Shown here: in pieces, positions 1 to 42,878 of the stretch | How the letters are laid out: every line of letters begins with the position of its first letter | Position numbering within the stretch: position 1 is the first letter of the stretch | Assembly (NCBI GenBank): GCA_011191875.1 | Contig: DUFC01000031.1 | Location: 1-42,878, forward strand | From: Dehalococcoidia bacterium | GTDB lineage: Bacteria; Chloroflexota; Dehalococcoidia; Dehalococcoidales; W498 | Length of the DNA: 42,878 bases | Direction: 5' to 3' | Made by a program: the position numbers and the translations under genes | Notes under the pieces: generated by a model | Told to the model about the DNA's origin: nothing | Database searches by the model: none | Seen by the model: the letters and a program-made list of their open reading frames with translations, nothing else

Positions 1-51
1 TTGGTCGTCTGTTTGACATAGTACCCCCTTTGGAATTGGCGTAATTTGCTT

Positions 52-57
52 TATTAT
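52..57 (+). promoter_or_regulatory. possible -10 box upstream of hairpin repeat copy A
   Basis: TATTAT at 52-57 with a weak TTGGAA at 30-35 (16-bp spacer) lies about 25 bp before the hairpin motif at 81-121. No gene follows directly on this strand, so a functional role is uncertain. Confidence 0.3.
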
Positions 58-80
58 ACTTCCAAATGATGATATTTCAA

Positions 81-121
81 CAGGAACACAGACATCCCGA
101 TGTTTGTTCAATGGTAGATAA
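81..121 (+). repeat. short hairpin motif, copy A
   Basis: An imperfect inverted repeat (GACAT...ATGTTTGT) is followed by GGTAGATAA. The same layout recurs at 1661-1699 just before tlyA, giving about 30 matches over 38 aligned bases. The two copies bracket the flavoprotein and AhpD-like genes. Positions 122-292 otherwise hold no gene I can support. Confidence 0.5.
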
Positions 122-292
122 TTTGAGTAAATTAAACTGTATATCGGTAAGTACTCTATGAATGTATGACAAATTGTAACAGGGGAAGCAGGGCACGACT
201 ATAGGGAGCTTCTTCGACTATTACATAATAATTATGGGACCAAGCCACCTCGGTGACGCCTTATCACGATGTTTCCATTATTCACAAAGGCA

Positions 293-886
293 CTACATTT
301 TGAGTTCCATTCCGAGTTCAAGACCTTTTTGCAAAGCTAACTGCAGAAGCTTGTCATCTTTTAAAATGGCACCACGCTCAAAGAAGCCTATCGCTGGAAA
401 CTCACATGTTATCTTATACCCTATATCTTCGAGCGGTCTTCTCATAGCTTCCAGAGTGCATCCCATATAGGATATTTCCATCTGCTCACAGACTGCATAG
501 ACTATCCCTTTACGACCCTGAGCTGCTAGACGACTTGAGAACTTTCGTGGTCGGTCATCAGTATAGTCATAGTATTGATATAGACGGTCTATAAAAATCT
601 TTATCCAAGGAGTCACGTTATAATTGTAAGCGGGTGACCCAATTATAATTCCCTTAGACTCTTCTATTTTGGGATATAATAGCTGCATTCCATCTTGGAA
701 TCTACAGCAGCGCTTTGACTTTCGACATTGTTCACATCCAGTACAAGGCTGAATAGAATAATCGCGCAAGAATATCTTTTCTGTCTTCAGCCCTGCCTTC
801 GTTATTCCTTTTAAAAATTGATTGAGCAGAATATCTGTATTACCTCCCGCTCGCGGACTCCCACTAATACCAATTACTTCGGCCAT
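293..886 (-). CDS. iron-sulfur flavoprotein / NADPH-dependent FMN reductase family
   Basis: This 197-aa protein has a flavodoxin-like fold. The N-terminal GISGSPRAGGNTD loop is the FMN-phosphate binding signature. It is followed by a compact cysteine cluster (CTGCEQCRKSKRCC), typical of iron-sulfur flavoproteins that carry one [4Fe-4S] cluster next to FMN. GSPAYNYN matches the conserved second flavin-contacting segment. It probably acts in cytoplasmic electron transfer or oxidative-stress reduction; the substrate cannot be read from the sequence. I chose the ATG at 886 because GGTG precedes it by 6 nt; an in-frame ATG at 898 would add four residues. The gene is divergent from the AhpD-like gene and more AT-rich than the pur genes that follow. 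Confidence 0.85.
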   Translation of the reverse strand: MAEVIGISGSPRAGGNTDILLNQFLKGITKAGLKTEKIFLRDYSIQPCTGCEQCRKSKRCCRFQDGMQLLYPKIEESKGIIIGSPAYNYNVTPWIKIFIDRLYQYYDYTDDRPRKFSSRLAAQGRKGIVYAVCEQMEISYMGCTLEAMRRPLEDIGYKITCEFPAIGFFERGAILKDDKLLQLALQKGLELGMELKM

Positions 887-1145
887 TTTATTCACCATCC
901 TTTTATGTAATACTGAGGTGTCAATTATTATTCCACCTATTTCTCGAAATAGGGATAGAATATAGAACTTAGATAAAACTCCTGCTATCTTGACAGATTC
1001 TACTATTAACCAACATACACTACAATATCTTTGCTTTTATTTCCTCTGATATTGCTGCTAGAATAGGCACCGATGATAAGCGGTATTAAAAGGGTGACTT
1101 TAGACTACATAGTACCTAATACTAATGCAAGAAGAGGTATTTAAT

Positions 1146-1220
1146 ATGAATTTACATTTACACGAAATAAATGAGGTTGAAGTCAGCTTCAGAGTTGGTC
1201 TGTTTCCATTAAATCAATAA
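1146..1220 (+). CDS. possible 24-aa leader peptide upstream of the AhpD-like gene
   Basis: A 24-codon ORF (MNLHLHEINEVEVS...) runs from ATG 1146 to TAA 1220. It has a weak AGAGGT upstream, and its stop codon abuts the GGAGG of the next gene, so translational coupling is possible. I recognise no family. It may be a leader peptide, a remnant or chance. The rest of 887-1145 shows nothing I can support. Confidence 0.25.
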   Translation: MNLHLHEINEVEVSFRVGLFPLNQ

Positions 1221-1234
1221 GGAGGTTACTGATT

Positions 1235-1573
1235 ATGGAGAATCAACTAGAGCTTTATAGTAATATTAGAAAGTACACTGCGGAAGCACTGCCAAATACG
1301 AGAGAAGCCTACAACAGTCTCAGGGATAAGACATATGAGGATGGCGCTCTTAGTCATAAGGTTAAAAGGCTAATCGCCCTTGGTATAGCGCTTCGGGCTG
1401 GGTGTACGGCATGCATTCTACATCAAACCAAATTGGCGGTAGAGGCTGGAGCCACTAAAGCTGAAGTTTTGGAAGCTGTTGTAGTGGCCGTTGCCATAAG
1501 TGGCAGCACTGCACTTGGCTGGTCATGGCGTGTGCCCAAGCTATTGGAGGAGCTAGGAGTTCATGACAAATAA
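1235..1573 (+). CDS. carboxymuconolactone decarboxylase / AhpD-like family protein
   Basis: This small all-alpha protein of 112 aa carries the AhpD signature CTACILHQ (CxxC followed by His three residues on), then a helix rich in Ala/Val/Glu. In AhpD the CxxC pair is the redox-active thiol couple that recycles peroxiredoxin. Many family members have unassigned functions, so no specific role is claimed. The start is well supported: AAGGAGG lies about 8 nt before ATG 1235. The divergent neighbour is a redox flavoprotein, which is consistent with a small redox or detoxification module. Confidence 0.85.
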   Translation: MENQLELYSNIRKYTAEALPNTREAYNSLRDKTYEDGALSHKVKRLIALGIALRAGCTACILHQTKLAVEAGATKAEVLEAVVVAVAISGSTALGWSWRVPKLLEELGVHDK

Positions 1574-1589
1574 ATTACTTTCACCGTGG

Positions 1590-1618
1590 CTGACTTTTTA
1601 CCATTGTAGTGATATAAT
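1590..1618 (+). promoter_or_regulatory. sigma70-type promoter of tlyA
   Basis: CTGACT (1590-1595), a 17-bp spacer and a perfect TATAAT (1613-1618). Predicted transcription start is near 1625, giving an ~80-nt leader that carries the hairpin motif at 1661-1699. Confidence 0.6.
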
Positions 1619-1660
1619 TTGTCCTGTGGATTTTCTCTCATCGGCATAACTATATGCATG

Positions 1661-1699
1661 GAAGGACAAACATCCCCGTGTTTGTGTAGTGGTAGATAA
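1661..1699 (+). repeat. short hairpin motif, copy B, in the tlyA leader
   Basis: ACAAACA...TGTTTGT forms a 7-bp perfect stem, followed by GGTAGATAA, as in the copy at 81-121. It ends only a few bases before the tlyA start codon, so it could affect tlyA translation. Confidence 0.5.
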
Positions 1700-1702
1700 G
1701 CA

Positions 1703-2428
1703 GTGACCAAGCGGCGGATTGATAGCTTAATGGTAGAGAGGGGGTTGGTGGAGAGCCGAGCCAAGGCTCAGGCACTAACTATGGCTGGGGAGGTAGTAGT
1801 GAATGGGAAAGCTGTTATTAAGCCGGGAACTCTGGTAAATGAGGAGGCGGCAATTACTATACTTGAGCCGCCTCCTTTTGTTAGCCGGGGTGGACTTAAG
1901 CTTGAGCATGCCCTAGACCAGTTCCAGCTTGATGTCTCTTCCAAGGTAGTGGCTGATGTTGGGGCATCAACCGGTGGCTTCACCGATTGCTTACTCAAGC
2001 ATGGGGCAAGCCAGGTTTATGCTATCGACGTCGGCTACGGCCAGCTAGACTACCGTTTGAGGCAGGATTCACGGGTGGTGGTTATAGATAGGGTCAATGC
2101 CCGCTATCCTATCCCTCTGCCGGAAAAGGTAGATTTGACTACTATAGATGTGTCCTTTATCTCAGTAGAGAAGGTGATACCATCTGTAGCCAGGTTGCTC
2201 AAGGATGATGGCTATTTGCTGGTACTCATCAAGCCGCAGTTTGAGGCCAAGAGGGGGGAGGTGGGCAAGGGGGGAGTGATTAAGCAGCCTATAGTGCACG
2301 CCCGAGTTCTGGGGCGCTTTATCGCTTGGGCGATAGAGCACCGCTTCAGGCTGGGGGGACTGGTGGCGTCACCTATCCTTGGTGCTTCAGGGAATAAGGA
2401 ATTTTTTATTCTACTGAGGGTGAGATAA
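1703..2428 (+). CDS. tlyA: TlyA family rRNA (cytidine-2'-O)-methyltransferase / hemolysin A
   Basis: This 241-aa protein has the TlyA architecture. An N-terminal S4 RNA-binding domain (about residues 4-60, including RIDSLMVERGLVESR and GEVVVNGK) precedes an FtsJ-like Rossmann methyltransferase with SAM loop VADVGASTGGFTDCLLKHGA and the DVGYGQLDYRLR segment. Characterised homologues methylate 2'-OH groups of 16S and/or 23S rRNA; which subunit is modified here cannot be told. The start is GTG 1703 with no recognisable Shine-Dalgarno, but the residues after it match the usual TlyA N-terminus. The gene is expressed from its own promoter at 1590-1618. Confidence 0.9.
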   Translation: MTKRRIDSLMVERGLVESRAKAQALTMAGEVVVNGKAVIKPGTLVNEEAAITILEPPPFVSRGGLKLEHALDQFQLDVSSKVVADVGASTGGFTDCLLKHGASQVYAIDVGYGQLDYRLRQDSRVVVIDRVNARYPIPLPEKVDLTTIDVSFISVEKVIPSVARLLKDDGYLLVLIKPQFEAKRGEVGKGGVIKQPIVHARVLGRFIAWAIEHRFRLGGLVASPILGASGNKEFFILLRVR

Positions 2429-2483
2429 TGCTTAGGAATCTTATTGCTCTGGGATTAGAGGGCTTAAACTAGGTTACTGTAAA

Positions 2484-2513
2484 TTGACCTACCGATAGAG
2501 ATTGGTTTATAAT
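2484..2513 (+). promoter_or_regulatory. sigma70-type promoter of purF
   Basis: TTGACC (2484-2489), an 18-bp spacer and a perfect TATAAT (2508-2513), 20 bp before the purF TTG start. No PUR-box operator was recognised. Confidence 0.7.
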
Positions 2514-2533
2514 TAAATTAAGAGGCAATAAAC

Positions 2534-3943
2534 TTGCACGAGTGTTGTGGCATCTTTGGTGTCTATGCCCCGAGTGAGGATGTAGCTCGACTCACCTTTT
2601 TTGCTCTATTTGCTCTTCAGCATCGTGGGCAAGAGAGTGCTGGTATTGCCACCACTAGTGGTAAAAGGATACAGGTTTGTGCCAGGATGGGGCTGGTGTC
2701 CCAGGTGTTTGATGAAGACTCGCTAAGTCAACTCAGCGGGGATATCGCCATCGGTCATAATCGCTACTCCACCAGGGGTTCCAGCCGAGTAGATAATGTC
2801 CAGCCTATTTTAATAAGTAACCGTTCAAATACTATTGCTATAGCCCATAACGGAAATATCGTTAACGCTGAACACCTGTATAAAGAACTCTATGAACAGG
2901 GCTATACCTTTCATACCTCCACAGATACTGAAGTAATCGGTAACCTCATTCTTTCCTCCCCTGAGAAAAACTGGATAGACAAGATAAGATATGCTATGCA
3001 TCGGCTTAGTGGAGCATATTCTCTAGTAATTATGACTAACCACAGTTTGTATGCAGTTCGTGACCCCTTTGGTGTGCGCCCATTATGTCTGGGAAGTATT
3101 AATGGCGGCTGGGTTATAGCCTCAGAGAGTTGTGCCCTCGACCATATTGGCGCCAGTTTTGTCAGGGAGATTGAGCCAGGCGAGATAGTTACTATTACCG
3201 AAAATGGTGTTGACAGCTACCAGGCGGAGCCAGCTAGAAAAGCTTTATGCATATTTGAGTATATCTACTTTGCTCGTCCTGATAGTGTGATTAATGGTCG
3301 GCTGCTTTACCCGGCACGGCAGGCTATGGGGGAGGGACTGGCTCAAGAACACCAAGTGGATGCTGATTTGGTTATGGGTGTGCCTGATTCGGCTACCGCG
3401 GCTGGCATCGGTTATGCCCGCTGGTCAGGTATACCCCTATGCGAAGGGCTGCTCAAGAACCGCTATGTGGGGCGAACCTTCATTGAACCTGACCAGCGAA
3501 TCAGAGACCTTGGGGTAAAATTAAAGTTTAATCCCTTACCCCAGATGCTGGACGGCAAACGAGTGGTCGTGATTGATGATAGTATTGTCCGCGGCACTAC
3601 TACACCACAGGTAGTGAAACTGCTGAAAAGGGCGGGGGCTAAAGAGGTGCATATGCGCATCTGCGCTCCACCTATCCGCTACCCCTGTTTCTTTGGTGTG
3701 GATATGGCTACCCGCTGGGAGCTAATCGCCGCTCGGAAAACTATACCTGAAATTAGAGATTTTATTGGTGCTGCTTCATTGGGCTATCTGAGCATTGATA
3801 GATTGATTGAGGCAGTAGCTCTGCCCAAGGACATTTTTTGTCTGGCTTGTTTCACGGGTAACTACCCCATACCGGTTCAGCTTGAGATGGATAAGCTGGC
3901 ATTAGAGACTATGCAGACTGGCGAGCAAGCTCCTTCAGTATAG
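2534..3943 (+). CDS. purF: amidophosphoribosyltransferase (PurF), iron-sulfur type
   Basis: PurF catalyses the first step of purine synthesis, converting PRPP and glutamine to 5-phosphoribosylamine. The N-terminal class II glutamine amidotransferase domain follows a very short propeptide, with Cys5 in CCGIFGVY as the expected mature nucleophile. The C-terminal phosphoribosyltransferase domain has the PRPP loop VVVIDDSIVRGTT. Cysteines in ALCIFEYIYFARPDS, YPCFFGVD and FCLACFTGNYP match the four [4Fe-4S] ligands of the B. subtilis-type enzyme. The start is TTG 2534 with AGAGG upstream. It is first in a run of purine genes (purF, purM, purH) with foreign-looking genes inserted. Confidence 0.95.
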   Translation: MHECCGIFGVYAPSEDVARLTFFALFALQHRGQESAGIATTSGKRIQVCARMGLVSQVFDEDSLSQLSGDIAIGHNRYSTRGSSRVDNVQPILISNRSNTIAIAHNGNIVNAEHLYKELYEQGYTFHTSTDTEVIGNLILSSPEKNWIDKIRYAMHRLSGAYSLVIMTNHSLYAVRDPFGVRPLCLGSINGGWVIASESCALDHIGASFVREIEPGEIVTITENGVDSYQAEPARKALCIFEYIYFARPDSVINGRLLYPARQAMGEGLAQEHQVDADLVMGVPDSATAAGIGYARWSGIPLCEGLLKNRYVGRTFIEPDQRIRDLGVKLKFNPLPQMLDGKRVVVIDDSIVRGTTTPQVVKLLKRAGAKEVHMRICAPPIRYPCFFGVDMATRWELIAARKTIPEIRDFIGAASLGYLSIDRLIEAVALPKDIFCLACFTGNYPIPVQLEMDKLALETMQTGEQAPSV

Positions 3944-4107
3944 AGCAGTGCTGAAGCTGAAACACGCCCTTATGACCATATTAAAGATAGACTCCGCCTC
4001 TCCTTCTGTAATTGCAATTGGCTTGCCCCAGGTGTTATGATTAAATTCACCACTATTAGTAGCTGAGAGCAAATTTCTCTAATACTAATATAAGGAGGGC
4101 TGATATA

Positions 4108-4308
4108 ATGGGCTACTTTACTATACTAGCAGCCGTACCCGGTTTCTTTCTGAGCGCCTTCATCTTCATGCTCCTCTGGGGTGTTATTGCCCCAAACTTC
4201 GGGATAGAAAAAATAGGCTACCCCATGGCTATGTTGATAACTATTACCCTCTGGCTGGCCGTGGCACCTCTAGCAGCAGCGGCTGGTCGAAGAGCAAAAA
4301 AGTGGTAA
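4108..4308 (+). CDS. small hypothetical membrane protein with two TM segments
   Basis: This 66-aa protein has a strong AAGGAGGG Shine-Dalgarno before ATG 4108. Two hydrophobic helices are visible (about residues 5-28 and 38-60), separated by a short loop with PNFGIEKIGYP and ending in the basic tail GRRAKKW. That arrangement suggests a hairpin membrane protein with a positive cytoplasmic end. I do not recognise a family. It lies between purF and purM, on the same strand and probably in the same transcript, but nothing links it to purine synthesis. Confidence 0.65.
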   Translation: MGYFTILAAVPGFFLSAFIFMLLWGVIAPNFGIEKIGYPMAMLITITLWLAVAPLAAAAGRRAKKW

Positions 4309-4355
4309 CTGCATTTTTAGGTTAAATTGGATTTTTACCTAAGGAGGCAAGACAA

Positions 4356-5363
4356 ATTAAGGAAACCTACGCTGCAGCTGGCGTTAATATTGACATTGCG
4401 ACTAGAGCTAAAGAGCTAATCGCAAAGCAGGCTCGGTCTACCCTCCGCCCTGAGGTCTTGAGTGGCATCGGGTTCTTTGGAGGGCTTTTTGAATTTAAGG
4501 GATTTAAGCAACCAGTCCTGGTATCTAGTGTTGATGGGGTAGGTACCAAACTGAAGATTGCTTGCGCTCTAGATAAGCACAATACAATTGGTATTGACCT
4601 GGTTAATCACTGCGTTAATGACATCCTTACCTGTGGTGCCGAACCGCTCTTTTTTTTGGACTACATTGCTATGGGCAAGTTGGTGCCACAACAGGTGGAG
4701 GCTATTGCTCATGGGCTGGCTCAAGCTTGCCGTGAGGTCGGCTGTGCTCTTATCGGTGGCGAAACCGCTGAGATGCCCGGGCTATATACCGGGGAGGACT
4801 ATGACCTGGTAGGTTTTATAATCGGCGTGGTGGAGAAGGAAAGGATTATCATGGGGAAGACGATTGTGGTTGGTGACGCCATTATCGGCTTACCCTCTAG
4901 CGGACTTCATACTAATGGTTACTCCCTGGTGCGCAAGCTCTTTGGCGTTACTCAATCGGTATTAAATACTCATTACCCCGAGTTAGGTCAAACCTTAGGC
5001 GAGGAGCTTCTGGAACCTCACCGCTGCTACTATCATCAATTAAAGCCGTTACTACCGGTTATCAAGGGCATGGCGCATATTACCGGTGGTGGCTTGATTG
5101 ATAATGTGCCCAGGGTCCTGCCTCAGGGTACGGCAGCACAATTTCATAGTCAGGCGTGGACTATACCCCCTATTTTCCAGCTTATTCGGCAGCGGGGCAA
5201 TGTTACTCAGGATGAAATGTATCGGGTGTTTAATATGGGCATCGGCATGGTGGTTATTTGCTCGCCTGATGATATCGACCGGTTTACCAAAGCAATACCA
5301 GAGGCTAAGGTTATTGGTGATGTGGTAGAGCAGAGGGATAAGGCGAGCGCAACCATAGATTAG
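4356..5363 (+). CDS. purM: phosphoribosylformylglycinamidine cyclo-ligase (AIRS), apparent ATT start
   Basis: PurM closes the imidazole ring, converting FGAM and ATP to AIR. Family motifs are present: SSVDGVGTKLKIA, the NHCVNDILTCGAEPLFFLDY segment, GGETAEMPGLY, LPSSGLHTNGYSLVR and HITGGGLIDN. The reading frame contains no ATG, GTG or TTG between an upstream stop at 4323-4325 and TTG 4458, which lies inside conserved sequence. Homology begins at KETYAAAGVNIDIA, directly after an ATT codon at 4356-4358 that sits 8 nt downstream of a perfect AAGGAGG (4341-4347). The ATT start gives 335 aa, the normal family length. Starting at TTG 4458 would remove about 34 conserved N-terminal residues. Confidence 0.9.
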   Translation: MKETYAAAGVNIDIATRAKELIAKQARSTLRPEVLSGIGFFGGLFEFKGFKQPVLVSSVDGVGTKLKIACALDKHNTIGIDLVNHCVNDILTCGAEPLFFLDYIAMGKLVPQQVEAIAHGLAQACREVGCALIGGETAEMPGLYTGEDYDLVGFIIGVVEKERIIMGKTIVVGDAIIGLPSSGLHTNGYSLVRKLFGVTQSVLNTHYPELGQTLGEELLEPHRCYYHQLKPLLPVIKGMAHITGGGLIDNVPRVLPQGTAAQFHSQAWTIPPIFQLIRQRGNVTQDEMYRVFNMGIGMVVICSPDDIDRFTKAIPEAKVIGDVVEQRDKASATID

Positions 5364-5386
5364 ACAAAAAGCAGAGGAGTGATTAT

Positions 5387-6052
5387 ATGAGCTATATTGC
5401 ATCTTGGAGCGGGGGTAAAGATGCCTGTTCAGCCTATTATAAGGCAATACTTAGTGGATATGACATTTCTTACCTAGTAAATTTTATTTCTAAAGAAAAC
5501 AAGAAAGTAAGTTTTCATGGCACAGAGGCTAAATTAATCCAATTACAAGCTGAGGCAATCGGTATACCCCTTTTGCAAAAAGAAACAACAAAAGATGGAT
5601 ATGAGCAAGAATTTAAAGAGGCAGTCCGAAGTTTAATCCCTACTGGTGTAAAGGGGATGGTTTTTGGGGATATTTACTTAATAGACCATGGAGACTGGGT
5701 GGGAAGAGTCTGTGGTGACTTAGGAATTGAAGCAATTGAACCGCTTTGGGGTGGAAACACCGAAGAGATTCTAACTGACTTCATTGATGCCGGCTTTGAA
5801 GCGGTTATAGTCAGTGTCCGATGTGAGTTCATTGGTGAAGAGTGGATTGGACGGAGTGTGGATAGGGAATTTTTAAAATATCTAAAAGATAGAAACATTG
5901 ACGCTTGTGGAGAACATGGCGAATATCACACACTGGTAATTAATGGACCTATATTTAAAAAGAGGATAGAAATAATCGAAGGTAAAACAATTAATAAAGA
6001 TACCCACTGGGTTTTGGATACTTGCCAATATCGCCTCACCGCCAGCGGATAA
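5387..6052 (+). CDS. Dph6-like ATP pyrophosphatase (diphthine-ammonia ligase family, MJ0570-related)
   Basis: This 221-aa PP-loop ATPase starts MSYIASWSGGKDACSAYY, the nucleotide-binding SGGKD loop of the Dph6/MJ0570 family. Other family segments are visible, including KGMVFGDIYLIDH and the C-terminal GEHGEYHTLV motif that is highly characteristic. Eukaryotic Dph6 amidates diphthine on EF2; bacteria lack diphthamide, so the bacterial substrate is unknown. The start ATG has GGAG about 8 nt upstream. Codon use is visibly more A/T-rich than in purM or purH, and the gene splits the pur cluster together with the GNAT gene, which points to later acquisition. Its stop codon lies inside the attC-like hairpin at 6042-6102. 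Confidence 0.85.
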   Translation: MSYIASWSGGKDACSAYYKAILSGYDISYLVNFISKENKKVSFHGTEAKLIQLQAEAIGIPLLQKETTKDGYEQEFKEAVRSLIPTGVKGMVFGDIYLIDHGDWVGRVCGDLGIEAIEPLWGGNTEEILTDFIDAGFEAVIVSVRCEFIGEEWIGRSVDREFLKYLKDRNIDACGEHGEYHTLVINGPIFKKRIEIIEGKTINKDTHWVLDTCQYRLTASG

Positions 6053-6102
6053 CAGCGGCTAAAAGGCTCCGACAACTTCTTTTAACCACAATCCGTTGGA
6101 CG
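6042..6102 (+). repeat. attC-like imperfect double-stem hairpin
   Basis: The outer arms are CCAGCGGAT (6042-6050) and ATCCGTTGG (6091-6099). The inner arms are GGCTAAAAG (6057-6065) and CTTTTAACC (6079-6087). Unpaired spacers of 6 and 3 nt separate the two stems. The right arm contains GTTGGAC (6095-6101), which fits the integron core GTTRRRY. The left core box is degenerate. The site overlaps the end of the Dph6-like gene and ends 13 bp before the GNAT start codon. No integrase is in the window. Confidence 0.4.
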
Positions 6103-6114
6103 CCATTGTCTGTG

Positions 6115-6735
6115 ATGTTTACCAGTGAGAATATTATAATACGAAAGGGACTTCCGGAAGATGCACAGGACTTCTCTAATCTCAGTTTGCTATCCGACCC
6201 GGTCTTTTGCCAAGCCATTTTTGGCTCTGGGACAAGAAATATGCTTCAAAACCTGTTTCGCCAGAGAAGGAATTTATTCAGTTTTGAACATTCATATTTC
6301 ATTGAGGTAAATGGTAAGAAAGCAGGCATGATTCTCGGATATGACGGGAAAAGTGAAAGCGGGGAAACTTGGAGAACCGGGTTGTTGATGATTAAGTATA
6401 TGAAGCTGGGCTTCTTCACCAAAATCCTATCTTTGTTGAAAGCTCTGAGCGCAGTAAGAAGGGTTAAAGATAATGAGTACTACATTAGTAATCTTGCCGT
6501 GTATCCCGAATTTAGGGGTAATAAACTAGGGACAAATCTTCTTGTGAGAGCCGAAGAAGGGGCTAAAAGCTGTGGTGCCGAAAAAATGGCATTAGATGTT
6601 GCTGTGAATAATCAAGATGCTATTAGATTATATAACCGGCTCGGGTATTCAATAGTGGGAAAGCCACTAAGAGCTAGAATTAGCCGAAAAGTCTTTACAT
6701 TTTTTAGAATGTATAGGAAAATTGATGTTGTCTAA
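6115..6735 (+). CDS. GNAT family N-acetyltransferase
   Basis: From ATG 6115 this is a 206-aa protein. The C-terminal half has the acetyl-CoA binding fold: YYISNLAVYPEFRGNKLGTN (motif A, RGNKLGT in the Q/RxxGxG/A position), then the KMALDVAVNNQDAIRLYNRLGY segment typical of GNAT enzymes. The substrate is not predictable; RimI-like protein acetylation or small-molecule acetylation are both possible. An upstream in-frame TTG at 6022 would run back into the Dph6-like gene and gives unconvincing residues, so I reject it. No clear Shine-Dalgarno is present. GTTGGAC lies 14 bp upstream and GTCTAAC spans the stop codon, an integron-cassette-like placement. Confidence 0.8.
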   Translation: MFTSENIIIRKGLPEDAQDFSNLSLLSDPVFCQAIFGSGTRNMLQNLFRQRRNLFSFEHSYFIEVNGKKAGMILGYDGKSESGETWRTGLLMIKYMKLGFFTKILSLLKALSAVRRVKDNEYYISNLAVYPEFRGNKLGTNLLVRAEEGAKSCGAEKMALDVAVNNQDAIRLYNRLGYSIVGKPLRARISRKVFTFFRMYRKIDVV

Positions 6736-6771
6736 CGGCAAACACGCCAGAGAATAAAGTATCAGGGTATG

Positions 6772-6850
6772 TTGAAGGGACGAAACCCCTTCAAAAAACA
6801 TAATTCTCCCTCTCCTTTGAAGGAGAGAGATACAGGTGGTGAGGTTGAAA
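6772..6850 (+). repeat. modular palindromic repeat, copy 1
   Basis: A hairpin with arms TTGAAGGG and CCCTTCAA (6772-6794) is followed by an AT-rich link. A palindrome then follows with arm CTCCCTCTCCTT (6806-6817) against AAGGAGAGAGA (6820-6830), and a tail GGTGGTGAGGTTGAAA. The same order of parts is seen in the copies near 12.6 and 41.8 kb. It lies in the 173-bp gap between the GNAT gene and purH. Confidence 0.7.
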
Positions 6851-6908
6851 GCGATGGGTATTCCACCTAGAAAGGTGCAAACTGAGTTTAATAATTGGAG
6901 GAGTGCTT

Positions 6909-8453
6909 GTGCGAGCTATTATTAGTGTATCTGACAAAACCGACGTAACTGACTTTGCCCAGAAGTTAAGTCAGTTGGGATTTGAAATATTCTCTACCGG
7001 CGGTACCAAAAAGGCACTGGCAGAGGCTAAGGTGCCGGTAAAAAGTGTCTCCGAGCTTACCGGATTTCCTGAGATTCTTGATGGCAGGGTAAAGACCTTG
7101 CACCCGGCAGTTCATGGTGGCATTCTGGCTAACCGCAACCTGCCTGGTCATATGCAGGAGCTAACCGACAATAACATTAAAGCTATTGACCTGGTAGCAG
7201 TTAACCTTTACCCCTTCGTCCAGACTGTATCCAAGGAGGGTGTTACCCTTGATGAGGCACTGGAGAATATTGACATTGGTGGACCAACCATGATTCGGGC
7301 GGCAGCCAAGAACTTTCCTAGTGTAATCGTGCTTGTAGACCCGGCCGACTACCAGCCAGTTTTAGAGAAATTGGAGCGGGGAGGTATGGAGCTAGCTGAG
7401 CGTAAACGGCTGGCTCAGAAGGCTTTTCAGCACGCAGCTATTTATGATACGGCTATTGCCCGCTACCTGGGATTAGATATGGAAGGTTTCCCTGAAGAGA
7501 TGACCATAGCTCTGAAGAAGCGCTCTAGTTTGCGTTATGGTGAGAACCCTCATCAGCAAGCTGCCTTCTATATTGAGCCGGTGGTGGGAAAAGGCAAGGA
7601 GACTGGTGTTGCCTGGGCAAGACAGCTATGGGGCAAGGAACTTTCTTATAACAATATTTTGGATGCTGATGCTGCTTGGGGGGTAGTCACCGATTTCTCA
7701 GCACCTACCGTAGCTATCATTAAGCATACAAATCCTTGTGGGTTGGCTAGCTGTGAAGACATTGTTGAGGCATATCGGCGGGCTCTGAGCGGTGACCCGG
7801 TGGCCGCCTTTGGTGGTATTATTGCGTCAAACAGGACTATCGACCTAGCCACTGCTGAGGAAATGAGTAAGACCTTTTATGAGGTAGTTGTTGCTCCCGA
7901 GTATGAGGCTGAGGCTTTGGAAGTATTAAAGCGTAGGGAGCAGCTTCGTATTCTTGTCGCTCAACTACCGCTAGCCTATGATACGACTCAGGCGGACTAC
8001 CTTGATTTCCGCAGGGTGGAGGGTGGATTCCTTGCTCAGGCTCCAGATTCTCTACCTGAGGATAGCGTTAGCCTTCAGACGGTAACCGGGCGTGAGCCAA
8101 CAGCAGACGAGAAGAAGGATTTACTCTTTGCCTGGCGGGCAGTTAAGCATGTAAAGTCTAATGCCATCGTGATAGCCAAGAATATGACACTAGTCGGGAT
8201 GGGGGCAGGGCAACCGAGTCGGGTAGTTAGTGTTGAGCTGGCTCTGCAACGAGCCGGGAATAGGGCTAAGGATAGTGTTCTGGCATCCGATGCTATGTTT
8301 CCCTTTGCTGATAGTGTGGAGATGGCGGCCAGGGGTGGAGTAATCGCCATTATCCAGCCCGGCGGCTCGTTAAGAGATGAAGAAGCAATTAAAACAGCCA
8401 ATGAGTACAATGTGGCTATGGTTTTTACTGGCATCAGGCATTTTAAGCATTAA
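6909..8453 (+). CDS. purH: bifunctional AICAR formyltransferase / IMP cyclohydrolase
   Basis: This 514-aa enzyme performs the last two steps to IMP. The N-terminal IMP cyclohydrolase (MGS-like fold) shows IISVSDKTDV, IFSTGGTKKAL, GFPEILDGRVKTLHPAVHGG and NIDIGGPTMIRAAAKN. The C-terminal AICAR transformylase shows SLRYGENPHQQAAFY, IKHTNPCGLAS, DPVAAFGGIIASN, VKSNAIVIAKN and GAGQPSRVVS. I place the start at GTG 6909 rather than GTG 6903, because GGAGGA (6897-6902) is then at a proper 6-nt spacing. It is separated from purM by the Dph6-like/GNAT insertion and a palindromic repeat. Confidence 0.95.
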   Translation: MRAIISVSDKTDVTDFAQKLSQLGFEIFSTGGTKKALAEAKVPVKSVSELTGFPEILDGRVKTLHPAVHGGILANRNLPGHMQELTDNNIKAIDLVAVNLYPFVQTVSKEGVTLDEALENIDIGGPTMIRAAAKNFPSVIVLVDPADYQPVLEKLERGGMELAERKRLAQKAFQHAAIYDTAIARYLGLDMEGFPEEMTIALKKRSSLRYGENPHQQAAFYIEPVVGKGKETGVAWARQLWGKELSYNNILDADAAWGVVTDFSAPTVAIIKHTNPCGLASCEDIVEAYRRALSGDPVAAFGGIIASNRTIDLATAEEMSKTFYEVVVAPEYEAEALEVLKRREQLRILVAQLPLAYDTTQADYLDFRRVEGGFLAQAPDSLPEDSVSLQTVTGREPTADEKKDLLFAWRAVKHVKSNAIVIAKNMTLVGMGAGQPSRVVSVELALQRAGNRAKDSVLASDAMFPFADSVEMAARGGVIAIIQPGGSLRDEEAIKTANEYNVAMVFTGIRHFKH

Positions 8454-8458
8454 AGATA

Positions 8459-9535
8459 ATGATGGTAACCAATCTAGAGGAAATAGTAGATTCACTACCC
8501 GCCGAGGAAAAGAGTCTGTTTCAGCGGATATACTCGGTTACTGCCACAGTGGGTGAACTACACGCCCCGCAGAGTATGGAGCCGTGGGTTAGGCAGCAAT
8601 TTGGCTCGGTAGACGCTGTCACCAGGCAGAAGATTGTCAGGGTGACCAATATAGTAACCTATGAGGGAACGCTATTTAATAGACTACGAGCCTTCCGCCC
8701 CATTGAGGCTGAAGAAAAAGGGAATATTGATGTTCAGCTTATAAATGCCAGTGAAAATGATTTATTTAGCTACCCCGAAGAGGCTACCCCCGAAGACCTC
8801 TTTGGCAGGGTGGTGGGAAAGCACTGTGTTACCGCTAGTAATATTGCCAAATATGATGGATTACATGGCTTGGTCATTTTTAACGATTTCAATCCCCTTC
8901 ATTTTTCCAGAGAGCAGGTTATTGATTATATTGATGTTGCCCAGGAATGGGCAAAAAGAGTGCAGGTTAAACAACCGGAAGCCAGGTACTTCTTCTTCAT
9001 CTGGAACTGCTTGTGGCGGGCTGGTGCCTCTATATACCATGGACACGCTCAGGTAATGCTGACCAGGGCTCAGCACTATGCTAAGATTGAGGGGCTGCGT
9101 CGGGCTGCCCTGAGCTACAAGCAAGATTATGGCTCAAACTATTTCAAAGATATGTTTCAGGTTCACCATTCCATAGGCTGCGCTGTAGATAAGGAAGGAG
9201 TCAAACTCCTTGCCCACTTGACTCCGTTCAAGGATAATGAGGTTATACTCATGGCGGAGGAGCCAAATCTCTCCCTTAAAGAGAGAATTTATGAGGTGCT
9301 CGCCTGCTTTAGGGACAAGATGGGTGTAACCTCGTTTAATCTTGGCATGGTAACACCGCCCCTCGGCGAAACTGAGGAGAGCTGGGAAGGCTTCCCAGTA
9401 ATAGTCTGGGTAATAGACCGAGGCGACCCTAATATTCAGGCTTCAGATGTGGGTGGTATGGAGATTTATGCTTCCAGTGTTGTCTCTAGCGACCCTTTTG
9501 AGTTAGCCCGGCAACTGCGGCAGTGCCTAGATTAA
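8459..9535 (+). CDS. GalT-like / HIT-superfamily protein
   Basis: This 358-aa protein contains YHGHAQVML, an HxHxQ histidine motif like that of galactose-1-phosphate uridylyltransferase and HIT nucleotidyltransferases. The first part carries segments like those of GalT-related proteins (KIVRVTNIVTYEGTLFN, GLHGLVIFNDFNPLHFS). I do not see the full set of GalT zinc ligands, so a galactose role is not claimed; a nucleotidyl transferase or hydrolase acting on a sugar or nucleotide phosphate is as far as the sequence goes. It starts 5 nt after purH, and the pncA-pncB fusion follows after 16 nt, so all three are likely co-transcribed. A link to nucleotide or NAD metabolism is inference from position. 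Confidence 0.7.
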   Translation: MMVTNLEEIVDSLPAEEKSLFQRIYSVTATVGELHAPQSMEPWVRQQFGSVDAVTRQKIVRVTNIVTYEGTLFNRLRAFRPIEAEEKGNIDVQLINASENDLFSYPEEATPEDLFGRVVGKHCVTASNIAKYDGLHGLVIFNDFNPLHFSREQVIDYIDVAQEWAKRVQVKQPEARYFFFIWNCLWRAGASIYHGHAQVMLTRAQHYAKIEGLRRAALSYKQDYGSNYFKDMFQVHHSIGCAVDKEGVKLLAHLTPFKDNEVILMAEEPNLSLKERIYEVLACFRDKMGVTSFNLGMVTPPLGETEESWEGFPVIVWVIDRGDPNIQASDVGGMEIYASSVVSSDPFELARQLRQCLD

Positions 9536-9551
9536 AAGACGGAGGAAGGCT

Positions 9552-11081
9552 ATGACTAAAGTAGTATTAGTTTCCGATATGCTCAGAGGTTTCCTAGAAG
9601 AGGGCTATCCCCTGTATTGTGGAGTTCAAGCCCGTCGCATAATCCCCAATGTGCAAGGTCTTCTGGAGCAGGAGCTTGCTCAAGGCTCCAAGGTATTCTT
9701 CCTTTGTGACCATCACGCTCCTGATGACCCTGAGTTTAAAATGTTTCCCCCGCACTGCATTGATGGCACCGCCGAGGCAGAGGTCATTCCAGAATTAGCC
9801 CAGTATGAGGGCGAAATAATACCAAAAAGGACTTACAGCTCATTTTTTAACACCCCGCTTGAGGAGAAGTTGAGACAGCTCAAGCCAGATAAGTTAATTG
9901 TTTGTGGGGTATGTACTCACATCTGCGTATTGTACGCTGTAGCTGATGCCAGAATCCGCGGTTATGAAGTAGAGGTGCCAGTTGACTGTGTTGCCTCCTT
10001 TAATGAAGCAGCACACCATTTTGCCCTGCAGCATATGGAGAGGATACATGGGGCAAAGCTGACCAGCTTTAGGGTTAGCCAGGTTCAGCCACCCAAGTTT
10101 GAACCTACTGAGGCTGTTCTCTCCGGGGAGACAGCCGATATTTACTTCACCCGCACTATAGAGATATTACGCCACGAGAAGCTTAATCCAGTAGCTACTA
10201 TGGAGATATTCTCTAGTCGGTCAGGGATTCTCTGTGGTATGGAAGAGGTCAAGGCTCTGCTGTCCAGGATTTTTCCTGAGGGTAATTGTGAGGTATGGGC
10301 TCTGTCTGAGGGTGAAACCATGAGCGAGAAGGAAGTGGTATTGCGCATAACGGCTCCCTATCAGAGCTATGGACTTTATGAAACAGCTATAGATGGTATT
10401 TTAGCCCACTGCAGTGGTTGGGCAACAGCCGCCAGGCAGTGTATGGAAGCCGCCCAGGGAATACCTGTCATCAGCTTTGGTGTCCGCCATGTTCACCCGT
10501 CGGTAGTGGCAGTGATGGATTACGCCGCCATCACTGGCGGTTGTGCTGGTTGCTCCAGCATAGTTGGTGCCAAGCTGGCTGGTATTGAACCATCGGGGAC
10601 TATGCCTCACGCCCTGATTATAATTATGGGTGATACGGTTAAGGCGACCATCGCCTTTGATAAGTACATGCCGCCTGGAGTGCCCCGGGTATCTCTGGTT
10701 GATACTTTTAAGGACGAGGCTGAGGAAAGCCTGCTGGTGGCTCAAGCACTGGGTGGTAAGCTCAAGAGTGTGCGGCTTGATACTCCCAGTGAGCGGGGAC
10801 GGGTTACCGCTGACCTGGTCAAGGAGGTTAGAGCCAGGCTTGATTTAGCTGGCTTCAACAAGGTAGGGATTTTTGTTAGCGGTGGTATTGACCCGGAGCG
10901 AATTACCTACTTTATTGAGAGTGGAGCACCGGTTGATGGCTTTGGCATCGGTAGCTATATCAGCGGGGCTAAGCCGATAGATTTTACCGCTGACCTGCAT
11001 GAGGTAGAAGGTAAGCCAATTGCCAAACGGGGCAGAATCCCGGGCATTACCCCCAACCCCAGGCTCAAGCGCATAATGTAA
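9552..11081 (+). CDS. nicotinamidase / nicotinate phosphoribosyltransferase fusion protein
   Basis: One 509-aa ORF joins two consecutive enzymes of NAD salvage. Residues ~1-175 are an isochorismatase-fold nicotinamidase with Asp9 (VSDM), Lys92 (PKRTYSSFF) and Cys125 (CGVCTHICVLYAVADA) as the catalytic triad, and DHH at 53-55 as likely metal ligands. Residues ~190-509 are a nicotinate phosphoribosyltransferase, with RSGILCGMEE, SFGVRHVHP and VSGGIDPERI. The expected flow is nicotinamide to nicotinate to nicotinate mononucleotide. GGAGGA precedes the ATG. The domains are usually separate proteins (PncA, PncB). No frameshift or stop interrupts the joint, so the fusion looks genuine. Confidence 0.9.
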   Translation: MTKVVLVSDMLRGFLEEGYPLYCGVQARRIIPNVQGLLEQELAQGSKVFFLCDHHAPDDPEFKMFPPHCIDGTAEAEVIPELAQYEGEIIPKRTYSSFFNTPLEEKLRQLKPDKLIVCGVCTHICVLYAVADARIRGYEVEVPVDCVASFNEAAHHFALQHMERIHGAKLTSFRVSQVQPPKFEPTEAVLSGETADIYFTRTIEILRHEKLNPVATMEIFSSRSGILCGMEEVKALLSRIFPEGNCEVWALSEGETMSEKEVVLRITAPYQSYGLYETAIDGILAHCSGWATAARQCMEAAQGIPVISFGVRHVHPSVVAVMDYAAITGGCAGCSSIVGAKLAGIEPSGTMPHALIIIMGDTVKATIAFDKYMPPGVPRVSLVDTFKDEAEESLLVAQALGGKLKSVRLDTPSERGRVTADLVKEVRARLDLAGFNKVGIFVSGGIDPERITYFIESGAPVDGFGIGSYISGAKPIDFTADLHEVEGKPIAKRGRIPGITPNPRLKRIM

Positions 11082-11125
11082 ACGAGATTATTCTCTACCT
11101 CATCCCTCTTTTCTACATCGGTGGT

Positions 11126-11154
11126 TTGACAGAATAATGAGATGAGGTTAAATG
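11126..11154 (+). promoter_or_regulatory. putative promoter with internal inverted repeat, upstream of the CobW-like gene
   Basis: TTGACA (11126-11131), a 17-bp spacer and TAAATG (11149-11154). GATGAGGT (11141-11148) in the spacer is the inverse of ACCTCATC (11097-11104), an arrangement compatible with an operator. Confidence 0.45.
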
Positions 11155-11213
11155 TAAACAAAGATGTTGAAAAATAAGGAAGACCGATTTAGCATTTATA
11201 GCAGGTGCAGTAG

Positions 11214-11384
11214 ATGCTGATGAGTACATTAAGAGAAATTCACAAGTGGTTAATTCAATGGCTTAAGTTTAGCTTCGGCGGAGTTACCTATAAAAATGGG
11301 AGACCTCGAATTCCCCGGTTATTTCCACTCCACGCCATGCTTTTCTGTTTGCCCATAACTTTTCGAGGTCATATAGAAACGTAG
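11214..11384 (+). CDS. possible 56-aa hypothetical protein
   Basis: An ORF from ATG 11214 to TAG 11382-11384 ends 13 nt before the CobW-like start. It begins MLMSTLREIHKWLIQW and is rich in aromatic and basic residues. AGGTG lies 8 nt upstream as a weak Shine-Dalgarno. I recognise no family. A 9-bp inverted repeat (GACCTCGAA at 11302-11310, TTCGAGGTC at 11362-11370) lies within it, so the region could instead be a structured leader of the following gene. Confidence 0.3.
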   Translation: MLMSTLREIHKWLIQWLKFSFGGVTYKNGRPRIPRLFPLHAMLFCLPITFRGHIET

Positions 11385-11397
11385 AGGTCAGGACAGG

Positions 11398-12012
11398 ATG
11401 GATATTATTCAAATTGCTGGGTTTTTAGGGTGTGGTAAGACCACATTGCTGTTAACAATTGCTAGCATACTATCGGAAGACCATGGACAAAAAGTAGCTA
11501 TGGTGGTTAACGAACTTGGCGAAGTTGTGGTGGACGGTAAAATTCTGGAACAAAGCGGCATAAAGGTCAAGGAAATCAGTGGTGGCTGTATTTGTTGTCA
11601 AGTAGCCTCAAGCTTTGCCGCCACTTTAAGTTTTCTAGCCTCAGAGTTTAAACCGGATTTGGTATTGGTTGAACCTACCGGAGTGGCTATTCCGAGTCAG
11701 GTTAAAGACGTTGTCAGGATGTTTGGGACATCTAAGGTAGAAGCCGGTCCAGCTATGGTTCTTTTTGATTCCTCCCGTTCGGAGGAACTATTGGACGATG
11801 AGCGGATGGGGGTTTTAGTCAAAATACAGCTCAAAGGTGCTGATTTTGTGATTATCTCAAAGGCAGATATGGTTGACCAGGCTCAGCTTGAAGAATGCAA
11901 GGAAGCAATAATCAAGGAGATACCACAACTTCAAAAGGCACGGTTTATTGAGGTATCAGTGGTAAACAGGACGGGAGTAAATGAAGTGATTGACGTCATC
12001 CTTCACCGGTAG
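11398..12012 (+). CDS. CobW/HypB/UreG (G3E) family GTP-binding protein, short form
   Basis: This 204-aa protein begins at once with the P-loop GFLGCGKTT. GGCICC follows, the CxCC metal-binding motif of COG0523 metallochaperones, then VEPTGVA and SKAD, the guanine-specificity motif. It ends after the GTPase domain and lacks the C-terminal CobW_C domain of typical 320-400-aa members. Related proteins deliver zinc, nickel or cobalt, or activate corrinoid proteins; which applies is unknown. ATG 11398 is preceded by AGGACAGG. A promoter candidate lies at 11126-11154. Confidence 0.85.
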   Translation: MDIIQIAGFLGCGKTTLLLTIASILSEDHGQKVAMVVNELGEVVVDGKILEQSGIKVKEISGGCICCQVASSFAATLSFLASEFKPDLVLVEPTGVAIPSQVKDVVRMFGTSKVEAGPAMVLFDSSRSEELLDDERMGVLVKIQLKGADFVIISKADMVDQAQLEECKEAIIKEIPQLQKARFIEVSVVNRTGVNEVIDVILHR

Positions 12013-12132
12013 CGAAGGAGTGCCTCCTGGAGCGCAAGTTGCCGACACCAGAAATACCTATCTGGCAAAAGAGAAATAAATGCCCAGAATCAAGCGGAAA
12101 ATAATAACTTCTCCCTTTTTCCCCGCAATAGG

Positions 12133-12249
12133 ATGGTTAGCCCCTTTCAGATAGAAATCATCACTGCCGTCTTCGCCGCCATAATATTCGGAGTAGTTCT
12201 GTGGTTGCAGTGGAAAAAACCTGTCGAGTTAGTCAAATCACAGGTCTAG
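12133..12249 (+). CDS. possible 38-aa single-pass membrane peptide
   Basis: An ORF from ATG 12133 to TAG 12249 encodes a hydrophobic stretch (IITAVFAAIIFGVVLWLQW) flanked by KK, which looks like one transmembrane helix with a basic cytoplasmic end. The only ribosome-site hint is a weak AATAGG directly upstream. It overlaps the convergent end of tilS by 4 bp. No family recognised. Confidence 0.35.
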   Translation: MVSPFQIEIITAVFAAIIFGVVLWLQWKKPVELVKSQV

Positions 12250-13763
12250 CCCTGCTCAAACTTCAAACGCAGAATCTGCTTGGTATTATCGGTAACCTTT
12301 ACCCGCTCATCTATGTGCCAGCCGACTACCCACAGGATATGCTGAGGTGAGCAGACAATGGGGATTCGCTGACGCCAGGCATGAGGAATTTTAGCGTCTA
12401 TCATAAACTCCCCTAGCTTCTTAGGCTGGCTTAGACCCAGTGGTTGAAACCGGTCACCGGTCTGGCGACTTCGCACTGTTAGTCTATCTCCAGTTTTATC
12501 AAGGTCAAAGTAGGCGGTAAAGAGCTCATCTATCAACCTTACCCCCTCGGCCTCCCTCTCCTTGGAAGGAGAGGGAGAAGAATAGTTATTAAAGGGGCTC
12601 CGCCCCTTGAACCTACCCTTGATGAACGAAGCGGTGGTAAAGTCCTCTTGGCTCAGAATGTTTGCCTCTATACGCCAGCCAGGTAGTAGTGTTTCCCCAG
12701 GTATCTTTAGTTGAAATTCACCACCTAGACTAGGAAAGGGAGATAAAGCGGCTGGGTCGGCACCTATCAGGTATTTATCGTATTCTATAGAGAAGATTAA
12801 ACCCCCGGGCAGGTTAAGCCTTTTCCCGGCTGGCTTGGTTAAGGCACCCATTATTTCCTCAATATGGCGTGTCTCAATATCCTTGAGGTTGCCCAGTAAC
12901 TTTTCTATAGAGACTCGAAGCAAGTGCCGCTTCAGGGCAGAAGGTAAGCCGAGAAATCTTACCTTGTTTAAAATAATTGTATTTTCTTGCTCTTGGGCAA
13001 CTTCACCCCATAACTGAGCGATTTCTTTATCAAGGAAGGCAAGGTCATCACTGGCAATGTGAGCAGTTCGGAGCAGGGCTTCACACACCCCTGGGTTGTA
13101 GCTCTGTAGGAGGGGCAGTAGTTGATGTCGGATTCTATTTCTTAGTGGCGACAGTGACAAATTAGAGGTATCAACCCGGGGTGTAAGCCGGTGGTGATGG
13201 CAATAGCCTGCCGTCTCCCGTCGTCTTACTGGCAACAGAGGTCTTATTATAGTAAGGCTATTTCTACTTTGCTCCGGTTGCAGTCCGCGAAGCCCCCTGG
13301 TTCCTGTCCCCCGGATTAGGTGCATCAGTATGGTTTCTATATGGTCGTCAATGGTGTGGCCTACTGCTACCCGGTCAGCGCCAATAGACTTGGCTGCCTG
13401 AGCCAGAAAGGTATATCGCACCTCACGAGCTGCCTCTTCCAGTGAAATGTGTTGCCGGACTTGATAAGCCTTTACATCACGTTGTTCTACAGTAGCTGGA
13501 ATACTTAATTGGTAGGCTAGCTCAGAAACATACCGGGCATCAGCTTCAGCCTCAGCCCCTCGCAGGAGATGGTTAAGGTGAGCTATATGTAGCCTTATAT
13601 CCAGCTCCTCCTGGAGCTTAACCATGATATTGAGCAAGCAGACCGAATCTTGTCCACCAGATACCGCCACCAGTAGCTTGCCCTGGCTTGATACCAGGTG
13701 ATGTTGCCGAATGAAGTGCAGGACCCGCTGCTCCAGTGTTGACTGCTTATTTTTCTTTACCAT
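12246..13763 (-). CDS. tilS: tRNA(Ile)-lysidine synthase with in-frame repeat insertion
   Basis: TilS converts C34 of tRNA-Ile(CAU) to lysidine with ATP and lysine, which makes AUA decoding possible. The N-terminal PP-loop ATPase shows VAVSGGQDSVCLL (residues 33-45) and VGHTIDDHIETILM. The C-terminal tRNA-binding domain shows DLDKTGDRLTVRSRQTGDRF and VGWHIDERVKVT. At 505 aa it is somewhat longer than usual. Residues ~382-410 (FKGRSPFNNYSSPSPSKERE and following) are encoded by a palindromic repeat at 12552-12608 that recurs elsewhere in the window. The insertion sits in the linker before AYFDLDKTG and keeps the frame. It is the last gene of a five-gene operon. Confidence 0.92.
   Translation of the reverse strand: MVKKNKQSTLEQRVLHFIRQHHLVSSQGKLLVAVSGGQDSVCLLNIMVKLQEELDIRLHIAHLNHLLRGAEAEADARYVSELAYQLSIPATVEQRDVKAYQVRQHISLEEAAREVRYTFLAQAAKSIGADRVAVGHTIDDHIETILMHLIRGTGTRGLRGLQPEQSRNSLTIIRPLLPVRRRETAGYCHHHRLTPRVDTSNLSLSPLRNRIRHQLLPLLQSYNPGVCEALLRTAHIASDDLAFLDKEIAQLWGEVAQEQENTIILNKVRFLGLPSALKRHLLRVSIEKLLGNLKDIETRHIEEIMGALTKPAGKRLNLPGGLIFSIEYDKYLIGADPAALSPFPSLGGEFQLKIPGETLLPGWRIEANILSQEDFTTASFIKGRFKGRSPFNNYSSPSPSKEREAEGVRLIDELFTAYFDLDKTGDRLTVRSRQTGDRFQPLGLSQPKKLGEFMIDAKIPHAWRQRIPIVCSPQHILWVVGWHIDERVKVTDNTKQILRLKFEQG
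12552..12608 (-). repeat. modular palindromic repeat, copy 2, inside tilS
   Basis: A 26-bp perfect palindrome with 12-bp arms CTCCCTCTCCTT / AAGGAGAGGGAG spans 12552-12577. A hairpin with arms AAGGGGC / GCCCCTT (12592-12608) follows. Read on the minus strand, the order (GC hairpin, AT-rich link, palindrome, GGGGGTAAGGTTG-like tail) matches copies at 6772 and 41833. It is translated in frame within tilS. Confidence 0.8.
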
Positions 13764-13771
13764 ACCAGTCC

Positions 13772-13799
13772 ATTATAGTTAGCTGGAGCGGAAAAGCAA
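13772..13799 (-). promoter_or_regulatory. possible internal promoter immediately upstream of tilS
   Basis: On the minus strand, TTGCTT (13799-13794), a 16-bp spacer and TATAAT (13777-13772) lie just 8 nt before the tilS ATG. A transcript from here would be nearly leaderless. Confidence 0.45.
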
Positions 13800-13802
13800 C
13801 TA

Positions 13803-14417
13803 TTAATCGGCAGTGAGGTGGCAGGTATCATTGAATAGGACTAAGCGTGTGGTTTGGTCATCAAATATAATAGTGCTGATACTGCCTTCGCCCAATCTGA
13901 GCCTGCCTATTTGAGACAGCGACAGGTTAAGCACAGAGCAAATAATGGTCAAGATAACAAAGTAATGGCTGACTACTACTAGCACCCCGTCAGGATGCTG
14001 ATTAACCAAGCGTTGAACAGTACACCACGCCCTTTGTTGTACCTCGGATAGTGATTCCCCACCGGGCATTTTGAAGGTTATTACGCCCTGACCCTCGCTG
14101 GCTAAAAGCAGGTCAAGGCGGCTACCTACCTTGGCTAGAGGTGTCCCTTCCAGTTCACCAGCATTAATTTCGTTCAGAGACGGCTCAATCTCTACTTCTA
14201 GCTGATGGTAACGAGTAATAGCCCGGGCTGTATCTCGGGCACGGTGCAGTGAGCTGGAATAGATAGCCTGAATCCTTTCCTGCTTCAGCTTAAAGGCTAG
14301 ACTCTCTGCTTGCTGCTCTCCTCTTCTGTTTAATTGGGTATCACTACCACCACCTTGAATACGCCTTATTTTATTCCAGTCGGTCTCACCGTGTCTTACC
14401 AATATAACTCTTACCAT
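13803..14417 (-). CDS. histidine phosphatase family protein (phosphoglycerate-mutase-like)
   Basis: From ATG 14417 this is 204 aa. VILVRHGETDWN near the N-terminus is the RHG phosphohistidine signature. SSLHRARDTA and the late VVSHYFVIL histidine complete the branch-1 active site. Members include alpha-ribazole phosphatase, broad-specificity phosphatases and cofactor-dependent phosphoglycerate mutases; the length and sequence favour a small-molecule phosphatase. An upstream ATG at 14456 would overlap the M48 gene by 29 nt, whereas the chosen ATG has AGGGGG 4-5 nt upstream, next to the M48 stop. Confidence 0.85.
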   Translation of the reverse strand: MVRVILVRHGETDWNKIRRIQGGGSDTQLNRRGEQQAESLAFKLKQERIQAIYSSSLHRARDTARAITRYHQLEVEIEPSLNEINAGELEGTPLAKVGSRLDLLLASEGQGVITFKMPGGESLSEVQQRAWCTVQRLVNQHPDGVLVVVSHYFVILTIICSVLNLSLSQIGRLRLGEGSISTIIFDDQTTRLVLFNDTCHLTAD

Positions 14418-14427
14418 TAATCCCCCT

Positions 14428-15573
14428 TCAGTGGTATGTTGAATAGTAGTGGGCATGTTCCACCCGTCTGGTGTAGCTGGGGTGGTCGTAGATTAGAAGC
14501 TCTACCCAGCGGCTGGGCTGTGCTTCAGCTAGATTCTGGTCAGTAAGCTTGGTCATAGTAGTAATAAATGATTTAGGGTCATCAGTCAACCTCAGGGCAT
14601 ATTCATCGGCAGCCATTTCTAGGCGGCGACTGTAAGTATTGACCACCGGTGCTACCAGCAGGCTGAAGGCGGCGACTATGAGCATCAGCAGGGGAAGGGC
14701 AGCTATATCTGATATACCACTAAAGCCCAAAGGCACTACACCGGATTTTAGGGTAAGGTCAACGACATAGAATCCAATTAGCCATATAGCTGTGTGTATT
14801 ACCAAAAGCCTGAAGGTATCACCGTGGAGGTGATGTCCTAGTTCATGAGCGGTGATTATCTCAATCTCTGAGGGTGAGTATTGCTGAAGCAGGGTATCAC
14901 TCAAGGCAATTCGTCTGGTATTCCCCAATCCCATCAAAGCAGCATTAGCTGTAGTGCCTTTACTACTCAGCTCTATAACATAAATACCGTGAACCTTTAT
15001 CTGGGCTCGCTGTGACAGTTGTTCTAGCCTCAGCTTAAGGTCAGCGTCACCAAGAGGCTTCATCTTAAAAAAGAGGGGCACAATAATAATCGGAGCTAGA
15101 TTGGTCAGTATTAGGCTGAATATAACTACTATACCCCAGCTAAGTAACCACCATGTTGATGGGAAGCTAGTAATAAACCAATAGACAACAGCCACAAGTC
15201 CAGCGCCTAATACTAGGCTGAGTATACCAGCTTTGGCTTGGTCGCTTAGCCAGCTAGCAAATCTTTGAGTGGAGAGACCATAGCGGCAGGAGAGGACAAA
15301 GCCACGATAGTAGCTTAGCGGGGCTGACAGTACTCCGTAGCCCACCATTAGAATAATAAAGTAGATAGTAACTGCTGGGACTACTGGTAAGGTAAGCAGT
15401 CCGGCTAGCCTCAGAGAAAGACCACTGAATACTAAGAGCAACAGCAGGATACCACCCACCACTAGGTCAGCCAAGAATAGGCGTTGTCTGGCTTTAGCGT
15501 ATTCTTTTGCCTTCTCCTGCCTTAGCTGGTTCAAGCTTGGTTCTTCTATAGGGCTTTCATTTGGATGGGACAT
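14428..15573 (-). CDS. M48 family membrane metalloprotease (Ste24/HtpX-like)
   Basis: This 381-aa protein has several N-terminal transmembrane segments (about residues 33-60, 65-85, 115-135 and 143-168). The zinc protease motif HELGH is at 243-247, and AADEYAL about 70 residues later supplies the third zinc ligand Glu. Membrane segments continue between the two motifs. The layout matches CAAX-protease/Ste24-type M48 enzymes. Bacterial members act in membrane-protein quality control; the substrate is unknown. It ends 10 nt before the histidine phosphatase gene and starts 5 nt after the DUF2344 gene, so it is an operon member. Confidence 0.88.
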   Translation of the reverse strand: MSHPNESPIEEPSLNQLRQEKAKEYAKARQRLFLADLVVGGILLLLLVFSGLSLRLAGLLTLPVVPAVTIYFIILMVGYGVLSAPLSYYRGFVLSCRYGLSTQRFASWLSDQAKAGILSLVLGAGLVAVVYWFITSFPSTWWLLSWGIVVIFSLILTNLAPIIIVPLFFKMKPLGDADLKLRLEQLSQRAQIKVHGIYVIELSSKGTTANAALMGLGNTRRIALSDTLLQQYSPSEIEIITAHELGHHLHGDTFRLLVIHTAIWLIGFYVVDLTLKSGVVPLGFSGISDIAALPLLMLIVAAFSLLVAPVVNTYSRRLEMAADEYALRLTDDPKSFITTMTKLTDQNLAEAQPSRWVELLIYDHPSYTRRVEHAHYYSTYH

Positions 15574-15578
15574 ATTAG

Positions 15579-16226
15579 TTAACTTGTTTTCAGGATAAGT
15601 TTGGTGCGGTAGATGGATTGGGGGCGATTGGTAAAACCTAGGGCAGTAGTAACCTGCTCTGGTCTTCCTGAACCCCTGTTATCACAATATAACCTCATAC
15701 CTACAGTGCAATATCCACGGTGCCAGTCAATAAGCCACAGGTCATCAATTAAAGCCCTCAGGTCATACTTTCGGAGACCAGTATCCCTCTGGTGTTGCCA
15801 CGGCAAGTGCTTTAGCGAGAGCAAGCTGTTAATGACTGACTCTACTTCCTTTTGGTTCTTTTCGGTTTCTACCTCAACCTTGTACTCACTATAGCCAACC
15901 TGTGATTGTAAAGACGGCATGGTCAGGGCTATGGGATATACTTGCAGTATTTTAATGCCAGGCGGTAGCTGCTGGCTTACGGCAGCGGTAAAGAAGTGTG
16001 GAGAGACCCATTTGGTGCAAAGGATATCCATTAGCTCAGCTTCACTGGTTACCCCTATCGGGAGGGGTACCGCTAGTGAGATTCGGGGGTGGGGACTAAA
16101 ACCCTCTGAGTGAGCCAGCGGTATCCCGGCTCGGTGAAGCGCTCTTTGCCACAAGCGCATTATATCTAAGTGAGAGATGAACTCTATCTCTTGTCCTCGG
16201 CTAAACCTAATCCTCAGACGCTGCAT
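15579..16226 (-). CDS. TIGR03936 / DUF2344 family protein, stand-alone
   Basis: The 215-aa protein begins QRLRIRFSRGQEIEFISHLD and continues with SEGFSPHPRISLAVPLPIGV, the signature of DUF2344. In many bacteria this domain is fused to, or encoded beside, a radical SAM protein with a B12-binding-like domain. No such gene is in this window, which is unusual. Its function is unknown; tRNA or rRNA modification has been suspected by association. The start ATG overlaps the end of the CorC-like gene by 20 nt and has AAGGA upstream. Confidence 0.85.
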   Translation of the reverse strand: MQRLRIRFSRGQEIEFISHLDIMRLWQRALHRAGIPLAHSEGFSPHPRISLAVPLPIGVTSEAELMDILCTKWVSPHFFTAAVSQQLPPGIKILQVYPIALTMPSLQSQVGYSEYKVEVETEKNQKEVESVINSLLSLKHLPWQHQRDTGLRKYDLRALIDDLWLIDWHRGYCTVGMRLYCDNRGSGRPEQVTTALGFTNRPQSIYRTKLILKTS

Positions 16227-17481
16227 GTGCTTCCTTAGTCAGTAGAATCTCCTCAATTTTTACCCCACGCATTTTTGTTATCACCAGCTTCAAGTCCTTA
16301 TACCTTAGCTGTTCGCCCTGTTTCGGTATGTATCCTAAAAGGTCAAGCACAAAGCCAGCTACAGTGTCATAATCACCCTCGGGCAACTCCAACTGCATCT
16401 CTTCATTGGCTTCCTCAATACGCATGCTGCCGTCAATTTGAAAGGTATAAGCATTAATTGCTTCGTACTCCTTTTCTACTGCGGCTAGCTCATCTCCTAC
16501 CGGGCCGACAATTTCCTCGACTAACCGGCTGAGGCTAACTATACCAGCAGTGCCACCGAACTCGTCTACAACCACACACATCCGGTAGTTCTTGTCACGC
16601 ATCTCGGCAAAGAGTTCGTTGATGTGCTTGGTTTCGGGGGTAAAATAAGCGGGGCGGACTAGGTCGTCAACGGCACTCTGGTCATTGGTAGTGCCCTTAG
16701 CCTGAGCCATAAGCACATCCTTTACCGAAAGAATACCGACCACATTATCCATATTATCTTGATATACCGGGAAACGGGATAGGGGAGATTGAGCATAGAG
16801 AGCCAGGAAATCAGCTAGTTTAGAGCCTTGCTCTAAACATACAACCTCAGGGCGTGGCACCATGACCTCACGGACTGGTCGGTCACCAAAGTCAAACACC
16901 TTGTGCAGCATCTCAGCCTCGGCCTCCTCTACTGTCCCCTCTCTGTGTCCTACTGATATCATGGTACGGATTTCTTCATCGCTGGCCAGAGACCTAGGCA
17001 CCGGTGCCCCCCCAGCCAGTTTACTAAATCCTGAGGCTATCCAGCTCAGCACTACCACGAAGGGGGTAAACAGCCAGGATATTACTTCTACCGGTCGAGC
17101 AAATATTATAGATAGCCTCTCAGCGTGCTGAGTAGCTATGGTTTTAGGGGTAGTCTCACAAAATATCAGTAGAATGATGGTTATACCTATGGTAGCAATA
17201 AGGATACCTTGCTCTGCCCCCCAGACGGAGATGGCTAGGGCTGTAGCCAGGGCAGCGGCAGCAGTGTTGACCAAGTTATTGCCCAGCAAGATGGTGGATA
17301 GAAGCTTCTCCGGTCGCTGGAGCATCTTGGCTACTCGGTCTGCCCCGTTTACCTTGGTGCTGACCATGTGCTCCATCCTTATCCTCTGTAAGGCAATAAA
17401 GGCTGTTTCTGAACTGGAAAAGAAAGCTGATAAAAGAAGACAAACAAAAAGAAACACCAGATATAGTGTTTCAATAAGCAT
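16207..17481 (-). CDS. hemolysin family / CNNM-CBS-CorC transporter-like protein
   Basis: This 424-aa protein has the full CorC/HlyC-family architecture. A DUF21 membrane domain (about residues 1-190) includes LLSAFFSSSETAFIALQRIR and three or more hydrophobic helices. Two CBS domains follow (about 205-330, including VMVPRPEVVCLE and MCVVVDEFGGTAGIVSL). A C-terminal CorC_HlyC domain closes the protein (GDYDTVAGFVLDLLGYIP). Homologues have been linked to magnesium or cobalt export and resistance. It is first in the five-gene minus-strand operon, and its promoter is at 17537-17565. Confidence 0.9.
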   Translation of the reverse strand: MLIETLYLVFLFVCLLLSAFFSSSETAFIALQRIRMEHMVSTKVNGADRVAKMLQRPEKLLSTILLGNNLVNTAAAALATALAISVWGAEQGILIATIGITIILLIFCETTPKTIATQHAERLSIIFARPVEVISWLFTPFVVVLSWIASGFSKLAGGAPVPRSLASDEEIRTMISVGHREGTVEEAEAEMLHKVFDFGDRPVREVMVPRPEVVCLEQGSKLADFLALYAQSPLSRFPVYQDNMDNVVGILSVKDVLMAQAKGTTNDQSAVDDLVRPAYFTPETKHINELFAEMRDKNYRMCVVVDEFGGTAGIVSLSRLVEEIVGPVGDELAAVEKEYEAINAYTFQIDGSMRIEEANEEMQLELPEGDYDTVAGFVLDLLGYIPKQGEQLRYKDLKLVITKMRGVKIEEILLTKEAHAASED

Positions 17482-17536
17482 ACAGCATCACCCCACTCTT
17501 TATATTGATTAAGACCCTGACTGATCCCTTACCATC

Positions 17537-17573
17537 ATCATATCACTGGCTACTAGGTGTGTCAAAACACCTA
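17537..17573 (-). promoter_or_regulatory. operon promoter with overlapping inverted-repeat operator
   Basis: On the minus strand, a perfect TTGACA (17565-17560), a 17-bp spacer and TATGAT (17542-17537). A 7-bp perfect inverted repeat, TAGGTGT (17554-17560) and ACACCTA (17567-17573), covers the -35 box and suggests repressor control. The rest of the 340-bp divergent gap to tsaD holds no gene. Confidence 0.65.
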
Positions 17574-17807
17574 TTTGAGATTGTTTAACAACCCTATCCC
17601 CTTTACCTCCTTCACCAGGTCAGAGGTCGTTGAGCAGGGGAAGCACATGGTAAATCCAGAATTCAAAGCACTAATGACTAAAACCTAAGGAACCAAAACG
17701 CTTTTGAGATTTAAAATTACAATTTGTTTAGGATTTAGGATTTCACAGAAGAAGGGAGTAAGATAGATAAACAACATCTGCGCCTATTTCACAAAGGCTG
17801 TCTATGC

Positions 17808-17813
17808 TATAAT
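17808..17813 (+). promoter_or_regulatory. -10 box of tsaD, near-leaderless
   Basis: A perfect TATAAT ends 8 nt before the tsaD ATG. There is no Shine-Dalgarno between them. A weak TTTCAC at 17787-17792 is the only -35 candidate. Confidence 0.5.
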
Positions 17814-17821
17814 CTTGTTAT

Positions 17822-18802
17822 ATGAAAATCCTGGGTATTGAGACCTCCTGTGATGAAACAGCAGCGGCAGTGGTGGAAGATGGGGTCAGAATTCTGTCCA
17901 ATCAGATTGCTTCTCAGGTAGAAATCCATGCCCGCTACGGGGGGATTGTACCTGAGGTAGCCTCCAGACAACATATTCTAGCTATTATCCCAGTACTGAA
18001 GCAGGCGATGACCGAGGCTAGAACTACCTGGGATGATTTGGATGGCATTGCGGTTACTATTGGACCAGGACTGGCTGGCTCACTGCTGGTAGGGGTAAAT
18101 ATGGCTAAGGCTATTGCTTTAGCTCATGGGTTGCCAATTACCGGGGTTAATCACCTTGAGGGTCATATTTATGCTAACTGGCTAACTAATTCTACTCCTC
18201 TCTTCCCCCTGGTGTGTCTTATTGTTTCCGGAGGGCATAGTGATTTGGTGCTGATGAGGGGGCACGGCGATTATGTGGTGCTGGGGCGGACACGGGACGA
18301 TGCTGCCGGTGAAGCCTTTGATAAAGCAGCCAGAATATTAGGCTTGGGCTACCCCGGTGGTCCAGCCATTCAACAGGCAGCTAGAAATGGGAATGCTACC
18401 TTCATTCAACTACCTCGCGCCTGGCTAAAAGGGAGTAGCGACTTCAGTTTCAGTGGGGTTAAAACAGCCCTGCTGCGCTTGGTGGAAGGGGGTAAGGTTT
18501 CATCCCGGGCTGATGGCGCTGCTAGCTTTCAGGAGGCAGTAATCGAAGTCCTAGTTACCAAAACGGTGGCTATAGCCACAGAGCGCCGGGTGAAGCAGAT
18601 TTTACTGGCGGGTGGGGTAGCCTCAAATGAGTTACTTCGCGAATGGCTAACTAGAAATTCACCCATTCCGGTTCGGGTTCCCGAGCCTATACTATGCACT
18701 GATAATGCAGCCATGATTGCTGCCTGTGGGTATTACCACTTCCAGGCAGACAAGGTGGACGGCTTAAACTTGGATGTGATTCCCAGTCTCAGGCTGGGTT
18801 AA
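17822..18802 (+). CDS. tsaD: tRNA N6-threonylcarbamoyladenosine synthase, TsaD subunit
   Basis: TsaD transfers the threonylcarbamoyl group from TC-AMP to A37 of ANN-decoding tRNAs, working with TsaB and TsaE. The 326-aa protein opens [20 protein letters not shown]. It has the metal ligands H111 and H115 in [22 protein letters not shown], and [12 protein letters not shown] near the C-terminus. It is slightly short for the family but complete. It has no Shine-Dalgarno. Its 3' end overlaps the convergent DUF2851 gene by 39 bp. tsaB and tsaE are not in this window. Confidence 0.95.
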
Positions 18803-20140
18803 CGGGCAGGAGTTACACCTACCCTGAGTGCATAAGGTATTGTAAATATGGATTAGCCCCTGTTGCCGCTGGGCTGAATTGACTAGGTTACTGCTTAGCT
18901 TAAACTGGTTGGTCATATGCCTTTCTATTGAGTTTATTACTAGCTTAGGGTAGCGGTGATAAAGGTCAAAGGCTTTCCCCTCAATCTCTGGTTGGGAGGT
19001 AAGCCGGCTCCAGGCAACTATGAAGGGAAGGAGCACATTCACGGCAATATCAGTGGCTCGGCTACTACCCAGAAGAGTTTGACTTTTCGCTCTACTACCT
19101 GAGCCAAAATCAAAGTGGTTTGCCCAATAACCACTGGCGATAACCACTAATCCCTTCTTTAATCTGCAGGAGCTTTGGCTGAGAGCTGCCTCCTTTACCA
19201 TATCAATTACCCCCTCAAATATCCCTTCTTGCCGGTAGCGGACTATGAGGTAACTCATGGCTACTATGCGACGAACTGGGAAATTATTTGGTCTGACCTT
19301 GAACAGGTGCCAGTCATCAGGAGACATTGCCTCAGTCTGTGGAGAAGAACCCCATAGCCTCTCCAATTTGTCTATCCATTCACCACCCAATTCACCTTTC
19401 TGGTGCCAATGGGAGCGCTGTGAGGGAAGTAGCCCAGCCGTGCCCAGTAGTAGAGCCTGTTGTTGGACAAGGCATTCCTCGTCTGACATTTTACCTTGAG
19501 TCACTAATTTATGAAGCGGTAACCTTCGGGCTAGCTCCAAGAAGGGGAGTTTATTTTTAGAGTAACCCAGAGCCCCCATTATTCCTTGGTAAAGGCATTG
19601 GCTTGCCCCCATTTTAGCTAAAGTGGCTTGAAACTTAGTAGCCTTGTCTAAAAACCGTTTCTTCCCAGTACTATCTAGAAATTCTGCCATAGTGCCTGTG
19701 GTCAGGTGTTCTATGTTTTTAAAGCAAGGCATAGCCGAAGTGGTTGGTTGAGATACTCGGTTAGCCCACTGGCTAGTCAGGCTCTTTGTGTATTTATCTA
19801 GCACCAGAATAGGAGCATCTTTACCATTCTCAAGAGTAGTAGCCCCCTCACTGTCATGCCACATCACTACATGCAGGATTACCCGGTTATAGGCCGGGTC
19901 ATGGTGGTGTTGATGAGCTCGCCAACCACTAGATTTAATATGAACTTCTATATCCCCCTTCATTAACCCTTGGCTGGTAGCAATAACCGCATCCCGGAAA
20001 TCAGCGCCTCGGTCATCATTAATCCTTCCTGAGTAGATTATCTTTATCGGCTCACCCCTTTCAGTGGTCAGTTCGTGTCTATCCAGTAACAGGTGCTGCC
20101 AGATTTTAATAACTTGACTCTCTGAGAGATTGCTTACCAA
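18764..20140 (-). CDS. DUF2851 family protein
   Basis: From TTG 20140 this is a 458-aa protein matching DUF2851. Early segments include [36 protein letters not shown], then [20 protein letters not shown] and [16 protein letters not shown], which look like a nuclease-type acidic/His core. It ends in the cysteine cluster CTQGRCNSC. Its function is unknown. I prefer TTG 20140 because a GGGGGT run precedes it and the family N-terminus begins just before IWQH. An ATG at 20188 or GTG at 20197 would add residues encoded by a repeat element. An XRE-type operator lies upstream at 20306-20321. Confidence 0.8.
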
Positions 20141-20197
20141 CCTACCCCCTTTAATTACCCTAAAAATTAAGATTTCTGGAGACCCCATAATAAGCAC

Positions 20198-20255
20198 CCG
20201 GGAAATTCTTCGATTTTCCCGGAAACCTACTTTATCCCCTCCCTTATAAAAAATG
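20198..20255 (-). repeat. hairpin repeat family 2, copy 1, upstream of DUF2851
   Basis: 8-bp perfect arms CCGGGAAA (20198-20205) and TTTCCCGG (20215-20222) are followed on the plus strand by AAACCTACTTTAT and CCTCCCTTATAA. The same arrangement and much of the sequence recur at 33706-33760 upstream of trxB. Confidence 0.6.
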
Positions 20256-20305
20256 GAATCGTTTATACAACAGAAGTTCCGTCTCTCTTAAGCTCTCCAT
20301 TTAAT

Positions 20306-20321
20306 TACACGTTATCGTGTA
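20306..20321. promoter_or_regulatory. XRE operator site 3
   Basis: The palindrome TACACGTTATCGTGTA matches the two operators at 20918-20933 and 21201-21216. It lies in the gap between the macro-domain gene and DUF2851. Promoter boxes around it are weak on both strands, so its target (DUF2851 or a short plus-strand RNA) is uncertain. Confidence 0.7.
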
Positions 20322-20337
20322 TCCATAACCTAAACGA

Positions 20338-20370
20338 AGGCGGTTTAGCCAAAGCAAGCCGCCTATTTTT
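20338..20370 (+). terminator. possible rho-independent terminator between macro and DUF2851 genes
   Basis: GGCGGTTT and AAGCCGCC form a stem with one wobble pair, followed by TATTTTT on the plus strand. No plus-strand gene precedes it, so it may end a short RNA, or act as a minus-strand hairpin after the macro gene. Confidence 0.4.
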
Positions 20371-20391
20371 CGGTTGATTCAATTAAGCTCT

Positions 20392-20901
20392 TTAGCCTAA
20401 CTGTTTATCGAGCTCCTGCTTAAATGTCTGGTAAGCAGGCTCGTCATACAGGGCAAAAACTACCCTTTCTAGCTCTATTCCTCTGGTTGAGTGCTGGCGC
20501 ACTTCACTAATCATTATCCTGGCGCATTCATCTAGGGGAAAACCACCAACACCAGTGCCTAAGGCAGGGAAGGCGATACTCTTTATACCAAGCTCATCAG
20601 CTCTAAGTAGACTATTTTTTGTCGCTTGCCTGATCTTTTCAGCATCGGTCCATAGTTCTTGTCCCATCACTGCGGCATGGATAATATACTTTGCTTTTAA
20701 TCTGCCAGCTCCGGTGACTTCTGCCTCTCCGATAGGGATAGGTCCCTTTCTAAGTGCCTCATCCTCTACTTCTTTACCCCCGGCTCTCTTCAACGCTCCA
20801 GCTACTCCACCACCCATCAATAGTCGGTTATTGGCCGCATTTACTAAAGCGTCAAGTTCAAGCTGAGCAATATCCCCACGATAGACTTCAATGCTAATCA
20901 T
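20392..20901 (-). CDS. macro domain protein (ADP-ribose binding / deacylase)
   Basis: This 169-aa protein is a single macro domain. It shows VYRGDIAQLELDALVNAANN, the GGGVAGALKRAGG ligand loop (about residues 30-42), TGAGRLKAKYIIHA and FPALGTGVGGFPLDECA. Homologues such as YmdB hydrolyse O-acetyl-ADP-ribose or remove ADP-ribose from proteins or DNA. The Asn-Asn pair and Gly-rich loops suggest the site is intact. It has a strong GGGGAG before ATG 20901. It follows an XRE regulator, and its promoter holds an operator in the -35/-10 spacer. The extra C-terminal domain of DarG antitoxins is absent. Confidence 0.93.
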   Translation of the reverse strand: MISIEVYRGDIAQLELDALVNAANNRLLMGGGVAGALKRAGGKEVEDEALRKGPIPIGEAEVTGAGRLKAKYIIHAAVMGQELWTDAEKIRQATKNSLLRADELGIKSIAFPALGTGVGGFPLDECARIMISEVRQHSTRGIELERVVFALYDEPAYQTFKQELDKQLG

Positions 20902-20913
20902 CTATTACTCCCC

Positions 20914-20942
20914 TGTATACACGGTATCGTGTATTTTGTCAA
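20914..20942 (-). promoter_or_regulatory. macro gene promoter with XRE operator site 2 in the spacer
   Basis: On the minus strand, TTGACA (20942-20937), a 17-bp spacer and TATACA (20919-20914). The palindrome TACACGGTATCGTGTA (20918-20933) fills the spacer, starting 3 nt after the -35 box, exactly as at the XRE gene. Confidence 0.8.
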
Positions 20943-21190
20943 GGTCCCTTCACGATTTCCTTAGAGGAGGTGGCTTTATATTCAAACTGGGCTCGTTCGG
21001 CAACAATGGAGAGAAGGGTAGATGAGGCACCGCGGGGTTCATACCTTCCCGTTTCCCACTCGCTTATTGTTTGCTGCCGTGTGCCCAGTTGGTCTGCCAT
21101 TTCACTCTGGGTTAGCCCCAGGTGACGCCTCAAGGCTTGGACATGCTCACTATCCCATTGCTGCCGGTTAACTTTATAGCGGTTACTCAT
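20939..21190 (-). CDS. XRE-family helix-turn-helix transcriptional regulator
   Basis: This 83-aa protein has a Cro/CI-type HTH: VQALRRHLGLTQSEMADQLG, then TRQQTISEWETGRYEPRG (about residues 18-55). It consists of almost only the DNA-binding domain plus a short tail, so it probably acts as a dimer without a separate ligand domain. A promoter and a 16-bp palindrome lie directly upstream (21197-21225), which suggests autoregulation. It is followed by the macro-domain gene (37-bp gap) whose promoter carries the same palindrome. The -10 box lies 6 nt before ATG, so the mRNA is probably leaderless. Confidence 0.92.
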   Translation of the reverse strand: MSNRYKVNRQQWDSEHVQALRRHLGLTQSEMADQLGTRQQTISEWETGRYEPRGASSTLLSIVAERAQFEYKATSSKEIVKGP

Positions 21191-21196
21191 AATTAA

Positions 21197-21225
21197 ATCC
21201 TACACGTTTCGGTGTAAACTGTCAA
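21197..21225 (-). promoter_or_regulatory. XRE gene promoter with operator site 1 in the spacer
   Basis: On the minus strand, TTGACA (21225-21220), a 17-bp spacer and TAGGAT (21202-21197), then 6 nt to ATG. The palindrome TACACGTTTCGGTGTA (21201-21216) lies in the spacer and touches the -10 box. Confidence 0.8.
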
Positions 21226-21393
21226 TAATGTGGTTTATCAAGTGAATGGTGATGTTAACAATCTTGAAAGCCGTATTATATAGTTGGGATAGAGATTTAA
21301 TGAAATAGGGAGAATTATGAAGAATAAAGGTATAAAAAGCTAAATAATTATCTCTAGAGTAGTGACACTTGCTATATATTGCTATATCTTCAG

Positions 21394-21422
21394 TTGCCAC
21401 ATCCACTTGCCTGCGCTATTAT
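21394..21422 (+). promoter_or_regulatory. sigma70-type promoter of groESL
   Basis: TTGCCA (21394-21399), a 17-bp spacer and TATTAT (21417-21422). The CIRCE operator begins 8 bp downstream, at the predicted transcription start. The upstream 21226-21393 segment is AT-rich and holds no supported gene. Confidence 0.75.
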
Positions 21423-21429
21423 ATAGTGG

Positions 21430-21456
21430 TTAGCACTCTCATGGTCAGAGTGCTAA
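21430..21456 (+). promoter_or_regulatory. CIRCE operator (HrcA binding site)
   Basis: The perfect inverted repeat TTAGCACTC (21430-21438), a 9-bp spacer and GAGTGCTAA (21448-21456) is the canonical CIRCE element. It predicts heat-shock repression by HrcA, whose gene is not in the window. Confidence 0.97.
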
Positions 21457-21500
21457 TTCTTTGGGTTTATAGTTAGTAAATTGAGGAAGGAGGACTGAAA

Positions 21501-21827
21501 ATGGTGGTTAAACTTCAACCACTAGCTGACCGGGTAATAGTTAAGCCCATGAAACAGGAGGAGGTTACCAAAGGAGGGATTGTTCTGCCTGATACCGCTA
21601 AGGAGAAACCCCAGGAGGGGGAGGTTATAGCTGTTGGTCCAGGCAGGTTATCCGAGGATGGGAAGCGGATAGCTATGGATGTTAAGGTGGGTGATAAGGT
21701 GCTTTATTCTAAGTACGGAGGCACCGAAATTAAAATTGAGGGTGAGGAAATAGTGATTTTGCGTGAGAGCGACATTCTGGCTAAGAAAACTAAGCCCGGG
21801 GGAGGGGCTAAAACTAGTAAACAGTAA
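21501..21827 (+). CDS. groES: co-chaperonin GroES (Hsp10)
   Basis: GroES caps the GroEL folding chamber as a heptamer. The 108-aa protein has the family pattern [17 protein letters not shown], the mobile loop [33 protein letters not shown] and [13 protein letters not shown]. It is about ten residues longer than usual, owing to a C-terminal tail rich in Lys and Gly ([14 protein letters not shown]). AAGGAGG precedes the start by about 8 nt. It is first in the groESL operon under a CIRCE-controlled promoter; groEL starts 33 nt downstream. Confidence 0.97.
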
Positions 21828-21860
21828 ATATAAAGAAAGGAGTAACTAAGGAGGAAAAGA

Positions 21861-23501
21861 ATGGCTAATAAGCAGATTATATTTCGTGAGGAAGCAAGGC
21901 ACGCCTTGAAGAGAGGGATAGATTCGCTGGCTGATGCGGTCAAGGTAACTTTGGGGCCTCGGGGACGGTGTGTAGTTTTAGATAAGAAATGGGGTCCACC
22001 GACAGTGATTGATGATGGGGTTACCATTGCCAGGGATATTGACCTTCCTGACCCCTTTGAGAATTTGGGGGCTCAGATGGTTAAGGAGGCAGCCACCAAG
22101 ACTAATGATGCTTGTGGTGATGGTACTACTACCTCCACTGTGTTAGCTCATGCTATTATCTCTGAGGGCTTTAAGAATATAGCTGCTGGCGCCGATGCTA
22201 TGGGGCTGAAGAGAGGTATTGAGAAGGCAACAACAGCTATAATTAGTGAGCTTAGACGAGTGTGCAAGGAGGTAAAAGACAAGGAGCAGATTGCTCAAGT
22301 AGGCACTATTACGGCGAAAGACAAAGATATTGGCGGCTTAATTGCCGACGTGATGGAGAAGGTGGGTAAGGACGGGGTTATCACAGTTGAGGAATCTAAG
22401 GGCATAAAGTATGAAACAGAGTTTGTAGAGGGAATGCAATTTGACCGCGGTTATATAAGCCCCTATTTCATAACCAATCCCGAACGTATGGAATCGGTGA
22501 TAGATGACCCCTATATACTTATCTGCAATCAGAAAATCGCAGCTGTGACTGAGCTTTTACCGGCTCTGGAGAAAATACTCCAGGTGTCAAAGAACCTACT
22601 CATTGTCGCCGAGGAGGTAGAAGGTGAAGCCTTAGCTACCCTGGTAGTTAATAAGCTACGGGGCACCCTGAATATTCTAGCAGTTAGGGCTCCTGGTTAC
22701 GGGGATAGGCGTAAGGCAATGCTGGATGATATGGCAGTTCTTACCGGCGGCAAGGTGATCTCGGAAGAGTTGGGACGTAAGCTAGACTCGGTTACTGTGG
22801 AAGACTTGGGTCGAGCTCGCCGGGTAACCGCTGATAAGGATAACACTACCGTTGTTGAAGGTAAGGGCTCAGAGGACGAGATTAAGGCGAGAATCAAGAT
22901 GATTAAGACTCAAATAGAAGAGAGTGAATCCGATTTTGACCGGGAGAAATACCAGCAAAGAGTAGCCAAACTAGTAGGTGGGGTAGCTGTAATCAAGGTG
23001 GGAGCGGCTACTGAAGTCGAGCTTAAAGAGAGGAAACACCGGGTTGAAGATGCGCTATCGGCTACTCGAGCAGCGATAGAAGAGGGTATTCTGCCCGGTG
23101 GTGGTGTTGCCTTACTCAGGGCTACTTCAGTTCTGGATAAGTTAAAAGTTAGCGGGGATGAAGCCACTGGGGTTAATATTGTCGGGAAGGCTGTAGAGGA
23201 GCCCATTCGCTGGATTGCTATTAATGCTGGTCAGGACGGTTCAGTGATAGCCGATGCAGTTAAGAAGAGCCCACCTGGAATCGGTTACGACGCTGAGAAT
23301 TATGAATTTGGTGATATGATAAAGAAGGGAATTATTGACCCAACCAAAGTGGTAAGGTCTGCTCTGGAAAATGCAGCTAGTATTGCCAACATGTTCCTAA
23401 TTACTCAGGCGCTAGTTAGCGAAATCCCAGAGAAGGAGAGGATGCCAGCTGGCCCGGGTATGAGTATGCAAGAGCAGGCAGGTCTTCCAGGACAGTTTTA
23501 G
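21861..23501 (+). CDS. groEL: chaperonin GroEL (Hsp60)
   Basis: This 546-aa protein is a full-length GroEL with [41 protein letters not shown], the catalytic Asp87 in [11 protein letters not shown], and GGGVALLRA in the C-terminal equatorial domain. The C-terminus is [13 protein letters not shown], not the usual Gly-Gly-Met repeat tail. That alters the unstructured part facing the chamber, a variation seen in some lineages. An AAGGAGG site lies about 9 nt before ATG. Confidence 0.97.
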
Positions 23502-23532
23502 TAACCCTCGCCTCGGTAAACGGCATAAAAAT

Positions 23533-23564
23533 AGCCGTGGTCTTTAAGGCTGCGGCTTTTTTTA
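23533..23564 (+). terminator. rho-independent terminator of groESL
   Basis: AGCCG (23533-23537) pairs with CGGCT (23553-23557). Inner G-C and wobble pairs extend the stem to about 10 bp, and it is followed by seven T residues (23557-23563). Confidence 0.85.
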
Positions 23565-23644
23565 TTGCCCAAGGATAGAAGGGGAATAAAGGGGAATGGG
23601 GTTACTAAATAAGAACCTAAAGCTGGTGAGTTAAACTAAACTAT

Positions 23645-24907
23645 CTACAGCTTTAAAAGTGTCTCCAGGAGCTCGTGATTGGTAACAGGACCAACTACTG
23701 CCAATCGGAGCCGACTGCCTACCAATAGCTCTTGGGCTAGCTGCTTAAGCTCTTCAGCAGTAATGGCATCAATAATGGATGTTACTTGGTCAACACTAAG
23801 AATGCGTCCGGTGAGAATCTCTTGTCCTCCCATCCAACTGGCAACGGTGCGGCTATCCTCCATTCTTAATAGCATGCGTCCTTTAGATAATTCCTTTGCT
23901 TTGGACAGTTCAGATTCAGGGATTACTTCCTTGAGTCGAGATAGTTGCTCCAGGATAGCCGTGATGGTGGCTGGCAGGTTTTTAGGTTCCACACCAGCAT
24001 AAACAGTAGCCGAGCCTGAGTCAAGGAAGTGTGAGACATAGCTATATATACTATAGGCAAGTCCTAGCTTATCACGAATTTCAGTAAATAAGCGGCTGCT
24101 CATACCCTCGCCGAGGATAACATTAAGCAGGTTAAGAGTGAAGCGTTTAGGGTGGTGGAGAGATAAACCGGGTAATGCCAGACACAGGTGGGTTTGTTCA
24201 GTGTCTCTTGTCTCAATAAGTAGTCGACGAGTCTGTTGTTCCTCATAAGCCAGATATCCGAAGCCAGACCGCCGGTTATCCCAGTTACCCAAGGCTTGGC
24301 TAACAGTGGTTACCACCTCCTGGTGCTGGATGTCTCCAGCAATGGTAATTACTGCGTTATCAGGTGTATATTGACCTGCCCGGTAATCAAGCATCATATC
24401 CCTAGTAATGGCAGCAACTGATTCCTTGCTACCAGCTATATCACGTCCCAGAGGATGATTGTACCATAGAAGCTCATCAATGAGCATATCAACTCGCTGT
24501 ATCGGTGAATCCTTACTCATATGAATCTCTTCAATGATGACCTGGCGCTCTCGTTCAATATCCTGAGGGTCAAACTTGGAGTGAACCAGCATATCCACCA
24601 GCACATCCAGAGCGAGGGGGAAGTGGGACTGAGCTACCTTACACCAATAGACAGTTAGTTCTTTATCGGTGCCCCCGTTAAGGATTCCACCGACACCTTC
24701 TATGGTTTCAGAGATTTCTCTGGAGGTTGGTCGCTTTAGCGTGCCTTTAAAGAGTAGGTGCTCAATAAAGTGGGAGATACCTGCCTGGGCTTCAGTCTCA
24801 TATCGGGAACCGACTCCGATAAAGATGCAGATGGATACCGAGCGAGTATGAGGCATAGTGGCAGTGATAATTCGCAGTCCATTATCCAAGGTAGTCTTTT
24901 GATACAA
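23645..24907 (-). CDS. M16 family zinc peptidase (insulinase / processing-peptidase-like)
   Basis: This 420-aa protein starts YQKTTLDNGLRIITATMPHTRSV and carries the inverted zinc motif HFIEH (residues 46-50, then LLFKGT). The downstream Glu-rich helix (ERERQVIIEEIHM) should provide the third ligand. The C-terminal M16 inactive-type domain follows. Size and sequence match single-chain bacterial M16 peptidases such as the YmxG/PqqL group. The start is TTG 24907 with AGAGGTG 7 nt upstream. The 5' region is unusually long and structured (24961-25339). Confidence 0.9.
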   Translation of the reverse strand: MYQKTTLDNGLRIITATMPHTRSVSICIFIGVGSRYETEAQAGISHFIEHLLFKGTLKRPTSREISETIEGVGGILNGGTDKELTVYWCKVAQSHFPLALDVLVDMLVHSKFDPQDIERERQVIIEEIHMSKDSPIQRVDMLIDELLWYNHPLGRDIAGSKESVAAITRDMMLDYRAGQYTPDNAVITIAGDIQHQEVVTTVSQALGNWDNRRSGFGYLAYEEQQTRRLLIETRDTEQTHLCLALPGLSLHHPKRFTLNLLNVILGEGMSSRLFTEIRDKLGLAYSIYSYVSHFLDSGSATVYAGVEPKNLPATITAILEQLSRLKEVIPESELSKAKELSKGRMLLRMEDSRTVASWMGGQEILTGRILSVDQVTSIIDAITAEELKQLAQELLVGSRLRLAVVGPVTNHELLETLLKL

Positions 24908-24977
24908 TAATTCACCTCTCTAAATATAAGAATATTCCAACGGTATTCCTAATTAAGGTCAATTTAAGAGTAGTCCG

Positions 24978-25040
24978 GAGGGGTTTTGCCCCTCTTTTTA
25001 TTCTCTCTCCCTCATGACAGGGATATATATTCCTATCATG
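24978..25040 (+). repeat. modular repeat, copy 3, with nested AT-rich palindrome
   Basis: GAGGGG (24978-24983) pairs with CCCCTC (24989-24994), followed by T-rich DNA and CTCTCTCCCT. A 28-bp near-palindrome then runs from CATGACAGGGATA to TATTCCTATCATG (25013-25040). The palindrome is shared with 41789-41814. Confidence 0.65.
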
Positions 25041-25043
25041 AAA

Positions 25044-25303
25044 AGTGGAGGTCACTTTGGGAAGTGCCCTCCACTGATCGGTCTATTATATCTCGAGCCC
25101 AACTCACTTGCGGTGTTCACCACCGCATGAGGTCTCTCTTTCACGAGACTGACCTCTAACTCACTCTACCGAGCCGAGTTCGAGTTCCATCTGCCCCGCC
25201 TTCCGGCAGGGCATCTACTGTCCACCTGCCACACTCCGAACATTGCATGAATCCTCATTACGCATCTCCCGGAGTTAGATTCAATTGCTACAGGTGATTC
25301 CTT
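25044..25303 (-). ncRNA. candidate structured RNA or long 5' leader upstream of the M16 peptidase gene
   Basis: Five successive hairpins lie in the direction of transcription: ACTCCG/CGGAGT (25233-25275), GCCCTGCC with GGAA tetraloop and GGCGGGGC (25193-25212), GAGGTC/GACCTC with an inner TCTC/GAGA (25129-25156), TGCGGTG/CACCGCA (25109-25127), and AGTGGAGG/CCTCCACT with an inner CACTT/AAGTG (25044-25075). A promoter candidate lies just upstream. It matches no RNA family I can recognise; a riboswitch, small RNA or repeat debris are all possible. Confidence 0.4.
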
Positions 25304-25310
25304 CATACTA

Positions 25311-25339
25311 ATTTAACCACAGTTTGCTTTAATTGTCAA
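25311..25339 (-). promoter_or_regulatory. promoter candidate for the structured leader
   Basis: On the minus strand, a perfect TTGACA (25339-25334), a 17-bp spacer and TTAAAT (25316-25311). Confidence 0.55.
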
Positions 25340-25419
25340 GTTTTAGTTCTGGCATCACTAACCCAACGCGCTTTGTTATTTTATTCATAATCCTTGAAAG
25401 CCACAACCAGTACCTCAAA

Positions 25420-25448
25420 TTGACTTCGCTGCTGGGCACTGGTAACAT
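25420..25448 (+). promoter_or_regulatory. lysA promoter, near-leaderless
   Basis: TTGACT (25420-25425), a 17-bp spacer and TAACAT (25443-25448). The -10 box ends 7 nt before the chosen lysA ATG. Confidence 0.55.
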
Positions 25449-25455
25449 TGGGGAA

Positions 25456-26763
25456 ATGGTGCCTAAACTTTCTCTGTTTCCACTAACTGCTGGAGTGAAT
25501 GACCAAGGTCATCTCATAATTGGTGGCTGCGATACTGTGGAGCTAGCCACTGAGTTTGGTACGCCGCTATACCTCTTTGATGAGTTTAGCTTGCGCAGTA
25601 AATGCACCGAGTTCAGAGAGGAGTTCGGTCAGCGCCATACTGATACTACAGTTATTTACGCCTGTAAAGCTTTTTTAAATCAGGCTCTGGCACTCATCTT
25701 AAACGAGGAGGGTCTGGGACTGGATGTAGTCTCTACTGGGGAGCTTACTATTGCTCAGTCGGTTGGTTTCCCTCTAGATAGGGTCTATTTCCACGGTAAT
25801 AATAAATCAGCCGAGGAAATCAGGCTAGCCCTGGAGTGGCATATTGGTCGCATCGTGGTTGACAATGGGCACGAGCTTAAAATGCTAGGTGAAGTGGCTG
25901 GGGAGCAGGGGTATATACCTGATATATTGCTCAGGATATCTCCCGGTGTAGACCCTCATACTCATAAGTATATTGCTACCGGCGTTGTTGATAGTAAGTT
26001 TGGTTTCCCTTTAGCTAGTGCAGAGGAGGCGGTGGCTCAAGCTATGTCAACGCCCAGTCTGAATCTGGTAGGATTAGACTTCCATCTGGGCTCTCTTATC
26101 TTTGAGACAGAGCCATACCAGCAAGCTATTGAGTTTATACTCAACTTGGCGGCGAAAATGAAGCAGAAATATGGCTTTGAACTCAAGGAACTAAATATTG
26201 GCGGAGGCTTTGCCATTCAGTATACCCTGGATTCTCCAGCGCCACCGGTATCTATCTATGCTGAGGCGATAACAGCTAAGATTATAAGTAGATGCCGGGA
26301 GCTAAAGCTGACATTGCCAAGGCTTATTGTTGAGCCGGGAAGGGCAGTAATAGGACAGGCTGGGGTAGCCCTATATAAGGTAGGGGTGGTTAAAGACATA
26401 ACCGGTGTCAGGTGCTATGTTTCAGTGGATGGCGGCATGGCTGATAATATCCGCCCTGCTCTTTATGGAGCTAAATATGAGGCAGTGGTGGCTAATAAGG
26501 TGTTAGAAGAAGCAGCAGGCAAGGTTACTATTGCTGGTAAGTTTTGTGAGTCTGGTGATATATTAGTAAAAGATATTAATCTGCCCCCGGTTTCAGCCGG
26601 TGATTTTATAGCTATACCTGACTGTGGCGCATATTGCTTACCACAGGCAACTAATTATAACGCCTCACTTAAACCGGCTGTAGTTCTAGTCAAGGATGGT
26701 AAGGCACGTCTTATTCGGCGCCGCGAGACCTTTGATGACCTAACCAAATGTGATTTAATTTGA
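25456..26763 (+). CDS. lysA: diaminopimelate decarboxylase
   Basis: LysA decarboxylates meso-diaminopimelate to lysine using PLP. The 435-aa protein (from ATG 25456) shows TPLYLFDEFSLR, the PLP-lysine segment VIYACKAFLNQAL, LDFHLGSLI, ELNIGGGFAIQY, IVEPGRAVIGQAG, the CESGDIL active-site cysteine motif and DCGAYCLP. A longer reading frame extends upstream, but homology begins at LFPLTAGVND. GTG 25459 is an equally possible start. It is followed by holB, whose Shine-Dalgarno overlaps the lysA stop codon. Confidence 0.93.
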   Translation: MVPKLSLFPLTAGVNDQGHLIIGGCDTVELATEFGTPLYLFDEFSLRSKCTEFREEFGQRHTDTTVIYACKAFLNQALALILNEEGLGLDVVSTGELTIAQSVGFPLDRVYFHGNNKSAEEIRLALEWHIGRIVVDNGHELKMLGEVAGEQGYIPDILLRISPGVDPHTHKYIATGVVDSKFGFPLASAEEAVAQAMSTPSLNLVGLDFHLGSLIFETEPYQQAIEFILNLAAKMKQKYGFELKELNIGGGFAIQYTLDSPAPPVSIYAEAITAKIISRCRELKLTLPRLIVEPGRAVIGQAGVALYKVGVVKDITGVRCYVSVDGGMADNIRPALYGAKYEAVVANKVLEEAAGKVTIAGKFCESGDILVKDINLPPVSAGDFIAIPDCGAYCLPQATNYNASLKPAVVLVKDGKARLIRRRETFDDLTKCDLI

Positions 26764-26774
26764 GGAGACTTTGG

Positions 26775-27791
26775 ATGTGGCAGGTAGTTGGGCAACATAG
26801 GGTTGTATCCTTACTCCAGCGCAGTCTGGAGAAAGGGGTTGCGGCTCACGCCTATCTTTTGGTTGGTCCACCTCATGTGGGTAAGATGACCCTGGCTTCA
26901 AATCTAGCGCAGGCGTTGAACTGTGAGGCAGAAGAACCCCCCTGCAGTGAGTGTGCTTCATGTCAAAAAATAGCTTTGGGAAAACACGCTGATGTCCAGA
27001 TTATAGGTTTGACCCAAAATAGGGATTCAGCCGAGGCTAAGCCCCAGGTAGAGATTAGCATTGACCAGATTAGACAAATGCAGCACTCGGCTAGTTTGCC
27101 CCCCTTTGAAGGCAGATATAAGGTATTTATTATAGATAAGGCTGAGCGATTATCAACCGAAGCGGCTAACTGCCTGCTTAAAGCTTTAGAAGAGCCTGTA
27201 GACAAGGTAATCTTTATCCTGCTAACTACCAGTGACAGGCTCCTACCAGCCACTGTAGTCTCTCGTTGCCAACGGCTGGAGTTATCCCCTATGGCAGCTA
27301 CCGAGGTAGAGGCTGCCCTTAATAGTAGCTGGGGTATTGAGCCACAAAAAGCTAAGCTTCTGGCTAGGCTTTGCCACGGCTGCCCGGGTTGGGCAGTATC
27401 GGCTGCCCTTGATGATGATTTGCTCAAGCTTCGTGCCAAGAGACTAGATAGATTGTTTGATATTACTGATGCTGATTATGAGGAGCGTTTTGCTTATGCT
27501 GCTCAGTTGGCAACTCAGTTCAGCCAAACTAGGGGATCGGTTGAGGAGGAACTAGATTTGTGGCTTGACTCGTGGCGTGACCTATTATTAGTTAAGGCAG
27601 AGTGTAGTGATATTATTACCAATGTTGATCGTTTAGCCAGGCTGATTGAGGTGGCTAGGAGTTATAGTCTAACTCAAATAAAGGCTGTTATTAGTAGCCT
27701 TCAGGCGGCTGGAGAGCAGCTTAGACAGAATGCCAATCCACGGCTAGTGCTGGAGGTGCTGATGCTTAATATACCTAGGAGGTGTATTTAA
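26775..27791 (+). CDS. holB: DNA polymerase III delta' subunit
   Basis: HolB is a clamp-loader subunit that helps load the sliding clamp. The 338-aa protein has an AAA+ domain: VVGQHRVVSLLQRSL, P-loop GPPHVGKM, the zinc cysteines CSECASC, and IIDKAERLSTEAANCLLKALEEP, then the SRC motif in TVVSRCQRLEL. The P-loop ends GKM instead of GK[ST], which fits delta' as a non-hydrolysing subunit. ATG 26775 has GAGGAG at 7 nt that overlaps the lysA stop, so the two are translationally coupled. The following ricT gives the holB-ricT order known in Firmicutes. Confidence 0.9.
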   Translation: MWQVVGQHRVVSLLQRSLEKGVAAHAYLLVGPPHVGKMTLASNLAQALNCEAEEPPCSECASCQKIALGKHADVQIIGLTQNRDSAEAKPQVEISIDQIRQMQHSASLPPFEGRYKVFIIDKAERLSTEAANCLLKALEEPVDKVIFILLTTSDRLLPATVVSRCQRLELSPMAATEVEAALNSSWGIEPQKAKLLARLCHGCPGWAVSAALDDDLLKLRAKRLDRLFDITDADYEERFAYAAQLATQFSQTRGSVEEELDLWLDSWRDLLLVKAECSDIITNVDRLARLIEVARSYSLTQIKAVISSLQAAGEQLRQNANPRLVLEVLMLNIPRRCI

Positions 27792-27798
27792 ATAAAGC

Positions 27799-28638
27799 AT
27801 GGCTGAGATTGTTGGTATCCGTTTCAAACGAGCCGGTAAAGTATATTACTTCGACCCGGCAGGTATTACCCTTGAGGCAAATGACTATGTAGTAGTCAAG
27901 ACAAGTCGTGGTCTGGAGTTGGGGCGAGTAGTTATTTCCCCCAAGCAGGTATTAGCTAACGAGGTAACCACGCCGTTGAAGTCGATACTGCGTAAGGCAG
28001 AAGCCGAGGATATTAAGCATGCCCAGGAATTTGAGAGTAAGGAACAGGAGGCTTTAGCTGAATGTGGTAAGCTGATTGCCAAACTAGATCTGTCAATGAA
28101 ACTACTATCTGCTGAATACAATCTTGATGGTAGCCGCCTTACCTTTCTGTTTAGTGCTGACGAAAGGGTTGATTTCCGTGAGTTGGTTCGTGAGTTAACT
28201 AATCGTTTTAAGCTACGGGTGGAACTTAGGCAAGTAGGAGCAAGAGATGAAGCCAAGCTGATAGGCGGCTTTGGTAGGTGTGGGCGTCCTTTATGTTGCA
28301 TGAGTTTCCTAAGCGAGTTTGCTCCAGTTTCTATCCGAATGGCCAAGGAACAGGATTTACCCCTCAACCCGATGAAGATATCAGGTGTTTGCGGTAGGCT
28401 ACTATGTTGCTTGGTCTATGAGAGTGAGCAATACCACAATATGAAGGGGAAAATGCCCAAAGAGGGTCAGCAGGTATCTACAGCTATGGGAGTAGCTATA
28501 GTAGTCGGGGGTAACCCACTGAAGGAAACGGTGTTGGTTGAACTGGAGAGCAGGGCGACTGTAGAGTTACCGCTCAGTGAGGTTACCGTTGAAGGTGAGC
28601 ATCTAGATAAGCGACAGAAGGAACGGGGGAAGAGGTAA
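27799..28638 (+). CDS. ricT: PSP1 domain protein, RicT/YaaT-like
   Basis: This 279-aa protein carries the PSP1 C-terminal domain with the family cysteine pattern FGRCGRPLCCMSFLSEF and ISGVCGRLLCCLVYE. In B. subtilis, RicT (YaaT) forms a complex with RicA and RicF that holds [4Fe-4S] clusters and helps RNase Y mature mRNAs. Upstream residues GIRFKRAGKVYYFDPAG match the N-terminal domain. It lies 7 nt after holB. Its stop codon directly abuts that of the convergent HNH gene (28638/28639). Confidence 0.9.
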   Translation: MAEIVGIRFKRAGKVYYFDPAGITLEANDYVVVKTSRGLELGRVVISPKQVLANEVTTPLKSILRKAEAEDIKHAQEFESKEQEALAECGKLIAKLDLSMKLLSAEYNLDGSRLTFLFSADERVDFRELVRELTNRFKLRVELRQVGARDEAKLIGGFGRCGRPLCCMSFLSEFAPVSIRMAKEQDLPLNPMKISGVCGRLLCCLVYESEQYHNMKGKMPKEGQQVSTAMGVAIVVGGNPLKETVLVELESRATVELPLSEVTVEGEHLDKRQKERGKR

Positions 28639-29145
28639 CTATTGAGGGAGGTATTTTTGCCACTCACTCTGGGTTTGTAGGTAGTGGTAGGGGATGTAGA
28701 AAGAGCTGTTACCCCGTGGGGGGTTAGGTTGATGGATTAATCTCATCCCAGCTTGTTCTGGAGTTCTGCCCGCCTTATGCCGATTACAGGGTACACAGGC
28801 ACTAACCACATTTTCCCATGTGTGTTCGCCGCCACGATGCCGGGGAATAACATGGTCTAAGGTAAGTTGCCTAATTTCTTTACCACAATACTGGCAGGTA
28901 TATTGGTCACGATTAAAAACCTCAAGCCGAGTTAGCTTTCTCTCATGGCGAGGGCGCTTAATCATATAAGCCAATCGGATCACTGAAGGGAGAAGAAAAA
29001 CATCATTGGCTGAGTGGATAAATCCTGAACCATTCTCCAATATCTCAGCCTTACCGTGATAGAGTAACACTATTGCTCGCCGGGCTCGACATATATTAAG
29101 CGGCTCATAGTTCTGATTTAGCACTAGGACGGGGAGATTTACCAT
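28639..29145 (-). CDS. HNH endonuclease family protein
   Basis: This 168-aa protein has a conserved N-terminus (VNLPVLVLNQNYEPLNICRA) and a C-terminal HNH motif: CQYCGKE, LTLDHVIPRHRGGEHTWENV and CVPCNRHKAGRT. The two CxxC pairs bind structural zinc and the Asp-His is the metal/catalytic site. This widespread chromosomal family has no settled role; DNA repair or nicking is likely, and it is not part of a restriction system here. It lies 112 nt after the helicase-loader gene on the same strand and shares its stop boundary with ricT. Confidence 0.88.
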   Translation of the reverse strand: MVNLPVLVLNQNYEPLNICRARRAIVLLYHGKAEILENGSGFIHSANDVFLLPSVIRLAYMIKRPRHERKLTRLEVFNRDQYTCQYCGKEIRQLTLDHVIPRHRGGEHTWENVVSACVPCNRHKAGRTPEQAGMRLIHQPNPPRGNSSFYIPYHYLQTQSEWQKYLPQ

Positions 29146-29257
29146 ATCTAAGACTTCTCTCTATACGAAGATTAGCTTATTCTACTAAAAACCCCCTGGC
29201 TATGCAAGTTTGATTTGGTTACCGTTGATAAACGGCTTCGGTGGGGATTTCGTAGCT

Positions 29258-30109
29258 TCAGCGTTCTTTTCTAGTACGGCGAGACATCTTTTTGGGGCTA
29301 GCCCGTCTATCGCTCCGGTAGTCAGGAGCAATGATAGCAAATACCAGGCTGATCTTAGGGTCTACTAGTCGGGAGCTGACGCGACTCTCAATCTCATCCA
29401 GTGAGCAGCAGGTGGTAATTACCGTCGCCAGCCGGGCATTATAGCGGTAGTTTATAACCTGGTAAAGCTTTTCCTGTGCCCAGGGTGTGGTTGACTGCTC
29501 ACCGAAGTCATCCAGGATAAGCAGTGGTGTATTCTTTACTTCTTCAAAGAGTTGGTCATAGGATACCTTGCTTTCAGGGCTAAAAGTATAACGGAGGTGG
29601 TCAAGTAAATCAGGCACTACTACGAATAAAACCGTCTTACCGGCTTGAAGGCGGTAATTAGCGATAGCTGCTGCCAGATGGGTTTTACCACAGCCGTTAA
29701 CACCTTCGAACACTACCCAACCGTCGGGAGATTGGGCGAAGTTAACGGCTAAGTCAAAGGCCATTTCCAGGTTCTGACGTTGCTCTGGCAGCAGATTAAC
29801 CCGTTTCAAGTCAAAATTGGCAAATGTCATAGTGCTGTGTAGTTTTGCCAGACCGCTATACCGCTGTAAACGAGCTTGGCGCTCCTTTTCTATTTCTTCC
29901 CGGACGCAGCGGCAGGCAATAACCTGACCATAATCCGGCTTCCCTGAGGCTAGAAGAGGATGAACAAACCCCGTCCCTTTGCAGATGGGACAGTTCGAGC
30001 TTGGTGAGGTATCTTCTAGCTCTTCAGCGCCTGACCATGTGCCCATACTCGCCTTTAAAGTATCTGTCTGGGCTTGTCTTCTGTGTAGAATCTCTCCTAT
30101 ATGTTCCAT
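29258..30109 (-). CDS. DnaI/DnaC-like AAA+ helicase loader
   Basis: This 283-aa ATPase has an N-terminal zinc-binding region (CPICKGTGF, then ACRCVREE), the helicase-interacting part of DnaI-type loaders. The AAA+ core shows Walker A GVNGCGKTHLAAAIANY and Walker B LLILDDFGEQ. It should load the DnaB hexamer onto DNA. The C-terminus is very basic (RRASPKKMSRRTRKER). ATG 30109 with AAGGT upstream puts the first 86 nt inside the DnaD-like gene, so the two are tightly coupled. An IstB transposition helper is unlikely, given the neighbouring dnaB and dnaD. Confidence 0.88.
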   Translation of the reverse strand: MEHIGEILHRRQAQTDTLKASMGTWSGAEELEDTSPSSNCPICKGTGFVHPLLASGKPDYGQVIACRCVREEIEKERQARLQRYSGLAKLHSTMTFANFDLKRVNLLPEQRQNLEMAFDLAVNFAQSPDGWVVFEGVNGCGKTHLAAAIANYRLQAGKTVLFVVVPDLLDHLRYTFSPESKVSYDQLFEEVKNTPLLILDDFGEQSTTPWAQEKLYQVINYRYNARLATVITTCCSLDEIESRVSSRLVDPKISLVFAIIAPDYRSDRRASPKKMSRRTRKER

Positions 30110-30761
30110 TGTTCTTACCTTCTGATGACCAACGCTCTAGAATCTTAGCAATATATCTCCAGTTTCGCTTATTAAGAGAGACCGCCTCTTTGATAGCATC
30201 CTTAATCCAAGTTACGGGATAGAGTTTCTCCGCCTCGCGAAGTTCATCGGCAATCATGGGGGTTAGCATACCGATGTTCTCTTCGTAAATGGTGAATATA
30301 TCAGGTTGCTCTTCAGGCTCAATACAGGTCTGTCCCTCCGCTTTCACCCCAGGGAGGTGAAGCTCACCATTTTGAATCTTAGTCACAACCCGTCTATCGG
30401 ACTCAGTATTGAGGAAGTAAACATCCTCGGCCACTCCATCTCTATCTAATACTAAGTGAAGGATTGTTCCCCGTTTGACAGCCATATCCAGAGCGTCGCC
30501 CAGTGCCGTATCAGGTGACTTTACGCCCTCCCTGAGGCTAGTCATCAGGCTTCTATTACCTAACAACTCTCGACAAGTAGTGAAACGGGGATAGCCCCGC
30601 TTGCGGTAAAGTGTCTCAAAAATGTGGAGGGTTAATTTTAGCTCAGTAACATCACTGATTTGCGGCAATAGTGCGCTGAAGAAAAGATTGGGTAGGGGGG
30701 TAAACTGCATCTTGGCTGGGAAACCCTTAAACTGCTCCATAGTCAACTTACTCTTCTTCAA
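30024..30761 (-). CDS. DnaD domain primosomal protein
   Basis: In this 245-aa protein the N-terminal half resembles the winged-helix part of DnaD/DnaB-type initiation proteins (FTPLPNLFFSALLPQISDV, ELKLTLHIFETLYRK). The C-terminal DnaD domain is clear: FTIYEENIGMLTPMIADELR, ending NWRYIAKILERW (the YxxxIL-W signature). In Firmicutes DnaD recruits the helicase loader and helicase at oriC and stalled forks. The start is TTG 30761 with GAGGA upstream. It overlaps the loader gene by 86 nt and follows dnaB by 51 nt, giving a dnaB-dnaD-dnaI replication cluster. Confidence 0.88.
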   Translation of the reverse strand: MKKSKLTMEQFKGFPAKMQFTPLPNLFFSALLPQISDVTELKLTLHIFETLYRKRGYPRFTTCRELLGNRSLMTSLREGVKSPDTALGDALDMAVKRGTILHLVLDRDGVAEDVYFLNTESDRRVVTKIQNGELHLPGVKAEGQTCIEPEEQPDIFTIYEENIGMLTPMIADELREAEKLYPVTWIKDAIKEAVSLNKRNWRYIAKILERWSSEGKNNGTYRRDSTQKTSPDRYFKGEYGHMVRR

Positions 30762-30812
30762 CCTGATATCCTCGAACTTAGCTATCGGAATGTGAGCTGA
30801 AGTTTAAATGCT

Positions 30813-32195
30813 TCATAATAGACTTGGCTCTTCACGGGTAATATTGTCGAACTTAGCCAGGTTGTGCATAAAGCGCAATTTTACTTGACCTGTAGGTCCG
30901 TTGCGGTGCTTGGCAATTATGATATCAGCAACCTGGCGTGGATAGTCTCTATCAGGATGCTGGTTTTGCCATTCCTCTTCAGTATAGTAGTATTCATCAC
31001 GGTAGATAAATAGGACTATATCAGCATCCTGTTCAATAGTGCCGCTTTCACGCAGGTCAGAGAGTTGGGGTATGTGTGAAGCTCGCCACTCCACCGCCCG
31101 GCTGAGCTGTGATACGGCTAATACAGACACATTAAGCTCACGAGCTAACGCCTTAAGTGAACGGGAGATAAAGCTAATCTCCTGAACCCTGCCTTCTCCC
31201 CTTCCATCCCCCTGCATCAGTTGCAGGTAGTCGACGATAATAAGATTGATGCCATGCTCATAATGGAGACGGCGGGCTTTACTTCGCATCTCTACTACTC
31301 GGAGTTGGGGAGAATCATCAATATAGATTGGTACTTCGGAGAGGCGACCGGTGGCATCCATAATCCGTCTCTCCTCCTCTTCATTGGGAAGACCAAGACG
31401 AAGCCGCCTTGAATTGACCCCAGATTCACTAGCCAGCATGCGTAGCACCAGTGCCTCTCGTGCCATCTCCAGGCTGAATAGAGCCACGCAAGCCCCTTGC
31501 TCTACAGCGGCATTTCTGGCGATACTAAGGGCTAGGCTTGTTTTACCCATACTGGGTCTACCAGCAACGATAATCAGGTCAGAGCGCTGAAAGCCGCCTA
31601 AGAACTCATCTAGACCAGTGAAATCAGATAACACATAGGGGATTGGCTCAACGTAGCCTTCTACCTCAGCACCGGGGGCAGGAGCAGCAGTTTCAAAGTA
31701 CTTGTCTAGCACCTGGCGGATGTGGATAAAGTCTCGTGGGCTCTGCCCATGACGGAGCCTAAATAGCACATCCTCAGCTCTACTAAGACTGGCATCAACA
31801 TCCGGGTCAGCCTGATAACCTATTACCGCAATTTGATTAGCGGCGGTAATCAGACGGCGCATTACCGATAGGCGATAAACGATTTTAGCATAGTGCTCAA
31901 TATCAAGAGAGGTAGGGCAATTGGATATTAGGTGGCTTAAAAAGGCAGCACCACCACACGCCTCTAGTTTTCCTTGTCGAGCTAGCTCCTGAGCTACTGT
32001 GATCTGGTTTATCGCCTCATCGTGCTGGTAAAGCGATAGGCATACTCTATATATCTGTTGACTTTGTTCATGATAGAAGTCTTCCTTCTCAAGAAAGGTA
32101 GCAATTTTATATATAGCTGTGCCATCTATCAATAGTGAGCCGATAACTGCTTGCTCAGCATCAATATCATGGGGTGGCAATTTTTCGCCATACAC
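30813..32195 (-). CDS. dnaB: replicative DNA helicase DnaB
   Basis: This 460-aa helicase has an N-terminal DnaB domain (PPHDIDAEQAVIGSLLIDG) that binds primase. The RecA-like core shows Walker A IVAGRPSMGKTSLALSIARN, Walker B LIIVDYLQLM, the switch segment VLAVSQLSRAVEWR and DADIVLFIYRDEYY. It unwinds DNA at the replication fork as a hexamer. The start is GTG 32195, just 1 nt after rplI, with AAGGAAA upstream inside rplI, so translation is coupled. No intein is present. Confidence 0.96.
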   Translation of the reverse strand: MYGEKLPPHDIDAEQAVIGSLLIDGTAIYKIATFLEKEDFYHEQSQQIYRVCLSLYQHDEAINQITVAQELARQGKLEACGGAAFLSHLISNCPTSLDIEHYAKIVYRLSVMRRLITAANQIAVIGYQADPDVDASLSRAEDVLFRLRHGQSPRDFIHIRQVLDKYFETAAPAPGAEVEGYVEPIPYVLSDFTGLDEFLGGFQRSDLIIVAGRPSMGKTSLALSIARNAAVEQGACVALFSLEMAREALVLRMLASESGVNSRRLRLGLPNEEEERRIMDATGRLSEVPIYIDDSPQLRVVEMRSKARRLHYEHGINLIIVDYLQLMQGDGRGEGRVQEISFISRSLKALARELNVSVLAVSQLSRAVEWRASHIPQLSDLRESGTIEQDADIVLFIYRDEYYYTEEEWQNQHPDRDYPRQVADIIIAKHRNGPTGQVKLRFMHNLAKFDNITREEPSLL

Positions 32196-32196
32196 T

Positions 32197-32643
32197 TTAG
32201 TCTGTTTCCTTTTCGGCGACAGTAACTTTAATTTTAGGTATTATATCCTTAGCCAATCTGATGGCTACCTCGTAGCCACCGAGTTGACGAATAGGCTCAG
32301 CTAACTCTACCTTCCTCTTGTCAACAACTAATCCAGTGGTGTTGTTTAGCTCAGAAGCAATATCGGCACTGGTGATTGAGCCATGGAGGCGGTCTTTAGC
32401 TCCAGCATGAGCTTTCAGGATAATCTCTTTGCCTTCTAGCTGCTGAGCTAGTTCAACTAATTCAGCCTGGGTATTAGCTTGACTCTGGGCTTTCATTTTG
32501 AACTGTGTGATGCTAGCTGGAGACTTAGCTAACAAGGCTAACTTTTTGGGGATAAGAAAGTTTCTACCATAGCCATCAGCTACTTCTTTTATCTCACCGG
32601 CTTTAGCCACATTGGACACATCTTGCATAAAAATGACTTTCAT
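32197..32643 (-). CDS. rplI: 50S ribosomal protein L9
   Basis: The 148-aa L9 starts MKVIFMQDVSNVAKAGEIKE and has VADGYGRNFLIPKKLALLA, the classic N-terminal rRNA-binding signature. The long connecting helix (about residues 41-75) and the C-terminal domain follow. AGAGGG precedes the ATG. It lies directly before dnaB, as in many bacteria. Confidence 0.97.
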   Translation of the reverse strand: MKVIFMQDVSNVAKAGEIKEVADGYGRNFLIPKKLALLAKSPASITQFKMKAQSQANTQAELVELAQQLEGKEIILKAHAGAKDRLHGSITSADIASELNNTTGLVVDKRKVELAEPIRQLGGYEVAIRLAKDIIPKIKVTVAEKETD

Positions 32644-32694
32644 AATTTTCCCTCTTAATAATTATACTTCATCTAGTAGTGAAGTGGAAGGTTA

Positions 32695-33612
32695 TCAGGA
32701 AAGAAACTTTTCGGTATAGATAGCAGCGGTAGCGCCATCACCGGCAGCAGTTATTGCTTGTCTCGCAGAGTTGCTGCGTACATCACCAGCAGCAAAAATA
32801 CCAGGTATCTCAGTCTCCATCTTGTCATTGGTAATAATATGACCAGCAGTGTCCAAAGGCAAAATGCCCTTAAGATAGTCGGTGTTAGGTTTGAGCCCGA
32901 TAGATATGAAGACTCCAGCTACCTCCAGAGTAGATTTTTCTCCCGTTTTCACCTCACGGAGCTTGATTCTTTTAACCAAATCTTCACCCTCAATTTCGTC
33001 AACTATAGCATTCCACAAGAATTGAATTTTAGGCTCAGAGAGAGCCTTTTCTTGCAGAATACGGCCGGCGCGGAGTTGGTCACGACGGTGTATCACGGTG
33101 ACCTTAGAGGCAAACTTGGCAAGATGAAGGGCTTCAGTAATAGCAGCATCGCCACCACCCACTACAGCTACTGACAACTCTCTGAAGAAGGTTGCATCAC
33201 AGGTAGCGCAGTAGGAGACCCCCCTCCCTATAAATTTCTCTTCTCCAGGTATGCTCAACTTGCGTCGTTCTGAGCCGCCGGCTATAATCGCTGCTTTCGC
33301 CATGAAGTTGCCTTCGGTCGTCTTCACCTCTTTTTGCTTCTCTCGGAGTTCAATGCCAGTAGCCTCAGCGATAATAGTATTTAGTCCATATTTTATTGCC
33401 TGCTGGTACATTAACTGTCCCAGTTCAAAGCCGCTAATGCCATCAGGAAAACCGGGATAATTCTCTACCAGTTCGGCACTTACTATCTGACCACCGACCA
33501 GCCCTCCTTCTACCAGCAGGCTATTTAGCCCGGCTCTTGAGGTGTAAAGTCCAGCGGTAAGTCCAGCCGGACCGCCACCAATAATAATTACCTCATAATT
33601 ATTGTCTACCAA
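32695..33612 (-). CDS. trxB: thioredoxin reductase
   Basis: This 305-aa NADPH-FAD disulfide reductase has the FAD loop IIGGGPAGLTAGLYTSRAG, the redox pair in ATCDATFF (CATC, then D), the NADPH fold VVGGGDAAITEALHLAKFA and the C-terminal FAD motif GIFAAGDVRS. It reduces thioredoxin, likely the TrxA encoded 167 nt upstream on the same strand. The start is TTG 33612, and the GGGGGTGGG Shine-Dalgarno is part of a repeat-like sequence that also precedes DUF2851. Confidence 0.95.
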   Translation of the reverse strand: MVDNNYEVIIIGGGPAGLTAGLYTSRAGLNSLLVEGGLVGGQIVSAELVENYPGFPDGISGFELGQLMYQQAIKYGLNTIIAEATGIELREKQKEVKTTEGNFMAKAAIIAGGSERRKLSIPGEEKFIGRGVSYCATCDATFFRELSVAVVGGGDAAITEALHLAKFASKVTVIHRRDQLRAGRILQEKALSEPKIQFLWNAIVDEIEGEDLVKRIKLREVKTGEKSTLEVAGVFISIGLKPNTDYLKGILPLDTAGHIITNDKMETEIPGIFAAGDVRSNSARQAITAAGDGATAAIYTEKFLS

Positions 33613-33655
33613 CCCACCCCCTTTATCCCCCTTCCTTTTGTAAGGGAGGGGAAAT
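33607..33655 (-). repeat. modular palindromic repeat, copy 4, at the trxB start
   Basis: CCCCCTTCC...GGGAGGGG forms an imperfect palindrome at 33627-33651. On the minus strand it is followed by AAAGGGGGTGGGTTGG, which resembles the tail of the other copies. The tail supplies the Shine-Dalgarno and TTG start of trxB. Confidence 0.55.
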
Positions 33656-33705
33656 TGGTTTTATAAAAGAGGATTTTTACCCCATTAAAAACTGTATTTT
33701 AAATA

Positions 33706-33760
33706 CCCAGAAAAATCTCTGATTTTTCTGGGAACCCAATTTATAGGGACCCCTATAATT
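33706..33760 (-). repeat. hairpin repeat family 2, copy 2, between trxA and trxB
   Basis: 11-bp perfect arms CCCAGAAAAAT (33706-33716) and ATTTTTCTGGG (33722-33732) are followed on the plus strand by AACCCAATTTAT and CCCCTATAA, similar to the DNA after the hairpin at 20198. It could also act as a terminator or attenuator between trxA and trxB. Confidence 0.6.
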
Positions 33761-33779
33761 CACCTTTATTTGACTCTCC

Positions 33780-34106
33780 CTACTTAAGGGCATCATCTAT
33801 AATTTGTTTCAGGTCTTGTTTACGTTTAGCGCCAACTACATTGGTGATAAGTTTCCCATTCCTGAAAATAAGCAAGCTAGGAATAGCCATTATGCTATAT
33901 TTGACAGCACTTTTTAGGTTCTGGTCAACATCTACCCTGACAATATTCATTCTACCGCTAAATTCTTCAGCCAACTCATCTAGTATTGGGGCAATCATAA
34001 GGCACGGTTGGCACCACGGTGCCCAGAAGTCTACCAGCACCGGTATCTCTGATTGTAGCACAATTTGGTCAAATTCATCGTCATTTACTGCAAGTGGTTC
34101 ACTCAT
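33780..34106 (-). CDS. trxA: thioredoxin with variant WCQPC active site
   Basis: This 108-aa thioredoxin-fold protein shows VLVDFWAPWCQPCLMIAP, VRVDVDQN, SIMAIPSLLIFRNGK and a Gly-Ala after the cis-Pro loop. The active site is WCQPC rather than WCGPC, with Gln in place of Gly, which may shift its redox potential. GGAGGAAAGCT precedes the start and lies in the end of plsX; the two genes overlap by 8 nt. It sits with trxB, its likely reductase. Confidence 0.92.
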   Translation of the reverse strand: MSEPLAVNDDEFDQIVLQSEIPVLVDFWAPWCQPCLMIAPILDELAEEFSGRMNIVRVDVDQNLKSAVKYSIMAIPSLLIFRNGKLITNVVGAKRKQDLKQIIDDALK

Positions 34107-35091
34107 AGCTTTCCTCCTTAATTCTCTGTAAGATGTCTCGTTCTACTACCTGTTTGGCTAAACCAATGGCATTCTTAATAGCCCTGGCTTGGCTACGACC
34201 ATGAGCTATAATAACATTTCCATTCACCCCTAGCAGGCATGACCCACCATATTCTCTATAGTCCATCCTTTTAACCAAGGAACCTAATCCTACATCATAG
34301 AGTAAGGTGCGCCCCTGGTGGTGATAAGCACTGGAAATAAGCTGCCCTACTCGCCGCAGATTCATAAAGGCGTCGCCCAGTCCTTCAAGAGTCTTGAGCA
34401 CTATATTGCCAGTGAAGCCGTCAGTAACGATGATATCGGCTGCCCTTTTTGAGATGTCTTGTCCTTCTATATTGCCGATAAAGTTTAAATTGGTCTTCTT
34501 GAGAATCTGATGGCTTTCCTGAGTTAGACGGTTGCCCTTGGTTTCCTCTTCGCCATTGCTAAGTAAGCCAACCCGCGGTGAGCTGATGCCGAGAATCTCT
34601 TTAATGTAGATGGTACCCAATTGGGCAAATTGAACTAGAAAACTTGGTCGGCAATCAGCATTGGCACCGGCATCAATAAGAAGAATGGGAGCAGCGGCGT
34701 CGATGTGAAGGAGACTGCCTACGGCAGGGCGTTGGATACCCTTTGCTGTCCCTAGATTGAGAAGGGCGGCTCCGACTACCGCTCCGCTACTGCCGGCAGA
34801 GACAAAGGCTGAGGCAGTGCCATTCTTTAACATATCAATACCAACTATTATTGAAGAATCTGGTTTATTGCGGATAGCTTTGAGCGGTGACTCACCAAGC
34901 TCAATGCTCTGGCTAGCCTCGACGATGGTGATGCCAGGTTTGTTTAAATGGCGACCTACCAGCACACGGAGTATTGATTTCCTGCCTACCAGAGCAATAT
35001 CTACTTTATATTCTTGAGCTGCTTTTATGGCTCCCTTAACTATTTCGTGGGGAGCATACTCTCCACCGGCGGCATCAACAGCAATTATCAT
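34099..35091 (-). CDS. plsX: phosphate acyltransferase PlsX
   Basis: PlsX makes acyl-phosphate from acyl-ACP as the first step of phosphatidic acid synthesis, with PlsY. The 330-aa protein starts IIAVDAAGGEYAPHEIVKGA and has ALVGRKSIL, KPDSSIIVGIDMLKNGTASA, FVSAGSSGAVVGAALLNLG, LIDAGANADC and VTDGFTGNIVLKTLEG, all family marks. AGGAAG precedes ATG. In many bacteria plsX lies with rpmF and fab genes; here it sits between an activase gene and trxA. Confidence 0.95.
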   Translation of the reverse strand: MIIAVDAAGGEYAPHEIVKGAIKAAQEYKVDIALVGRKSILRVLVGRHLNKPGITIVEASQSIELGESPLKAIRNKPDSSIIVGIDMLKNGTASAFVSAGSSGAVVGAALLNLGTAKGIQRPAVGSLLHIDAAAPILLIDAGANADCRPSFLVQFAQLGTIYIKEILGISSPRVGLLSNGEEETKGNRLTQESHQILKKTNLNFIGNIEGQDISKRAADIIVTDGFTGNIVLKTLEGLGDAFMNLRRVGQLISSAYHHQGRTLLYDVGLGSLVKRMDYREYGGSCLLGVNGNVIIAHGRSQARAIKNAIGLAKQVVERDILQRIKEESYE

Positions 35092-35112
35092 CTACTTCCT
35101 CGGTTAAAGTTT

Positions 35113-36078
35113 TTAACTGCTAGAACCTCTCTCCCATCGGTCACACCGACCTCCCCAACGGGCAAGAACCCGACCATTAAGCGAAAGCTGGGCTATCTCA
35201 CATAGGTTAGGACAGGCTTCGCATTCGAAAGAGGAGGTATAGTACTTTATTTCACTTACGCCAAATCCCTTGAATTTGCTTCCGTTGTCGCTATTCAGTA
35301 TCTCTTCGTGTACCAGTAAGGCGGCTCCGATTGCCCCCATAATCTCATGGTGGGGTGGAACAATGACTTCGGCATTAAGCTCTTCCTGGAGCGCCTTCAC
35401 TATAGCCTGGTTAAAGGCAACCCCACCCTGAAATACTACTGGCGGTTTAATATCCTTGCCTAAACCAACATTATTAAAGTAGTTGCGCACTAGTGCTTGG
35501 CACAGCCCGTAGAGAATATCCTCAGTCCGATGCCCCATTTGTTGTTTGTGAATCATGTCTGATTCAGCAAAAACGGTGCATCGTCCAGCAATGCGCACTG
35601 GGGTGTCACTAGCTAATGCCCTTCGGCTGAACTCCTCAATGCTCACATTAAGGCGTAATGCTTGATGGTCAAGAAAACTACCGGTTCCGGCAGCGCATAC
35701 CGTGTTCATACCAAAGTCAGTTACTACCCCGTCTCTAACAATGATAATTTTACTGTCTTGCCCACCAATTTCAATAATGGTCTGCACTTCAGGTAGATAT
35801 TGCAGAGTAGCCACAGCATGGCTAGTAATCTCATTCTTAACTAAATCGGCGCCAACGATAACTCCAGCCAAGTAGCGGGCACTACCAGTGGTAGCCACAC
35901 CACAAATGTTAACATCCTCAGGCAATTGCTGTTTGATTTGCGTTAGCCCTTGCTGCACCATTTCAATGGGCTTGCCTTCCGTTAACAGGTAAAGGTTAGT
36001 AATAAGCTTATCATATTCATCCAGCACAGCCAATTTAGTAGTTACTGAGCCAACATCAATGCCCAAATAAGCTTCCAT
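35113..36078 (-). CDS. acyl-CoA dehydratase activase (BadF/BadG/HgdC family)
   Basis: This 321-aa ASKHA-fold ATPase has the phosphate-1 loop YLGIDVGSVTTKLAVLDEYD. The cluster cysteines that bridge the dimer's [4Fe-4S] in HgdC are present in MNTVCAAGTGSFLDHQ and AGRCTVFAESDMIH, as are IIEIGGQDSKII and VVFQGGVAFNQA. Activases of this kind drive ATP-dependent single-electron transfer to 2-hydroxyacyl-CoA dehydratases or benzoyl-CoA reductase. A C-terminal cluster (CEACPNLCEIAQ) matches the DUF2229-associated subgroup. The target enzyme is not in the window. Confidence 0.9.
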   Translation of the reverse strand: MEAYLGIDVGSVTTKLAVLDEYDKLITNLYLLTEGKPIEMVQQGLTQIKQQLPEDVNICGVATTGSARYLAGVIVGADLVKNEITSHAVATLQYLPEVQTIIEIGGQDSKIIIVRDGVVTDFGMNTVCAAGTGSFLDHQALRLNVSIEEFSRRALASDTPVRIAGRCTVFAESDMIHKQQMGHRTEDILYGLCQALVRNYFNNVGLGKDIKPPVVFQGGVAFNQAIVKALQEELNAEVIVPPHHEIMGAIGAALLVHEEILNSDNGSKFKGFGVSEIKYYTSSFECEACPNLCEIAQLSLNGRVLARWGGRCDRWERGSSS

Positions 36079-36098
36079 AAACTCTCCTTAGCTGATGC

Positions 36099-37181
36099 TC
36101 ACTTATTATTGCACTTTCTCCGCCTGCATTCCAGCAGGTCAACAAATGCCTCCAGTCGGGTCAACACACCTGCTTTAGCTATTTGCTCATCACAGAGTAT
36201 GGTTAACACTGGGATATTTTCTTTGGTTGATGGCATGATGTTTTGAGCTGTTATTTCAGGCATACAGGTGAAAGGGGCTAGATGTACTAAACCGTCGTAC
36301 TCCTTAGCGTGGAGCACCTTTTCCCCCACCGATTCCCAGCCATCGCCACCAATATCCCGCTTGAGGTAGGGTAGAGCTGCCTTGTGGATTCTGTCTTTCT
36401 CATTCATACCGAGGGGATTGAGAAACAGGCTGAATTTAGTCCACTCTGAGATGAAGGTCATCCGTCTTACCTCCACCCCCAGCTTGCCCAACTCGCTCTC
36501 CACATCTAGATTGGAGAATGGCTCCAGAACCACATAAAACTCCCCGGTAATGCCCACTATCAGTGGTTGAGCCTGATTATCCTTAGTTACCTGGTTGAGC
36601 TGGTCTATGTAGTCGGTTTGCACCCTCTTTAGGGTAGCATAATCGTCTGCCTTATCTATAGCCTTGATTGCTTTGGCAAATAACCAATTAGCTTTCCCCT
36701 TTATTCGCTCTATAGGGCGCACCTTTTGAACTACCCTCTCTATCTTATCCAGGGCATTTAGTTTAGCCAAACCAAAACGAAAGGCTGATATAATTCTAGA
36801 CCAAGGAGCATAATTTGACAAACGCTTAATTACTTTAAGTAAGCCGAATAGCTTCTGCTCAGAAACCCCTAACTGGACCATTTCACAATTATATCCCAGG
36901 TCACGAATAATTTGTTCCTGTATTTTAGCGTAGTAGCCCAAGCGGCAGATACCATAGCCACCGGCCATAAGCAGGGTATCTGCTCCTAACTCAGCAGCTT
37001 CAATCAAGTTACCCAGGGTCAGTTTGAATGGGATACAAAGCCCTTCGGGAGAGTGTTTGACACCCAGAGATAGGGTGCGTTGACTATTGACTGGCGGTAT
37101 CACGTAGTCAATATTAAGCCGCTCAAATAGAGCTTTAACAGGTATATATAAGTTGCCCATATGGGGTATGCCTATACGCAT
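36099..37181 (-). CDS. DUF2229 / activase-associated protein, paralogue B
   Basis: The 360-aa protein begins MRIGIPHMGNLYIPVKALFE and has HSPEGLCIPFKLTLGNLIEA, the Cys-Pro-Phe-Lys segment of DUF2229-type proteins, LMAGGYGICRLGYYA and APFTCMPEITAQNIMP. These cysteines resemble iron-sulfur ligands of HgdB-like dehydratase components. In many genomes this domain is fused to the BadF-type activase; here they are separate genes in one operon. Its function is unknown; a dedicated electron acceptor or alternative substrate is plausible. It overlaps paralogue A by 10 nt. Confidence 0.8.
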   Translation of the reverse strand: MRIGIPHMGNLYIPVKALFERLNIDYVIPPVNSQRTLSLGVKHSPEGLCIPFKLTLGNLIEAAELGADTLLMAGGYGICRLGYYAKIQEQIIRDLGYNCEMVQLGVSEQKLFGLLKVIKRLSNYAPWSRIISAFRFGLAKLNALDKIERVVQKVRPIERIKGKANWLFAKAIKAIDKADDYATLKRVQTDYIDQLNQVTKDNQAQPLIVGITGEFYVVLEPFSNLDVESELGKLGVEVRRMTFISEWTKFSLFLNPLGMNEKDRIHKAALPYLKRDIGGDGWESVGEKVLHAKEYDGLVHLAPFTCMPEITAQNIMPSTKENIPVLTILCDEQIAKAGVLTRLEAFVDLLECRRRKCNNK

Positions 37182-38173
37182 GTTTTTACCTGACTCCTTT
37201 TCCTTCTGTGTATCATATCAAGGAAGGCTTCTAGCCGGGTAACTATGCCAGCTTCAGCAGTGTGCTCCTCCAGAGTAAGGCTCATAAAAGGAGTAGCCTT
37301 TAGCCTACTAGCTTGCTGCCGTACTACATCCATCATCACAGAATCAGGTCCGCAACCAAAGGCTATTATACCAATAACACCATCAGCTCCACTTTGCAAG
37401 TAGTGGGCACCAGCTCCCACTACTTCTTCTTCGTATGTCCAATAGGCTCTGCCAACTAATCTGGCTATAGCTGATTGAAGCTCTTCTGTACTGAGCATCT
37501 CCGGGGTTAGCACCCTATTATGAGCCTGCTCAAGCCGGTGGATGAGGCGGTGATTTACATGTTCATCATAAAGGAGATAGGGGTGACCAATGACGGCAAT
37601 GGTGGCTTGGGCCGAAATTAGGTAGCTGGAATTTGCTTCTGCCTCAGCTGTGCCTGATATTCTCTCTATTACCTGTGGCGGTGTTAAGTTACGGCTGGAC
37701 ATTAGCTGGTGGTAATTCAGGTGAGCCTGCCAGGCGGCTTGGCTGGCTCGCCTGACCCTAAGTGGATACCAAGTAAGATGTCGTCCCAGCTGGTAAATGG
37801 CTTGATACAGGTTACGCTTCCCTTTATTAATGTCAATATCTATATCTAGAATAGGGGGGGATTCAGGAATAACAGCTCGGGTTAAATCAGGCAAGCCAAG
37901 AAACTTGGAGCAATTGTAAACTTTGCTTTCCACACTGCGGATGGCAGGGACAAAAATATAATCGCACTTTCCTACTAGAGCCAGGATGTGCCCCAAAAAG
38001 ACCTTTACTGGCAAACAGGTATCAGCCACTACTCGCGACGAACCTGATGCCAGCATAACTTGAGTGGTTGGTGGTGAAACCACCACCTCTGCTCCCAATT
38101 CCTCAAAGAAGGTCTTCCACATAGGATAGTATTGGTAGTAGAGTAAAGCTCTAGGAATACCTATCCTAATCAT
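37172..38173 (-). CDS. DUF2229 / activase-associated protein, paralogue A
   Basis: The 333-aa protein starts MIRIGIPRALLYYQYYPMWK. It carries VVADTCLPVKVFLGHILAL (the CxPxK segment), PAIRSVESKVYNCSKFLG and GIIAFGCGPDSVMMDVV. The cysteines are likely cluster ligands, as in HgdB-fold proteins. It is related to the next gene and overlaps the M20 gene by 4 nt (ATGA) and paralogue B by 10 nt. Together with the activase it looks like a split version of the giant activase proteins found in clostridia. Confidence 0.8.
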   Translation of the reverse strand: MIRIGIPRALLYYQYYPMWKTFFEELGAEVVVSPPTTQVMLASGSSRVVADTCLPVKVFLGHILALVGKCDYIFVPAIRSVESKVYNCSKFLGLPDLTRAVIPESPPILDIDIDINKGKRNLYQAIYQLGRHLTWYPLRVRRASQAAWQAHLNYHQLMSSRNLTPPQVIERISGTAEAEANSSYLISAQATIAVIGHPYLLYDEHVNHRLIHRLEQAHNRVLTPEMLSTEELQSAIARLVGRAYWTYEEEVVGAGAHYLQSGADGVIGIIAFGCGPDSVMMDVVRQQASRLKATPFMSLTLEEHTAEAGIVTRLEAFLDMIHRRKRSQVKTCV

Positions 38174-39342
38174 TTACTTTGCTCAAACTCCTGCTTAACC
38201 TTGATAATAATTTCGGGATTGGTTACCAAGTCAACAACGGTCATAGCTAGAGCCTTAGCGGCATCAACCAGCCCTTGAATACCTGCCTCAGAGGCTGCTG
38301 CCTCAGCAAACCGGGGGGAATGGACCAGCACCTCTTCCGGGGCTATAGCCACAAAAGGGTGAATACTAGGTACTAGCTGGCTAACATTACCCATATCGGT
38401 GCTACCGAAGGCTTTACTGGGGTCGGAGAGCTCGACCTTGCGCCCCAGGGATTGCATATTTTGAATAAATACTTGAACTAGAGCTAGATTATTACGCAGG
38501 GGAGCATAGCGTATGTTTCCCCACCTATATTCCAAGCGGGCACCACTAGCAGTGGCGGCTCCGATAAAGCAATTCAGAACCTTCTGTTTTAGTTCATCAA
38601 GATAGCTATCATCCTCGGCACGCACCAGAAAGTTTCCGGCGCTGTGAGCGGGGACGATATTAGCTGCCTCCCCCCCCTCAGTAATAATACCATGGATACG
38701 GGCTTTATCCTTAATGTGCTGCCTGAGCGAATTAATGGCGACAAAGGAGTCTAGCATTGCTTCTAGGGCATTAATGCCAGCCTCCGGTCGAGCTGCGGCA
38801 TGGGCTGCCTTGCCAAAGAATTCGACCTCTAGAGACAGGCAGGCAAGGGCTTGGGTGGTGGCGACATCACATACTCCCGGGTGCACCATCATAGTCATAT
38901 CTACATTATCAAAGGCTCCTCTGTCAGCCATTATTGCCTTGCCCCCATATAGCTCCTCAGCCGGGGTACCGATGACCAGTATACTACCCCCGAAGCGGTC
39001 AATAGCCAGCTTAGAAGCTACACCGGCGCCAACGGCACAAGTAGCTATTAGATTGTGACCGCAGGCATGCCCAAGATTAGGCAGGGCATCATACTCGGCC
39101 AGAATAGCAATAGCCGGCTTCCCTTGCCCATAGCTCCCCTTGAAAGCAGTCGGTAACTCACAGATACCCCTTTCTATAGAGAAGCCGCTTTCCTCGAGGT
39201 ATTGGGTTAACCAAGTGGCTGCCTTGACTTCTTGGAAACCTAGTTCAGGGTTGGAGTGGATTTTTAGGCTTAGCTCACTGAGTTGGTGGCGGCGAGCGTC
39301 TATCTCACCAGAGACTTGAGCCTTTAGTTCCTCTGTATCCAA
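38170..39342 (-). CDS. M20 family metallopeptidase / amidohydrolase
   Basis: This 390-aa protein has LKIHSNPELGFQEVKAATWL, ILAEYDALPNLGHACGHNLI (metal ligands in the Asp and His positions), GTPAEELYGGKAIMADRG, FFGKAAHAAARPEAGINALE and AFGSTDMGNVSQLVP. The set matches the IAA-amidohydrolase/AbgB-like branch, which cleaves amide bonds of N-acyl amino acids or p-aminobenzoyl-glutamate; the substrate is uncertain. The start is TTG 39342 with GGAGAG at 5 nt. It is first in a minus-strand operon with the DUF2229 genes, but a functional link is only positional. Confidence 0.88.
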   Translation of the reverse strand: MDTEELKAQVSGEIDARRHQLSELSLKIHSNPELGFQEVKAATWLTQYLEESGFSIERGICELPTAFKGSYGQGKPAIAILAEYDALPNLGHACGHNLIATCAVGAGVASKLAIDRFGGSILVIGTPAEELYGGKAIMADRGAFDNVDMTMMVHPGVCDVATTQALACLSLEVEFFGKAAHAAARPEAGINALEAMLDSFVAINSLRQHIKDKARIHGIITEGGEAANIVPAHSAGNFLVRAEDDSYLDELKQKVLNCFIGAATASGARLEYRWGNIRYAPLRNNLALVQVFIQNMQSLGRKVELSDPSKAFGSTDMGNVSQLVPSIHPFVAIAPEEVLVHSPRFAEAAASEAGIQGLVDAAKALAMTVVDLVTNPEIIIKVKQEFEQSK

Positions 39343-39439
39343 ATTCTCTCCATCCTGAGAATAGCTTTCTAATAGCGTTTATTATAGCTTAATGTAACTA
39401 GGATTGCTAGGCGTTAACACCCCATCCTCACCGTGAAGC

Positions 39440-39468
39440 TTGACTCCCTACTCGAAAATGATTAAACT
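39440..39468 (+). promoter_or_regulatory. promoter of the FmdB gene cluster
   Basis: TTGACT (39440-39445), a 17-bp spacer and TAAACT (39463-39468), about 18 bp before the first FmdB ATG. The GATTAAACTAACAA segment around the -10 box is repeated before the second and third genes. Confidence 0.6.
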
Positions 39469-39486
39469 AACAATGGAGGAAAGAAG

Positions 39487-39702
39487 ATGCCGATTTATGA
39501 GTATGTTTGTCCTAAATGCAATTTAAAGTTTGAACTGCGATGCTCATTTAGTGAGTCTAGCGAAGAAGCTCCCTGTCCCAATTGCCAAAGTAGTGCCAAA
39601 CGGGTATTCTCCGCCTTTGGCATCTCATCCGTAAGTGAATACGGACAACACCTGGCTAGAGGTGGCAAGCCCCGTTCTGGTGTTTTTGATAGTAAAAAAT
39701 GA
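39487..39702 (+). CDS. FmdB family zinc ribbon protein, copy 1
   Basis: This 71-aa protein begins MPIYEYVCPKCNLKFELRC, the FmdB/CxxC_CxxC_SSSS signature, with zinc ligands Cys8, Cys11, Cys30 and Cys33, then KRVFSAFGIS. Members are small putative regulators first linked to formamidase or formylmethanofuran-dehydrogenase genes; the function is unsettled. GGAGGAAAG precedes ATG. It is the first of three tandem paralogues. Confidence 0.9.
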   Translation: MPIYEYVCPKCNLKFELRCSFSESSEEAPCPNCQSSAKRVFSAFGISSVSEYGQHLARGGKPRSGVFDSKK

Positions 39703-39727
39703 TTTAACTAACAAGAGAGAAGGAAAA

Positions 39728-39949
39728 ATGCCAACTTATGAGTATGTTTGTCCCAAATGCAATCTAAAGTTTGAGCTGAAACGCCCGATTAGTGAGGCTG
39801 GCCAGGATGCTGCCTGCCCCCATTGCCACAGTAGTGCTAAACGGGTATTCTCCACCTTATCCATCGTTGTCAAAGATGGATACGGTCTGTCCTTTTCCAG
39901 AACCGACAAGCCCGGTTCTGATGGTGTTATAGGTAGTAAAAAGGATTAA
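39728..39949 (+). CDS. FmdB family zinc ribbon protein, copy 2
   Basis: This 73-aa paralogue starts MPTYEYVCPKCNLKFELK and keeps all four zinc cysteines. The start is ATG 39728, aligned to the other copies, with GAAGG upstream; a reading frame opening at 39635 extends back into copy 1 and is not real. The C-terminal part (FSTLSIVVKDGYGLSFS) differs from copy 1, so the duplication is not recent. Confidence 0.9.
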   Translation: MPTYEYVCPKCNLKFELKRPISEAGQDAACPHCHSSAKRVFSTLSIVVKDGYGLSFSRTDKPGSDGVIGSKKD

Positions 39950-39970
39950 ACTAACAAGAGAAGATGGGAA

Positions 39971-40204
39971 ATGCCAATATATGAGTATGTCTGTGCCAAA
40001 TGCAATTTAAGGTTTGAGTTGCGACGTCCGCTTAGTGAGGCTAGCCAGGATTCTACCTGTCCCCAGTGCCATAGCAGGGCTAAGCGGTTATTCTCCACCT
40101 TCGCCTCCTTCTCTACAGATAAAAGCGGATTAACCACTCCTATAGCTGGCAGCAATCCATGTGCTAGTTGCAGTGCTACTAGCTGTGATACCTGCAATCC
40201 TTAA
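39971..40204 (+). CDS. FmdB family zinc ribbon protein, copy 3
   Basis: This 77-aa paralogue starts MPIYEYVCAKCNLRFELR and keeps the four zinc cysteines. Unlike copies 1 and 2 it ends in a second cysteine-rich segment (CASCSATSCDTCNP), which resembles the C-terminal tails of many FmdB proteins and may bind a second metal. It lies 21 nt after copy 2. Confidence 0.9.
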   Translation: MPIYEYVCAKCNLRFELRRPLSEASQDSTCPQCHSRAKRLFSTFASFSTDKSGLTTPIAGSNPCASCSATSCDTCNP

Positions 40205-40216
40205 TTGAGGCGGGAT

Positions 40217-40688
40217 ATGTCAGCCATCACTACCCCCACACGAACCGGCATTGCTAATCTACCGCTCCACTACGGCAAGGTGCCACCCTGGTTATTTGAC
40301 AGCATGGTCTAGCTGGCTCGATACATTACCATTGCCATTATCTCTGATTTCAGCTCAGAAAATATACTGAAACGATTATCGCGCCCTTAGCCTGATTTCC
40401 GAGCTGGTATATGGGGTTACCCCCAGCTACCATGACCCCGCCCGCTACAGCTTTACCCACGGTGGCAAGGACGGCATCCCCTACCCCATTGACCGCAAAA
40501 CCTACGACCAGTCAATCGAGTTCCTATCCAAAGCCATCCACAAAACTAAACTCGGAATTAGAGAAAAGAAGGAAGTGTTTAATAGGTTATATAGGTTAAG
40601 GAGTTATGGTCAAGCTTTTATAGAAGACCCATTTTCAGCATTCAATTTCATAGAAATCAGTAAATTGAATATTTTCATGTTTTTATAG
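40217..40688 (+). pseudogene. DUF763 family protein, decayed (deletion, frameshift, stops)
   Basis: Frame one reads RTGIANLPLHYGKVPPWLF, the conserved DUF763 N-terminus, but has TAG stops after DSMV and after LKRLSRP. From about 40389 another frame reads SLISELVYGVTPSYHD, then ARYSFTHGGKDGIPYPIDRK and TKLGIREKKEVFNRL, the family's C-terminus. The central part of the protein (perhaps 250 residues, judged from family length) is missing, so the remnant carries an internal deletion with a frame change. Intact DUF763 proteins are about 380-420 aa and of unknown function. The last frame ends at TAG 40688. Confidence 0.88.
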
Positions 40689-40817
40689 TCTACTTGTTTT
40701 TTTGAGTTCCGTTAGATTTCTTGTGTATCTTGCTGGTAGGAAGGAGACAGACGATTATTTCCAGAAAATTGCTAGTATATAATTTGGGAGGAATAAATGG
40801 TACTCTCAACAGTCTTT

Positions 40818-41525
40818 CTAAGATGTAGCTCTTCTTCTAGTAAACATTAGGTAACCCCCACCCACCCCACCTAAAATTATAGCCAGCCCGGCAGTTATCA
40901 GGGCACAAAATACGGTCGCATCATACCAGAAACCCTGGGGGAAGAGCATAATCAAGTAATCCCTGGTCGGGTCAAGCTGCCATAGCTCGTTAGTAAAGCT
41001 AATCAGGTGAAACTGCCAGAAGAGCTGGTCAAAACCCAGTATTGTCGCCAACCCCAGAGCCAGCATCAGGGTAAGCGTAATACCACCTCCACCAACCACC
41101 CCCCACGCCAGCCGATGCCAATATCTTCTTTTCCGCCACAAGAGGCTAATCACGGCATAAGCCAGAACATAAATCAGTGTCCCCAATAAAACCCAGTAAT
41201 CCAGCCAAATCAGACCTTTAACATCCTTAAGGTGAGCCACCTCTTTCTCGTTAAATAGCTCAAACAGCTCGCCATTATTGACTACGGTAAGGTTAATATA
41301 ATCCTCGCCAGAGTTGAAATAGCTAATTAGCCCAGCGGCTGCTTTCTCCAGCTCTGAATCAGCCAAACCAGTGGTCTGGCTGACATTATATTTATCAAAG
41401 CCATATTTATACAGCCACAGGCTATTTGCCGCCCAGCCAATGCTTGCCGTCAGCAGCAGTAGAGGCAGACAGAGCATAAACAGCCACTTAGCCGCAATTC
41501 CAAGACTTTTCAATTTCATCCCCAA
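40818..41525 (-). CDS. DUF1461 / TIGR01906 integral membrane protein
   Basis: This 235-aa protein has four hydrophobic segments (about residues 10-32, 110-130, 142-168 and 203-228). The loop after the first holds the family features SLWLYKYGFDKYNVS, a soluble extracytoplasmic region up to about residue 100, and the FDQLFWQFHLISFTNELW segment with QLDPTRDYLIMLFP. The family is widespread in Gram-positive-type bacteria and its function is unknown. No operon partners. The 40689-40817 gap before it is AT-rich and holds no gene. Confidence 0.85.
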   Translation of the reverse strand: MGMKLKSLGIAAKWLFMLCLPLLLLTASIGWAANSLWLYKYGFDKYNVSQTTGLADSELEKAAAGLISYFNSGEDYINLTVVNNGELFELFNEKEVAHLKDVKGLIWLDYWVLLGTLIYVLAYAVISLLWRKRRYWHRLAWGVVGGGGITLTLMLALGLATILGFDQLFWQFHLISFTNELWQLDPTRDYLIMLFPQGFWYDATVFCALITAGLAIILGGVGGGYLMFTRRRATS

Positions 41526-41585
41526 TCGCTAGTATCAAGGTTGTTTAATAACCTAATTCTTCCCACCCACCCTAGGTTGTGTTTC

Positions 41586-41629
41586 GGAGCTTCGCTCCCG
41601 CATCCGCTGAAGCTAGTGAGCGAAGCTCC
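41586..41629. repeat. large inverted repeat upstream of the DUF1461 gene
   Basis: 12-bp perfect arms GGAGCTTCGCTC (41586-41597) and GAGCGAAGCTCC (41618-41629) with a 20-nt loop. Imperfect outer arms containing CCCACCC and GGGTAGG (41562-41645) extend the stem. Confidence 0.7.
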
Positions 41630-41770
41630 TAGGGGAGGGTAGGTGAGAACAACAAACATCGGCAAACAATTCGGTACCAAGATTTTACACTCTCAGGATT
41701 AAAAAGCATAGTATTTATCTACCTCACCTCGTCAGAGACGACTTTGCCCACCTTAGGCAGACTCTGTCGA

Positions 41771-41910
41771 CCCCTTTATCCCCCTCTCCATGATATGGAT
41801 ATATTCCTATCATGAGTGGGAAGAGATTTTAAAGAGGGGCGAAGCCCCTCTCTTACCTACACTCCCCCTTCCCTTGTAAGGGAAGGGGGCTAGGGGAATA
41901 GGTTGCTGAG
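41771..41910. repeat. double copy of the modular palindromic repeat with nested palindrome (copy 5)
   Basis: The centre is a hairpin AGAGGGGC / GCCCCTCT (41833-41851). To the right a perfect 26-bp palindrome has arms CCCCCTTCCCTT / AAGGGAAGGGGG (41864-41889), followed by a GGGGAATAGGTTG tail. To the left the matching palindrome is split by the AT-rich near-palindrome at 41789-41814. The two halves are in opposite orientation and share the central hairpin. The remaining intergenic DNA (41646-41770, 41911-41980) shows no gene. Confidence 0.7.
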
Positions 41911-41977
41911 CAGTCCAAAGAAATTTACTGATAGTTACTACACTCTTGCTGTTAGCATACCCCGAAAACTAACCCTG

Positions 41978-41986
41978 TGTTATAAT
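41978..41986 (+). promoter_or_regulatory. extended -10 promoter of dnaE
   Basis: TGTTATAAT is an extended -10 element (TGnTATAAT). It ends 11 nt before the dnaE ATG, so the 5' leader would be only about 5 nt. Confidence 0.6.
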
Positions 41987-41997
41987 TAGTCAAAGCC

Positions 41998-42878
41998 ATG
42001 TTCACTCACCTTCATGTCCATACTGAATATAGTTTGCTTGACGGCATGTGCCGCATCCCTCAACTGGTTGAACGAGCCAGAGAGATGGGAATGGATAGCC
42101 TGGCGATAACCGACCACGGAGTAATGTATGGTGCTATTGAGTTCTACCTGGCAGCCAAGGAAGCAGGCATAAAGCCCATCATCGGCTGCGAGGCTTATGT
42201 AGCCCAAAACAGCCACCTCAGCCGTAGTACCAAGGATAAAAATAACTACCACCTTATTCTACTAGCTAAAAATCAGACCGGATACCGGAATCTAATTCAA
42301 CTCACCACCAAGGCACATCTTGAGGGCTTCTACTATAAGCCAAGGGTGGACAAGGAGCTTCTTGAGCAGTATCACCAAGGTCTTGTCGCCCTATCTGGCT
42401 GTGTTCGGGGTGAAGTACCCCAACTTGTTCTGGAAGGACGCCTTGAGGAAGCAAAACAGGCTGCCTTGTGGTATAAGCAAACATTTGGTGATTTCTACTT
42501 AGAGATTATGCGACATCATATTCCTGAGCTAGAACAGATAAACCAGCATCTCATCCCTATGAGCAGTGAGCTGGATATACCACTGGTGGCTACTAGTGAT
42601 GCTCACTATGTTAACCAGGAGGATGCCCCGGCTCATGACCTGCTGCTATGTATCGGAACCAACTCATCTATCTATGATGACAAAAGGATGAAGATGGCTG
42701 GCGACTTCTTTTACCTCAAGAGCCCACAGGAGATGGCTGAACTATTCAGCGATATTCCTCAGGCTCTGGAGAGCACCGAGCGCATTGCTGAAATGTGCAA
42801 CCTCAAGCTTGAGTTTGGGCGCCTCCACCTGCCTGAGATAGAGCTACCTGAAGACAAAACTGCTGACCAGTTCCTGGC
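41998..42878 (+). CDS. dnaE: DNA polymerase III alpha subunit DnaE, 5' part
   Basis: The reading frame runs from ATG 41998 through the window edge (293 complete codons). It starts MFTHLHVHTEYSLLDGM, the PHP-domain histidine motif, with LAITDHGVMYGAIEFY, IIGCEAYVA, LSGCVRGEVPQLV, FYLEIMRHHIPE and ATSDAHYVNQEDAPAHD. These are standard DnaE N-terminal segments. The PHP metal-binding residues look intact, so it may retain proofreading-type or structural zinc function. The polymerase core lies beyond the window. No Shine-Dalgarno precedes the start. Confidence 0.96.
   Translation, partial: MFTHLHVHTEYSLLDGMCRIPQLVERAREMGMDSLAITDHGVMYGAIEFYLAAKEAGIKPIIGCEAYVAQNSHLSRSTKDKNNYHLILLAKNQTGYRNLIQLTTKAHLEGFYYKPRVDKELLEQYHQGLVALSGCVRGEVPQLVLEGRLEEAKQAALWYKQTFGDFYLEIMRHHIPELEQINQHLIPMSSELDIPLVATSDAHYVNQEDAPAHDLLLCIGTNSSIYDDKRMKMAGDFFYLKSPQEMAELFSDIPQALESTERIAEMCNLKLEFGRLHLPEIELPEDKTADQFL

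Follow-up and report, generated by a model that had tools for sequence, protein, structure and literature searches.

How a hairpin repeat that normally lies between genes came to be placed inside the gene of an essential tRNA-modifying enzyme is the question raised by a 42,878-nt stretch of contig DUFC01000031.1 (hereafter the window) from an uncultured member of Dehalococcoidales, designated genome G000. TilS is essential in model bacteria, and repeats that are inserted in genes without breaking them are best known from Rickettsia. The gene, tilS, is coded on the minus strand at 12246..13763, and its product of 505 aa is tRNA(Ile)-lysidine synthase, with both domains by which the host protein is recognized, the PP-loop ATP_bind_3 (Pfam, 2.4e-49) and TilS_C (4.8e-16); NCBIfam TilS equivalog domains matched the same ORF. 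It is the single full-length tilS match in G000, with two further short matches left aside. The repeat element occupies 12522..12631 on the minus strand, with ends uncertain by about 5-10 bases, so that some 110 bp make up codons ~378-414 with the reading frame preserved. It was recognized with 111.2 bits (E 5.3e-25) by a covariance model built from 18 copies. Two palindromes were found in it: palindrome B at 12552..12577 (26 bp), of which the inner 22 bp at 12554-12575 are perfect (CCCTCTCCTT-GG-AAGGAGAGGG), and palindrome A at 12591..12608 (AAAGGGGCTCCGCCCCTT), which is near-perfect. The 22-bp pattern of palindrome B was observed twice in the window, while its chance expectation there is 0.00. 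The initial annotation had described a 57-bp unit with one palindrome at 12552-12608 (residues ~382-410); both stems do fall in this span, but the whole element is about twice as long and has two stems.

An alignment of copies from several genomes revealed a constant order of parts: stem A (GAAGGGGC-loop-GCCCCTTC), an AT-rich spacer of about 15 bases, stem B (CCCCCTCTCCTT-loop-AAGGAGAGGGGG), and then ATTAAGGGGGTGAGGTTGATAAACAATC. Inverted ends GTTTATCAA...TTGATAAAC are present in well-preserved copies (L074 and L002), although the terminal inverted repeats are partial and often eroded, and the left end varies across 30 copies. Sequence comparison establishes the conservation of the stems. In 98 copies from genome G077, 95.5% of the cells in the two stems are paired, and 302 cells are changed on both sides, versus 88 in shuffled and 12-47 in slid controls. 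Changes on both sides occur in 12 of the 13 pairs of stem B, which is 97.8% paired, and in 8 of the 10 pairs of stem A. The tilS copy itself, as DNA, folds better than its own shuffles (z -2.8). Read in the orientation of tilS, the element often has one frame free of stops (GSLKGRSPFKNYSSPSPLKERGIKGVRLINN); the frames most often open are antisense ones (33 of 53 copies). No family was matched when the window was searched against Rfam.

The same repeat had been noticed in intergenic positions of the window, and this was borne out, clearly for the copy at 6753..6859 (plus strand, 65.3 bits), which lies between an ORF ending at 6735 and an ORF starting at 6903 and has a counterpart at the matching place of genome G001, and less strongly for two others. 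The copy at 41811..41917 (plus strand, 54.2 bits, E 2.8e-10) is more diverged, and that at 33598..33721 (minus strand, 41.3 bits, E 5.7e-7) is weak and diverged, with no recognizable copy at the matching place of G001. A separate feature of the window is a 213-nt repeat in three tandem copies 72-74% alike, spaced by about 242 nt, at 39455-40151. Comparison of G000 and G001 presence/absence pairs, including a site filled in G001 and empty in G000, revealed no clear target-site duplication, the junctions being diffuse and too diverged.

The family in G000 comprises about 20-37 copies depending on the threshold, with 48 matches when E<=0.1 is allowed and 19 when stricter filters and E<=1e-5 are required. 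For E<=0.01, G001 yields 88 matches and G077 at least 147. Nearly all of the compared genomes are draft MAGs. Peptide-level copies occur in 20 of 20 Dehalococcoidales genomes, which were picked from the first search, and when a stricter threshold was applied to 156 genomes of the order, just 23 had such copies. Across the phylum, a sample of genomes yielded no more than three matching ones besides G000. One of these is G138, a member of another family of the same phylum, outside the order, with 13 copies and a best model score of 98.8 bits; they may have arrived by transfer or reflect misbinning. The element is missing from six genomes of family f9 that are finished or nearly so. In 378 kb of G077, where ORFs cover 87% of the sequence, 112 of 123 copies (~91%) are intergenic, 8 are at gene edges, and 3 are internal by a simple ORF rule; among the latter, only the tilS copy is in a clear gene. 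Because the copies are overwhelmingly intergenic despite this ORF cover, the element is depleted from genes, and the coding copies are rare survivors.

Most order-level relatives have TilS without the insert, and the distance between the anchors of the linker is 57-69 nt in insert-free orthologues versus 159 nt in the window gene. In none of the compared relatives was the insert peptide found without the repeat DNA, and the insertion is lineage-specific, as the initial annotation had proposed. Sites filled in the same frame were identified in G000, G001, G059, G052, G021, and G031; that of G029 is part-deleted. Sister elements of type B (KGKPEGALAPSE...) lie in tilS of G077, G068, and G032, and B+A composites in the linker of G059, G052, and G031. 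In G028, a 512-aa TilS ORF has the element in another frame (KGSFEGAKPLQNLNLPLSFKGEGDKGGEV), and in G090 an unrelated palindromic repeat (GTCATTCCGGCGAAGGCCGGAATCC, peptide VIPAKAGIQ) lies in frame in the identical linker; its pattern has 39 matches in that genome, one of them inside tilS. Apparent remnants of inserts are present in G022, G062, and G057. The repeated entry of different repeat families into this linker goes beyond the initial annotation. Type-B inserts are found also in two contigs labelled as Deltaproteobacteria, a full B segment in L051 and a pared-down one in L065. The tilS genes of these two contigs and of L052, titled in the same way, group within Dehalococcoidales, and L052 seems to be the same contig as G032:C20; all three are probably mislabelled bins.

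Repeats do break MAG assemblies, and tilS of G006 is split at contig ends adjoining the element, so a repeat falsely joined into tilS by assembly or binning was considered. Unbroken in-frame inserts with species-specific changes in independent assemblies, as well as intact flanking synteny with G001, speak against such an artefact, and it was rejected as having practically no probability.

A second explanation is a single gain of the insert in an ancestor of these Dehalococcoidales, followed by many losses, the linker then being no recurrent site. The G000, G001, and G029 inserts share the left flank and belong to one supported clade, and therefore the insert is inherited there from one insertion; the remnants in G022, G062, and G057 indicate that in-frame loss does happen. 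For the order as a whole, this history is contradicted by the different frame in G028 and the unrelated repeat in G090, by left flanks that are unlike one another (SQEDFTTASF in G000, DREQMTEKDESFNTGWF in G021), and by G049, which has a different insert while its 100%-supported sister G021 has a full element. In the best TilS tree, inferred from an alignment stripped of the insert columns, at least 5 changes are required by the +1-frame insert and 10 by the contrast of any insert versus none, and since many deep nodes are weak, these are not exact counts of gains and losses. A single clade of TilS with the +1-frame insert was rejected by the AU test (p=0.000156), which does not separate gain from loss. 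Taken together, the sequences demonstrate more than one origin of the tilS inserts, and a single ancestral insertion is unlikely and largely refuted.

Between distant species, the inserts often resemble each other more closely than do the codons that flank them, which also counts against a single origin and suggests later arrival or exchange. The G052 and G031 inserts are 90.5% identical versus 78.9% in the flanks, and those of G068 and G032 are 98.1% identical over 18 codons versus 77.3% in the flanks. About 2 kb downstream of tilS in G031 (L061, 6440-6830), an intergenic element is followed by a duplicated tilS 3' end, which begins at the right end of the element and contains a 99-aa ORF matching residues 408-503. 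These identities and this duplicate suggest recombination between element copies, which in G031 would have taken the end of the gene with it.

The place of the insert in the protein seems to be a tolerant one. It had been proposed that the frame is kept and that the insertion falls in a linker before a conserved motif, and both points agree with the position ahead of TilS_C (residues 428-497) and with an AlphaFold prediction from a 39-sequence alignment, in which pLDDT is 28-36 over the insert, about 92 before it, and about 94 after it. Apart from residues 1-5, values below 50 are confined to residues 379-412. When TilS is compared by sequence with 3a2k, the enzyme of Geobacillus, the insert lies between regions matched to residues 4-349 and 383-439. 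Recurrence at a single linker of an essential enzyme, and one reading frame in all internal cases found but one, could point to an insert that is functional and kept for changing TilS, either in tRNA binding or in expression via mRNA hairpins. The peptides nevertheless have no constant frame, length, or sequence; in close relatives they are often trimmed or missing, and they are predicted as disordered; moreover, the G000 and G001 inserts are 71% identical as protein, below the 85.5% of their flanks. That the insert was kept for such a function is very unlikely.

Other coding copies, for which the initial annotation had suggested a search, were indeed found. In-frame copies in ispE were identified in G006, G030, and G020, with a part-deleted one in G059, while ispE of G028, G000, G001, and G039 is insert-free. 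Copies in the SAM hydroxide adenosyltransferase gene (SAM_HAT) are present in G077 and family member G194 but not in G000 and G001. Pfam domains flank each of the ispE and SAM_HAT inserts on both sides, and their reading frame is that of the tilS insert. The counts of coding copies rest on the best peptide-search matches listed and are lower bounds. For antisense frames, no clear internal case was found in 20 genomes among the matches listed, which left out three ORFs of 162-230 aa (G032:C6, G020:C40, and G006:C69). Elements also directly abut the 5' ends of conserved genes, namely argB, truA, tgt, an aminotransferase gene, pyrE, and hisI (L090, L096, L100, L101, L102, and L115). These N-terminal fusions were not counted as coding copies, since several can be accounted for by a start codon located at the element's right end or past it; GTG/TTG starts could be provided by this right end, GGGGGTGAGGTTGATA. 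In L104 (truA) and L102 (pyrE), a second segment with the peptide RVPxKIEDFSGCLQ is nested inside the element, and its DNA in L104 is the palindrome CCCAGGAAAATCGAAGATTTTTCTGGG.

No report of the element in Dehalococcoidales was found in the open-access literature, and known repeats were compared with it by description. In the reviews PMC2229807 and PMC10969869, Rickettsia palindromic elements (RPEs; Ogata et al. 2000, 2002) are stem-loops of about 105-146 bp with inverted-repeat ends, located between genes and also in frame in conserved housekeeping genes, where the insert is compatible with function, as tested by others for gmk. The element is likewise rich in hairpins, of similar size, and in frame in conserved genes (tilS, ispE, and SAM_HAT) of which insert-free orthologues exist, and it seems to be tolerated there. 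The resemblance drawn by the initial annotation holds in these respects, but not in distribution: nearly half of the RPEs of R. conorii are described as within ORFs (PMC10969869), while the element in G077 is overwhelmingly intergenic. It also differs in its host (Dehalococcoidales, Chloroflexota), in having two separate stems instead of one long stem-loop, and in that one linker was hit repeatedly by different repeat families. The element behaves like RPEs, which is a likeness of action and no claim of membership. The Wolbachia protein-coding palindromic repeats (Ogata et al. 2005) and the coding repeats of archaea (Suyama et al. 2005), both cited in PMC2229807, are also in-frame repeats within protein genes, but of unrelated organisms, and the likeness is one of description.

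Like the bacterial MITEs Correia/NEMIS, RUP, and ERIC (PMC2229807), the element is short, non-autonomous, structured, high in copy number, and mostly intergenic, with some copies fused in frame to ORFs; unlike in these, its ends carry only partial terminal repeats, many of them eroded. Like REP sequences, it has GC-rich palindromes that are dispersed over many intergenic sites. REP units are 20-40 bp long and include GTAG/CGTC-tagged palindromes (PMC3733652), whereas the element is a fixed two-stem unit of about 110 bp with conserved ends, and its consensus has no tetranucleotide tag at the foot of either stem.

It is very probable that the element is a REP/MITE-like repeat of Dehalococcoidales that was recurrently inserted in tilS and is tolerated there as a disordered loop. 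Its presumed mobility would depend on a trans-acting enzyme. A non-autonomous repeat of about 110 bp would enter tilS within the codons that link the middle domain to the C-terminal substrate domain. Because one element frame is often stop-free and the tilS frame survives the net insertion, the enzyme would gain about 30 hydrophilic, disordered residues in the linker. The segment is presumably translated as part of TilS, and activity is presumably retained. The linker would be permissive: within the order, differently framed copies and other repeat families would have entered it on several occasions, and the inserts may later be trimmed by in-frame deletion or swapped with other genomic copies.

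A further proposal is quite unlikely, namely that palindromic repeats of unrelated kinds genuinely and repeatedly land in the tilS linker and the matching ispE loop across the order, and are kept because the hairpin-encoded, disordered stretch changes lysidine synthesis or tilS expression; if true, it would mean that repeats are repeatedly recruited as protein loops. This repeat family in Chloroflexota offers, at a single linker, sites that are empty, filled, or reduced to remnants, together with insertions in different frames and by different repeat families. They form a natural series for asking how proteins acquire disordered segments and why certain sites are permissive.
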